64,000 nucleotides of DNA from Amphibalanus amphitrite (taxonomy: Eukaryota; Arthropoda; Thecostraca; Balanomorpha; Balanidae): the NCBI RefSeq assembly GCF_019059575.1, contig NW_024881505.1, forward strand, positions 1,073,501 through 1,137,500. The letters are read 5' to 3'. Positions within the stretch are counted from its first letter, which is position 1, and each line of letters opens with the position of its first letter. The position numbers and the translations under genes are program-made. Below, one piece after another: positions 1 to 64,000 of the stretch. The notes below the pieces were generated by a model that was given only the letters and a program-made list of their open reading frames with translations, was not told the origin of the DNA and ran no database searches.

Positions 1-837
1 TATCTTGACCCCCAAAAATCAAAAAATATTTTTAATATAATTGCCAAAAATACAAAAAAAAATCGATTTTCGAAAAAAAACGAATAAATGTGATAGCCCT
101 TACCAATTTCTATTCACATATCTACCAAAGTTAGATCGATAGGTACCTCTTTTTTGGCCAAGTTTTAGCAAGAAAAAAATAGTTCAAAATTAATGACGTC
201 AAATTTTCGAACTCAATTTTTAGCAATTCTAGACCTCGTAGGGGCAAAACAAAGACCTCCATTACACTCGCCGTGACGAGCTGCATCGAACAATATCCAT
301 TTTATGTAAAGCTATCAACTTTGAAATTTGACCTTTTTGACCTGAAATTGACCTGACCTCCACCAGGAAGTGACCTAAACCGTTCCTGGTCGTCTTATAA
401 CCAACACCATTGAGTTTGAAATGAAAAATTGGCCATAAAACATGCATCACACAAACCTAGTAAAATTGGGTTCATGTGCTGACCCTTGGTGACCTGACCT
501 CTGACCTGACCTGGTACTATCAGTAACCTTTTAGCAGCATTTGTACTAGGAAACTGACGCCCTATCGCTGATAGATAAAATGCGTTTTACTCGATGTTAT
601 AGCGCATTCCCTAGAAGACCCGTGACCGGAAAAGCATTTTATCTTTGACCTGATCTGTGACGTCATCGGTGACCCTGAGGTCAATGACATTGGATTTCCT
701 TCGACAAATTTGACACGGCTTTCGAACGCTGTTTAATTTTGCGGATCCGTCCAGTAGTTTCGAAGATACGAGGGGGGCGGGCAAAAAATACCCCCTCCCA
801 CCTACCCACCAGGTCGCGTTGGACAGACTCTCGCGGG
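1..837 (+). mobile_element. Right part of a TTAA-flanked, AGGTCA-rich element (truncated by window start)
   Basis: No gene is seen here. From about position 300 the sequence is rich in GACCT/AGGTC motifs. It then has a short G-run/C-run hairpin (about 770-800) and ends CTCGCGGG directly before TTAA (838-841). The complete members at 15599-18088 and 29008-30001 end in the same order: AGGTCA-rich body, a conserved box around CCAGTAGTT, a G/C hairpin, a GGG terminus, TTAA. The left end lies outside the window. Assignment rests on this shared architecture, not on long sequence identity. Confidence 0.55.
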
Positions 838-986
838 TTAATGACAATAAAATTACATAAATAGAGTCAATAAAGAATGTGACAAGGAAGTCATCAAAAT
901 TGTACAACATCGCGGAAATGACACGCAAAATTACCAAAATCACCTTGCACAGCCGATTGCCGCCATGTCACCAATTAATGGCACAG

Positions 987-1301
987 CAGGGCATATTTTA
1001 AGGCACTTACTGCGTCCCATTTTGGGACGCAGCCCCCTCGCCTTGGGACGAAGCCCCTGCTGATTTGACCCACTGCGTCCCTGCCCTGTGCCCTGTCCGA
1101 TTCCCTGACCTGTGCCCTCCTGTCTACCCTGACCTGTACCCTTCCCTATAAAATGTCCTGTGCCATGCCCTGTAACCTGCCGTGCCCTACTTTCTGCCCT
1201 CCTCAGTGCCCTACTCTGTTCCTTGCCCTGTGCCCTTAGTCGTAGCACGTGCCCTCTGCTCAACTTTGGGACGCAGTAAAAATTTGTTAAAATATGCCCT
1301 G
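987..1301. mobile_element. hAT-type non-autonomous element (315 bp)
   Basis: The termini are inverted repeats starting CAGGGCATATTTTAA. Both sides are flanked by the 8-bp direct repeat TGGCACAG (979-986 and 1302-1309), the target-site length of hAT transposons. The interior has no convincing ORF. It is filled with variants of TGCCCTG/CCCTGTG, which repeat the first bases of the terminal repeat. Confidence 0.85.
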
Positions 1302-1448
1302 TGGCACAGTAATGAGTAATCTGATCATCAAGGGTGTTTGGTTTACGAAATAACCTAGGGTAGGCGATATTACCTGATGGGCGGCGTTCCTCCGTCTTCC
1401 CTTATTTGAAATTTTTCGGAGGTAAGGTCACTTGACCTGACCTTGAAC

Positions 1449-1923
1449 CATGGCTGCGGAGTCGGAGTCGTTGTCGGAGTTGGAGTCGGTCGGAGTCGAC
1501 AATTCTGCCCGGAGTCGGAGTCGGAGTTAACGCTGCATGGCTCCACGTCATGCACTGCACCTGTTGATTTGACGATACTGCTCTCGAAATTAGATTTTGT
1601 CGAAAAAATGACCACTGCGCTGTTTTGGACGAACGTTTTTTGCAGTGGAAGAAGCAGAAGACGGTAAATTCCCCAGATCCTGCTTGTTAATTCTGAATAT
1701 TGTTTTTTATGCATATTTGCAACGCAAAGCCCTGGAACGCACTAAGGATCGTTTCAGGCAAGATAAAACATATCCATTATGAGCTTCAGTATCACGATAT
1801 GGATTTTAATAGAACCGTCCGGAGTCGGAGTCGGAGCTGGAGTCGGAGTCAGAGTCGATTTTTAAAGCCGGACTCGGAGTCGGAGTCTGAGTCACCCTAA
1901 AGTCCATCGACTCCGCAGCCCTG
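1449..1923. mobile_element. hAT-like element with GGAGTC arrays (475 bp)
   Basis: The ends read CATGGCTGCGGAGTCG on the left and, inverted, CAGGGCTGCGGAGTCG on the right. The 8-bp direct repeat CCTTGAAC flanks both (1441-1448 and 1924-1931). Short GGAGTC tandem arrays sit inside both ends and extend the terminal motif. The short ORFs here translate those arrays and are not genes. Confidence 0.75.
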
Positions 1924-1998
1924 CCTTGAACGACCCGGGTCTGAACTTTTACAACATGTGCAAAAAAAGAATAAAGATGTATGATTAGGTGATCTGAG

Positions 1999-3819
1999 CA
2001 GGGGCGGATCCAGGAAAACTCCAAGGGGAGGGAATTGAATCGAAGTGGTGCCCCTACCTATACCCAAAATTAAAAACTCAACGGATTTCGTCCACTTCAT
2101 TTTGGTGGTGCCCCCATTTTCAGTTTTTTATTTTTATTTTTTATTTTTAGTCAGTATCTTACCTCTTAGCCACAACCACATTTACCAATTATAAGCAAGT
2201 ATATATGAATGTGCTATGTGTATATATGTTGTGGACGCTGAGTAATGAGTACTTACCAGGAACGTTATCAGGTAAGCAAATCGTTGTCAGTCCGACGAAC
2301 TTGACCCTGGCGTCTAAAGGGTCTGTCCTTGACACTTCAGGCTTGTCAGGGGCACCAAAGTCCTTCCAGGGACACCACAAACCTGTCAGGGGCACCTACG
2401 GCCTTGTAGGGGCGCCACAGGCCCGCCAGGGGCACCACAGGCCTGCCAGGAAGCAGGGGCACCACAGGTCTAGCAAGTATACACGACAGGCCTGTCAGGG
2501 GCACAACGGGCCTGTTGGGCCCATGAGCACCCCTAGGGGCAGGGGCACCACAGTCCTTCCAGGGGCACCGCAGGCCTGTGAGGGGCACCAGCGGCCTAGC
2601 AGGGGCACCAGTCAACACAGGCCTGCCAGGGGCACCACAGACCTGCCAGGGGCACCAGAGGCCTGCCAGGAGCACCACCGACCTCGCAGGGGTAACTTGG
2701 GCCTGTCAGGGCCCAGGGGCACCACGGGCCTGTCGAGAGGCACTTCAGGCTTTTCAGGGGCACCATAGTCCTCTCAGGGCGCAGGGGTAACAGGGGCACC
2801 AGAGGCCTGCCAGGGGCACTACAGGCCTAGCAAGGGCACCACTGGTCTATCAGGGGCACCACGAGCCTGTCATAGCCAGGCATCTCAGGCTTGTCAAGGC
2901 CCAGCGGCACCACAGGTCTGTGAGGGGCACCAGCGACCTAGCAGGGGCACCAGTCAACACAGGTCTGCCAGGGGCGCCACAGACCTGCCAGGGGCACCAC
3001 AGACCTGCCAGGGGCACCAGAGGCCTGCCAGGGGCACCACCGGCCTCGCAGGGGCACCTTGGGCCTGTCAGGGGCACGACGGGCCTGCCGAGGGGCACTT
3101 CAGACTTTTCAGGGGCACCAGTCCTCTCCGGGCGCAGGGGCACCAGAGGCCTGCCAGGGGCACCAGCGGCCTAGCAAGGGCACCAGAGGCCTGCCAGGGG
3201 CACCAGCGGCCTAGCAAGGGCACCAGAGGCCTGCCAGGGGCACCACAGGCCTAACAAGGGCACCACGGGCCTGTCAGGGGCACCTCAGGCTTGTCAGGGC
3301 CCAGGGACACCACAGTCCTTCCAAGGGCACCGCAAGCCTGTCAGGGGCACCAGAGGCCTGCCAGGGGCACCACAGGCCTAGCAAGGGCACCTCTGGCCTG
3401 TCAGGGGCACCTCAGGCTTGTCAGGGCCCAGGGGCACCACAGTCCTTCCAGGGGCATTACAAGCCTGTCAGGGGCACCAGAGGCCTAGCAAGGGCACCAC
3501 AGGCCTGCCATGGACACCACAGGCCTGCCAGGGGCACCACCGGCCTTACAGGGGCGCCTCAGGCCTGTCAGGGGCACCACGTGCCTGCCGGGGACACTTC
3601 AGGCTTGTCAGGGGCGTTACAGTCCTGTCAGGGCCCAGGGGCACCAGGCCCGTGGTGTCCCTGCCAGGCCTGTGGTGCCCCTGGCGGTCCTGTGGTGCCC
3701 CTGTCAGGACTGTGATACCCCTGATAGGCCGGTGGTGCCCCTGGAAGGTCTTTGGGCCCCCGGGCCTCAAGGGGGGGGGGGGCCATGACTCATGTGACCC
3801 CCCCTTGGATCCGCCCCTG
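1999..3819. mobile_element. hAT-type non-autonomous element carrying a minisatellite (1.8 kb)
   Basis: The terminal inverted repeat is CAGGGGCGGATCCA on the left, with GGATCCGCCCCTG on the right. A perfect 8-bp duplication GATCTGAG flanks it (1991-1998 and 3820-3827). No transposase is present. Most of the interior is a GC-rich minisatellite. A 471-bp relative with the same terminus lies at 37720-38190. Confidence 0.92.
2284..3770 (+). repeat. Minisatellite of about 20-bp CAGGGGCACCAC-type units
   Basis: Dozens of imperfect units follow the pattern CAGGGGCACCACAGGCCTGC. Each begins with CAGGGGC, the first seven bases of the surrounding element's terminal repeat. The units contain few stop codons, so long ORFs appear on both strands as by-products. 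I see no evidence that they are translated. Confidence 0.9.
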
Positions 3820-4154
3820 GATCTGAGCTCAATATGGGCTGTCTTGGCTGACATTGATAAGGTGTGTAAAAAAGCCTGAGGGGGGGGCTTCAAAACGCCC
3901 CGTCCCCAGGCCCCAGCGATACCAAAGCGGTACGGCGCGGGCTAGATTTTTAACCACTCTACGACGATTGCGAGAACCCCAGTTTGTTATGAAATAATAA
4001 GCGCAGGTATGTGAGTATACCGGATGCATGCAACTGGGTTCGAGCAAATAGTTAGTACCGCATGAGCTCGACGAGATCGGGTCCAATAGGCTTCTGGCCT
4101 CTAAACTAAAAGTCCCGCTAATGTAATGTAAGAAATAATGTGAGGAATGTGAGA

Positions 4155-4186
4155 TATAAATTCGCTGTCGCTTGTCTGCGATCAGT
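4155..4186 (+). promoter_or_regulatory. Candidate TATA box plus initiator
   Basis: TATAAA at 4155-4160 is followed 29 bases later by TCAGT (4182-4186), the arthropod initiator consensus. This is the usual TATA-to-start distance. The promoter would drive transcription rightward toward NAA60 or the small ORF at 4340. It is a motif-spacing argument only. Confidence 0.35.
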
Positions 4187-4339
4187 GCGACATTTTGTCG
4201 CTTGTACGTCAGAATGCGAACATTCTGAATGCTTGATTCTGTACTCTGTGTGCGACGTAATAAGTTTTTAAAAAGTAAATTATTTTTTAAAAGTTAAAGT
4301 TGAAATGTTAGTTTCATATTCTTTTATTGATTTTAAGCA

Positions 4340-4585
4340 ATGAATTCAAAGTATTTTAAGTCCTCAAATATCATTAAGGCAGCAATAAAAGTAAAATTTG
4401 AGGAAAAAATGGCAAGCCAACAAGCTGTTGATTTGTTGAATTTTGATGACGTCAAAAACAAAATAAGTAATCTTTTGAGTACAGTTTGTATAGAAATTTG
4501 TTTCACTGAGCAGCTATATTTTTCAGAGAATACTTGGATATTACGTTTTCACTGGCATTCAAAACAGGATTTGGGTTGGGTGTGA
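4340..4585 (+). CDS. Small hypothetical ORF (81 aa), doubtful
   Basis: This ATG-initiated, lysine-rich ORF begins about 155 bases after the candidate start site. I do not recognise the protein. It has no signal peptide, membrane segment or known motif, and no evident splice donor. The AT-rich composition gives chance ORFs of this length. It is kept only because of the promoter-like sequence just upstream. Confidence 0.15.
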   Translation: MNSKYFKSSNIIKAAIKVKFEEKMASQQAVDLLNFDDVKNKISNLLSTVCIEICFTEQLYFSENTWILRFHWHSKQDLGWV

Positions 4586-5283
4586 AGTTGTGAATTTATA
4601 GACAGATAAATGAAAATTATTTTTATCATTGGTATATTATGTAAGTTGCAACTAATCTTTCAATTAGGCTGAGCAGCTGAGTTAGGTAGGTACCTACCTG
4701 AATTGACAGGGTGTTTCAGTTCGGCGACCACATCCTATTTGATAGAGATTTAAGTGCTAGATAATCATGAATCTGTTTTATTTCATTATATGCCATCTTA
4801 TAGCTTCAGCAGCTATTGAGGCACAATGGGAATGCCCCACAGGCCCTGTGAAATCTGCCATTGCTGGGCAATGTTGATGTTGATGTTATTGAAGCTAACA
4901 TGACGTTTCTAGCGATGTCAATTCCAATCCAAGTTGAAGATAGAATATAGGTAATACTAGGGCAATACATTCAGCTGGAAGATAAATACTGGCTCTAGCT
5001 GAAGTCGTATTACTTGTTGTTTATGTGTCTACTATCAAGCAAGGTGTCTTTTTAGTTTCAGGTCGAGGTAGCATGGCGTGACGGAATGTGTATTGCAAGA
5101 CCTGCCACTGGAAGGTTGAAAATTGTTTTAGCATAGTTCAAGACTGATAACAGTTGACATGAACCAACATATGTGGTAGGTTCTTCTGAAATGAAGAACA
5201 ACTGCTAGCTAGTTTTAAGTTCATTTTCATCAGGAGGTTTAATGTTGTTAAACTGAAATAATATGATAGAATTGAATGATAAC

Positions 5284-5468
5284 CTTATGCTCATTTTTTA
5301 AGGTTTTTTGGTTGATAATGAATGAGTTAGCTAATTCATTAATATAATTCAGCTGGCACCATCTTCAGAATGACATTCTGATGATGGTGCTGGCACAAGC
5401 TGAAATGTATTTATGAATTGGTTTACTCATTCATTATCAATCAAAAAACTTTAAAGAAAGAGCATAAG
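5284..5468. mobile_element. Foldback hairpin, MITE-like (185 bp)
   Basis: Two arms of about 80-90 bp are imperfect inverted copies: CTTATGCTC...GGTTGATAATGAATGAG on the left, and CTCATTCATTATCAA...GAGCATAAG on the right. The centre is CATTCTGATGATGG. The whole unit would form one hairpin. No clear TSD was found. Confidence 0.65.
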
Positions 5469-6182
5469 TTTATTATTCCATACCATTTTCCTAACAATAA
5501 TGCTCAAACATGACATTGCTTGTCTTCAATAAAATAATATAGGTAGGTGCTTTGCATTCACATTTTTGGATAATTGAGCTATGATTTACTTATCTATTTC
5601 TTTTGCCTAAATACACATTAATCAATAGTGTTATGTTGTGAAAACTTCAAACTGAAATACCTAAGGCCAAGACAATGTGAGATGTTGATAATCAATAAAT
5701 TAGTACCTACCAAATTAGATACCTAGTAGGCAATTCAATGATTTAATGCTATTAAGATTTCAGGCCTTTCTTTTTTAGTTTCATCTCCAATTTTTCCACT
5801 CCCAATTTTAACAAAGCATTTGCATGGATGGTCCACTTATATATTATGTCCTACCATAATTGCGTTTAAAATTTTACCTTTGATATCCTTCTCTTCTATT
5901 TTTGGGCATTACCTGAACACACATTTTTCACTCTCATCCCCTTTTTGGTGAGAAATTTTCCTCTCAGACATCCAATTCAAAATACAATTTTAGGACACTG
6001 CCTGATATTGCATGACATGTTCAATTAAAAAATGTCATTTCCTTGTATTCCTTGACCTCTCTCTGGTGCAAAATTGGTTAGGCTGAGCTATCAGTTGCTG
6101 CAACAGCAGTAGTCTATACTGATGCATTTTTGTGCGTTTCAGGTATCCTTGCGACGACAACCGTGATGAAGTGCGCGTGGCG

Positions 6183-9100
6183 ATGCCCATTTCGACCGAG
6201 CATCGGGGCGAGTTTGAGTTCCGCTCTCTCACTCCCGGCGACATCGACACCGTATGTAGGAAGGAGGGAGAGCGCCAACTGATGAAGTTACCACCCCTGC
6301 GTGGATAACGATCTCACCATGGGAGCTCCCCCAAGCACTAACAAATAAAAAACGAATGACTGTGTAGCGCGTCAGTAGATTCCTTCTCCGATGACGATAT
6401 CACTCGCTGTTTTTCTGCTTCTTAACATGAAATGTAGTGAGGTGGTGAGCCCCAAAAGCCCAAGCCGACCCCTGCCTCCGTACTACCTTTGAATAACCAT
6501 GTTACGCTCACTTCGCCAGGTCCGTCGGCTATGCAAGGAGTGGTTTCCCGTGGAGTATCCGGACAGCTGGTTCCGCGATATCTGCACCAACAGCAGGTTC
6601 TTCACCCGCGTCGCCTGCTACCAGGCCACCATCATCGCCTTCATTGTGGCAGAGGTCAAAATCTACGCTCTCCTGACTAAAGAGGTCAGAATGGACATCC
6701 TGTTATTGTAATGGAGGGACTGGTGTAATTTAACGTTTTCCTCCATAAATGATGCAGAAATCGATAATGAATCTACTATATGTAAGGTTCCCCGTTGTCT
6801 AAGGTTCCCCGGTAAGGCTCCCCATTTTCTTTACCTATCTTTTTTGTTTTCGGTATCCATGTTTGTTGATTCTCGAGGCTGTCATGTCCGCATTTTTGGC
6901 TTTCCGTTAACGTGATATGACTGTTGCCGTTACATGTCACGACTTTCCATGACTGTTTCGTGCCGAGCCTTTCCGGTACTGTTTCGTGTTGTGACCGGTC
7001 CGCCCGTGTCGTCCTGCCGACAGGAGCGCAGTATGCTGGCTGCTTCCTTCCCACGACGCACCCAGATGGCGTACATTCTCAGTCTTGGCGTGAGTACGAC
7101 ACTGGCCGGCGGCCAACTTTCTCGGTACCGGCCTCTGTAGGGCCTGGGAGGGGGATGATCCTCTGCAGGCCTCGTTGGCCGGCTGTTGTGTTTCTCGCTA
7201 ACTCGATTTTACAGTTCCCACCGACCATCCACTGAACGGTGTGTTTGTTTGTGTTTGTACCGTCGTCGGGGCTGATATTCAGACAGTTTATTTCCATGTC
7301 GGGCTACCGGTCTCGTGTATTACGGCTATGAATACCTCTGTAATCCCAGTTCGGTGTATCCGGTGTTCGTGACGGGCTGCTATCCCCCACTGCCGTCTGT
7401 GGGGCCGGGGACTGTCGACGCCTCCGATCCCGTGTCGGCCGCTCGTACCGCGTCACCTTGGACGGCGCTCTCAGGGCACCGTCAGTTGACGCTGTCTTTG
7501 GCCGGGATGTCAATAGGGCGCCTTTGTCTGGGCACGCTCCTGATGGGGCCAGAGGGGGCCATAACTGTGGGGGCTATAACTGGGCAGTTTAACGACTATC
7601 TTATATGCTCTACGCACCGCACAGCTACACACGCAGTGTCCAGCTCAAGGGTCTCGCTATGCCCTCTGACCTGCGTTAGGCTGTCTCGAATATCACCCTC
7701 AAGGCTATAGAACTCCAGGTAAGGACACCAGCCGTTTGACCTTGAACGCCGCCGGCTGGCCGATGACGTCATTGGAGGCAAGCCGGCTCGGCGGACGCAT
7801 CGAGCGAGCGTATAACGGAGGAGCGTTGGACGTTGCGGGAGCCGGAGAGAGATTTTGTTTGCATACCACCATTGTTATGTTGATTGATCTAGACTGCATT
7901 CTTATAAAGCTCGACGCATCTTAGGCCTGGATGGTGCGTACATTCGTAGAACGGTCCGACGTCCGTGGTCGAAGCTGTCTACTCTACATGTACCAAAAGA
8001 CGCTAAGACCGGTGCAATAACGGCGACCCAATCCCGTACCTGGCGATTCTAGGACTCGTTAGGACCCAGGCCGAGTCTGACCCGTCTATTTTTAGGGAAG
8101 CGGAGTGGGTGAATTGACAACCGAGTACCGATGGTTAGAATTGATCCCGTCGTCGAGCGATGGTTGATTGACAGACAACACATGTTGTAGTGGGCGGATA
8201 AGCATCAGGGATAATGCCTGAACGTAGGCAAGCATAATTGGTCAGCCATATTGTTTAGGAATATAAAATCGTAACGGAGGTCATTGAAGATATTATTTCT
8301 ACATTACGAGGATTCACCACCAGTGAAAATTACTACTGTTAAACCCTCGGTCCCGGGCAACTCCGGGGAGCTGCAGTATCCGGCGGCCACCTCGTCGACT
8401 CGCAGGTCCTGTGGGCTTCCGTGATGCTTCAGTGCTTCACCCAGAGGCACGGGTAGAGCAGTAGGATGTGGGGTGAGGTGTCTGTACGCCTCTTCATTGT
8501 AGGTACGATGCATACAGCGCCCAGTCCCGTCGAAGCTCGATAATCGACCGTGACATATTCTTAATTGGCGGATCCAGGAAGCGGTCTTGAACACGTCGGG
8601 GGGCATATACCCTAAAAAAGGTTTCTGTGCATTAAAAAAAAAAACATCTGATTTCGATTCCTTGCGCACTACTGTGCACTTCGATCAATACACTTTTCCT
8701 CATAAAAGTTGTGAAGTTTTCGTTTTATTCTTGAAAAACGATTTCGGACGCTGCCCCGGATGTGGGCCTGTGGGGGATAACATTTGTCCCAAATGCCTTC
8801 CCTTGCATCCGCCAGCGGGTTGCCCCGCCCTGAGCTTAACTAAAAACGTCTTAAAATCCGGTCCCACCAGAGAGCCGAATCCGATAACTCATCTCTGTCT
8901 GCCCGTCTAAATTACCTCGCACCGTACGGCGCCCGGCCCCGTCGGAGCACTGAACCGACCGTGATATTTTTAGTTTTCCCCCATCCCCAGCTCCATTAGA
9001 AACGTTCTCTCTCCCCATCCAATTGCTCATGATGTCATTTCAAATTCAATACCTACCTCATCTCTGTCTGCCCGCCCATTCATTGCACACCTTACGGCGC

Positions 9101-9997
9101 CCGGCACCGCCAGAAGGATCCTAGCGCGCTGAGTGGTTGCCTCCAGCCGCGTCATCACGAGGCCCCGCGGGGCCCGCAAATGAATACATTGCGTGAATAG
9201 CCGTGTCGCCCCCCTGATCACCCTATGCCGCTCTCTGATGCGCGCCGGGCGCTCTCCGACAGGTGTCGGCCGAGTACCGGCGGCGCGGCCTGGCCTCGCA
9301 GCTGCTGGGTCTGCTGCTCAGTGAACTGCGCACGGCCGAACACGCAGACTGCCGCGCCGTCTACCTGCACGTGCTCACCTCCAACAGCCCGGCGCTGCGC
9401 TTCTACGAGCGGCACAAGTTTAGGTGAGCGGCAACGGAGCGGTGACTGAGGAACGGGGAGAGAAGATGGCGGTAGCTATCGCAGGGGGAAAATATGAGGG
9501 TAGTCTGGTGGCAGCAGGCGACCTGGATTGCACAGCCGCTGCAGGCCTGGTGTGCTGTGCATGTTCCCTGTAATTTAACAGCGGTAGCGTTTGTGCGAGT
9601 AATGCCTTGTTGGCGATGACAAGACGTTACAACGCACCGCTATATCGAGGCTGTTCAATAAGTATTAGCGTTTAGCGGGTAAGGTGATAATGTGATTCTG
9701 GAGCTGCTCATTGATATTATACTCATATACTGATTCTGTCGCAGGCTTCACACGTTCCTGCCGTACTTTTACAAGATCGACGGGAAGTATCGTGACGGTT
9801 TTCTGTACGTGTACTACATCAACGGCGGACACCCGTCTTACGGCGCGCTCGACTATGTCGTCTACGCCTTCAGCCTGTTCTACGAGTTCAGTCCGTGTGC
9901 GGTGGCCCGCGCCGCCGTCCGCCTGCTGCGCCGCGCCGTCAAGTTCGTGCTGCCGCAGGGCCGGCGCACCACAGAGACGATCGCCTGTCTGTCGTAA
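6183..9997 (+). CDS. NAA60: N-alpha-acetyltransferase 60 (five coding exons)
   Basis: NAA60 acetylates the N-termini of membrane proteins on the cytosolic face of the Golgi. Coding exons are 6183-6251, 6520-6684, 7024-7089, 9263-9423 and 9745-9997. All introns are GT-AG and the phases fit, giving 237 aa against about 242 in human. Family landmarks appear in order: the start of the GNAT fold ending DIDT; WFPVEYPDSWFRDI; the MAYILSLGV strand; the acetyl-CoA loop RRRGLA; the YLHVLTSN strand; FYERHKF; and YYINGGHPS. The C-terminal hydrophobic helix anchors the family to Golgi membranes. The ATG at 6183 was chosen because it gives a family-sized N-terminus. The frame is open upstream to the acceptor at 6141-6142, so a longer start is possible. 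The bases after 9997 would be 3' UTR. Confidence 0.93.
7090..9262 (+). other. Large NAA60 intron; nothing firm
   Basis: This 2.2-kb intron lies between the MAYILSLG and RRRGLA exons. It has several overlapping GC-rich ORFs with no recognisable motif. A GGCGGATCCAGGAAG segment near 8569 resembles the hAT-type terminus seen elsewhere, but no partner end or duplication was found. Confidence 0.6.
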
Positions 9998-12752
9998 CAC
10001 GCGGCCAGAGCGGGCCGGGCGCTGCCGGGCTCAGAGGTACTCCTGCCCTGCCGTCCGGCGACGCTAGTTGTGATAGGATTGTGACGATGCAAAATTGACG
10101 CCTCACAGTGGAAACCAATGATCAATTCCCTTTTTTCCAAATGCTGCATTTGGAGTTAGGTATCCCATCATTATTGGTGTAAACTGCAAGTTTGACCTTT
10201 CTTGTTTCCGATGTCCGATGCCGCTCGGTAGTCGGTGTTTGGTTTGCCCCCACGGGACCTGTTCATTGTTGCTCCATGCTGTTTGGCCGTAGCGGGTAAT
10301 GCACCGCTATTAACGTTGGTCACATTTGGGTATTAGCTGTTTCGCCCCGTACAGTGTTGTAATCTGATATTAGAGCTCCAAATAAGTCACGTGACGTCAT
10401 TTTTACAAACTGTTGCAATGTATCAGCGAAACTGCATTGGCCGCTGCGCTGAGAGCCAGTATTGGCTGGCAGGGGCGGTGCTGACCGGTTTATTGGGCGT
10501 CCTACTGTCGCACTAGGCGACAGCCAGTCAGCTATTGCACGATATCATTGGTGTACCGGTCTGCCGGTGCGCCTGGGGATGCATTTACCTCGCCCTGTGT
10601 GCCGCAGCTCAGTGCGGCTCGATGCAATCCTCGGACGCGTCGTATATCACTCGTTGTATTTGCGGTCTACGCCGTTATCCGTTTTGCGGCCGGAGAGGAT
10701 ATTTGGCTGTAGCTCTGTTGGGCACTGTGCCGGGCTCCCTGTGCGGCGGACACTGGCCCGGTCCGGCGGCTGCTGGTATGTATCTCCAGAACGGCTGCGG
10801 TGCAGTGCGAGCGGGAGTCTGTTTTCAGAGATCCAACTCTGCCCCTGCTTTCATTGATCATGTTGGATTTTCCCCATGTGGCGGTATTTGTGACAATATT
10901 TGTCCTCCCCGTTCGGTCGCGAGTCGGTTTGGCCGTGCCTGTTACCGTGGTGCGAGATGTGACTGTGAACATTACCCAATGGGTGGGCGCAGATGGGTTG
11001 TGCGCTGTCACCATCGGCGGCACTGAGGTGGGTCGGCGGCCGGCGCGTCATTCATGCTCACCACTCGCCAGCGCCGCGCCGCGCCCCACGGGCCGTGCGT
11101 GCCCCGCGCCAGCCGGCCGTGCAGATCTCGAGTCGTGTGCCTTGTGGGCGGCCCGCCCGCTGCCGGCGCGTGGCGGCCGACCGTTCATCCTCTGCTCGCC
11201 GCCGGCCGAAACGCGCAGAATATGTGAGCTCGCCGTTTGGATGTTCGCTAGTCAGCTCTACTTCGTGCTTGTAATCCTCCCGATCGTGTGGGTTTTATGT
11301 TGTACTCGAAGGGTCATCCTTTACCATCCAAACGCCTGTATATTTCTGTCGCCAATCAGCCGTACAACCGTCGTTGCTACATGTGAAATGCCACGATGGA
11401 CTTTCAATCATGTATTGCTTATCATTTTAGTACCATTATGTGATTAGTATGAGATTCGTGTTATCGTATCAAATCATTTTCCGGAGTGAATTGTGGCATT
11501 GTATGGAGGACTTGCTGACACGCTTAGAAATACATTATGTATGTTTACCGTGGTGCGTACTGGAATAATGACTCACTATATCGTCAAAACTTTTGCTATT
11601 GCTAATTGAAAACCGGGTGACGGACATTGTTCCGATAGTAACTACTATGCGTCGATTAAATCTATTTGGATATGCTCAGCCCACGTTAAAGAAGAGCGAC
11701 TTCGAAGTTCGATGTCGAGTGGTTTCACGGGTTGTGTTGTGTATCACATTGCTCTCAGGAAATCAGTCTTCTAATTCGGGTCGACTGCCGAGCCATGAAG
11801 GGGCTGGCTATGTCCAGATAAATTTTCGCGAAGCTGCTGGTGGCAGTCAAGCATGTGGGGCCGAATATGCTCCTAGTTGCAGTAGCGGCGGAACACCTTC
11901 GACTTTTGGTCCCAATCTTTTCATGCAACGCCCATAGGGCTAATGTTAAAATGCCAAAATCAAAGGGGGCACGGTGCCCCGGTGCCCTCCCCGTTCCACC
12001 GCCTAGGTCTAGTTGTATAGAAATTATGTGGAAATCTTACACTAGCTACTGCCGAGGATTTTTTTTTTGTAGAGAATGTGGCAGCTCTAAGTCTTCGAGC
12101 ATAATATGGAACAATTTTCTACTTATGTGATGGACCTCATTTTTATTATTTTCATCTATCAGCTAACTAACTATAATTTTAAATATTTAAACAACTACTT
12201 TCCATAGTCTTTACATAGCCTTGTACTATCCTATCCCTTTATTGGTAAGATTATTCAAATCCAACCGCAGGGGGCGCTAGTGTTTTGTGGCAAGTAATGC
12301 GTAAACACAGCCAGCTGATCCAAATTCTTGTTTACTGTCAATCTGGCGCGGAAGAGAGGAGGGAATGGGTGGATTTGAGTGCTGGTAGTTTTGTTTGTCC
12401 AATATTCGTGCCCATAATTTGGTCTGGTCTTGTTGAGGGACAATTCTAGGTAAGAGGGCTTTACTTGGTGCAATATTCCTGGGACTCAAGCTCCAGCCCC
12501 TCTGCGCAGCAAATGTCCCATTTGCGTCATAAGTGATATCAGCTCAATTTTAAAAACTTTTTGTTAGTGAAAGGCCCAACCTAAGCCTACCTTAAGCCTG
12601 CAACTTACCCTTAAAAGCCTGTGTAATGCTCACCCTTAAATAGGATATCTTTCGATTCTCATCGGACACATTGGTTCCGTCCTCCACCTCGGGGTACGCT
12701 ACAGAGACAGAGCGAGGGATGGGTGTTTTTATCAAATACTGCCTGAAAAGCT
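9998..12752 (+). other. NAA60 3' flank and intergenic DNA
   Basis: No gene is recognised. Overlapping open frames at 10462-11447 lack motifs and are probably chance ORFs in GC-rich 3' sequence. A roughly 100-bp segment at 11905-12003 (CCCATAGGG...CCCCGTTCC) recurs at 43755-43855. It is a fragment of a dispersed repeat. Confidence 0.5.
11905..12003 (+). repeat. Dispersed repeat fragment, copy 1
   Basis: About 100 bp are nearly identical to 43755-43855, including CTTTTGGTCCCA, GCAACGCCCATAGGG and GGTGCCCCGGTGCCC. Both copies end at CCGCCTA, probably the right terminus of a DNA element whose other end is not seen here. Confidence 0.7.
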
Positions 12753-13718
12753 CAGTTGGGCAAACTAGACTTTTGGAATCAAAATATGGAGGCATCAATA
12801 ATTTGATTCTGGTGCATCAATAATTTGATTCTGGTGGGAGGAGCCATGACCAAATATGGGCATGGAATCAATTTTTTGATTCATTTGGGTACACTTTTGA
12901 CTTCAAATGTATCGTTACGGTTGAAAAAAGGCCCATGACGGTGAGATTTTTCTCTAAAAAGGTAGAAAAATGTGGTAGGTTTGCAAAAAGTGTTACCTCA
13001 AAACTAAGAAATTGTCCCTTTGGCCTTGTGAATGGGAATAAGACAGAGCCACTGTCCATCACGTAAAAGCTGTTTTGAGGAAATCACACTGTGTGTTATT
13101 TTTGTATCATGAATCACATACTAACCAATCAGTATTTGTGTAAAATGGCAAAATGAAATTTTCAAACCCCTAATTATCATTATTCTAGTGCTTTTATATT
13201 TATTATATGGTTTTTACCTGTTGCTTCAGTTTTTGTATTCTTGACCTTTAAAAATTGTGAATTGTTATCAAATGTAGTGAAGGTAAAGTACAACAATGCT
13301 ATAGGTATCTGTTGTGGTGCTGAGGATACCACTAAATGAGAATAATAGCAAGATAAATATTGTATTCTTGCAAGTCATTGTTGCCTATCTGTTAACATTA
13401 CCTGTGAATCAAAATAATGATTAGCCAGCTGATGGGGAATCAATATTATGATTATCTGTATGAAGTGAATCAATTTCTTGATTGCCTTTCACTACCTATA
13501 GAATTCAAATTGTTATGATAGGAGCAATATTATTTTGCTTAGGAGATAGTTCCAGCATTTCTGTTCAAGATCAGGCATGCTCCTTCTTGAAACACTCTCT
13601 TATTTTTATGTGATTGGTAAGTTAGAAATGGTCTGCATTTATGCCCAAATATGGTCATAAGGAATCAATCTTTTGATGCCTCCATATTTTGATTCCAAAG
13701 GTCTAGTTTGCCCAACTG
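12753..13718. mobile_element. Non-autonomous DNA element with 4-bp TSD, copy 1 (966 bp)
   Basis: Inverted ends of about 45 bp begin CAGTTGGGCAAACTAGAC. The element is flanked by AGCT on both sides (12749-12752 and 13719-13722). It has no ORF of note. It is nearly identical along its length to 26129-27072, which has a different duplication (ATTT), so the two inserted independently. A 22-bp piece around ATCAATAATTTGATTCTGG is doubled near the left end of this copy only. The superfamily is unassigned. Confidence 0.9.
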
Positions 13719-14420
13719 AGCTGTGTTCATTCAAGTGTAGGGAGCCTTTTGATACTAATAAGTACCTGTTTAAGTCCAGGATCCCAGACCAATGCCACAA
13801 CAGAGTTCATGATCTTTAGGTACTGCAAGCCGCAAGGTTAAAGCCGTGAAGCACGTACAACAGCTGACGTCAGATTTCAGAATTCATGAGTCCTACTGGC
13901 TACCATCCTAGATGATCATATGCAGTCTGAGGATGCTTAAGTAACATAGATTTGCTGAGCTTTCATTTTGAACAACTGAATAGTATTACTTTTGACCCTC
14001 TTACTAGCTTTCACTATGGACTTAGTCCAAACAAGGGCAGCTTTTTTCTTTCTCTTCCATGATTGTGCATTTGTTTATTTAATGACAGTATTGCATCTTT
14101 ACAACATATTCCACTCTGATGTAATTAACATGTTCACCTTTTGACATACAATTAATATAACCTTTAGCTAGTACCTAGGTAACGTAATCTTGTATGGATA
14201 ACAATGCAAAAACATCTATGGTGATTGGTGAATGTTTGCTTTGTTTTCTAGGCTGTGTAAGAAATGTATGTATCATGAAACAATTTTTCAAGGAATTTTG
14301 GAATTATTTAAGTGTCTTTTATCCAGGTATTCACTTACGTGACATATCATGTTTCTTGTAAATCCTCAACCCAGACTCTGGTAACATACCTAATGACTTG
14401 TTCATTTCAGTGGTGCAGCG
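13719..14420 (+). other. Upstream region of ENSA
   Basis: AT-rich sequence without a recognised gene. A splice acceptor (TTCATTTCAG) ends at 14410, just before the ENSA start codon, so at least one 5' untranslated exon must lie farther upstream. Confidence 0.5.
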
Positions 14421-17400
14421 ATGTCTTCCCCTGAGGAAAAGGTATCTGCAAGCATCTCTGAGGAGCCAGAAGAATCTGGAAATGATGCTAAGAAGCCTGA
14501 GGTAATGTTCATGTGTAACATGTGTGGCTGGTCAAGTTTTTAGAAAGCTTTGTGGTAACAAGCTGAATTGGACAAGCATGAAGCTTCTATGAATTTTATA
14601 GGCACCTTCAAAATGAACTACTTTAAGATTCCAAGTCGCCCTTGTCAGCAGCTGTGCCTGGGGAAAGTCAACACTTTCATTGCTTGCCAATTGGTATCAA
14701 ATTTTGAAGCTGTGTAGCTATTCTATAAAAACATGCTTTCTGTCATCTTCAGTCCATATTTTTATGCCCAAACATTTTTTCAGTCAGCTACCTATGCACA
14801 CAATGGGAACAAAAAGAGATTCGTAACACGAATCACGAAAAATAGATTCGTAACACGATTTTCCTCGTCCTCAGCCCAACCCGATGCTAGCGGAGGAGGC
14901 CAAACTGAAGGCAAAGTACCCAAATATGGGACGACCAAGTGCTGGTCACTCGGCGTTTCTGCAAAAGCGATTGCAGAAAGGGGTGAGTAAGAGTTTTAGT
15001 TTTTCGTTGTACGCACATGTCTATCTGTTGTGGCTATCTAATTTGTCCAGGTATGCAGAGGCGGAGGTTGGAGTCGGTCTCTAGCCGAAGTCGGAGTCGC
15101 TTAAATCTTGCCAGCTTCGACTCTGGAGTATTAAGTCGACATTGCGTTACCAACCCCATGCTCTATGTCAGCGGTTCGTAAAACTTTGCGCCTCCCAGTC
15201 CAACTGTGGGATCTTCAGCGCTTCCAAGTGACCTGAAACAGCCGTGGTAAACAGCTCTCAGTAAACAGCCATCCTGTTGACCATGGACTTGCCTGTCGTA
15301 ACTCGTAGGCGATAGTGCTGGATGTTTATGGGACGTGAACGCCTATAATATCGATTGAATTTGATGAATCATTTGTTGTGCTGACGGACATCACTTTTAT
15401 TTCCAGGCATAGCCCTAGTCCCTACGAATCCTAAGCGTATCGCAAATGCATGTAAGAGTGGGCTGTCGGGTGTCGGTTAAAATTCATGCCTTTGTTCGTC
15501 TTTAACAGTGTACGAAAAAAACGGTGTCAAACCGCCGACTAGTTTTTTCCCGTAATTTCCCTTTAAACAAAGCGTAGTCGTGTAGAGTATTCCATTAACC
15601 CGCGCCCCGCTGGGCTATTCACTTCAGCCATACCCGCCCTGCTGGGGGGGGGGGAGGGGGCAGATTCTGCCCCCCCTGTCTAACTTCCGAACCGATGGTC
15701 GTAAAAGACGGGGAAAACGGCAATCGAAAGCTCTCAACAAGACGGATCTTAAGAGCCCAAATTTTTTTGCTTAAGCAGGTCAGAGGTCAGGTCAAGGTCA
15801 GGTCAAGGGTACAAAATGCAAGTTTCTACATTATCGGCCTTGCACCGTAGTTGCCGAAGAATGGACTGATACTGATTGCCCAAAATGTGTTCTTAGGCTA
15901 CCAAGACAACATTCGTTGCATACAATAGCATTCAAAGGTCAAGGTCAAGGTCAGGTCAGGTCAGGTCACCAAAAACAAAATATATAAAAGGGCATGTGCG
16001 ACACATGTTGTATGGGTCATTTTATTCATAGAATTCAATAGGCACACTCAATAAGTGATATGGACCACCTCTGGATGAATTTCAGGTCGAGGTCAGGTCA
16101 AGTGAGGTCAAATTTTGAAGTTGGTTGTTAAGGCCCAAAAAGGTGTCTATCTGATGTAGCTTTTCACGGCGAATCGAATGGTGCTATTTTTGTTTCCGTA
16201 CGAGGTCTAGAACTTAAAAAAATCATTATTTTTAATTTTGTGTGTCGTGACGTCATAAAATTTTGAATAATTCCCACATTTTTGAAGCGATTCTTCTGAA
16301 AATTGGTATGTAGGTGCACATACAGGGTGTCCCAGAATTACCCGGACATTTATTTTCTGGCTAAAAGTACGACTGCGCTCGCTTCTAATGATATACAAGC
16401 AGCATACTTTTATAAGATATCTCTTAGCTATCGAGATTGGGGACTGTGTGCTTTTGGTGGCCGGTAACGACTCGAATCAATTATTATCCAGAGTCAAGTA
16501 AGAGTACCTAGTCCTTTTCCGTTTTCAGCTTAAGCCACTAATAGGCAACCATGGTGAATCAACTCCCGTTCTCAACTTTGTAAACGGACTTTCGGCATGG
16601 TTTTTGCTGGAGAGCTTCAGCAGCTCATCTGCAAGCAGTTAGGATTGAGCAAAGCGCAATTATATCAGCTAACGAAGCCAGAGAGAGCAAGAGATAAACC
16701 TGATTGACAGCTTGGGCTCGGCCAAAAAGGGTCATGCACCAGTTGTCAAACAAGTGGTTGCTTGTCATAGACAACAAACGTCACCGATCTAGCTAAAAAC
16801 TAGCTAAACAATAGATCAGGATTATCTACAAAACATGAGTCTACTTTGCACCACTATCTTCGACAAAATTTTGGAATTTGGGGTCCTTCGCCAGAAAAAA
16901 TATGCGAAAACTACGGGAAAAGCAGCGCAAATCACTACAATGCATCCCAAAAACATAACATATACAACAAAACAGTATATTGAGGCACACTTTGTGGTCT
17001 AACGAAGGTATTATGTCATTTGAACCGCCCGAAAAAGGCGTGTGTGAATGTCAGATGGCTACAACGCCCCAACAGCAGAGACGGCCAGGCACCCGTCGAA
17101 AATCAAATTTTGAGACATTTTGAGCCACCGTGCACTCATTGGCTTGATATGATGGCCCAAAGACAACCGATAGCACAGGGTACTACTGCGGCAATATTCT
17201 ACCAGTGCGAAAACTGGATGCCGTGAACCAAATTGCCATGAACGGGTTTGTTTTGGAAACCAAATCTGTTGGAAGCCAAAGGTTGCGCAATGTTCAGACA
17301 TGGAGCTTCTCCACTCCAGATGTAAAAAACGCAGCAAAAGTGGCGTAGGCAGAAATTTTTGTTTTGGGGAATAATACCTTATGGCCTGGGAACACTTTGA

Positions 17401-18413
17401 TGTCAAGTTTATCTTATATGATCGTATTATCCTCCGGCAAGAGGTCAAAGAAAACAGGCCTACACCCAGTTTCGGGAGACCCGTAAAACAACTAAGACCA
17501 GCAATGGCTGGCATTTTCCATCATTGTCGGCTGATCTTGTAACAAGCGTATCTATTGCATGTGCTATTTCACAGCCACCCTAGTTGACTATATAGGACGG
17601 TAAAAAGAAAAAAGCGCAATCATGTTTGCCTTATTTTATACGCTTGTCCGGGTAATTATGGGACACCCTGTAGACCACTTCTCAGACATATATTCCGGGT
17701 TTTTCGATACACTCAGATTTTTGGATTTTATAATTTTCTCAAAAAAGTCAGTTTTTTGAAAAAAGTTGGGCCAAAATCCAAAATTTTCAAAAAATCAAGA
17801 TAGCCATTTGATAGACAAAGTAGAATCACGTATAACCTTTTTGGTTACGTCTTGATTCCTTTAAAAATGAAGATGTTAGCGGCGTTTGAAATTTTGCCGT
17901 TTTTGAGGCGAAAATGGCGAACATGACGTCACTAAAACGTCATTTTCTCAAAAAAAATTCGACGGATTTCGCTCAAATTTTCAGGGAACGTGTCAAATTG
18001 ATGTATGATAAGGTACTGAAAGTTTCACGTCGCTGGCGTAACGCGTTTAGAAGTTATTGCCCCCCCCCCCCCCCCAGCGGGGCGCGGGTTAACGAAAAGA
18101 ATGTTTCCTGACATACCTGTTCAATAAGTTCATGGTATCTTTTTACAGCATTCATTAGCGTTCCCCGCCCTTTCGGTCAAGACCTGTAATATCGACAGAG
18201 ACAATGTTTTCTTCATACCGTTTTCTCATGTTCCAGCAAAAATATTTCGATTCGGGCGACTACCAGATGGCGAAGCAGCGCGGCCCGCTGAGCATGATGC
18301 GGGGATCTCAGATGCGGGGCGCGCCGCCCACCGGCGAGACCATCCCCACCCCCGAGACGCTACCTTCGCGCAAGACGTCGCTCGTGCAGAACAATAAGAC
18401 GCCGCTCACCTAA
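14421..18413 (+). CDS. ENSA: Alpha-endosulfine / ARPP19 family PP2A inhibitor (three exons)
   Basis: Endosulfines, once phosphorylated by Greatwall kinase, inhibit PP2A-B55 and so protect mitotic phosphorylation. Coding exons are 14421-14501, 14875-14982 and 18237-18413. All junctions are phase 0 and GT-AG, giving 121 aa, the same length as human ENSA. The acidic N-terminus is followed by the conserved [11 protein letters not shown] helix, LQKRLQKG, then [13 protein letters not shown]. The serine of FDSGDY is the Greatwall site. Near the C-terminus, RKTSLV matches the PKA site of the family. The second intron holds a TTAA-flanked element with a mariner nested inside. Confidence 0.95.
16323..17670 (+). 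mobile_element. Tc1/mariner-type element nested in the TTAA element
   Basis: The inverted ends are CAGGGTGTCCCAGAATTACC and its near complement GGTAATTATGGGACACCCTG. TA flanks both (16321-16322 and 17671-17672). The sequence on each side is continuous with the surrounding TTAA element. The interior contains a decayed transposase. Confidence 0.88.
16590..17500 (+). pseudogene. Degenerate mariner-type transposase
   Basis: Fragments in shifting + frames resemble an IS630/Tc1/mariner transposase: an N-terminal helical stretch with [19 protein letters not shown] (about 16610-16670), and a middle stretch around [10 protein letters not shown] (about 17000). Several stops and frameshifts break it. 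The 151-aa ORF on the opposite strand (17059-17514) is a shadow of this relic. Confidence 0.6.
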
Positions 18414-19140
18414 TGTGGCGCGGCGCTGGTGCGACGGGCCGTCGGCCGCCGGTGCCGGCAGCGCCGCCGGCCGCGGCCCGAGACTGACTGTGAGACTAGC
18501 CGCCGGGCGCGGCTTCGTCCGGCGGCGCCCGTCTCTGATGTACCGTATCCCTCACTGCTGGCGGCGGCACCGCGCGCAGAGGCAGCGCCGCTCCCGTCCC
18601 ATGTTCGGGCCGGAAGACACGCGACAGGAGGTAGAAGCAGAATCTTCGATGGGGCGCAAGTGACCCGGTGTTCGCTTGTATTTTCTTCAGAGGATACAAT
18701 ACAAGTAAATTTCCTTGTTTCTTTAGTGACTACTTAGTATGCTCCGCTATTAAAATGTTCTTTTTAGGGAGTGTTATGTGTAACATGAGTTCGTTTCCCT
18801 CTTTAGATGATATTTGAGTGCTTCGAAAATACGGGCATGGAGGTTGGGCTCTTGCTATTTGTTTTGCAATTTGCGATGTTTTTTTTTTGGAATCTGATAA
18901 ATACAATTGTATTCTTCCTGTGTATTTAACCGAATTTTTGTATTTATTAGCTATGGTTTTAACTTGTAACATCACGTATTATGTAGACAGTCATGAGTTA
19001 GCGAATAATGCTTAGGGAAATTCAATCAAGTACGGAATGGCAAAAGTGAATGGAAGGCGGTGGCGCCGCCGGAGCCAGTCTGGACTTGTGGAGTAAAGAG
19101 CGCGTCTCAGATTTTGCTTGTTTGTCTGCCTGTTTTGTAT
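18414..19140 (+). other. ENSA 3' UTR and downstream
   Basis: GC-rich sequence after the ENSA stop, then AT-rich sequence to the next repeat. Short ORFs here have no motif. This is probably 3' untranslated sequence; the polyadenylation point was not fixed. Confidence 0.5.
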
Positions 19141-19412
19141 TAGTCCCTTTCCGGCTTACGAGACCATTTCATAGCCGAAAGGATGATAGGAATTATGAGG
19201 AGACATTGGTCCGGGCGGCAACTCTGTAGCCGGCGCGAGGCGCCGGGACTGAATACGTGTTGAGGACAGGCCAACCAGCCCCGAAAACGGTTACCCCACT
19301 GACCCCACGTCACATGAGGCTAGCCTTGCGTGAGGCTGCTCCTGAGGAGCTGTTAGCGTCGGATCAAGTTGACTAGTTACTCAATCCGGATTGGGGGTAT
19401 TTGGCGTGGAGA
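19141..19412 (-). repeat. Dispersed SINE-like repeat, inverted copy
   Basis: This is the reverse complement of the unit at 44312-44590. Shared blocks include the pyrimidine-rich CTCCACGCC head, GACCAATGTCTCC, CTATCATCCTTCCGG and GACCGAAAGGG. It is one of four copies in the window. The tail side starts near 19141 and the head is near 19412. Confidence 0.65.
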
Positions 19413-19827
19413 AGGATTTGAGCATTGAGCAAGGCCGTAGAAGAGGATTTGAGCTGTCCATGTCCATGTTTTGAATATTTATAGTCACCGCCCAGTAAAC
19501 ATGCCGACGTCGGCCCGACGTCGGCCGACGTCGGGGTGACGTCGGTAACTCGGCATCGGCATGCCGACGTCGGCCCGACGTCGGTCCAACCTCGGCACGA
19601 CGTCGGCTGGATGTCGGATATGCCCGCATGTTCCGACGTCCAGCCGAGGTCCAGCCGACGTCGGGCCGACGTCGGACCGAGATCAATTGCTGAGGTCCAG
19701 CCGACGTCGGGGCGACGTCGGACCGACATCGGCCGCTGTTTTGACCGTTAAAATATTATAAAATACATGTTTCATGTTTCATAAAGAGCTTCTGTATTCA
19801 AAATATCCTCAGGAAATTCAAATCTTC

Positions 19828-20280
19828 CTCCACGCCGCAACCCCCTGATCCGGACTGGACGGGAAACTTTATCCCATTTGGGATTGCCCGTAAGCCGAGC
19901 TCGCCCGTAGCCGGGTGCGGTGAGTGCTTGGGGGCTGCTCGGCCTATCCTTTGGTCAGGCTCAGCCCCGGCAACTCACCAGGGCCGGGCCCAGTTCATAT
20001 AGAAAGGCCAGTCGGCAAGTGTCACTTTGCCAAAGTGCCACTTATCAAAGGGACACTTTGGGAAACGTTGGTGCAGGTGTGTACGAGTGGCTATATGAAT
20101 CCATTGTGGGGTCGCCCTTTCCAATAAGTGTCACGTAACAGCAATGGGACCAGGGACTCTATATGAACTGGACCCAGGGTGCTCGCCAAGAAGACCAATG
20201 TCGCCATCCTATGAATTATGATCCTTCCGGCTCTGAGATGGTTTTGTCAGACCGAAAGGGCATTAGCCAACAAAACAAAC
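19828..20280 (+). repeat. SINE-like repeat inside CCCAGTAAAC element, copy 1
   Basis: It starts with CTCCACGCCGCAACCCC and ends in an ACAAAACAAAC tail. It is related to 44312-44590, 19141-19412 (inverted) and 21920-22372. Compared with 44312-44590 it has an extra internal segment around TCACTTTGCCAAAGTGCCAC. Confidence 0.65.
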
Positions 20281-20291
20281 CACAACTGTTA

Positions 20292-20372
20292 GCTGGCTGC
20301 GTGGTGTAGTGGTTAGAGCACTAACATCGCGTTCGAATGACATGGGGTTCGAGTCCCATCGCCGGCCGACGC
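20292..20372 (+). ncRNA. tRNA-like sequence with pol III A and B boxes (copy 1)
   Basis: TGGTGTAGTGG (20302-20312) fits the A-box consensus and GGTTCGAGTCC (20346-20356) fits the B box exactly. The acceptor and T stems do not pair fully, so this is a tRNA-derived SINE head or pseudo-tRNA, not a working tRNA. A second B-box-like stretch (GGCTCGAATCCC) follows near 20422. Confidence 0.55.
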
Positions 20373-21919
20373 TTTTGGCGTGTTGTCCCAGTACCATGCC
20401 GACGTCGGCGACTGGGGGGCTCGAATCCCGCCGCCGGTTGATATTTTTGGCGCATTGTCCCAATAAACATGCCGACGTCGGCCCCGTCGGTCCAACGACA
20501 AACGATCTCGTCAACCTCGGCAAACGATCTCGGCCCGACGTCGGCTCGACGTCGGCTGGACTTCGGCTGGACGTCGGAACATGCGGGCATATCCGACGTC
20601 AAGCCGATGTCGGGCCGAGGTAGAACCGACGTTGGGCCGACGTCGGGCCGAGCCTCGGCCCGACGTCGGGCCGACGTCGGCATGTTTACTGGGCGTGGTT
20701 TTGAGTAGGGAAAATGGCGGGACGATGAACATGTTTTGTTATTTTTTGTAATGGCATCTTTCAGCTTGTCGGTGTCTGTTCTGTGTAGGTTTGTTTGTTT
20801 CTGAATAATGTCAAGTTTCCAAAAAGAAAAACATTGACAATGCCGGTAAGTTTTAGAGTTCAGGGAAAATCCAAGGCCATCGAGATTCAAGGGGCGTCGA
20901 ATGGGGGCGTCAAAGTGCAGTGGATGTCAACTCTAAAAATTGCAGTGAAATAGCAGCTTCCAATGGCTCTAACAATTGCGCCATAGTTGTATTCAAGGCC
21001 CTAAATACAATGGGTCTGTTCCCGTCGCTCCTCCCAAAAAATCTCGGATGAGGTTGGATGGATGAGCTTGGAGGAGAGCCGTTCAGAGGGACAACACTAT
21101 TCGACCGCCACCTTTGCAGCCATTCTATAACTCAGGAACTACTGAACTGATCGGAACGAACGAAACACCATTCGAATCAGGGGGTACGATTTTATCAGCC
21201 GTTTCGAAGCTCGTGACCCCAGGTGACCTCGGTGACCTCAAGAGGTCAACTCGGCATTGACGCCTATTGCAGCCATTCTATAACTCAGGAACTACTGGGC
21301 CGATCGCGACGAAAACACCACCAGTCGAATCAGCGTATGTGATTTCATCAGCCGTTTCGAATATGGTGACCTCAGGTGATCTCGGTGACCACAAAAGGTC
21401 ACTTTACGTTTTCGCCTATTGCAGCCATTCTATAACTCAGGAACTACTGGGCCGATCGTGACGAAAACACCACCAGTCGATTCAGCGTATGCAATTTCAT
21501 CAGCCGTTTCGAATATGGTGACCTCAGGTGACCTTGGTGACCTTGGGAGGTCACATGACCGTTGTGGCCTCCCAGTAAACATGCCGACGTCGGCCCGACG
21601 TCGGCCGACGTCGGGGTGACGTCGGCAACTCGGCATCAGCATGCCGACGTCGGCCCGACGTCGGTCCAACCTCGGCACGACGTCGGCTGGATGTCGTATA
21701 TGCCCGCATGTTCCGACGTCCAGCCGAGGTCCAGCCGACGTCGGGCCGACGTCGGACCGAGATCAATTGCTGAGGTCCAGTCGACGTCGGACCGACGTCG
21801 GGGCGACGTCGGACCGACATCGGCCGCTGTTTTGACCGTTAAAATAATATTAGATACATGTTTCATGTTTCATAAAGAGCTTCTGTATTCAAAATATCCT
21901 CAGGAAACTCAAATGTTCC

Positions 21920-22372
21920 TCCACGCCGCAACCCCCTGATCCGGACTGGACGGGAAACTTTATCCCATTTGGGATTGCCCGTAAGCCGAGCTCGCCCGTA
22001 GCCGGGTGCGGTGAGTGCTTGGGGGCTGCTCGGCCTATCCTTTGGACAGGCTCAGCCCCGGCAACTCACCAGGGCCGGGCCCAGTTCATATAGAAAGGCC
22101 AGTCGGCAAGTGTCACTTTGCCAAAGTGCCACTTATCAAAGGGACACTTTGGGAAACGTTGGTGCAGGTGTGTAAGAGTGGCTATATGAACCCATTGTGG
22201 GGTCGCCCTTTTCAATAAGTGTCACGTAACAGCAATGGGACCAGGGACTATATGAACTGGAGTCTGGACCCAGGGTGCTCGCCAAGAAGACCAATGTCTC
22301 CATCCTATGATCTTTCCGGCTCTGAAATGGTCTTGTCAGACCGAAAGGGTATAACCCAACAAAACAAAGGTA
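21920..22372 (+). repeat. SINE-like repeat inside CCCAGTAAAC element, copy 2
   Basis: It is nearly identical to 19828-20280, starting at CTCCACGCCGCAACCCC and ending near ACCCAACAAAACAAAG. Confidence 0.65.
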
Positions 22373-22381
22373 ATTCGTTAG

Positions 22382-22466
22382 CTGGCTGCGTGGTGTAGTG
22401 GTTAGCGCACTAACCTCGCGTTTGAATGACGGGGTTCGAATCCCATCGCCGGCTGATCATTTTGGC
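22382..22466 (+). ncRNA. tRNA-like sequence with pol III A and B boxes (copy 2)
   Basis: A box TGGTGTAGTGG (22391-22401) and B box GGTTCGAATCC (22433-22443) are intact, in the same context as the copy at 20292. The stems do not pair well enough to call a functional tRNA. Confidence 0.55.
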
Positions 22467-25365
22467 GTGTTGTCCCAGTAAACATGCCGACGTCGGCGAC
22501 TGGGGGGCTCGAATCCCGCCGCCGGTTGATATTTTTGGCGCGTTGTCCCAATAAACATGCCGACGTCGGCCCCGTCGGTCCAACGACAAACGATCTCGTC
22601 AACCTCGGCAAACGATCTCGGCCCGACGTCGGCTCGACGTCGGCTGGACTTCGGCTGGACGTCGGAACATGCGGGCATATCCGACGTCCAGCCGATGTCG
22701 GGCCGAGGTTGAACCGACGTTGGGCCGACGTCGGGCCGAGCCTCGGCCCGACGTCGGGCCGACGTCGTCATGTTTACTGGGCTACGGCAGCCATTCTATA
22801 ACTCAGGAACTACTGGGCCGATCGCGACGGAAACACCACCAGTCGAATCAGCGTATGTGATTTCATCAGCCGTTTCGAATATGGTGACCTCAGGTGACCT
22901 CGGTGACCTCAAAAGGTCAACTTAACGTTTTCGCCTATTGCAGCCATTCTATAACTCAGGAACTACTGGGCCGATCGTGACGAAAACACCACCAGTTGAT
23001 TCAGCGTATGCGATTTCATCAGCCGTTTTGAATATGGTGACCTCAGGTGACCTCGGTGACCTTGGGAGGTCACATGACCAATGTGGCCTATAGCAGCCAT
23101 TCTATAACTCAGGAACTACTGGGCCGATCGCGACGAAAACACCACCAGTCGATTCAGCGTATGCGATTTCATCAGCCGTTTCGAATATGGTGACCTCAGG
23201 TGACCTCAGTGACCTTGGGAGGTCACATGACCGTTGTGGCCTATGGCAGCCATTCTATAACTCAGGAACTACTGGGCCGATCGCGACGAAAACACCACCA
23301 GTCACATACGCTGATTCGACTGGTGGTGTTTTCGTAGCGATCGGCCCAGTAGTTCCTGAGTTATAGAATGGCTGCAATAGGCGAAAACGTTAAGTTGACC
23401 TTTTGAGGTCACCGAGGTCACCTGAGGTCACCATATTCGAAACGGCTGATGAAATCACATACGCTGATTCGACTGGTGGTGTTTCCGTCGCGATCGGCCC
23501 AGTAGTTCCTGAGTTATAGAATGGCTGCCATAGGCGAAAACGTTAAGTTGACCTTTTGAGGTCACCGAGGTCACCTGAGGTCACCATATTCGAAACGGCT
23601 GATGAAATCGCATACGCTGAATCGACTGGTGGTGTTTTCGTCACGATCGGCCCAGTAGTTCCTGAGTTATAGAATGGCTGCAATAGGCGAAAACGTAAAG
23701 TGACCTTTTGAGGTCACCGAGGTCACCTGAGGTCACCATATTCGAAACGGCTGATGAAATCACATACGCTGATTCGACTGGTGGTGTTTTCGTCGCGATC
23801 AGCCCAGTAGTTCCTGAGTTATAGAATGGCTGCCATAGGCCACAACGGTCATGTGACCTCCCAAGGTCACTGAGGTCACCTGAGGTCACCATATTCGAAA
23901 CGGCTGATGAAATCGCATACGCTGAATCGACTGGTGGTGTTTTCGTCGCGATCGGCCCAGTAGTTCCTGAGTTATAGAATGGCTGCTATAGGCCACATTG
24001 GTCATGTGACCTCCCAAGGTCACCGAGGTCACCTGAGGTCACCATATTCGAAACGGCTGATGAAATCGCATACGCTTAATCGACTGATCGTGTTTTCGTC
24101 GCGATCGGCCCAGTAGTTCCTGAGTTATAGAATGGCTGCAATAGGCGAAAACGTTAAGTTGACCTTTTGAGGTCACCGAGGTCACCTGAGGTCACCTTAT
24201 TCGAAACGGCTGATGAAATCACATACGCGGATTCGACTGGTGGTGTTTCCGTCGCGATCGGCCTAGTAGTTCCTGAGTTATAGAATGGCTGCCATAGGCC
24301 ACAACGGTCATGTGACCTCCCAAGGTCACCGAGGTCACCTGAGGTCACCATATTCGAAACGGCTGATGAAATCGCATACGCTTAATCGACTGGTGGTGTT
24401 TTCGTCGCGATCGGCCCAGTAGTTCCTGAGTTATAGAATGGCTGCAATAGGCAAAAACGTTAAGTTGACCTTTTGAGGTCACCGAGGTCACCTGAGGTCA
24501 CCATATTCGGAACGGCTGATGAAATCGCATACGCTGAATCGACTGGTGGTGTTTTCGTCACGATCGGCCCAGTAGTTCCTGAGTTATAGAATGGCTGCAA
24601 TAGGCGAAAACGTAAAGTGACCTTTTGAGGTCACCGAGGTCACCTGAGGTCACCATATTCGAAACGGCTGATGAAATCACATACGCTGATTCGACTGGTG
24701 GTGTTTTCGTCGCGATCAGCCCAGTAGTTCCTGAGTTATAGAATGGCTGCAATAGGCGTCAATGCCGAGTTGACCTCTTGAGGTCACCGAGGTCACCTGG
24801 GGTCACGAGCTTCGAAACGGCTGATAAAATCGTACCCCCTGATTCGAATGGTGTTTCGTTCGTTCCGATCGGTCCAGTAGCTCCTGAGTTATAGAATGGC
24901 TGCAAGGGTGGCGGTCGAATAGTGTTGTCCTTTCAGAGGAGCCACGGGAACATTTTCGCGAGGAAATCAGCTGTTTGCGGGCTGTAACGGTCGGCGATTT
25001 ATGGCGCGCAAACATAAATCAAGAGATAATAATCGCTTTCTAATAAAATAACCTAAGATTAATATCAAACATTACCAATTAAAGATATCCAATCGTCATC
25101 AATCACTAAAATCATTTCCACTTCCCTCACATCTCATTTATAAACAATTCACATTTGTATTTCGTGCGCCAAATATGTCTACGCAAGAGCCTCCTCCAAA
25201 AAACCAACTTTCGGTTGGGATGAGGGAGGAGGCAAATAGTGGTGGTGAGATGTGAAATCAAGATGAGCTTGGAGGAGCTTGGAGGAGCGACGGGAACGAT
25301 TTTTTGAAACGAGAGGAGGTTAGAGGAGCTTGGAGGAGGTTAGAGGAGCGACGGGAACAAACCCA

Positions 25366-26128
25366 ATACTTGTATTCTCTTGGTTGTATTATACACAGGG
25401 CCTTGTTATACACTGTGGTATTGTTAACTATAAGTTTTTGTCTGACCAAGTGCGTTTTTGCTGTTAATTACATTGAATTGGTGGAGTTTTCAAGGTAAGT
25501 GGAAGTATTTTTATTTACCGTTTTGTAGAAAAAGAACGGAAAAAGTGCAGTTTCATGTCAATTGCCAACCCAAAGTCAAGTGTTTGGGTTATTCATGGAT
25601 TCAACATTGACATGAGCAACCTCGCTTCCTGTCTCCTTGTCATTTTTCTATGATGCCATTTATCTACTTGTCATTTGTCTTTTATTTTATCTGCTCGTTG
25701 GCTGTCGGATGTTGAAATAATGCAATAATGGTACCATCAATTTTAAGAATCAGAATACTTAACTCACCTGTTAAACTCACCTGCTAGGTTTCCACATAAA
25801 TCCACAACCTTGGCTCTGGGCTCGTAAAGGAAGGAGTGGAAACCTATTGCCTTCAGACTTCAGAGATCTGCGAATTCCTTGGGTGGGCAGATTGCGGGAC
25901 CTCAGGCAAGGAATTGGAATGGTGTGTCTGCATTTGGTAAAACACTGAAAAAATTTGTGCGTGTTTTAAGTGCCAGAATCCTAGACAAGATGTCCAAGAT
26001 GATCAGCTATGTAAATGAGAAAAAGAGGGTACCGTAAAACGGGGTTTCAGTTTTGAGGTGTTTTATTATATAACTCAAGAAGGGTTAGGGATAGAAGCAT
26101 CAACTTGTCAGCATTTTATGTGGAATTT
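25366..26128. other. Intergenic sequence
   Basis: No gene is seen. The segment 26041-26128 (CAGTTTTGAGGTGTTTT...ATGTGGAATTT) is a diverged copy of 27537-27625. Together they provide an uninterrupted reference for the element inserted at 26129. Confidence 0.5.
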
Positions 26129-27072
26129 CAGTTGGGCAAACTAGACTTTTGGAATCAAAATATGGAGGCATCAATAATTTGATTCTGGTGGGAGGAGCCA
26201 TGACCAAATATGGGCATGGAATCAATTTTTTGATTCATTTGGGTACACTTTTGACTTCAAATGTATCGTTACGGTTGAAAAAAGGCCCATGACGGTGAGA
26301 TTTTTCTTTAAAAAGGTAGAAAAATGTGGTAGGTTTGCAAAAAGTGTTACCTCAAAACTAACAAATTGTCCCTTTGGCCTTGTGAATGGGAAAAAGATAG
26401 AGGCACTGTCCATCACCTAAAAGCTGTTTTGAGGAAATCACACTGTTTGTTATTTTTGTATCATGAATTGCATACTAAACAATCAGTATTTGTGTAAAAT
26501 GGCAAAATGAAATTTTCAAACCCCTAATTATCACTGTTGTAGTGCTTTTATATTTATTATATGGCTTTTACCTGTTGCTTCAGTTTTTGTATTCTTGACA
26601 TTTAAAAATTGTGAATTGTTATCAAATGTTGTGAAGGTTATGTACAACAATGCTAAAGGTATCTGTTGTGGTGCTGAGGATCACACTTAATGAGAATAAT
26701 AGCAAGATAAATGCTGTATTCTTGCAAGTCATTGTTACCTATCTCTTAACATTACCTGTGAATCAAAATAATGATTAGCCAGCTGATGGGGAATCAATAT
26801 TATGATTATCTGTTTAAAGTGAATCAATTCCTTGATTGCCTTTCACTACCTATAGAATTCAAATTGCTATGATAGGAGCAATATTATTTTGCTTAGGAGA
26901 TACTTTCAGCATTTCTGTTCAAGATCAGGCATGCTCCTTCTGGAAACACTCTCTTATTTTTATGTGTTTGGTAAGTTAGAAATGGTCTGCATTTATGCCC
27001 AAATATGGTCAAAAGGAATCAATCTTTTGATGCCTCCATATTTTGATTCCAAAGGTCTAGTTTGCCCAACTG
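26129..27072. mobile_element. Non-autonomous DNA element with 4-bp TSD, copy 2 (944 bp)
   Basis: It has the same inverted ends (CAGTTGGGCAAAC) as 12753-13718, flanked by ATTT on both sides (26125-26128 and 27073-27076). A related empty site at 27616-27630 reads TGTGGAATTTGGTG with a single ATTT. Confidence 0.92.
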
Positions 27073-28019
27073 ATTTGGTGCTTTACATGCCTGCTACATA
27101 AAAGTTTTAAAAGTATATACATGAATATTATTTTTTAATATTTTTCATCACTGTCCCTCAGCACCACAATGTGGGGTGTTAAGGGACACCTATATTATTC
27201 CAAGAAATGGTCATCAAATGCCCATAATTGGGGTGTGAAAGGGCACACAATTTATTTATTGAAATGTTTTGCATATTCTGTCACAAAACAAGTCAGGTTC
27301 ATTCACCACTAATGGCCTTTTTAGCCAATTACATGTAATGCAGTTTATGCTTCTGGAAAATGTGCTAATCATAGGGTAAACAGAACCAAAAAGTACCCTT
27401 CTGTCATCAACAAAAACCCATTTTGAAGCTAGTCACTCATTATGTCATTATGTTGCCCTCTTTGTTTTGGCCTTTTTATGATGACATCACATTTGCCTAC
27501 ATCAGTCTTCATTGACCCATCATTGAAAAAGAGAGTGTTATGGGAGTTTTGAGATGTTTTGTTATATACCTTGAGATGTGTTAGAGATGAAATCATGAAC
27601 TTGCCAGCATTTATGTGGAATTTGGTGTTTTCCATGCCTACTGAAAGAAAACTTTATGAAATTATATTGTCTGGTTGATATAGCCTTGATCAGTAGACGT
27701 GCACATGTGCTTTATATGAAAAGGGCTTAATTTTTGCACAAATAGGCACCTAATTTTTGGCGCGAATAAGGCGGAAATTTTGGCGCAAAATCGCTTACAT
27801 CGAATTTCGGCGCAAGAGGGTCTCACGGGCGTCCGGCGTAGTGTATGGATGTTTTCCAATCTGGTTTGAGGGCAGATATTGAAGCACTGTTGAATTAGAT
27901 GACATATTTGGATTATGAAAAGTTTTCGGCTGAAGACGTGGTTTGGTGTGCTTCAGCTTTAGACATCCTCCGGTACCGATGGATTGTCGACTTGGAGACT
28001 GGATGACTGTTGACAACCA
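27073..28019. other. Intergenic sequence with a repeat fragment
   Basis: No gene is seen. 27537-27640 is the uninterrupted paralogue of the insertion site described for 26129-27072. Confidence 0.45.
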
Positions 28020-28340
28020 GCCTCCTTGCCACTTTCCTTGTGGATAAGCCCGTCGTTAGCTCCGCACTTCGCGATGACGATCTGCGCTACCCGGCTGGCG
28101 GAAGTCTTCCTGCCGCGACCTATCTTGTTCCCAGGCGTCTATCCGCTTCTGTCGCGTGATAGCCTGGACCAAATCGTGCGGCAACTCATGCCCAGTGCCT
28201 CGGTGACCTGGCCGTGGGTCATGCCGCCGGCAGCCATGCCGACTGCCCCGCTGCGGAACGATTTGCTCTGCAGTTTTGCCATCCTAGACACCTGGTCCGC
28301 GCGCGCCGGGTACTGCCCCGGAAATGACCTCCGCATACCC
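28020..28340 (-). pseudogene. Tc1-like transposase N-terminal fragment
   Basis: The - strand reads MAKLQSKSFRSGAVGMAAGG and then a helix-turn-helix with MTHGQVTEALGMSCRTIWSR. After one stop codon comes GRGRKTSASRVAQ, the GRPR-type linker of Tc1 transposases. The catalytic half is missing. A terminus-like GACATTAATTTTGGGACACC lies at about 28474-28493, on the side expected for the 5' end. Confidence 0.65.
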
Positions 28341-28610
28341 CTTGACCGGTCAGCGTCACAAAAATTCGAAGGTCACGTGACTAGAATGTAGCCAATATGG
28401 TCTGGGAGCCGGTACCAGCGAAATTATATTGATATTGCGCCGTAGAGGCAAAGTAAAGGTTGTGGGAGGGTGTGACATTAATTTTGGGACACCATGTATG
28501 TTCGTAGGTAAAAGGATGTACGCGATGCCAATGATTGGTGCAATCTCATTGTTACACTTAATATGTGTCATGTCACAATATCCTGTTACAGGGTCTTCTA
28601 TGTGTTCCCT

Positions 28611-31600
28611 ATGTCTTTGGTAGAAGTCGCCAGGGAGGCTGATTCAGATTGTCAGGACAAGGCAGAACAGGTTTATGGTAAGTTGCTGTGAATTATTTGA
28701 ATTCATTGGATTCATGAGTGGCATTTTATTGGTATAATACAATGAAAGCTAGGGAGGGGTCTTATCCGCCCCTCTTTACCGTGTTCGCAAACACCTCATG
28801 AACGCTCGCGAACTGTTCACTGTATGTGGCCGATGACGTCATTTGTTCTCGAACGTACTTGTCCGTGAACAGTTTGTTTATTTTAGTTAATTTCAAAGAT
28901 TAAACAGCAAACCCTGCTTCTTACCAATAATAGCTTAGTTAAAGTATTTCGTGCACTATTTGGACCACTTTTTGATTATTTAAGGGCTGCATCTGTGTGC
29001 AACTTAACCCTATTCCTGGCGGGGGGGGGGGGGGGCCTCAGGAGCCCCCCCCCCCTGAGGTTTTTTTTGTTATTTCTCCCAAACGCGTTGAGCTAGGAAG
29101 CTCAAATTTTCTGACTTTTCCTAAAAGGCTTCTACGCAACATGTCTGAAAATTTTGAGCTGATCTGACCTCAGGTCAGGTCACCAGAGGCGGTTTGGTGA
29201 CCCTACCTCAGAAAAGTTTGCAATCACGCCAGAGCTAGAGTTTTTGACCGATCAATTTCTTCTCTTCAGGCTTTAGTTAGGGTACCAGTATGTGCAATTT
29301 GTATATCTCGGAATTTTGATATCGGTGACCTAAGGTCAGGTCAGTTTCGCGACCTCCCCATTATAAGTCAATGGGGGAAAAATCAACTCCCTTTTTTACC
29401 ACTAAAACGGGTCGGGATGGCCCCATATACCATACATGACTTCATATACGATCAACCTTCACTACCTTGAGGTCTGTTTTGCTGTGGGCAGCTGTGAGGT
29501 CATGTGACGTCATCAAAGGTCACCAAAGGTTTTTGGCCAATAACTCCGTACAGGAACAAGATACAGACGCGTGGATGGTCTCATTGTGTTCAGCTCGTCA
29601 AGACGCATCGAATGATATACATGATGACCTCGAGGTCACGTGACCTGAGGTCAACCTTTGACCTTGACCTTGCGAGGTCAACATATATATCATTCGATGC
29701 GGACTGACGAGAGGATCACGATGATGCCCTTAGTTTGTTCCTATCTTGACTAATTCGAAAGTTATTCGAGAAAAACTCTCCATATCTAGCGCCGCCATTT
29801 TGACTTTTTCGACCCCTGTGACGTCATCTTTGACCTGACCTGAAAATGACCTTAGTAAAAATTGTAGATCTTGACCGTGCGTATCCGATGCCGTTTACCG
29901 TTTGTCGCTATCTTGCTTCGTTCTCGAGATCTCAGGGGGGGCCGAATCGGCCCCCCCCCCCCGCCAGTTTCTTGTCCCGGCGGAGCCCGCCAGGAATAGG
30001 GTTAAAATGTAATGCTATTAGTTTGTTTTTGAATCGCCTATGGCATCATTTTTGTAAAGCATTTTTAGCGTTTTACATATCTAACGCGATCAACTTTCCA
30101 TTATAATTTAACTGCAGTAAAAATATTGCGACTATAAGTGATCATTATTTATCCATCTTTGTACTTTCGTCAAACACCTCCATGATACATCACCGTATGT
30201 GTGTGTCAGACCTGATCCGGTGCATTGAGGACCCCGAGAAGGCGTCCAGTCTGGAGGACCTGGGGGTGGTCAGCGAGGAGGACGTGTCGGTCAGCCGCTT
30301 CCCGGGCGTGGACGGCGCATACTACGTGCGCGTGCAGCTGACTCCGACCGTGCCCCAGTGCAGTCTGGCCACGTTGATCGGCCTCTGCGTCAGGGTCAGG
30401 CTGCAGGAGAACCTCGACTTCGAGCACAAGCTCGACATTGTTCTGAAGGAGGGAAGTCACCACACCAGTGACGAAGGTAAGTGGCGAGCCCGCGGGCCGC
30501 CGCCATCGCCTGCCGCCTGCTCCCGATGCTGGTTTCGTTTGTTGCTATGTAAATGCATGGGCGATTAATTGCACTATGGGGGTACCCCTTGGGTTTGGTC
30601 CTACGCTTACACACTCACCTGTTACCAGTGTTCTTTTATCTTGCGGCTTACATAAGTACCATTATTTGATTTATTGATTTAAGTTAATCTTTGGTAGAAT
30701 ATTTATTGGGGTATTGTTGCAAGAAAATATCGCGATCCTACAGCATTTCGCACGGTCTAGTTTTTGTTATGGTTTGAAGTTTGTTTTTCATTAACTTTTA
30801 TTAAATTACACAGCAGTGCCGTTTTCCGTTTTCTACCACAATTTCTACTACACCAGCTCGATTTTTCTCATTAACAATTAAACGTTGCCTTTCATCATAC
30901 CATCAGCACTACCAGCATGGATAAAGGCTGGGCTTTTGTGTGCGAGCCTCCTCCATGTACACTAGCCTCCTGTTCGACTGCCACTTCGTGCGGCTGTGGA
31001 GTGTGGGTGTCGCATGTTGGCTTTTCTCTGGCTGGTGCCTGACCACCAGTTGGGACGTGGTTTCTCTGGTAATGGACGTGGTGGCGTGCCATTTTTCCTT
31101 TATGAATGCTCGTATTGGCTGGCACCTTGTGGTGTTGTCGAGGTAGGGGCTGTTGGTACGGCTATCGGATGTCAGTTGCTTTAGGGACGCGGCGTTTACA
31201 AGAGTATGGCTGTGATTACACCTTACTGGCGATTTTGGAATAAACCTTATGATTTGAGCTTATTTTAATGCTTACATAATTCGGACATGATAGAAATTGT
31301 GATGAAACAAAATGATTTATGATAAAACAATTAACCTACGGTGTAAACGTTTATAAAACAAGCGTGAACATTTCGTGTTTCTATTAACCATGTCCATATC
31401 CCACGTTTCTGAGTTCATACCAAATAACTACGTTAAAAATCAAGTCCCGCTGACCGCTAGTCAGCGGAATCATCGGCCCATGAACTCAGGAACAGTCGAT
31501 CGGGTCTGGTGAACTATTTAACCGTGAAATTCTAATAAATGCATGATAATTGATAGTATAGTTCAAGAATATAGTATTGCTTTCCTTCAAAGGTCAATGT

Positions 31601-32115
31601 CACAGTGGTACTCAGGAGGATGTAGCAGCTAAACAATCATACACTTCAACATTTATTATGTGATACCTAAGGCTAACCTCCGCCACTCTAACCATGCTAA
31701 CCATTTACTATGCCGGCTTTGGGTGATGGACGTTAATTGGAGGGAGAGATGTTACAATATGTTCATTTGAGTTTTTCAGTCTTCTTGAATTATTATATCG
31801 TTCATTCAAGTTTTGAATTATTAATACCATAGGTTGAAAGTTGTTGATCCGCATAATAAATATTCGTGCGCTACAGAAGCTTTATTTGAGATATCTCACC
31901 CTTTACTCGTGCCAGCGGATATTTCACAGTGAGCTTTGAATACGCTCTCAAACTTGGGAATGCGGTATTATCCTGATTCTCAGCATTGCTAGTACCATCA
32001 TTGTGTTACTTCCACAGTCAGCAAGCAGATAAATGACAAGGAGCGCGTCGCTGCGGCCATGGAGAACCCGAACCTGCTGAGCACCGTGCGCCGCTGTATC
32101 CGTGACCCTGAGTGA
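28611..32115 (+). CDS. CIAO2A: Cytosolic iron-sulfur assembly component 2A (three exons)
   Basis: CIAO2A (FAM96A) is a MIP18-family factor that, with CIAO1, hands iron-sulfur clusters to cytosolic target proteins. Coding exons are 28611-28677, 30210-30476 and 32018-32115. Junctions are GT-AG and in phase, giving 143 aa (human about 160). The split codon between exons 1 and 2 completes VYDLIR, followed by DPEK, the LTPTVPQCSLATLIGLC core, HKLDIVLKEGSHH, and the C-terminal KQINDKERVAAAMENPNL. VYDLIR, DPEK and AAAMENPNL are closer to CIAO2A than to CIAO2B. The first intron contains a TTAA-flanked element. The stop codon is 21 bp before the PLD6 start. Confidence 0.94.
29008..30001. mobile_element. 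TTAA-flanked element with G/C-hairpin ends (complete, 994 bp)
   Basis: Perfect 16-bp inverted ends CCCTATTCCTGGCGGG are flanked by TTAA (29004-29007 and 30002-30005). A G-run/C-run hairpin with CTCAGG lies inside each end. The body has AGGTCA/TGACCT clusters (about 29160-29345 and 29495-29670) and no ORF. It lies in the first CIAO2A intron. Confidence 0.9.
30477..32017 (+). other. Second CIAO2A intron
   Basis: A 1.5-kb intron with no recognised gene or repeat. It runs from the donor GTAAGT at 30477 to the acceptor CACAG at 32017. Confidence 0.8.
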
Positions 32116-32136
32116 CTCGCTCCAGCCTCCGGCGAA

Positions 32137-32757
32137 ATGGCGCAGTCCTCCGCGCCCGACCCCGGCTTCCGCGGCTTCGTGGCCTGCGCGTGCACGGCGC
32201 TGGCGGCGGCGGCGCTGGTCTACCACGCCACGCGCCGGCTGCTGCGCCGCTCGGACGACACCGCGCACTTCCACGAGGTCGTGTTCTTCCCGGAGCTGCC
32301 GGTGCCGGCGGCGGCGTCGGGCTGCGAGCGGGACGCGCCGCCGCCGTCGGACGGCCGCCGGCTCGAGTGTGTGCTCCGCCGGCTGGCCGCCGCGCGCCGC
32401 TCCATCGACGTGTGCGTGTTCGTGCTGACCTGCCCGGACCTGGGCGGCGCGCTGCTGGCGGCCAGCCGGCGCGGTGTGCGCGTGCGCGTGGTGCTGGACC
32501 AGGAGATGTCGGCCTGCACGGGCAGCCAGCTGTCGGCGCTGCGGCGCTGCGGGGTGCCCGTGTTCGTCAAGCCGCCGCCGTTCCTCATGCACCACAAGTT
32601 CGCTGTGGTCGACGGCGAGGTCCTCATCTGCGGCTCCTTCAACTGGACCCGCCAGGCGGCTCTGGGCAACAACGAGGACGTCATCATTACCAACAACCCG
32701 GCGTTGGTGCGGCCCTACGTTGGCGAATTTAAGAAGTTGTGGGGGATGCGGCACTGA
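32137..32757 (+). CDS. PLD6: Mitochondrial cardiolipin hydrolase / piRNA endonuclease Zucchini-like
   Basis: PLD6/Zucchini is a single-HKD phospholipase D-family enzyme on the mitochondrial outer membrane; homologues cut piRNA precursors and can hydrolyse cardiolipin. The 206-aa ORF is uninterrupted. Residues about 13-33 form a hydrophobic anchor. The catalytic motif spans His152, Lys154 and Asp159, then Gly166-Ser167 and Asn169 (HxKx4Dx6GSxN). One HKD motif means the enzyme must dimerise, as is known for the family. The ATG has G at -3 and +4. A pyrimidine-AG acceptor-like CTCGCTCCAG ends at 32125, just after the CIAO2A stop, and could start a separate PLD6 exon. Confidence 0.92.
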   Translation: MAQSSAPDPGFRGFVACACTALAAAALVYHATRRLLRRSDDTAHFHEVVFFPELPVPAAASGCERDAPPPSDGRRLECVLRRLAAARRSIDVCVFVLTCPDLGGALLAASRRGVRVRVVLDQEMSACTGSQLSALRRCGVPVFVKPPPFLMHHKFAVVDGEVLICGSFNWTRQAALGNNEDVIITNNPALVRPYVGEFKKLWGMRH

Positions 32758-33836
32758 CATTGACTGACAGCGGCCATCGTGGCTTGTCAGGCGAATTGGT
32801 GATACCTTGTGATTGTGAATTGCGCTAGACCTGTATGGACCTGTGGACCTGCAGGTAGCCCAGCTCACACCGCTCATTTAGCTGAGCACTAGAATCACGG
32901 AGCTGGCTGACGGTGCGGAAGTGTAGGAGTGTTTCTCACTTATGTCCAGACAGGCTCACTAGCAGTGAAGGCTCACGGTGTGAAAGGCGGAAACACTCGA
33001 GCAGCTGTATTTGTAATAGTATTTTAAGCAAACATACGCGGGTCAATAGCTTTTGTATCTTTCTTGTTTCCAATCGGACATCTTATAGTATATGTCATCA
33101 ACAGTCACATTCATGATATCCTGAAATATTTCAATCGTCGTTTATTGGTCTTATTTATCTAGCATTATTCCAAAAGTAATGATTCTTCGATGACCATGCA
33201 GTGTTTGCCCAGTCACACACCATCTTGGGTCGTCTGTTTATTGACATGGGCATAATTGGGAGATGGTAGGCTGTGAACGTCTCCTTAGTTTGCTTGTTTT
33301 CGCCCCACCGTTCGTTAACTCCGCTAGTGGCACTTGAATGATGTCATGAATGATACCAGTTCTGTCCCGAAATCAAGTTGTCCATGATACCAAATGGACT
33401 TGAGCTGGTGGACTTGCCTGCGCCGGGTTTTGTTTACGAACATTAGCATTTGATTCGTGTAGGAGCTGTTTGTTGGTGTCTGTAACTGCTTCCACTTTGT
33501 GTGAAGATGTTCGCTCCATTGGGCTATTTTCGTGATGTGCCAATGATCTTTGGCCAAAGTTACCGATGTTTTAGTGCAGTTCAGTGAATGGCTTGAGCAA
33601 AATAAATGTACTCTTGTTCCATAATGCGGACTCTCATCTTTCACTTAAGCTCTGCCGTGACATTTTTTTATTATATGATACGACTTATGTGATTCAAGAT
33701 TAAGGATGGAAAGTCAACTAAGTGCCCGATATTGAAGCAGATGTCTTCAACACTACTATACGCTCTATGACGCCTGGCTTTGAATGCACGACGCTTTTCA
33801 GAAACCATAGCCGGAAGAAATTCACACTAGATGAAC
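32758..33836 (+). other. PLD6 3' flank
   Basis: AT-rich sequence after the PLD6 stop with no recognised gene. Short ORFs are without motifs. Confidence 0.5.
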
Positions 33837-33838
33837 TA

Positions 33839-35144
33839 CACCTTTTTAGCCGCGATTTAAAACAGTTGAACTCCATTTTAAAAAAGCTGATCTGTGATTT
33901 AAAACTTTTGAACTTGGGTTTAAAACACATGACTTCCGTTTTAAAAGAATTGAATACGATTTTAAAACAACTAACGACGATTTTAAAATAGTTCAATTTA
34001 TTTTTAAAAGAACTGAACTGCATTTTAAAGTGTACTACATATAGCATTATCTCATTCATTATTAATGCATTTTGTTGTCATGCAACCTTATCTAATACCT
34101 TGCCTTTTCTGTTGAAAGTGTAACTAATTTTTGTTTGCCGATGTGTTCTGATTATTGCTTTTTGCAATGTTTTTAAAGATAAAAAATCCGTTGTGATACT
34201 GGATTGTCAGGAGTGGCTGCGCCGAGCTCTCCGACAGTGCCATGGCATCAGCCCATGGACAGCGTCGCCGTGGTGTGTGACAACGCCCCGGCCCACAACG
34301 GCATCGAAACGGTGGCTTCTGACTTCTGAGGCCGAATTCGAGGGGCTTGAATTAATCCGAATGGCCCCCTACAGCGCGCCCCTGAACCCGATAGAAGAGT
34401 GTTGGTCGGCGTTCAAGGCGGCCATGAAACGGTCCATGGCCGTCACCTTCTGCGACATGCTGAACACGGGCGAGGCCGGTCCTGGAGGAGCACATCGACA
34501 GAGCCATAACAGCGATAACGCCGGTGTGCTGCCTCAACTGCTACAACCATGTCCAGAGGCACTACGCTGGCTGCATGGCTCTCTTGGACCTATCCATGGG
34601 TGTATAAGCTATGCTGTGTACCAGCTGCATGTAGCATGCCCGAAGATATGCAAAGATAGATGCGTCACAAAAGCATGACGATTTTCTATGCAAAGTTACA
34701 TGTGTACATTATTTCGAATAATTTCGATGTTAGCTAACGACTGTTAAGCAGTGAAACCACTGACAATGTTATCTGAATAGCCTTGCAATAAATGCAGTGG
34801 GATTTTTTATCTTTAAAAACATTGCAAAAAGCAATAATCAGAACACATCGGCAAACAAAAATGCAAAAAATAGCCCTACATTTTCAACAGAAAAGGCAAG
34901 GTATTAGATAAGATGCATTAATAATGAATGAGATAATGCTCTATTTAGTACACTTTAAAATGCAGCTCAGTTCTTTTAAAAATAAATTCAACTGTTTTAA
35001 AATCGTCGTCAGTTGTTTTAAAATCGTATTCAATTCTTTTAAAACGGAAGTCATATGTTTTAAACCCAAGTTCAACAGTTTTAAATCACAGATCAGCTTT
35101 TTTAAAATGGAGTTCAACTGTTTTAAATCGCGGCTAAAAAGGTG
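33839..35144. mobile_element. Foldback element with TTTTAAA arrays and a Tc1/mariner relic (1.3 kb)
   Basis: Inverted arms of about 345-350 bp (33839-34190 and 34800-35144) start CACCTTTTTAGCCGCG, and TA flanks both ends. Much of each arm is a roughly 24-bp tandem array around TTTTAAA. The central 600 bp holds a broken DDE transposase. The ORFs made of repeated SFK/CFK units are array translations. Confidence 0.85.
34193..34678 (+). pseudogene. Tc1/mariner-type transposase, C-terminal half, frameshifted
   Basis: One frame reads VVCDNAPAHNGIE, the second catalytic Asp region of Tc1/mariner enzymes. After a frameshift the next reads APYSAPLNPIEECWSAFK, the third catalytic (D/E) region. The N-terminal half is missing and the two motifs are in different frames, so it cannot encode an active enzyme. 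Confidence 0.8.
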
Positions 35145-35704
35145 TATATCAGCTTATAAGAAACTTCTTGAGGCAGTGTGTTACTCGTTTCGTGTAGCTG
35201 CTTAGACATATTCTGATGGCTTCCAATGATTCGTCTGATCCTTTGCTCGCTTTGCAAACTGTGCAGGAGATGTAGGCTAAGAGAACTGAGAAGAAACTTT
35301 ATGGTGGAGAGGCAGGCCATCCAAGAAATCAGAGGTGGTTGATATGCTTTTTCCTGCCGTTAAAACGTGTCCTTGTGCAGGGTGCCTGGCGCTGAAAAGG
35401 GTGCATATCTCCGTATTCCATCTCTTTATTATACCACTCCTCCCATTTGTGCTTTATTTTATGCCGTGCAGTATAGCACCTGATGACCAGAGGCATTGCT
35501 ACTGCCATATCATATTCTGGGCAAGCTTATGTCGCCCTCAGGCCTCAGCATACGAGTATAAATAGTCTTTGTCACCTTTGACATTCACTGGAATGGCAGC
35601 AGCGCTTCTTGGAGAATGGCATGCTTCACATGCTTTGACTTTTGATGCCTCTCGACGACTTCATGCAGGGCTTACGACCAGGCCGCGGAGATTTAGCTCG
35701 TCTA

Positions 35705-38700
35705 TCAGCCCAGGTAGTAGGCCCAGTAGGCGATGTTGAAGATGGCAAAGGCCACCACGGAGGCCAGTCGGGAGAACCGCTCCAGACGATCGGCCTTCTC
35801 GGCGCCCGTCATCGTCCAGTTGCCCTTCAGGGGCGTCACCTGCGTTACCAGGGGAATGCTTGTGAATAACATATCGCTATCAGTCCTCGTATCGTGATGC
35901 TTCGTGCATAAGTCGTGCCTGCCTCTGTTGTCATTCTCGGGGAATTGGGGAGTGAGCAGTACTAGGTCAATATTACCATCTGCCCATACCTACTGTTGCT
36001 TTTGGTGAAACACAAAAATAAAAAAGTGAAAATTGATTGCTTTTTTATTTTAACACTGCTTCAGACGCAGTAGACAGGTTGCAAGCCTATCCATTGTTAA
36101 AAAAAAACAGTGCGAGAGAGCAGAAGGCTGCGAGAAATTGAACAGCTTCCTCGATTCGGTGGCTCTTTTGGGTCCTACTTACCTTTGATTGCCCTTTTGC
36201 ATCAACAACCGTGGTTCCTTTCTTTTGAGATAGTCTGTAAAGTTAAATATGTCAGCTCCTAAACACAGTTTGGTTGCGGAAAATGTATGTTTTGCGATTG
36301 AGATAACAATGGCTATTGCTTCAAATGACTGATCCCATTCATTCATTTGACCAACGTGTTTGTCGTCGAAGATTGACAGAGCAAAGTTATTCTTATCCGG
36401 TGGCTTAACATGGTGCGTGCCTTTTAAGTTTTAGGTCTATCTGATACTCGAAAATCCTGTCCCAAGCTCGCCTTCTGACTGTTAAATCACCATATCAGCA
36501 AGCTTTGATGAAATTTAAAAATGTAATAAAACGTGTGTCCCGGCTACCTGGCTGAACAGAATGGAAACGGCACAGAAAGGAGCGCGATAAAACTGTTGTT
36601 TCCCATCTGGTGTTTGGATGGCTTCTGAGAGCTGAATCAGTACCCTGTAGGTTTTGACATCAGCATCGGTTTTCGCATACCTGAGGACGACTATGTACTC
36701 CAGGATTGTCCCGAAGACGAAGACGATACATGCTAGTGTCCAGACGTCTATCGCCTTGACGTAACTGACCTCAGGCATTCCTTGGCTGAAAGGGCAAAAT
36801 GTTTAATTTTTAATACACCTAAGAAGAAGCAATAAGCATCGATATATTATAACAAACCTCAATCTCAATGTGTCAGTGAATGATGCATGGCAGTTCCATT
36901 AGAATAATGCACTGGAGCTTTGAAGTAAATGTGTCATTCGCAGTCATTTAGCTAATTGCGAGAATAACGGATCTGCACTGTGTGATAAACGGTTATTTTA
37001 TTTACAAGTCGCGTACTCACACATTGGCGCTGAAGAGTGCGGTGAGTGTCAGGAGAGTGGTGATGACCAGCACCATCCGACCGGGCACCATTTCGGGAGG
37101 AACCTGAAATAATGGGTCAGCGTCAGGGGAGTGGTGATTACGAGCACCATCCGTCCGGGCATCATTTCGGCTGGAACCCGCAACACAGTGTAAGAGACAG
37201 GTCCTAAAGTCCTGGTGGTCATTGTTTTAGCACTTTCAGTACCCAAACCCTGCACCATTTATTAGTTATTACACAATACTGTTAAAGTGCTAGCACATAA
37301 ATGCCATTGAAAGATTGACTGGTGTCGGGATACCAACAGTTGAACTTGTCAAGGATGCATTTCTTTCATCGATGACAAATTAAAACCAAGTCATAAACTA
37401 CTCCGCGCATGTTCTGCTGAAACAACAGGTATGCCTGTTCAGTCTTCACGGCAGCTAGTCCATTACGGCCACCAGCAGCTCGTCCATTACGGCCACCAGC
37501 AGCTCGTCCATTACGGCCACCACCAGCTCGTCCATTACGGCCACCAGCAGCTCGTCCATTACGGCCACCAGCAGCTCGTCCATTACGGCCACCAGCAGCT
37601 AGTCCATTACGGCCACCAGCAGCTAGTCCATTACGGCCACCAGCAGCTCGTCCATTACGGCCACCAGCAGCTCGTCCATTACGGCCACCAGCAGCTCGTC
37701 CATTACGGCCACCAGCAGTCAGGGGCGGATCCAGAAAATCTCCAAGGGAGGGGCCATTAGAATCCAGGAGGCCCCCCCCCCATAATCCCACCTGTTAGAG
37801 GCCCCATCTTCCCACTTGTTGGGCCCCCCCAAAAAAACTGCGTCTATTGAGCTTATCTAGCTGTTCAGGCAACATCTCAACATCTGTGCAGGCTTGGAGG
37901 CCCTCTGTGCAGGTTAGGAGGCCCTGTAAAAGTGGCCATCTCTGTGAGTATAAGAGACCTCCAAGTTATGAAAAGCTTTACCAATCTTCTAACAAAGAAG
38001 TCTTCTCAGCTAGTCTTCTAAGAAATAACTAAGTGGGTAGGTTAAAAAAAACTCATCGGATTTCGGCCACTTTATTTTCAGGAGGCCCCCTTTTCAGCTT
38101 TTTAACTTTTTAACTTTTTATTTTATTTTTGAAAAAAATCGGTCAAGGGGGGGCCATGGCCCCCATGGCCCCCCCTTGTATCCGCGCCTGCCAGCAGCTA
38201 GTCCATTACGGCCACCAGCAGCTCGTCCATTACGGCCACCAGCAGCTAGTCCATTACTGCCACCAGCAGCTAGTCCATTACGGCCACCAGCAGCTCGTCC
38301 ATTACGGTCAAGGGTCAATAGGCCTGCTTTGAGCCATGACGACCCTTTGTAGCTTGAGCTTACCAGTGAAAACATGAATAGCTCAAAGTGTCTGGATGAT
38401 CAATGTCATGATATTGGGGCTGGAGACCGCTGAATGCTAAAAAAAAAGCACACACACACACTTGTCTTTGCCTTATGTCACCATTACCTATACCTACTTT
38501 TTTTCTGAAACGGTGCGCTAACAATGGGGAATGACTCGTTTATTTTGGATCAGCCCGATGTTAACAACCCTTATAAACTATACATTCAATGGTCATATAT
38601 CCCTCATGCTTATGTCCCAGCGGCCAGCACCGTGATCATCAATGCTCATGGCTCTGATTATGATGCACAATTACATGCGTAAATACATGCCCTGGGGCAG

Positions 38701-41700
38701 GCCTTCGACGCTATGCGTACCCATAGTGAGAGCCAGTGAACAATATAGGGGAGAGTGGGGTAAGATGCTCAGGGTGGGAAAGACGCCCCACCCCCTCTAG
38801 CGGCGAAACAAAGAATCGAACCTGGAAATTAATGGTCTTAGCGTAAAGCGGAAGCCTGCCTTGTTAACTGCACAAAAATTTGCGAAGCTCAGTTGGGCAA
38901 CGGCTGGCTGATGATTGAATGTTTTTTATTTGCTGCTTTCAAAAAATATTTAGGTGTCAAAACATTGTAAATATCAAAGAAGGTAGAATATTTTTGCGTC
39001 CCTTGCTATAGTCGTGATACATTAGCATGCGTGTACTGTGTCCCAAGCAGTTTGTTTCAGGGTGTTGTTTTATGGCTAACAAATTGTACTGATTTAATGT
39101 TACTTCGGTACCTTGGGGTAAGATGCCCCCTGTCCTGATGGGGAAAGACGCCCCCCTAAAACCGTAGGCTGGCCTTCAAGGAACCCGTCAAATCATTTAT
39201 TACATAATTGTAATGTAGACAGAAGCCGATCTGGGACTATTGAGAGTCCAGTACGGTGGGTGCTCCCCATGCCGGTCTCTCGGCCCACACAGCGACTTTT
39301 TGGGCGGCATCTGACCCTGAGAGCCCTCACGACGGCCTCTGTGGGCCCCATTATTGGCTCCAGGGCCCCTCACGACATCCTTTGAGGGCTCCCTCCACGG
39401 GCCGCGCTGGCATCTGAGGTCCCCACGATTGGCTCGAGGGCCCTCAAGTATCATGAAGACCTATAAGAGCCCCACAGTGGTCTCCGAACGCCACCACGGA
39501 GGCTTGTTTGGCCGCGCTGGACTATAATGGCCCTAACGATGACCTCTGAAGCCCCTTACGACTACTTTTGAGGGCCCTTATGATGACGTTTGGTGTCTTC
39601 TGCAGGCTCGAAGGGACTACTGATTCGTTCAGGCGATTCACGTGCCCATTTATGTCACTTATAGTGCAGGGGGCATCTTACCCAACGCCAGGGGGCGTCT
39701 TTCCCACCCTGTGGGGTAAGATGCCCCCTTTCACTTCTTCAGGAAAATGCTTAATAGCAAAAAAAAAGTTATCATATTACAGGCACGAAAGTGTGATATT
39801 TTTGGAGAAAAATGATGTCGGCTTCCGTTGAAACTCCAAGTTTTTGCTTTCCCATCGTCATTTTCGAATAATATATGACATAGCTAAACCCTGGGCATTT
39901 TCCCCACTCTCCCCTACGTACCCATAGTGAGAGCCAGTGAACAATATGCGTACCCATAGTGAGAGTCAATGGACAATATACGTAGGTACCCAGAGTGAGA
40001 GCCAGCTGACACTAAATATATATTATACATACCCATAGCGAGAGCCAGCTGACCATCACCACCAACAGACTGGGCACATACACGGCCAGGATGGAGAAGC
40101 GCAGCTTGCGCTTGAAACGCATCTCGAAGTTGAGCTCCGCATACGAATCTGGGGACGAATAACAGTGTGGTTGTCGTTGAAGTAGATTAATATCAGGCTT
40201 TTTAATATCAGACGCTCGCGTCTCAGGTTTTTTCACAAGGTAGACTTTCGATATTACTCATAAGATACTTTTGACATTCGGACCCCCTGGATCGCTGATG
40301 TGCAGGCTGCAGCGTTGGTGGACTGGCCGTCGTCTGTTAAGCGATACCTATAGCTACACATTCAGCTGTTGTATAGCTAAACATTCAGCTCAGCTAAAAC
40401 TATGGGCGTGTTAGAGCTCAAGTACAACTGTCTCAGAGTGACACGCTGCCGGGATCCACGTGGCCGTCACGTGCGCCGGGACTGTGTACTGGCTGCTATG
40501 GGAATGTGCATTGTACTCGGTACAGGTGGAATAATGGGTCCCCCGATTCCTTAGGGCTAGCTGCTGAGCATCATTAACGTTTGTGCTTTTTCTGTTTCTG
40601 GCGGGTGCAGTATTTCCCCTATAAGCGTGTTCGTCCATTGAGTCGTTTCTCAGAAGCGGTATGGAGCGGACCTTACGGGCAGGTCTGCCTAGGTTCGTGG
40701 TGGCTTTGTGTATTTGACGTCTGAGAGCCACCTGACAACACCAGGATTCACCTGAATTCCGAATAAATGTTGCGTACCAGAATTGTGAATTGAAGATATC
40801 GTGAAATTTCGAATTTGCGATGGTTGTAGCATAGACCACTATATACCGGATTCTATATACCACTATATACCGGTATATAGTGGCCTATGGTTGTAGTTTT
40901 TCAATTGATGTTATTCACTTATACGTCATTAGAATGCTGGTGTGTCTATATCGGTTGGAACCATCACGTTTTTTTTTTAGGCATTGACAAAAAACTCCAT
41001 CTACCGAATACCATAAAGTTAACGGTTTTATCAGTAACTTCGCAGTCACAGCCAGGGGTGTAATTTTATATCTCTTTGTGGGGGCAGATGCACCCACAAT
41101 CCTGAAATATGCCCCACAATGATGAAAATGCACCCACAAGTCTTATGTCACAAGCGCCCTTTCGAGAGCACGGCGCCCTTCGCATGCTCTAACGGCGTCC
41201 TCCTGACCGCCTCGCGTTCCTGGCTAATATAGCGTTTTTAATCACTCGGCGCCCTTCTGGGAGAATGGCGCCCTTTTGACAGCACTGCGCCCTTCTCATG
41301 GTCTAACGGCGCCCTCCTGACCGTCTCGCGCCCTAAATGTCTCTGTCCACCGTGCATATCTCGACTGTTCGGCGCCCTTCTGGCCTCTCAGCGCCCCTGG
41401 ACCACATAGCGTTTTCAATCAGTTTTGTCAGGTGTGCATAGGCGATTTAGATTACAACCACAGTCCACAGGCCATGTTTGCTTCCAGTCTTCTGTAAACA
41501 TTGTTAGCATTTGCTGTCTGTTTTCGTGTTCGGTAGAACGACTGTACCCTCGTACTCTCATTACCAAAGTGCCATAATGTGGTGCGCTAATGTGACCCAA
41601 CGATTTAAGTCTGCTTCTGTTTAGTTACGGCGTGCTTGTGAATGTCTATATACACTGGACAATGGACATGCTGGTAGGAACGTAACCGTTTGCTTTTATA

Positions 41701-44700
41701 GTCGTTATCCACACAATTTGGCGCATGTGACGTGTGTCGTGTGACAACGTGCCGTGTGTTTCTTTGATCAGCCAATTATAATGTTAGTCACTCGTCGATG
41801 TGGGACATGGAGACAATGTTATGCGCAATTGCTTTACCTTTACGACTGAAGGCATGTTCTGTATCAAATATGTCAGTCAGCTTTATCGATTCGATTGTTC
41901 TAAACAAAAGAAAACACTAAAGAGCTAGTTGAATCTCTCATTTTTTCCTTCCGGGAGGCTCCATGAATGCTGCTTTACCATACCTGCATGCTACCTTGAG
42001 TGATTCCCCGAATTTGACTTGATGTTTGATGTTATGAGTAAGCGACATCGCAACATAAATAGAAAAATAGCCACAGATACGTATATGGGCGTTACCTTTG
42101 CAGTCTGCATGCTGGTGAAATGTGACAGCAATAACATATGCCCTGAATACCACCTTATCAGTCTGCCAATGGGGTTTATCAGGTGACCGTTGCTGGTTTT
42201 CACAGAGAGACAATAAAGTTGGCATTTGAATGCCGTGTGATTGGCAGGCAGGCAGAGACGAATACAGCATGCATGACTGATCAATGACCCGTGTGAACGG
42301 GCTCTCTGCTCGCGAGGGAAGTTGCCCGACTACCGCTGTCTACTCGAATGATTAGTGAGGGCTGTGTTTTCCCTTTTAAGATCGTGTATCCATGCCTGTT
42401 GGAATGGGTTGTGCTGTGGCTTCTCCTGTGTTCAGACGACGCAATGATCGCTGGAAACACCGATGATGGTATTACTGCTTACCAATTAGAATGTGTATGG
42501 TGACTGGCGGCAGCATGCGAATCTCCTCCAGGTAGAAGCTGCTCATGACGATATCCTCGTGAGTGATGCCCTTCGTGTGCCACTCCAGCAGCAGCGTCTC
42601 CACGCTGTAGATATCTTCAGCGGGGAATTGGGGCGAGCGGTCAATAATCACCAAGGGTCCCACGCAGGGGCGGCGGATTCGGGGGGGCAGGGGGGGCAGC
42701 TGCCCCCCCTGGCAAACTCGTGGGGGGGCAAAAGTATCTTTTTGCTCCCCCATAATTTGTGACAAAGCTTAGACAAGAAACCATATACCTGATTATTCCG
42801 TTCGATCATCTGAAGATATAACCAGATGCCCATATACTTTATCATACGTTGCCTTTCTTAAATGGCAAGCGTTTACGTTCAATTGAAGTTTTCCTCTCTT
42901 CAACCTAGTTTTGGAGGCATTATAAGCGTCAACGTGACGCAGCGGCAACCCAGGCCTTCAGTGACCGTTTACAGGGGCGACGGATACGGGGTGGCAGAGG
43001 AGGCATCGTTCCCTAAGAAACTTTTGGAGGAGGGGCAAAGTATATTCTTGCCCCTCCATAATTTGTGCCCTAAACATGAGGAAAATTTCCATAATCTGAT
43101 ATTGCAGCTAATAGCTAGGCGCTCCTACAGTTTGTCCAACGGTGCCTTTTGAATATGTGTAAATGCTAACCATTTCCGCTTTATATCTTTTTTTTTTGTC
43201 TTTTCAGATTCTATTTATAGATGTGTGCAAGAGACGCAACTCATACCTTCAGTGGTCATTTGCCTCTATTTTGTACCTACATAAATGCCAAATCGCAAGC
43301 GAGCGGAGACGGAAGGGCTAGCCATTCGCTTGCGGGTAGCTAGGACTGATGAGCGCTCATAATAAGCCACTCCCCTGATTTTTCCGAGCGCAACAGTTTC
43401 CAGCGCATAAAATGGTAAAGGCCGAGGTCGTACACATTGACGACATTGACCAATGCACGGTATGGTATGACACCCAAAGGCCAGTCATCAGAGATCTGCT
43501 TTGGGCATTCGGAGGCTTGTGTGGGGCCAGTGTAAAAACTAAATGTTCACAGTTCAGCATCCGCTTTATTTCAGTTTTCACTATTAAAAAAAGTAAAAAT
43601 TTATGTTGGAAACTTTTGAGGGTTAGGGCACTGATCATTAGTGCCAGTGCCCCCCCCCCTCTTTCTAAAGGCTGACTATAGAATAAAGAGCATCAAACAC
43701 GAACAGTAGCAGCGAAACACTTTCAATTAAGGGGAGGGGGGGACACTGCCGACTTTTGGTCCCATTCTTTCCATGCAACGCCCATAGGGCCAACGTTAAA
43801 ATGCCAAAATCAAAGGGGGCACGGTGCCCCGGTGCCCTCCCCGTTCCGCCGCCTATGAACAAGAAAGCAAAATCTGAGGCATTTTGGAAAAATGAGTATG
43901 CCCCACAGCGTCCGATAACTACCACCTTCCAGTGGGTCAAGCCAACGGGGACCAAGTCTATAATGGCACTTAACGATAGCACTAACCTTCTCTCACTTTT
44001 TGTTGAAGTCTATGGTTTCGGCCACATGGACTGGCTGCACTGAGGTCGTTTGGTATGTGCAACTGTAATTAAAGCCACCTGAGGCACCCTGACACCAGGC
44101 TGAAGCTGGGTTGGAAATGCTTCGTCTTTGCAGATATCACTGGCCGCTGATTCTCGAGTGCCTGAACCGGTAGATGTGGCAAAATTTGGTGTGATAATTT
44201 GGCCCTTACCGCAGTCAGCGCACCCTAAAGCCCTAATAAAGAAACGCCCTACCAAGAGTTTCTGGCAGCTCCGTTCCATCGCTTCCATCCTCAGGACACA
44301 TAAATCCTTCTCCTCCACGCCGCAACCCCCACTCCGGGCTGGACAGGCACCTTTACCTCATGTGGGCTGCTCCCTTGGAGCGGCACCGCTGCTCCCGACG
44401 GAGCGCACCCCGTAGCCGGGTGCAGAGAGTGCTTGGGGGGCTGATCGGCCTGTCCTTTCGCAGCCCCGGCGACTCTCTAGGGTGTCTGCCCAGACCAATG
44501 TCTCCCCCTAATTCCTATCATCCTTCCGGCCCTGAAATGGTCTCGTCAGACCGAAAGGGCCTAACCCAACAAAACAAAACAAAAACAAAAAAGAGCTTCT
44601 GGATTCTCGTTCCAGTCCACCGTTCCTTCACCCCAGCCCACCGCCGCGCTCCCTCACCTCAGCCCTTCGTTCCCAGCTTGACGAGCGTTTGGGCCTTAGT

Positions 44701-47700
44701 TAGGCCTTGCTGTAGACTAACTGTATAAACCCATCGAGACAGCCCTTCTAGGTGAGCTTAGTTGGCGAACCACTGCCTTGGGGAGTGTTTCTGGCGGATC
44801 GCTGTCCCAATAGGTTTAAATGCGACCGACTGTCTCTGAATGTTTGAGCGGTCTCCTCCCGCTGTGAACTAGTTTCAGTTGATATCTATCTCAGAAATAC
44901 TTTTTAAAGGAAGGTTAAACGGAAATCGAACGTAAAATGAACAGAGGAAATGGTAACGAGTTACCTCATTGAAGAATAGCGCTCGCCTACTTCAAAAGGT
45001 TTGGAATCGTTCTTCAACATCTAATATGCGATCGGGTTATGGCATAATTTTTCCCATTAGCGATTTTTTTCTAATACAGCAATACGAAAAGCGTTACATC
45101 GTCCACTGGCGGATCCAGGGAGCGGGCATTTAAAGCAAATATTTATTCTCCCTCCCCTGGCCCCTGCATCGCCCGAAATAGACAAACGTACCTTATGTTT
45201 CCTAATAAAACACTTTTTTATCAGCATTTTTTTTTTGCTTTATACTGTTCAGCAGTAGATCCGTAAGGAATCGAAATCCGATGAGTTTTTGGATTTTGGA
45301 CACTTTTTTTTTGGGGGGGGGAGGTATGTCCCCTACAGCGTCGAAAACGCCTTTCTGGATCCGCATATGACATCATCTCGACTGGGATCTTGCCCCCCCC
45401 CACGCCAAAATCGAATCCGCCGCCACTGGACTCCCACGCTGGCGTCCCACCGAGCTCTACAGCTCGCCCGGCCATCCCGCTCACCAGGCTCGCCACGTGA
45501 TGCAGCACATTGCACAAAGCTAGTTAACTCCGTTGTGCGCAAATAAAAAACACTGGATACGTGCTCAATACATTATAGAAAGCAGTCACTCATGTAGACC
45601 TGCACTCAAACTAAAGTTGTGCCAAGTATCTCACTTGGTTTTCCGTATACCTTCGTTTGCGCTGACCAAGTTTGGATTAATTAAACTTAAACCTTATTTT
45701 GTGGTATGACAGTTTGACGTTTGTGAAAAGCGATAATGTGAACACATATATTGCACAAACCGGTTTCGATATTACTTCATTAGTGTGCAAATGTATAAAT
45801 AAAACAGGTTATGAAGGAGTGAGTGGGGCCCACCTATTTCGTCTCCGTTTTGTATTTTGTGTGTTTTATTTATATATTTGCACGCTGATGAAGTAATATC
45901 GAAACCGGTTTGTGCAATATATGTGTTCACATTATCGCTTTTCATAAACCTTATTTTGTTGTGCATTTTGAAAGTAAGAATTGCATTATTGCCTGTGTAG
46001 TTCAGACATGAGTCAGCATTGGTAAACAATATGAAAAAATCACCTTTTTTAACTTACAGCTTTGTATCTTCACCCGGCAGGTCTGCCTATCCATCGGGTA
46101 GTTGAAGTAGACCATGTTGCACTTGACCGTTATGAGGTACAGGCTCGTCTGAAGCGGGGTCAACGGGGCCGGTGTGACGTTTTCGTATATCCCTAGAAGT
46201 CGTGACAATCAACATGACATTTATCATACCAATGGTTATATAACAGTGTTCGCCACGGGCCGCAAAATCCCATCCAACCCGGCCCAGGCCCTGGGTTCAC
46301 AACCCGGCTCAGCCCGAGTGGTAAAAGTGTCAACACCCAGCCCGGCCCGTCAAAACAAATGGATTGACAAGTGCTGACACCACACAGATATTATGTCATC
46401 CAAAGGTAGCAAAGAAACAATCTTTGGGAGCAGCATGCACTTGCACAATGCACTTGTATGCTTCATCGTTTTTTAGTCTTGCACAGAAATAAGCTATATA
46501 CATAGCTGTGTTTTTGTCTCAGTCGCGAACCTCGAGTCTATTTTAAAGTTATTGGCCCAGCCCGTCCTCAGCCCACCGATCCTTCATAACCTGTCATGGA
46601 TTACTCGTAAATGAAGATTGGAAAGCGAAAACATTAAATTAAGTACATGTTTTTAGTTGTTCGTGATGAGATCTTTCGATTGGCATTTGAATTCTCCAAA
46701 TCGGACCATTAGTTCGGGAGATAACAGGGGGGGGGGGGTAAATTTACCCACCCCCAGCCCCGCGCGTTCGGCCGGAGACCCCAGCCCCACGCGGGTTAAG
46801 GTCCTAGGTCATCGGGTGACCTTCCAGGTCAGGTCAATGACCCGAAAATCGGGAAAATCGGGACCTGTTAGAAAGTCGTAAAGTGTGGCTGCTATGGGGT
46901 TTTCCGGGGTGCTGATCACGAAATGCCTTCGTGCCTTATGCCTTCGTAACATGTTACGAAGGCACCAAAACTACTTCGTAAATGCTCAAATGGTTGCTAA
47001 ATTCGAAATCAGCTCCAAAAGCTAGCCTAGAAACATGTAAAACTCGAAAAAGTGAACCGAAGTCACCAAAGGTCAATGACCTGACCTGACATTCAGGTGA
47101 CCTTGACATCCACCAGAATGCATGGGAGCCACATCAGATCACATGTTTGAACGTTTGAAACCACGAAAAGCTTGCAAACGCGCGGCTAATGCGAGCCGAC
47201 ATACGCCGAATTGCGATTCCGGCCAAACATGGTCTCAGAAAGTAGGTCACAGGTCAAAGGTCATTTGGGTCAGGGTCATGAAATTTTCAGGGTAGGTGTA
47301 ATTTTTTTTCGTGATTTGTAAAGTAACAAAATATATTTACACGTAAGATCCATTACAATATTGCATCGCAGGATTTTTTTCCACAAGCGCGATTTACGCG
47401 CACGCACACGCACACAAGGACACATACACCCATACACACGGAGGAGGTCGGGGCCGTTCCGCAGCCGGTGCCGCTCCCTGACGCGGCGGTCACAGCGCCC
47501 CGCCGGCTTCCTCCACAGTGACCACTTGGTCGCAAAGGTCTTTGTGCAGGTAGAAGAAGATGTAGCCGTTCCTCTGGTGTCCGGCCTCGCCCAGAACGTC
47601 GGCCTCGTCCACACAGCTGACGCGCCGATCGTCGTAGTGGAACCACCTGTCCCTGCCGACGCTGTACTCATCCGACACGTAGTGCCCAGAGTGCGTGGCG

Positions 47701-50700
47701 CTGCCGTAGTGGCTGACGACGCCCACCAGCCGGTAGGTAAAGTCGCCGGCCAGGTCCACTGAGCGGGGAGACTGGCCGTCTTCCACGCAGAGCTCCGATA
47801 GGTGTGCCTGCTCCGAGGCGTCGGCCGGCGCTCCCTCCAGCGACCTCATGATGGCTTCCTGGAGCTCGCGGTCTTTGCTCTCGCAGGTCCGCGCCGGTTT
47901 GAACTTGGAGTCGGCGTCCAGCACCACCAGCTCGGCCTGCGCTGGCGGCGGCTGCGGCGGCTCGGCACCGGTCGCCGGTGACGGGGGACGCACCGGTGCC
48001 GCGGCTCCGGCCGACACCGGCGAGTCGGCGGCGGCGGACTCCGGCAAGCCGGCGGTGGCCGGCACTGGTGACAGTCCACGGGCGGCGGGCGGCGGCGACG
48101 GACTCGAGCTGGGCGCCTCAGACTCTTTGAAGTCGGATAGGATGCACAGGGCAGGCTTTGTGCACTTCCACTCTGGGGGACGGGTGACGTCGTCCGCGAC
48201 ATGTTCGTTCAGCGAAAGGAGCTTGGGAATGCCGACGTTGGAGCAGATTTTCTTCGATTCCTCCCCAAGGAAGACGTACCGGTTAAGCTGGACTATCAGC
48301 GTCCTGGGCAGCTGGCTGATTTTGGTGGTGACGCGGCACTCGTCATGGCGGCAGTGCTGACAGAGCAGCTCGCGCCGGTCAGGCCGCATGCACAGCCGCA
48401 GCGCGTCCTGCAGCGTGGGCGTCTCTGTGCCCTGGCGGCGCGGCACGCTGACAAACCAGCATATGTTCTCTTGCTGTTTCAGCACCGTTTCATGGCACTT
48501 GGTGCACATGTAGCTCTCGACGGTCTGATACTGAAAGTTGTCTCGCACAAGGTTATCGGTCGGCCGCCGCGCGCCAATTTCTTCCTTCATGGTGTCTAGC
48601 AGGCGCAGCAAGAACTCGTTGGCGTCCTGCATCTCGATGCCTCGGAACGCCGGATCGATGTCGGCGAACACGTCGCGAAGGTCGTTAAGATGGCTGGAGA
48701 CTGATCTGCTGAGCCCCTTCTGACGGAGCACCATCAACTCCGCGACACCATGCAGTGTGCGGCAGAGGCTGTTCTCCCCTGGGCTCAGGTCGGAAATCAG
48801 CGACAGCATGTCGCTCAGGAACGGAGTCAGGCCCAGCAGAGATTGAAGCGTGGCGTTTTGATAGCACGAGTTGCCGTAGTTCGGCAGACCAATGCAGAGC
48901 GGGTCGCTGGCGCTCGTGTCCGACTCAAGCCGCTGGGTAGCCGTGATCAGCTGCGAGCCGGTGCTTTCCGTCTGCGTCCTCCTGCAGGGTGACTGTGGCG
49001 TCTGGCTGCTCTCGCCAGGGCCGTCGGTTGGCGGCATTCTGTCAGACGGCTGTAGCGCCTGCCCACACTCGCCAGCGCTGTCAGTCTGCGGCTTCCTGCC
49101 CTGCGGCAGCACCTGATTGCCCTCATCGAACTTGCCAGGCAGCAGTGGCGGACACGCATGCTGGGTGATCTTGGAAGAAGAGCTACCGGCTTCGCTAGAC
49201 TCCTCTTCACCTCCACGAAACGCGATGCTCATCTGCCGAGACGAAGATGTATCGCTCTCGCGCGCCGGTCGAAGTACAGAGCGCCGCCGTGACAGAGATC
49301 GAACCGCAGGCCCTGGCACGAGCGGACCGCCATTCTGCGCCGTTACGACTCCGATAGCTGCACTAGACTTGTTCTTCTCCGCTTCTTTGCCTGCCATGTC
49401 TATTGGTGTCTTCGGCGAGGAATCGGAAAATGCATTTGACGAGCGACACCTACGGGGTCGTGCGGCAAAAACTTTCTCTGTCCGCGGGCGCCACTGCAGC
49501 GACACCTGCCGTGTGGCTCCAACACTATTGGCTCAGTCTGTGCGCCCACGCCGTGCCGCGAACACTGATCCTACACATTGTTCAGCGTTCCGATTGTAGT
49601 TGGACCACATCTGGTGAGTTCTCCCCACGTGGTGGGTGCATTACGCCGAGATGGCCTGGCTGGGCCGTGGTGTCGTATTTTTATGTTCGCCCAGTGGGCT
49701 CGCGGCACTGGCAGCCGGCTCTCAGTTAGGAACTGCCAGACCAAAGTACCAGTCGCTGGCTGTTTTATATTTTTGTGGGACGCAGCGTTAGTCGGTCACA
49801 ATTTGGCCAGACGTGTACGCAATCGTGGATGCCTGAGAGGCAGCGTTAGTCGGTCACAGATTGGCCTGACGTGTACGCAACCGTATATGCCTGAGAGGCA
49901 GCGTTAGTCGGTCACAGATTGGCCTGACGTGTACGCAACGGTGTATGCCTGAGCTGCAGCGCTAGTCGGTCACAGATTGGCTGGACGTATACGCAACCGT
50001 GTATGCTATATCGGTTTCGTCCGCGTCCCACTCTGGGAGCGTCCAGGGCTTACGTAATTTTGTTTTTCTCATTGCAGGCATGCTCGTCGTAGGGGACAGC
50101 TATGCTGTCCACCTCCCCCGCCGCTGTTCGCCCCACCTTGCCGTGGCGGCGGCCGGTGTTCGCGGAGGCTGCGTCAATGACGACGGCTTCAGGCGCTGGG
50201 CCATCCGGGCCGCAGTTCGTGCCCGTCCTCGCGTGGTCACGCTCGTGGCGGGCGGAAATGACCTCGCCAGAAGGGACTGCCGCGTTCAGCGGTGGCTCGC
50301 CAACCTCCAGGAACTGACGCTCGGGCTCCTGGCAGCCGGAGTCGTTCGCGTCTATGTGCTGCCCATCCCTCCGCGCACAGGCTTTCCATCCAGCGGCGTG
50401 TCGGCGCGAATTTTCCGGCGGCGGCGCTGGGTGGCCAACAAACTGTTGCGCCGCCTTTTCCGCCAACCGCCGGTGCTCCTGCTCCACTTTGTGCCGCCAC
50501 CTGACTTTCTGGCGTCGGATGGGGTTCATCCGTCCGCGGCCGGGTGGCGCACCCTGGAGAGCGTGCTACAGGAGGCTATGGACGCCTCCTCCGGGATTTA
50601 GCGTGTACCGGGTCGCTCCCGTGCTGTGTCGTGTGTGTCCCCCCCCCCCCTCCTAACCGGCTGGCCGTTTAAATACACATTCCCGCTAACATCGTCGTCT

Positions 50701-53700
50701 ATTTTCATGCGTTCGGAGCTGCTATGCCACGGGCCAAGTCGTCGGCGGGCCGTGCCCCGGCACGCCCCCTGCCAGCGCCACGGACGGACGCGCCGCGACG
50801 CGCCACTACGAGACGCTCCGCGGCGGCCGCGGCCGCGTCTGGCGCTGGTGCCACGAGCCGCCGCACGCCCGCTGCTGCGGCGAGGCGACAGGCCGCAGTG
50901 ATGGCCACCACTCCGCCCAATCCAGGGCGGGGCCATGCTGCTACAACGTCGGCCGCCGCCGCCTCGCCCCCTGACGCCGCGGTCATCGACCCCGCCGCTC
51001 TTCAAACAATGGTGGGCGACATGGTCCGGGCCGCCGTCGCCGCCGCTCTACCTGCCAGCGAGCCATCACCGCCGGCGACGGTCGCCGTGCAGCGCGGTCC
51101 GGCACAGCGTCTCCAGGATGGGCCAGCTGCCCATCTGACGTCCGCCGACCACGCCTACACGCCGGCTGCCGAACTGCAAGCCGGGCCAATGGCGCTCCCG
51201 GCGGTTCTCTCCGGCGCCCTTCCGACCGCCGCCGGCCCTGCTCCACCTGCGCACCTGCCAGCGGCGCAGTTGCCCGTCGCCGGCCGTCCGCCGGCACCGG
51301 TGGAAAATGCCGCAGGTGACGACCTAGCGGCCCGCGCTGCCGTATCCCCCGCGGTGGCGGCCCTCATCGTGTCCCATCAATTCATTGACCTAAACACTCT
51401 CCTCAACGACTCTATCCCCCCGGCAGAACCAGGGCTGTTTTGCCTTATCGACGGCCGTCTCCGTCCCTCGGTACAGCGCCGCCCAATCCCGCATTTCGGC
51501 GCCTGGGCCACCGCGTTTCTTCGATACGCGGCCGTGTACTTGGCTGCCCACCCCGCTGACGCCTCCGGTCTGTTGCGCCACATGCAACAAGTGTCCTCGC
51601 TGCAGGCGCCCGGCCTTGGATTCGCGTGGCGCGATTTCGATGAGGCCTTTCGGCGCGCACGGGGCATCTGCCCGGAAGCTCACCCATGGGGCTCCACGGC
51701 GGCCACGTCTCCCATTTGGCTCACCGCAATCGCTCGCGGAATCGCCGGTTCTCGGGCCGGGTCTGCAGCCGGTGTAAGCGGCGAGGGTCGGGGCGGCTCT
51801 AGCCGGCCGGCCGCCGCGTCTGGCTCTTTTCGCGCGCTCTGCCTCGGCTACAATCGCGCCGCCGGGTGCCGCCGGTCCCCGTGCCTGTTCCGGCACGAGT
51901 GCCGCCTCTGCCGTGGCCCCCATAGCGTGCTCGCCTGCCCTCGCCGCGCCGCCCCGGCCCTCCCCGGCACCCGCCGCCCCGGCCGCGAATGACTCCCTCA
52001 CTCCGCCGGTATCAGTCCCGCCCGACCACCTCGCGCTGCTCCTGACAGGTTACGACCCCGCCCTGGCCGCGCAGCTAGTGCACGGTTTTCGCTACGGCTT
52101 CCCGCTCGGCAGCGCCGAGGTCCCCTCTGGTGACTCGGGCGGCAACCTTCCATCCTGCTCTCTGGCGCCGGAAGTCGTGGACGCATATGTCGCGGCTGAG
52201 ACGCGCGCGGGTCGGATAGCCGGTCCTTTCTGTCCCGCGCCGCCATGGATCGTCCGTTTTTCTCCCATTGGTCTAATCCCCAAAAAGTCTCCGGGCTCGT
52301 TTCGGGTCATTCACCACCTGTCATTTCCCACCGGCGCTTCCGTCAACGATTTCATTCCCCGGGAGCGCACATATGTTCAATACGGGTCGGTGGACGAGGC
52401 TCTTCGCCTGATTGGGTCCTTCCAACGCCCCTACCTCGCCAAAACCGATATTGAGAGTGCATTCCGCATCGTGCCCGTCCGCCCGGCGGACGCCGCCATG
52501 CTCGGTTTCCATTGGCGGGACTGCGCATACGTGGACCTTTGCCTTCCTATGGGCTGTGCCAGCTCTTCCCAAATCTTCCAGTCCGTCAGTGATGCGCTCG
52601 TCTGGATCGCGCAGAACAAATTCGGGGCGGGTCCCATTGTTTCTGTTTTGGACGACTTCCTCTTCATCGGCGAGTCGCGCGCAGCGTGTCAGCGCTCGCT
52701 CGGCGGCTTTCAGGCCATGTGCCGTGACTTGGCGATCCCGCTGCGTCGCGACAAGACCGTGGCGCCGTGCCGGTCCCTCACCTTCCTCGGGGTGGTATTG
52801 GACCTTGAGCGCGGCGAGCTGCGGCTGCCAGCTGACAAGCTGGCACGTGCCAGGGCAGGCCTCACGAGCCTGCTGGCCCGCCGGAAAGCGCCCCTCCGCA
52901 TGGTCCGTGAATGCACGGGGCTCCTCAGCTTTGCGTGCACCGCAGTGCCACTCGGTCGCCCGTTCCTACGGCGCATGTTCGACTTGTGTCGCGGCGTGTC
53001 GCGCCCTCACCACCGCGTCACGATCACCCGGGCGGCCAGACAGGATATGCGCGCCTGGCTGCTGTTTCTAGACCGTTTCCCAGGCCGCGCGATTCTCGCT
53101 CACCGGCGCTGGTTGTTGGAGCCGGGTCTTATCCTGGAGACGGACGCCTCCAGCTCGGTCGGGCTCGGTGCCATCTGCGGCGAGGACTGGCTCCTGGGGC
53201 CGTGGCCCGCGTCCCTCCGCGAGGCCCCTATCAGCGTTTTGGAACTAGTGGCTGTCGCTGTAGCCGTGCACGTGTGGCGAGATCGGTTCGCGCATCGCTG
53301 CGTCCTTGTGCGCTCAGATAACTCCGCTGTGGTGGCCTGTATAACCTCTCAGTCATCTCGCTCGCCTGCCCTAATGCCATGGCTCCGATTCCTTTTTCTC
53401 ACCACCGTCTCTCATAACATTCTCGTGCGTGCCGTGCACACACCCGGCATCGCCAATGCAGCAGCTGACGCCCTGTCCCGCGGTCTTGTGCAGGTCTTCA
53501 AGGAGCTCCGCCCGTCCGCAGCAGCCACGCCGACGTCCTGGGACTGGCCGGCCTGCGGCACGCTCTCACCGTTCACCAGCTAGCTGGTGCCGCGCTAGCT
53601 CCTGCCACCATTCGCTCTTATCGAGCAGTGTGGGGCCAAATCCGCGTTTTCCTCACTCTGCCGCCCACTGCTGCCCTGTTTCCCATCTCAGTGGCCGACA

Positions 53701-56700
53701 CTGCTGATTTCCTGGCCTCTCGACACGAGCAGGGCTGTTCCGCTTCCACCCTCGCCGCCGAGGCGTCTGCCATCTCCTACGGCCACAAGCTAGCCGGCGC
53801 GCCGGATCCCACGGCGGACTTCCGGGTGCGACAGCTGTTAGCGGGATCCCGCCGGCTACGGCCGAGTGCGGACAACCGCCTCGCCGTCTCCCTGACCGAG
53901 CTCGGCGAGCTCTGCGCCGCACTCCATTTCCTAGGCCTCTCCCCGGTAGACCGTGCTGCATTCCGTGCCATCTTTACATTGGCTTTCTTTGCTATGCTTC
54001 GCCCGGGCGAGGTCGTGCGCGGCCGAGACCTGACCCACACAGTCCGACTCAGCCACGTGAGTCTCGTCGGCCCCCAGCTTTCTCTCACCATTCCATCCTC
54101 AAAAACGTCGGCCTCCCCGTTCACCACCACGCTTCGAGCCCGGCCTGATCTTGCCACGTGTCCGGTCGCCGCTGTCCGCGACTACCTCGCGGTCCGCGGC
54201 ACGGGCCTTCCTGATGACGCACTGTTTATCGGCGGCCATCGCCGCCCTCTGACATCGCGCGATCTCACTCGCGTACTTCGCATGGCGGGCCGTCGAGCTG
54301 GTCTCAACCCAGCCCGCCTCTCCGGGCACTGCCTTCGCATCAGCGGCGCCTCCCACGGCGCCGCAGTCGGACTAACGGAGCCTCAACTCTGCCACGCCGG
54401 CCGCTGGTCGTCCCAGGCCGTGCGGCGATACGTACGGCGGCCGGTCTCCCTCCTTCAGGCATCCTAAGCGGCGGGTCCCGTCCAAAGAGGGTTAACGTTG
54501 CCGGCCTTCCACCGCTACCGCTCCCAAACCCGAGCCACAGCTGCCCGTTCTAGGTCTGGGTGCACGGGCCGCGCCCTAGCAGGCGTAGCGGCAGTCCCGA
54601 CGCTGCCTGTTCAGGCCCGGGCTCCCAAACCGCCGCCCTCGCAGGCGGAGCGGCGGCGTCCTTGGCCACCTGCCTGTTTTCGGTCCGGGATCCCGGACCG
54701 CCGCCTTCACGGGCGAGCGGCAGTCTTGTCAGCTGCCTGTTTTAGGTCCGGGCCCCCGGACCCCCGCCTCACGGGCGGAGCGGTAGTCTGTCAGCTGCCT
54801 GTTTCAGGTCCGGGCTCTGGGACCGCCGCCCTCGCCGGCGGAGCGGCAGTCCCAACTCCCGACGGCTGCGCGCCACAGTGATGTATCTGTATATATGTAA
54901 CGTCGGGCTCGCGTGTTCATTGTTGGTTTAGCTCGCCCGCACAGCCATAACCCAGATGCAACTGCAGTTTCTACGCCACAGCCGCACCGCCGACGGTGCC
55001 ATGTTTGTGCGTCGCGTGAGGTGAATTACGCCGTGCGCGGCATGTCATGTCCTCTGCCGTCGCGTTATCGCCACGTCTGTTAATCCAGAGGCATCCATCG
55101 TTTTCCATTAGCTTTCTGCCGCCCTGGCAATTTTGTTCATAGCGAATGCCTCTCCGTTCCGCGCGGGTGCAGATGGGGTGTTGGGCGTAATCTGCACCCA
55201 AAGTGCATGACGGGTGTACAAACGTACGAATACACAGACCCATATTCATCAGTCATGCATTTGCAAGCGCAGCGGAACGGAGAAATGCATTTGACGAGCG
55301 ACACCTACGGGGTCGTGCGGCAAAAACTTTCTCTGTCCGCGGGCGCCACTGCAGCGACACCTGCCGTGTGGCTCCAACACTATTGGCTCAGTCTGTGCGC
55401 CCACGCCGTGCCGCGAACACTGATCCTACACATTGTTCAGCGTTCTTGTCTTTCCGATTGTCCACCGCCACCCCGCCGCCGCCTGTGGTACTGTGTTTCC
55501 ATGCATTGCTGGCTCTGTAAGCGTAATCTGCACCCAAAGTGCATGACGGGTGTACAAACGTACGAATACACAGACCCATATTCATCAGTCATGCATTTGC
55601 AAGCGCAGCGGAACGGAGAAAGTCCGTTGTCTGCAGGACGCTAGCAGCATTGCCCCTAACGATGGCAAGGGCCAGTCGCTGCCACAGCCAAGCTGTCTCT
55701 CGATGATCCCCTGATATGGAGGCCATCCTTGCCCCGAGCTCTCGAATGAATATCTTTGTGGAAGGTCCGCACACTCCTGTTGTTTCAAAGGCAAGCGGTT
55801 CGAAGTGGAAGCGCTGTGCAAGGCCACTGTATTTCTTGCGCTTTCTGTCCTCTGCTTCACGGGCCGCTGATCCGGGGGAAACAGCTGCTGATAGAACGTG
55901 GCTCTCAGCAAACGTGTTCACGCAAGTAGCGTCCCAAGCTAGACACATGCCCCTGGCGAATGGAAAGACTGTTATGCCGTCTGGGCGTTTGCTGTCTCCG
56001 CGGTCTACACCTGTTGGCTCCAAGAGAGAGGGGATTCTTGCCGACAACAATGCCCGCCTGATAATGTCGTTCAGCGCGGTATGTCTTGGATGTCTCCCAG
56101 CGCTGAACTTACAGGTGAGTGCGTGATAGCCGTTGCTGTCAGCCATTGAACCGCACCTACAGCGATGTGGGCGGCACACTTCGGCTCCCAGACGAAGGGC
56201 GATAGCGACTCGCAGGGTTTCCGGATCCAAAAGCGTGCCGATGGTTGCTGCAGGTACAGCATGCAGCCATACTCCGCTTTCTGGGGCACAGGCACTCAGG
56301 AGCCTGGCGCGAAAAAACTGGTTGGATTGTGAAAGCAGCGACTGTTGTTGTTTCTTGGCAAGCACTGTATCCCAGGTCTTTTGTTTTCGCGCTTCTTCTC
56401 CTTCGGGAGCACGCTCGCCCTCGGCTGCGTCTTCCCAGTCGGCAACAGCTTTTTCGCGCTCAGCTGTGACGCTTGAGGTCATTACAGAAGGCAGACAGGA
56501 AGATATGACCTGAAGGCACAAGTGGAGCGAAGCAACGTAGCTCGGTAGAGCGACGTCCACCAGCCGCCGGAGCCCGAGACCGCCGTACCTGGTTGGGAGA
56601 ACGGCCTGCTGCCAGCTGGTTCCTGTCAGCCTGACGTTGCTGATACTGATCAGCGCTGATTGCAGGACTGCGTCCAGATTCTCAAGGAGCAAGGCTTGCC

Positions 56701-59700
56701 GATAGAGAGGGGCGGCTCGCAGAAGATACTGCAGTTTGGGAAGCCATAGGCAGTTGCGAAGGAGATAGATGGATGTGTGCGCGTCTAGGTGACGTAAACG
56801 CTCAATCATGTGACTGAGTTCTCCCTGCTTTTCTGTCATGACCGCCTCGGTGGCAGCTTCGCTGATAGGCGCCCCGAGGATTGTCTGCCCTTGTTCGCCG
56901 GTCACAGCTGCTCCTGGGATAAGCTGACGTAGGCTTGAGACAGAAACCTTCCTCCGCTCGTCTGTGATGTCGGCTGGTAAAATGATCTCACATTTGCTGG
57001 AATTAATTGTGAGACCAACATTGGCCATAGCTGGAATCAGCTCATTCAAGTCCGAGCAGATGGCACTGACGCTACCGCCAATGGTTCCATCGTCCAGGTA
57101 CCAGCAGTTGAACGGCGCTTTCACTGTCTTGACAACTTCATCGATGGCGAGTGAAAACACGGCTGGCCCGCACGGGTCACCTTGTTGGAGTCCAGTGGCA
57201 GAGGTGATGATGGCTGTCCCGTAGAACAGAGGTGTAGGTTCTCTGTATGCCTGCCATAGAAGGTGGTACATAGTTGGTGCGTGCTCTCGAACTTGACGAA
57301 GAAAAAGGTCCCTTCGAACGCTGTTAAAGGCGTTACGCATGTCTAGCTTGATGATGGCACAATCCTCTTTAAGACTGTCATTGAAAAGGCGCGTTGAATG
57401 CACCGCAGCCTCACATCCACCTGTGGTTCCGTAGCCGAGCTGTGCTGGTCGCAGGTAAGCGCCCAACTCGGCACCGAGTGGTTTCAGAGCCAGTTTGGTA
57501 GCCAATCGTCGGTAAGTGTTTCCGACAGCGATCGGTCTTACACCGCCATCTGGTTTGCGCAGAGCTGTTAGCGCTCCTCCGAAGAAGGCAGAGCGTGCGA
57601 ATGTTGCAACGCCGCCTGTGAGGACCAGGCTCATGAAGGCCGTGAGAGCAGCAATGAGTCGGGTGCCGGCCTCTCCGGCGGCCCGACTTGTCATATCTTT
57701 GAGGTGAGCAGGACGCAGGCCGTCTAGACCTGCGCTGGACCCGTTGTCAAATGAGGCGATGGATGCTTCAACCTCGGCCTTGGTGACCTGGTAGGGCTGT
57801 GTTGCATCATCGGGGCCAGGTGGCCATGCCAGATCGTCTGGAGCGGACGGATGTTTGAGCCGCAAGCTGTCGATGATGTCCTGCGAGTTCTGGGCGATTT
57901 CGTCCTTGGATGCCAGTAGTCGAATAGCCCCTCGCACGTCTCCGTCTTCTAATTTCGCGGCCACGCTTCGCTGTAAATGCTCGCTTTTCTCAGCTTTGGA
58001 GCGGTTCCTGCCGTGCGATGGCTTTAGAGAGCTTGCGCGATTTGTTCGGTGGGCGTCATGTTCAGTGGAAGCTGAATCTATGTAACTGCTCAGCTGTCGT
58101 CTTATTCTGGAGGTGAGTGATGGGCTGCTGGGGAGGTCTTCTTGATGCTCAGGCGAATGAAGCGCAAGATATGGAAACAGAAGCAGTCGCTCCCAAGCCG
58201 TGTTTGTGTTCTGTTTAACCACGGCTTCAAGAAGAGAGGTGCATGCTTGGGCTGCGGTTATCCTGGCACCTTAAGGAATTCGTCTAATGACTCGGCGAGT
58301 CTGTCTGAGTTGGGCTAGATGGAGAGCCAGTTCGTTGCTATCTGGTGACTGGTCAGCTGTTGGGGTGACTGAGGTGGTATGACACTTCGCCTCGCTAGCA
58401 GTAGCAGGTGTCGTCCCACTGATCCCGGTACACCTCGGGCACCACCAACACGACAGTGCGTCGGCCTCCCTCCGTTTCAGGCGCGCACACGTCAGGTGCC
58501 AGGCCTGGCCACAGGAACTGCATAGGATGTGCCGCTTTCTCCTGTTAGCAATACTGCAGAGTTGGCATGTTACGTCTTGAGACTGCTCAGTTGTATCATC
58601 GAGCGTGCCGTCCATGTCGGTTAAAAAAAAGTCTTGTGGGCACACCAACTATTTTGACTGCATTGTGAAACACAGATTCTGGTTTAATGTAAAGGAAGAA
58701 TGTGTTCCTTTGATCATTGTTATTTTAGTCATTCTTCCTTTTTTCTTATGTTAGTACGTCCCGAGAAGAATCCCCATAATGTTTTCTTCATAAATGGAGT
58801 TTGGCAGCAGCAATAAGAAATACTTCAACTGAGAGAGTTTGGCTCAAAACGTCACGTTTTATGAGAGAAAAAAAGTGATGGCAGATTTTGCAGTTTATGT
58901 CCGGCACGGAGACAAAATAGATGCAAAATATGTTTTCCTGAAAAACGTACCTTAAAATAGAAGTGCACTTATCTTGAAAACACTTCACTTGCCTTGCATG
59001 AAAACATGCTCTAAATGACCAGCGAAGATTACTCGATGTAAAGTGCCAAGAGGTAATGCGATACAATGACAAAAAAATGATTTCTGGACGATCGAAACGG
59101 GAGCCTCTGGTGAGTCAACCGTTCGGCTCTGCGCAGGCGCAGAGCAGAGCAGGTGTAAAATTGATCAATGCGAAGGTACTGAAAGTTTCGTCGCGATCGG
59201 CCGCTTTTTACGCGAGTTATTCGCGGAAAACCTTAGGGGGGGTTACATCACCCCCCCCCCCCATGTGCCGGCGAGGGTTAAAGGTTTGATTCTTTGTTTC
59301 GCCGTTAGAGGGGTGGGGCATCTTTTCCACCCTGGGCATCTTACCCCACTCTCCCCTACATAATATATGAAAAACCCAATCAGTTTATACCTTTCTTGCT
59401 CCTTTAGTTGACCGTTCGATAGTAGCGGATTTCTGATTCAGATCGTGCTAATGCATTCTTACCCGGAAAATGGTTTTGTCTTGGTACAGATGAACACCGG
59501 CCGCGGGAATGATCAGCTCTGGCTTCTCCACCTTTTGGACGAACAGGGCGAACAGGTTGGGCAGCCACAGCTTCGAAATGGCGTCCGTGTCCATTTGCAC
59601 GTACGGCTTCGTCATGTCTGAAACCAGACACAGAAACTACTTCAGTATAGTGGATCAGTCGTCCTGAATAGGTATAGATCATGCTATGTAACAAACAATG

Positions 59701-62619
59701 CTGAGTTATTGCTGTGTACATTGATCATGTACTTAACTTCACTGACTGAATCGATCCTGGGAACTTTATAAGGCAATTCTCAGGGACGAGAAGTTCAGGG
59801 CAAGCAGTAAACATTCACTCTAACAAGTTCAAGCGTCTTGCTCCTATATGAAAGTACCGGCACCACTCTGCCAATCGCCATTGACCGAATTCAGCATTTG
59901 CCGGCAATGCGATTGCATGAGAACATTTCATGATTGGTTTGATGGTATTGCGTTCTTCGCTAAATTGAGCATGTATCGCTCAAGTTCACTTTAGTGTGGC
60001 CAACTTGGCCGACACTCACTTTCAATAATGAAGCGGTTTTCCTTCCAAAATGTTCGGAAGTAGGAGTCAAACTTGACCGTCTGAAAAAAGAGAGGACACG
60101 TGTGATTAAATTTGTTGCGATTGCGAGCTTGGTATGCCTCCCTTTTTGTACCATTTTTATCCTTCAAGCTTATCTACAAGTTTATGTAGTCGGTGAAATC
60201 TTGTTGCAATCTATCTCAGCTTGGTATGCTTCCCTTTTCGTGCCATTTTATCCTTCAAATTTATCTAACTAGTCGGTGGTTATTAAGAAAAATTACAAAT
60301 TGATTGCCGATCAACTATGATGCCCGGCCATGTTAATCACAGCATGGTGTTTACAAATTTTCGCATATTCACATCGTCAAGATTGTGGCCACATTTTAGT
60401 GGCTTGTTGCGCTGCGTATCGCAGGTCCCATGTATCGGGTATCCACACTCCACAGCGCTGTGACTTTTCACTGGACTCTCCGCCCGTTTTTCGTGTAATG
60501 AACTGTAGTCTATACTGACCTGAGCGCGTTCGTCCAGTACGATGTCCAAGATGTGCAGGCTAAGCTCCACTGTGACTGGCTCTCCTGAAAATGGCATTGA
60601 TTAACGGTATGACCGGATGACATACTTGGTTTTATGTCTGCTGTTTCTTGTATTATAGTAAGTAAAAATATCTTAAAGCTAACCGGAATAAAGACGATTG
60701 GTGGTACACTGCATTTTCTTTTGCCCCTTTTTTCAACGAAGGCAAATGTGCTTTGCGATTTGTAAACGTCTTGCTAATCATGATGAACAACGTTGAATTT
60801 AATGTGAATGCATTTTATTCCAGTATTATCGCGCTGAATTTCTACCAATCGTGCTTGTGAGACTCCCCTGCTGCACGTAAATGTCATTTATGCCCGTCTG
60901 TATGCTTACCATGTGTACCAATCGGAGGCTCATATTTGGAGTAATTATCAGGCAGTAAAAACCCTGAATTCTCCAAAGAAAGACTTGTCCTGAAGCACAG
61001 AACGATCCTGAGAACAAAGTAAAATCACAATCAATCTTAGCTCGTTGGACATAGATTTCCTTGTGATAGCATTTGGGCAGCTGAGAATTAACTGGAACTT
61101 TTACAGGACTGGAGCCATGTCAACGCGCTATCTGTGCCCAATTGTACACTGTTTAATAATCTATCTTATCCACCTACTCTACTAATGAAATAAGTTTCAC
61201 TGGTCTGTATGGGCAGGATCAGACGACATTGGTGGCACACTGAACCGTCCCTCTCCCGCAGCGATAGCACGGCGCTGCAGGGTAAGCCTCCCATGAAGCG
61301 ACCGAACTGGTTATGAGGCTAAGTGGGCTTAATGTCTCATGGTATCCATGTAGCCTGATAGTCAATGGCTGAATAAGGAACTATGATGTTGGCTATATTT
61401 CAACAGGCGATTATCGAAAAAGCTGACAATGACTATCGAGTGCCGACTTGCCGCTAAAGCACTAATCTATTGATAGTTGCGCAGCTCTTACTGAAGGTCA
61501 ATAACTCGTATGCAGGACGCTTGCGCCTGCATAATTGGAAAAAAAAATGTTGAAAGCTGAAACAGCATGTAATAAAATGGAAAGGACATGAAATTTGGCC
61601 GTACGTAAATTGGCTTTAGAATGAATGAGACGTTTTAAGTTCTATTCAATATGGGATATGGGATACATTTGCATGCTGTTTACAAGTCACGTTTATATAA
61701 CTTATGTTAATCACATGAGTCATATCAACCATGATCTTAGTTATTACAGATTAAAGTGTATAATGTATAGTCCTATGCACTTTTTTCTACATGCTTACCA
61801 TGCCAGTGTGACTGTAGTCCGTATCATCAGCGTTGATATAATCAGGACCTGTTGGAAACAACTGTATAGTCTTGAGAGGCTTGTTTTTAGGGAGGCTTGA
61901 ATTGTTTTAACAATATTACAAATAAGTATGCAACAACAGTTTATCAGACTGCAGCCTCTTGAGCAGCATTACACCAACATTTTTATTTCTGTGTGTTACA
62001 AAACAAGTCAAACGGTGAATGGGAGGGTGGACGGGCAATAGCAGCGGCAGTTGACGGGCCAATGAACAATCGTCTATCGTGGGCGCGTTTTCAGATGACT
62101 TGGTGAGAAAACCTCTTAAATGTTTGGGGGAGAATCGTTGAATATTGCATTACACAAAAGATGTAACTATATGGGACAGGAGTCAGGAACCACCTCTACC
62201 CCTGATCAAAAGGCTTCATTGGAAAGTTTACGGCGCTTCTAATCAGCGTCGTTATTTCGTCTATCCGGTCCACCGTTACCACCTAATCCCGTCCTCCGTC
62301 GCTGCTCTGTTCCGACCACCGTCACTAATGTGACAGTATTCCGTCGCTGTTGTCACGTCCCCCGTCTCCGCTGTGTCCCGTCTTCTGTCACCGCTGTGTG
62401 TTCCCTTCCACTGCACGCCACCACTGCTCGGCCCGTCGCACAATATGCTGTGTGTTTGCTCTGCCCGCGCCGACTGCCGGCCGCGGCGGCCGCACCGCCC
62501 GCGACAACCGGTGACCGGGGCCGACTGACCCCCGGACCGGTCGGCGGCGGTACTCACTCGCAGTGGCCCGGCGCACGAGCCGGTCACGCATCGATTGGAG
62601 AACACCGTCACCGGTGATG
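35705..62619 (-). CDS. Cys-loop ligand-gated ion channel subunit (at least 11 exons)
   Basis: This is a pentameric receptor subunit of the GABA/glycine/pH-gated chloride type. Exons in gene order are 62558-62619 (tentative), 60520-60584, 60020-60080, 59463-59617, 46058-46192, 42483-42614, 40033-40148 (M1), 37021-37103 (M2), 36681-36785 (M3), 36183-36234 and 35705-35839 (M4, stop). The extracellular part includes EPVTVELSLHILD and the Cys loop with 13 residues between cysteines (MVYFNYPMD). M1 is SILAVYVPSLLVVMVSWLSLW. M2 is preceded by PGRM, comparable to the PAR motif of anion channels. The M3-M4 loop is only about 25 residues. All phases agree except 59463 to 46192, where phase 0 meets a phase-1 acceptor, so a short exon may be missing. 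No signal-peptide exon was found; the 5' end may lie beyond 62619. Confidence 0.88.
37448..38312 (+). repeat. 24-bp minisatellite (CAGCAGCTCGTCCATTACGG units), split by a hAT element
   Basis: About eleven units of GCAGCTCGTCCATTACGGCC plus ACCA (37448-37719) and about five more (38191-38312) are separated by the element at 37720-38190. The array lies in the receptor intron between M2 and M3 side sequence. The unit is a multiple of three without stops, so it creates spurious HQQLVHYG or GRNGRAAG repeat ORFs. Confidence 0.92.
37720..38190. mobile_element. hAT-type element inserted in the minisatellite (471 bp)
   Basis: The ends CAGGGGCGGATCCAG and GTATCCGCGCCTG match the terminus of the 1999-3819 element. 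The flanks CCAGCAGT (37712-37719) and CCAGCAGC (38191-38198) are the 8-bp target duplication with one mismatch, both within the array unit. Confidence 0.85.
38715..40032 (-). repeat. Tandem copies of the M1 exon end and splice donor
   Basis: Read on the - strand, the last bases of the M1 exon plus its donor (TGGCTCTCGCTATGG then GTATG) recur four more times downstream as GGCTCTCACT(A/C)TGG-GTAC. The copies lie near 39975-40010, 39949-39975, 39916-39947 and 38715-38747; the last pair is split by the 38748-39914 element. Each copy keeps a usable GT donor. Confidence 0.75.
38748..39914. mobile_element. TA-flanked element with GGGGAGAGTGGGGTAAGATG ends (1.2 kb)
   Basis: The left end GGGGAGAGTGGGG and right end CCCCACTCTCCCC are inverted, and TA flanks both (38746-38747, 39915-39916). 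GGGGTAAGATGCCCCC-type motifs recur inside (39115-39160, 39665-39735). No transposase was found. It sits within a short tandem array derived from the M1 exon end. A 76-bp end of another copy lies at 59283-59358. Confidence 0.8.
40149..42482 (-). other. Receptor intron before M1
   Basis: No gene was found. The 150-aa - strand ORF at 40411-40863 has no motif. 40845-40892 contains a palindromic TATACCGGTATATAGTGG. 41140-41420 is a degenerate tandem array of GGCGCCCTTCT-type units. Confidence 0.5.
41140..41420. repeat. Degenerate GCGCCCTT tandem repeat
   Basis: Units containing GGCGCCCTTCT and CTAACGGCG(C/T)CCTCCTGACCG recur at about 100-120 bp spacing. No coding meaning is seen. Confidence 0.6.
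43755..43855 (+). repeat. Dispersed repeat fragment, copy 2
   Basis: Nearly identical to 11905-12003. It ends GTTCCGCCGCCTA, and the flank then diverges from the other copy. Confidence 0.7.
44312..44590 (+). repeat. SINE-like repeat with ACAAAAC tail
   Basis: It starts CTCCACGCCGCAACCCC and ends GGGCCTAACCCAACAAAACA followed by A-rich sequence, as expected for a retroposed short element. Relatives lie at 19141-19412 (inverted), 19828-20280 and 21920-22372. No clear A/B box was seen within this copy. Confidence 0.7.
45108..45364. mobile_element. Possible hAT-like element with GGCGGATCCAG ends
   Basis: CTGGCGGATCCAGGGAG at the left and CTTTCTGGATCCGCAT at the right are inverted. Between them lie AT-rich sequence and a G run. 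No matching target duplication was found, so the limits are approximate. Confidence 0.45.
45721..45948. repeat. Foldback repeat with CTGATGA...CGAAAC motif
   Basis: Two inverted arms (about 45721-45805 and 45862-45948) share GCGATAATGTGAACACATAT and TTGCACAAACCGG. The right arm contains CTGATGA-AGTAATATC-GAAAC, like a hammerhead core; the left arm has the same site with one change (CTAATGA on the - strand). Confidence 0.7.
46690..46795. mobile_element. End of a further TTAA-type element
   Basis: ATCGGACCATTAGTTCGGGA, a G run, GTAAATTTACCC, a C run and a terminus CACGCGGG just before TTAA (46796-46799) match, in order, the inverted left end of 15599-18088. The body to the left is not recognisable. 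Confidence 0.5.
46800..47301. mobile_element. Left part of the TTAA-type element that hosts the retrotransposon
   Basis: AGGTCA/TGACCT-rich sequence ends GAAATTTTCAGGGTAGGTGTAA. Joined across the retrotransposon to 59151-59277, it aligns without gaps to the body of 15599-18088 (AAATTTTCAGGG..GTGT.AAATTGAT...AAGGTACTGAAAG). The far-left terminus was not identified. Confidence 0.7.
47490..49427 (-). CDS. Ubiquitin-specific protease domain of the retrotransposon (USP37-like)
   Basis: USPs are cysteine proteases that cleave ubiquitin from proteins. An internal ATG at 49397 would give 635 aa, but the frame is open to the Ngaro junction. In that numbering, Cys178 lies in the Cys box (GLPNYGNSCYQNATLQSL), His572 in SGHYVSDEY and Asp589 in HYDD, so the triad is complete. 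Two CxxC pairs (CTKC, CQHC) form the zinc-binding fingers. A ubiquitin-interacting motif (DRELQEAIMRSLE, about 509-521) precedes the His box, and the end reads GYIFFYLHKDL; both fit USP37/26/29 relatives. The N-terminal about 165 aa are low-complexity, with three loose PQTDSAGE-type repeats. It has no introns. An intronless host gene is the alternative, but the domain lies inside the element's target duplications and in its frame. Confidence 0.88.
   Translation of the reverse strand, partial: SDSSPKTPIDMAGKEAEKNKSSAAIGVVTAQNGGPLVPGPAVRSLSRRRSVLRPARESDTSSSRQMSIAFRGGEEESSEAGSSSSKITQHACPPLLPGKFDEGNQVLPQGRKPQTDSAGECGQALQPSDRMPPTDGPGESSQTPQSPCRRTQTESTGSQLITATQRLESDTSASDPLCIGLPNYGNSCYQNATLQSLLGLTPFLSDMLSLISDLSPGENSLCRTLHGVAELMVLRQKGLSRSVSSHLNDLRDVFADIDPAFRGIEMQDANEFLLRLLDTMKEEIGARRPTDNLVRDNFQYQTVESYMCTKCHETVLKQQENICWFVSVPRRQGTETPTLQDALRLCMRPDRRELLCQHCRHDECRVTTKISQLPRTLIVQLNRYVFLGEESKKICSNVGIPKLLSLNEHVADDVTRPPEWKCTKPALCILSDFKESEAPSSSPSPPPAARGLSPVPATAGLPESAAADSPVSAGAAAPVRPPSPATGAEPPQPPPAQAELVVLDADSKFKPARTCESKDRELQEAIMRSLEGAPADASEQAHLSELCVEDGQSPRSVDLAGDFTYRLVGVVSHYGSATHSGHYVSDEYSVGRDRWFHYDDRRVSCVDEADVLGEAGHQRNGYIFFYLHKDLCDQVVTVEEAGGAL
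49428..49590 (+). repeat. Ngaro split direct repeat A1
   Basis: 163 bp, matching 55283-55445 base for base as far as read. It starts AAATGCATTTGACGAGCGAC and ends TTCAGCGTTC. Confidence 0.92.
49787..50008 (+). repeat. Four 59-bp tandem repeats in the Ngaro leader
   Basis: Units of GCGTTAGTCGGTCACAGATT...TATGCCTGAGAGGCA recur about every 59 bp before the first ORF. Their role is unknown; they may act as leader or promoter sequence. Confidence 0.85.
50080..50601 (+). CDS. SGNH/GDSL-type hydrolase of the Ngaro element
   Basis: This is a small esterase-like protein; such hydrolase ORFs are known companions of Ngaro elements, with unknown role in transposition. The start at 50080 places the nucleophile block GDSYAVH at the N-terminus. 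Block III is GGNDLARR and block V is DGVHPSAAG with the catalytic Asp and His. The length is about 173 aa. The frame is open upstream to 49999. A TCATTGCAG just before the ATG looks like a splice acceptor. It precedes the gag-like ORF by about 120 bp. Confidence 0.82.
   Translation: MLVVGDSYAVHLPRRCSPHLAVAAAGVRGGCVNDDGFRRWAIRAAVRARPRVVTLVAGGNDLARRDCRVQRWLANLQELTLGLLAAGVVRVYVLPIPPRTGFPSSGVSARIFRRRRWVANKLLRRLFRQPPVLLLHFVPPPDFLASDGVHPSAAGWRTLESVLQEAMDASSGI
50724..51992 (+). CDS. Gag-like protein of the Ngaro element
   Basis: 422 aa with a basic, Arg/Ala-rich N-terminus, a proline/alanine-rich middle, and a predicted helical region from about residue 215. The C-terminal Cys/His cluster has the spacing CLGYNRAAGCRRSPCLFRHEC followed by CRLC, suggesting nucleic-acid binding. 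It overlaps the start of the RT frame by 80 bases in a different frame, so the downstream protein needs frameshifting or internal initiation. Confidence 0.75.
   Translation: MPRAKSSAGRAPARPLPAPRTDAPRRATTRRSAAAAAASGAGATSRRTPAAAARRQAAVMATTPPNPGRGHAATTSAAAASPPDAAVIDPAALQTMVGDMVRAAVAAALPASEPSPPATVAVQRGPAQRLQDGPAAHLTSADHAYTPAAELQAGPMALPAVLSGALPTAAGPAPPAHLPAAQLPVAGRPPAPVENAAGDDLAARAAVSPAVAALIVSHQFIDLNTLLNDSIPPAEPGLFCLIDGRLRPSVQRRPIPHFGAWATAFLRYAAVYLAAHPADASGLLRHMQQVSSLQAPGLGFAWRDFDEAFRRARGICPEAHPWGSTAATSPIWLTAIARGIAGSRAGSAAGVSGEGRGGSSRPAAASGSFRALCLGYNRAAGCRRSPCLFRHECRLCRGPHSVLACPRRAAPALPGTRRPGRE
51913..53583 (+). CDS. Reverse transcriptase and RNase H of the Ngaro element
   Basis: The RT fingers and palm include SPIGLIPKKSPGSFRVIHHL, LAKTDIESAFRIVPV, LPMGCASSSQIF and the active-site block SVLDDFLFIG, with LDD in place of YxDD as is usual in DIRS/Ngaro. 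RNase H follows, with ETDASSSVGLGA, ELVAVAVAVHVW, RSDNSAVVA and AADALSRG. 556 aa, no internal stop. The first residues overlap the gag-like frame. Confidence 0.92.
   Translation: MAPIACSPALAAPPRPSPAPAAPAANDSLTPPVSVPPDHLALLLTGYDPALAAQLVHGFRYGFPLGSAEVPSGDSGGNLPSCSLAPEVVDAYVAAETRAGRIAGPFCPAPPWIVRFSPIGLIPKKSPGSFRVIHHLSFPTGASVNDFIPRERTYVQYGSVDEALRLIGSFQRPYLAKTDIESAFRIVPVRPADAAMLGFHWRDCAYVDLCLPMGCASSSQIFQSVSDALVWIAQNKFGAGPIVSVLDDFLFIGESRAACQRSLGGFQAMCRDLAIPLRRDKTVAPCRSLTFLGVVLDLERGELRLPADKLARARAGLTSLLARRKAPLRMVRECTGLLSFACTAVPLGRPFLRRMFDLCRGVSRPHHRVTITRAARQDMRAWLLFLDRFPGRAILAHRRWLLEPGLILETDASSSVGLGAICGEDWLLGPWPASLREAPISVLELVAVAVAVHVWRDRFAHRCVLVRSDNSAVVACITSQSSRSPALMPWLRFLFLTTVSHNILVRAVHTPGIANAAADALSRGLVQVFKELRPSAAATPTSWDWPACGTLSPFTS
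53628..54467 (+). CDS. Tyrosine recombinase of the Ngaro element
   Basis: 279 aa. The catalytic set is visible: Arg in MLRPGEVV, a Lys in PSSKTSASPF, the HxxR box in GHCLRISGASHG, a second His/Trp region in CHAGRWSS, and the nucleophile Tyr in VRRYVRR. It would integrate the circular DNA copy by recombination. It follows the RT stop by about 45 bp in another frame. Confidence 0.92.
   Translation: MWGQIRVFLTLPPTAALFPISVADTADFLASRHEQGCSASTLAAEASAISYGHKLAGAPDPTADFRVRQLLAGSRRLRPSADNRLAVSLTELGELCAALHFLGLSPVDRAAFRAIFTLAFFAMLRPGEVVRGRDLTHTVRLSHVSLVGPQLSLTIPSSKTSASPFTTTLRARPDLATCPVAAVRDYLAVRGTGLPDDALFIGGHRRPLTSRDLTRVLRMAGRRAGLNPARLSGHCLRISGASHGAAVGLTEPQLCHAGRWSSQAVRRYVRRPVSLLQAS
54520..54865 (+). 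repeat. About five 75-80-bp GC-rich tandem repeats in the Ngaro 3' region
   Basis: Units follow GCTGCCTGTTTCAGGTCCGG...GGCGGAGCGGCAGTC after the recombinase stop. ORFs read through them without meaning. Confidence 0.8.
55185..55282 (+). repeat. Ngaro split direct repeat B1
   Basis: 98 bp, matching 55521-55618; it starts GCGTAATCTGCACCCAAAG and ends GCGGAACGGAG. It abuts A2 directly. Confidence 0.92.
55283..55445 (+). repeat. Ngaro split direct repeat A2
   Basis: 163 bp, copy of A1 (49428-49590). A 75-bp spacer separates it from B2. Confidence 0.92.
55521..55618 (+). repeat. Ngaro split direct repeat B2 (right terminus)
   Basis: 98 bp, copy of B1. The retrotransposon frame on the - strand runs into it and stops at 55589, producing a false C-terminus for the reverse transcriptase ORF. 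Confidence 0.92.
55619..58270 (-). CDS. Reverse transcriptase and restriction-like endonuclease of the retrotransposon
   Basis: Residue numbers are from 58222. The RT has KPDGGVRPIAVGNTYRRLA (about 223-241), the first catalytic Asp in KLDMRNAFNSVRRD (Asp294), GLQQGDPCGP (about 344-353) and YLDDG (375-379). Near the C-terminus a Cys/His knuckle (CRCGSMADSNGYHALTC) precedes the PD-(D/E)xK-type endonuclease, with RPDG at about 746-749 and AWDATC at about 762-767. There is no APE endonuclease at the N-terminus, so this is an RLE-class element. The frame continues upstream to the TAA at 58271-58273. Downstream it is cut by the Ngaro insertion; the last about 10 residues read in the intact ORF belong to Ngaro repeat B2. 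Confidence 0.92.
58271..58648 (-). CDS. PHD-finger N-terminal part of the retrotransposon protein
   Basis: 125 aa ending at a TAA that is in the same frame as the reverse transcriptase. Cys/His spacing CQLC, CSSC, HLTC and CWWCPRC is a C4HC3 PHD finger, which in host proteins reads histone tails and here could help choose chromatin targets. The residues on either side of the stop (RRIP, then GAR) look like one continuous conserved linker, so the stop is probably a point mutation in this copy. Confidence 0.85.
   Translation of the reverse strand: MVCPQDFFLTDMDGTLDDTTEQSQDVTCQLCSIANRRKRHILCSSCGQAWHLTCARLKRREADALSCWWCPRCTGISGTTPATASEAKCHTTSVTPTADQSPDSNELALHLAQLRQTRRVIRRIP
58649..59150 (-). other. 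5' leader of the retrotransposon
   Basis: About 500 bp between the target duplication and the first ATG. Its outermost bases (GCTCTGCTCTGCGCCTGCGC on the - strand) are the 5' end of the element. Small ORFs inside have no motif. Confidence 0.65.
59151..59277. mobile_element. Right end of the TTAA-type element that hosts the retrotransposon
   Basis: After AGGTGTAAAATTGATC come AAGGTACTGAAAGTTTCGTC, a G-run/C-run hairpin and GGCGAGGG, directly before TTAA (59278-59281). It aligns to 17970-18088. Confidence 0.75.
59283..59358. mobile_element. End fragment of a GGGGTAAGATGC element
   Basis: This is the reverse complement of 38748-38822, with TTCTTTGTTTCGCCG, GGTGGGGCATCTT and CTTACCCCACTCTCCCC. 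The rest of the element is absent; the TTAA-type element abuts it. Confidence 0.75.
59618..62557 (-). other. 5' introns of the receptor gene
   Basis: Apart from exons 60020-60080 and 60520-60584 no gene or repeat is evident. A short block at 61253-61285 has splice-like borders on both strands but no supported exon. Confidence 0.5.
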
Positions 62620-63782
62620 CTGTATTTCATCAGGGCAGTGAGGCAGTGTATCGGGCAGGAATTTTAACTTCTATAAAATCGTTTTTCAACAAGCATTTTT
62701 TGTTAAGATTTTGGGCATTTGTTTTCGCACTTTGTAGTCATATGGTTGAACTCAAGGACAAAAAGGTATACGTTCAGCTCCCATAGGTTTTCGGTTTCAA
62801 ACAACATAAGTAAAACAGCTTCAGTCGACCCCTCGAACAGCTTTAAAGCGTCAGCTCACCGATCTCTCGTCCAGCAAAGCTCTCCTACTTAGTTTTAATT
62901 CCAAACGTCGAGCACAGGGCAGTCATCTTATTTGGAACATGCACAAATTGAGTTGGTATTCATTGAAAAACGCTGCCTAAAGGGATGTAAATGATGCAGG
63001 ATCATGATAACACTTCTAAGCTATGTTGCCGTTACAACAGTATACTTAACTCCTGCATAACAAAGCATTGGAAATGGTGAACGCTGTGATAGTCTGATGC
63101 ACATATAGGCCTGCTTTTGTGAAAGCGGTTTGTGTCCAAGAAGAGGTCGTCTTGCCTTTGATTTCATTGTCCCGACCAATGAAGGAGAGTACTTTTTGCT
63201 ATTATAATATCCATAACCATTGGTTATTGACACTGGCTAGAGACAAATCATGAGGCGGCACTTAAAAGTGAATGTTTGGACAAACTAATCGTGTGAATAC
63301 AAAGTGCCTCCTTGACGTCTTGTTGTTCACGGAAGTTATAACGTGGAGGCCTTGCAGACACGGTTGCGACATGTCGTGCATCCACCTCCTTAGCACCTCT
63401 GTGACCTGCCCTGGAACTGACTGCATGCCATGTTGACAAGCGGCGGCGCTAGGTAAAAGCCCGGTCATGTCAGTGTTTACTGGCTAACATGCAATATATA
63501 TTTTTATTACCTCCATTTTGAGCTGTGCCACCGTCGCCAACTGCACTCCTATACCTGTACCTATTTTTACAGCATATTTGTGTAATTGACTACGCTTAAC
63601 TCTATGTATAAATAAAGGTGCCTTCCCGCCCCAAACTAATGATCTGGAGTTATCCTCAAAATTAAAAGCGAACTTCTCAGGGTAAACTATGGTCATTCAA
63701 TATTGTTTGCTCTTCCAAGTGAATGTTCTATTGAAAGACGGAAAATGTGTCAACCGCCGCTCACCCCCCCCCCCCAAATAGA
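62620..63782. other. Upstream of the first recognised receptor exon
   Basis: No signal-peptide exon, promoter motif or repeat could be supported. Short ORFs are without motifs. Confidence 0.45.
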
Positions 63783-63790
63783 TAAATGAA

Positions 63791-63825
<35 letters not shown>

Positions 63826-63855
63826 AAATGATATTAATAATAATGATAAGTTTTA

Positions 63856-63908
<53 letters not shown>

Positions 63909-63917
63909 GTTATTATT

Positions 63918-64000
<83 letters not shown>
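63779..64000 (+). repeat. Microsatellites: (AAAT)n then (ATT)n
   Basis: An AAAT run (about 63779-63826) is followed by an interrupted ATT run from about 63856 to the window end. Confidence 0.97.

Follow-up and report, generated by a model that had tools for sequence, protein, structure and literature searches.

The element and its insertion site

The window, a stretch of 64,000 nucleotides from contig NW_024881505.1 of the barnacle Amphibalanus amphitrite, carries on its minus strand a PHD finger, an R2-like reverse transcriptase (RT), a ubiquitin-specific protease (USP) and a terminal run of eight adenines, in this order and all inside one pair of target-site duplications (Table 1). A repeat search found no terminal repeats of at least 25 nt at the ends of the element, which thus has no LTRs; together with the flanking duplications and the A-rich 3′ end, this identifies a non-LTR retrotransposon. 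The initial annotation had placed the RT and the USP on one strand between identical 8-bp flanks with an A8, and we found the duplications, the T8 of the forward strand and the Pfam-matched reading frames where this reading requires them. Its second proposal, that the flanks rejoin to match a paralogous empty site, held as well. When 40 nt of each flank were joined and aligned to the window, the alignment ran across the joint into a repeat that lacks the insertion, with a score of 72 and a single 2-nt gap near its end; each half taken separately scored 28 and 45, respectively, and the best of 1000 shuffled controls 26. The target is a relative of this repeat rather than the 28S rRNA gene into which R2 inserts, and an Rfam scan of the whole window gave no match at or above the gathering score of any family, rRNA families among them.

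Table 1. Features of the element, the Ngaro insertion and the empty-site relative (window positions).
Feature	Position	Strand	Basis
Paralogous repeat without insertion (empty-site relative)	17975-18033	+	flank-join alignment
Target-site duplication AGGTGTAA, 8 bp, element 3′ end	47294-47301	.	sequence
Terminal A8 of element (T8 on forward strand)	47302-47309	-	sequence
3′ untranslated stretch past USP stop codon	47310-47489	-	sequence
Linker and USP coding part, Ngaro border to stop codon	47490-49430	-	ORFs, repeats
USP catalytic domain (UCH)	47550-48893	-	Pfam; predicted fold matches USP12/USP2/USP46
Ngaro (tyrosine-recombinase retrotransposon) between RT and USP, 6191 bp	49431-55621	+	split repeats, domains
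Ngaro repeat A1 as matched (Ngaro's own part from 49431)	49419-49590	+	repeat search
Ngaro RT/RNase H ORF	51778-53583	+	RVT_1 4.4e-9; RT_RNaseH 0.0057, under Pfam cut-off
Ngaro tyrosine recombinase ORF	53469-54467	+	Phage_integrase 3.2e-6
Ngaro repeat B1	55185-55285	+	repeat search
Ngaro repeat A2	55274-55445	+	repeat search
Ngaro repeat B2	55521-55621	+	repeat search
RT and presumed zinc-knuckle/restriction-like endonuclease region	55622-58270	-	Pfam; predicted structure vs R2
Reverse transcriptase core (RVT_1)	56957-57559	-	Pfam
In-frame TAA between PHD and RT, window copy	58271-58273	-	sequence
PHD-finger frame (PHD domain 58430-58567)	58271-58648	-	PF00628 E 2.8e-5
Putative 5′ untranslated stretch	58649-59150	-	inferred from ORFs
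Target-site duplication AGGTGTAA, 8 bp, element 5′ end	59151-59158	.	sequence

Between the RT and the USP lies a second element, which combines split direct repeats, an RT/RNase H (the RNase H match being under the Pfam cut-off) and a tyrosine recombinase, and is thereby recognizable as a Ngaro retrotransposon. Its borders are placed by the split repeats A1/A2 and B1/B2. Roughly the final ten residues of the RT ORF, as well as the opening 34 of the USP ORF, derive from Ngaro and do not belong to the interrupted element. With Ngaro removed, RT and USP fall into one frame, as had been claimed: by coordinate arithmetic, codon starts equal 1 mod 3 in the RT and 2 mod 3 in the USP, and the 6191 bp of the insertion equal 2 mod 3. 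Inspected by eye, the codons on either side of the join include no stop. The copy in the window is dead, since a TAA separates the PHD finger from the RT and Ngaro separates the RT from the USP.

Domains of the element protein

The RT ORF (58270-55589, minus strand) matches Pfam RVT_1 with an E-value of 1.9e-20. Its profile matches R2 (9.9e-23) and LINE-1 (1.9e-11), and its fold matches both too, marking it as a non-LTR RT. The predicted structure of the region (pLDDT 92) aligns to R2 over residues 88-886; R2 chains align up to model residue 886-890, and the LINE-1 chain 9k6i also reaches residue 885. When the presumed endonuclease region was searched alone as a profile, R2 appeared at E-values of 0.25-0.49, behind an unrelated chain and not significant. 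Residues C704, C706, H716, C720, R762, D764-G765 and W779-D780 are invariant in this region, a pattern that we take to agree with CCHC and PD-(D/E)xK motifs.

The initial annotation described PHD, RT and endonuclease as one frame. The two recognized domains do share a frame, but in the window copy the single in-frame TAA splits the PHD finger from the RT; relatives carry a sense codon at this point. Of the seven fusion proteins (described below) for which one of the searches reported a PHD match, five have exactly one residue after this match before RT residue 1, and the same spacing results for the other two, P0013 and P0035, once unmatched RT residues are added. Upstream of the RT, the window yielded a PHD finger alone, and no N-terminal Ulp1-like domain of the NeSL/Utopia kind.

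The USP ORF (49532-47490, minus strand, 680 aa) matches Pfam UCH with an E-value of 3.3e-44 over positions 1-254 of the 254-position profile, confirming the complete USP (peptidase C19) domain reported in the initial annotation. Cys223, His617 and Asp634 match the catalytic motifs, and the predicted structure has a USP fold that matches solved USPs. Judged by these retained motifs, the domain is a predicted deubiquitinase. Solved structures gave no specific match that would single out a subfamily, and Pfam detected no UIM in the 62-aa piece tested. The best database match is P0121, annotated as a USP37-like host gene; the putative USP37-like type of the window domain follows this database name, the USP tree having no USP37 reference. 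Seventeen A. amphitrite proteins (one named Dscam2) match the window USP, contrary to what a single-copy host gene would give.

Relatives and the apparently exchangeable C-terminal slot

In 27 database proteins, a related RT and a USP belong to a single chain; the one host named among them is A. amphitrite. The chains are spread over many contigs; P0157, for instance, is an A. amphitrite gene model on a 617-kb contig. A Pfam scan of 13 of the 27 found RVT_1 and UCH in every one, and 13 of the 27 represent clusters of at least three member sequences (31 in the case of P0132). A PHD finger was found in 14. The catalytic Cys motif is present in 27 of 28 proteins (window included); the exception, P0133, is an annotated gene model from which the Cys region is missing. 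The His motif is present in 19, the remaining nine stopping short of the His region. Six fusions (P0132, P0133, P0136, P0145, P0146 and P0158) carry the USP type of the window, and with the window's own domain these USP37-like domains form one clade (support 100/100). Four of them (P0132, P0136, P0145 and P0146) share no more than 41-51% identity with the window USP ORF. A fusion of RT and USP is almost certainly real, and the further one-frame copies and the clustering of element USPs proposed as checks in the initial annotation were both found. No ubiquitin domain that could be cleaved from a polyprotein was matched by Pfam in the 13 fusions scanned (of 27) or in any of the three ORFs of the window element. 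Queried with the alignment of the fusions by tblastn, viral_contigs and genome_contigs returned no relatives, and the other copies are known here as proteins rather than as DNA.

The RT tree, restricted to RT segments of at least 290 residues, holds 196 rows (window included) drawn from 219 proteins. In 142 of the 196 rows the tail is shorter than 60 residues and no USP is seen, a class of which 137 reach within 10 residues of the RT query end and a few may be incomplete; the protein database favors intact frames, and one of the relative searches used a profile built from the fusions, which inflates the USP share. Relatives do not uniformly stop after the presumed endonuclease; across the wider family, a USP is dispensable. 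The RT frame has a conserved end, and within a few residues of it the 27 fusions, inspected by eye, part ways. Across the lineage, what follows is a linker and a host-type USP domain, a short DPELARYL-type tail, or no recognized domain. The DPELARYL-type tail occupies the slot of 12 proteins; in P0010, P0037 and P0119 it matches no Pfam family (the GluRS_N match of P0010 sits elsewhere), and against the PDB it hits only RAD50, weakly (E 0.32). The nearest RT relatives of the window element differ in the slot, P0001 carrying a USP8-like domain and P0002 (marked ‘other124’ in the trees) a DPELAQYL tail, which indicates an interchangeable cassette rather than a constant component.

The USPs in the slot fall into six types, USP2, USP8, USP30, USP35/38, USP37-like and USP10-like, which were set by eye and from BLAST clusters ahead of the trees. 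The best solved structure is USP35 for the USP35 type (167 bits; next USP, 79), USP30 for the USP30 type (173; next, 64), USP2 for the USP2 type (312; next USP, 252) and USP8 for the USP8 type (310 versus 261, and 236 versus 223 in a second case). No solved structure stands out for the USP37-like and USP10-like types, whose putative assignments follow database names and motifs. In a USP tree with five human USPs and no crustacean host USP as references (P0013 and P0005 excluded; four rows filling less than half of the USP columns), element domains group with human USP30 (100/100), USP35 (100/99), USP2 (99/97) and USP8 (82/74), support being moderate for the USP8 grouping and for the USP35 element clade (87/53). 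The different best structures of these four types and the tree groupings argue for separate host origins, and several host USPs have very probably been captured by these elements.

The USP types do not follow the RT phylogeny. On 64 hand-chosen rows of the 196, the RT tree requires 17 USP-type changes across 28 rows, and seven changes for the seven USP37-like rows, compared to a shuffled mean of 6.8. A single RT clade is rejected for the USP37-like (p 1.5e-25), USP2 (3.8e-35), USP35 (1.3e-7), USP8 (2.6e-6) and USP10-like (6.9e-5) types in tests that omitted P0136 and P0146 for their short RT; the two USP30 rows are sisters on the RT tree. RT and USP distances are uncorrelated among the 26 rows present in both trees (Spearman 0.058; 111 of 500 permutations as high) and among the 21 better-filled rows (0.072; 103 of 500). 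Taking all 16 tail labels, we counted 39 changes versus a shuffled mean of 43.7, a value as low in 3 of 200 shuffles, so tails cluster to some degree. We are confident that the cassette in the slot changes frequently.

Whether elements also pass cassettes to one another bears on a rival reading, in which fresh host USP mRNAs, captured again and again by template switching, produce the whole pattern. The presence of several different host USPs means that capture did happen repeatedly, and the USP37-like clade is nearly star-shaped, a form as compatible with repeated capture as with exchange between elements. Capture as the sole source nevertheless appears rather unlikely, in that the same few types recur, that in 49 of 56 same-type pairs the distance between the USPs is smaller than that between the RTs, and that P0001 and P0155, which share a USP type and sit in distant RT clades, have similar linkers, although captured host flanks could produce such likeness too.

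Proposed origin and role of the protease, and known systems

Taken together, the element in the window is probably a dead R2-like non-LTR retrotransposon whose single protein ended in a USP, in a downstream slot whose content is exchangeable. We propose that the region past the endonuclease part is a slot for a flexible linker and the catalytic domain of one kind of host USP. Target-primed reverse transcription would copy the 3′ end of the RNA first, and a template jump by the RT could then link a new RT to a 3′ cassette taken from a sister element or from the mRNA of a host USP. An A-tailed terminus like the one in the window would need no particular 3′ untranslated region.

To our knowledge, no role has been settled for ubiquitin or SUMO proteases on mobile elements. 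Host USPs of the types that fill the slot have unrelated natural substrates, which suggests that generic deubiquitination beside the RT is what selection retains. The tethered protease may strip ubiquitin from the protein or complex that the retrotransposon itself forms, or from proteins present where it inserts; such self or local deubiquitination is our leading but tentative reading, a little short of an even call. A broader and more speculative version is a general accessory slot, whose content elements would trade among themselves and replenish from host mRNAs, in an arms race with ubiquitin-based host silencing or degradation that is waged with any host deubiquitinase available; the DPELARYL-type tail might serve this end too, through a host factor that it recruits.

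The protease could instead act on host chromatin (for example, ubiquitinated H2A/H2B) or on repair factors at the target, with the PHD finger as a reader, easing target-primed reverse transcription. The PHD finger in about half of the fusions speaks for this idea, as does the suggestion in the part of PMC2836005 considered here that transposon-borne Ulp1 and OTU proteases are tied to DNA repair. We regard it as unlikely, because a generic local target fits USPs of unrelated substrates better than one histone mark does. That the USP is a passenger of no use to the element would agree with the close relative P0002 and most RT rows, which show no USP; it is improbable given that Cys and His motifs are retained wherever their region is present, despite the low identity, and that the slot is refilled by the same enzyme class. 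A host gene or retrocopy that adjoins an RT fragment by chance, or an assembly chimera, is extremely improbable even with an annotated host gene as best match, since RT-USP chains lie on many contigs with 13 of the 27 in clusters, and a separate host gene or retrocopy is rejected in view of the one duplication pair spanning RT and USP, the empty site and the chains elsewhere.

The family lends itself to further study: six USP kinds in one slot on related RTs are a natural module-swap set, with which the needed property of the protease, its substrate and the opposing host pathway become testable. The set suggests that 3′ protein modules of non-LTR elements can change often. Moreover, since P0133 and P0157 are RT-USP chains, at least some of the A. 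amphitrite genes that bear a USP37 or USP38 name are probably parts of retrotransposons.

R2 elements carry N-terminal DNA-binding fingers. The window element differs in its PHD finger, its 8-bp duplication in a dispersed repeat, its USP tail and the absence of any rRNA match in the window. Among the titles and abstract openings listed from the open-licence PMC literature (subscription papers, preprints and Repbase lying outside this scope), none reports a non-LTR element with a USP, and the main text of PMC7650587, on non-site-specific R2-like elements, mentions neither PHD, protease nor ubiquitin. Mobile elements with ubiquitin or SUMO proteases were described in 2010 at the latest (PMC2836005, consulted in passages). 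According to the passages of PMC4640811 consulted, NeSL and Utopia are non-LTR elements with a restriction-like endonuclease, some carrying a ubiquitin/SUMO-pathway cysteine protease; in the nematode members this is an N-terminal Ulp1-like domain, whereas the present element has a C-terminal USP (C19), with several host types among its relatives. One sentence of PMC2836005 describes a Trichomonas transposase_11 fused to a Peptidase C19 domain, which, as here, joins a mobile-element enzyme to a USP-class protease, but on a DNA transposase and, in that passage, with no cassette exchange. The same source offers a parallel to the slot in the Ginger1 elements, whose C-terminal slot holds OTU or Ulp1, never both, and one of which also has a PHD finger; as described there, they are DNA transposons with two alternatives and no USP, compared to the six USP types found here.

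Integration and state of the window copy

RT and USP had been placed in one element between identical 8-bp flanks, and this is confirmed by the pair of target-site duplications and an empty-site relative within the window. The joined flanks (40 nt each) align across the joint to positions 17975-18033 with a score of 72, against 28 and 45 for the separate halves and 26 for the best of 1000 shuffles. From the duplications and this alignment across the joint, it follows that one insertion event most likely brought PHD finger, RT and USP together.

Features of the element and of its Ngaro insertion
Feature	Position in window	Strand
Target-site duplications, identical 8-bp AGGTGTAA, enclosing the element	47294-47301 and 59151-59158	
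5' stretch, before the PHD-finger frame		minus
PHD-finger frame	58648-58271	minus
RT frame	58270-55589	minus
Ngaro insertion	49431-55621	
ORF within Ngaro, GDS and DGVHPS-like motifs	49966-50601	plus
Tandem repeats within Ngaro	49776-50006 and 54538-54856	
USP frame	49532-47490	minus
3' untranslated sequence, about 180 nt, then A8	after USP frame	minus

The Ngaro (6191 bp; split repeats arranged A1, B1/A2, B2; frames for RT and tyrosine recombinase) interrupts the element between RT and USP. The proposal that both share a frame without it is supported by its 6191-bp length and the codon phases; read by eye, the codons flanking it on either side contain no stop. PHD and RT, annotated initially as a single frame, do share a reading frame, but one in-frame stop separates them. 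The window copy is therefore broken twice. The ORF inside the Ngaro presumably resembles an SGNH hydrolase, and the tandem repeats recur at two spacings, 58 bp with 87-91% similarity and roughly 62-68 bp with 61-74%.

We predicted the RT-frame structure from a 41-sequence alignment (mean pLDDT 92). Its first seven Foldseek matches were all R2 retrotransposon proteins, and R2 ranked top in a profile search with the element RT. By VIA-align, LINE-1 ORF2p (Z 26.6) came slightly above R2 (Z 24.5; rmsd 5.1, 703 aligned, model 88-886). The model's C-terminal region was reached by R2 chains, but also by LINE-1 chain 9k6i, and a profile of this region alone matched R2 only at E 0.25. The modelled fold thus points to an R2-like element, with a presumed R2-type endonuclease. 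An R2 element proper is ruled out, because this element sits in a dispersed repeat and a search across the 64-kb window found no rRNA.

RT-USP fusions and the occupants of the C-terminal slot

The window USP has a complete UCH domain and keeps the motifs for the catalytic Cys, His and Asp. The core of its model scores a pLDDT of about 70-85, against 47.7 for the whole because of disordered parts, and matches USP12, USP2 and USP46 folds; a solved-structure search with this USP returned no subfamily-specific match, and the piece tested had no UIM match. The closest protein among the matches listed, P0121 from A. amphitrite, is 98% identical and named USP37-like, a database name by which the window USP is putatively of this type. 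Another A. amphitrite USP37-like protein, P0124 (728 aa), is rich in RGG at its N-terminus and lacks an RT match; it may be an artefact of gene modelling, a copy that the host has adopted, or a further element.

At least 219 related proteins (P handles) came from queries with the RT, with the USP and with a profile built from 13 fusions. The initial annotation had looked to further single-chain copies, and at least 27 proteins among the matches listed combine element-type RT and USP within a single chain. All 13 fusions scanned with Pfam carried RVT_1 and UCH, the remainder being classed via precomputed Pfam and BLAST; PHD is detectable in 14 of the 27, and 13 represent clusters of at least three member sequences. 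Two, P0133 and P0157, are annotated A. amphitrite gene models. Counting the window, 28 of 196 RT rows bear a USP, which is no prevalence since one query profile was made of fusions. In P0151, several hundred extra residues follow the USP8-like domain in frame.

Six USP types, assigned by eye and BLAST clusters before tree building, fill the slot directly after the RT and presumed endonuclease. Among solved structures, the nearest USP was USP35 for P0036, USP30 for P0153, USP2 for P0042 and USP8 for P0035 and, by a narrower margin, for P0001; P0199 found no specific match, and we take its Cys-box to be that of USP10. In a USP tree with five human references, each type formed one clade: USP37-like (100/100, the separate clade of element USPs anticipated earlier), USP30 (100/100), USP10-like (100/99), USP2 (100/98), USP8 (88/82) and USP35 (87/53). 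Groupings with human USPs were found for USP30 (100/100), USP35 (100/99), USP2 (99/97) and USP8 (82/74). Such one-clade types with different human partners indicate that the well-supported ones, at least, were already distinct USPs before capture. P0005 carries one more, short USP piece outside this assignment.

Other tails occur in the slot. A short, conserved DPELARYL-type tail occupies it in at least 12 proteins (P0002, P0007, P0009, P0010, P0037, P0038, P0039, P0041, P0043, P0119, P0159 and P0162), including the RT nearest the window's among the matches listed (P0002); three scanned gave no Pfam family, and one searched against PDB gave no convincing match. In 142 of 196 RT rows the tail is below 60 residues with no USP seen. 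P0009, P0012 and P0164 show a short motif there, FEIPWG or FDIPWG then a GAR stretch, P0009 having the DPELARYL-type motif as well.

USP type against RT phylogeny

On the 64-row RT tree, the 28 USP-bearing rows need 17 type changes. USP37-like needs 7 for 7 rows, which does not improve on shuffled labels. Sister pairs include the two USP30 rows, and P0159 (DPELARYL-type) with P0145 (USP37-like). A single-clade constraint was rejected for USP37-like, USP2, USP35, USP8 and USP10-like. Close RTs carry remote USPs in P0035 (USP8) and P0132 (USP37-like; RT distance 0.21, USP distance 3.2), P0152 (USP2) and P0178 (USP35; 0.21 and 3.9), and the window and P0001 (0.43 and 3.8), while the window and P0132 pair far RTs with like USPs (2.29 and 0.30). 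Over 26 rows, RT and USP distances show no correlation (Spearman 0.058, a value reached in 111 of 500 permutations). USP type and RT thus appear, from these comparisons, not to be associated. Some clustering of tails remains, since all 16 tail labels together take 39 changes where shuffled labels average 43.7, and 3 of 200 shuffles fall that low. By eye, fusions diverge a few residues past the conserved RT-frame end; P0001 and P0155, of one USP type in far RT clades, have similar linkers (31% over 98 residues). USP10-like and USP35-like domains are also present in a distant RT clade (P0199, P0204), so acquisition extends beyond those RT clades in which a barnacle member is named.

Possible function and known protease-bearing elements

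The sequences show the fusion itself, its joint insertion, the USP types, their mismatch with the RT tree and preserved catalytic motifs. Beyond this, the USP would be produced as a portion of the retrotransposon protein and may deubiquitinate either that protein, the complex it forms, or proteins at the insertion site. Host USPs of the kinds filling this common slot have unrelated substrates, which argues for generic deubiquitination rather than one special substrate. The cassette donor may have been another element or a host mRNA; template jumping has been reported for the B. mori R2 RT (PMC8857657).

Among the open-licence PMC papers listed in our literature searches, we saw none that describes a non-LTR retrotransposon bearing a USP. 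Proteases on transposable elements are already known, and the surprising part is an exchangeable slot holding multiple USP types. NeSL and one Utopia element carry Ulp1 (PMC4640811), whereas the window element's protease is a USP; Ginger1 has OTU or Ulp1 at its transposase C-terminus and a Trichomonas transposase bears a C19 protease (both PMC2836005), whereas here a C-terminal USP is joined to a non-LTR RT protein.
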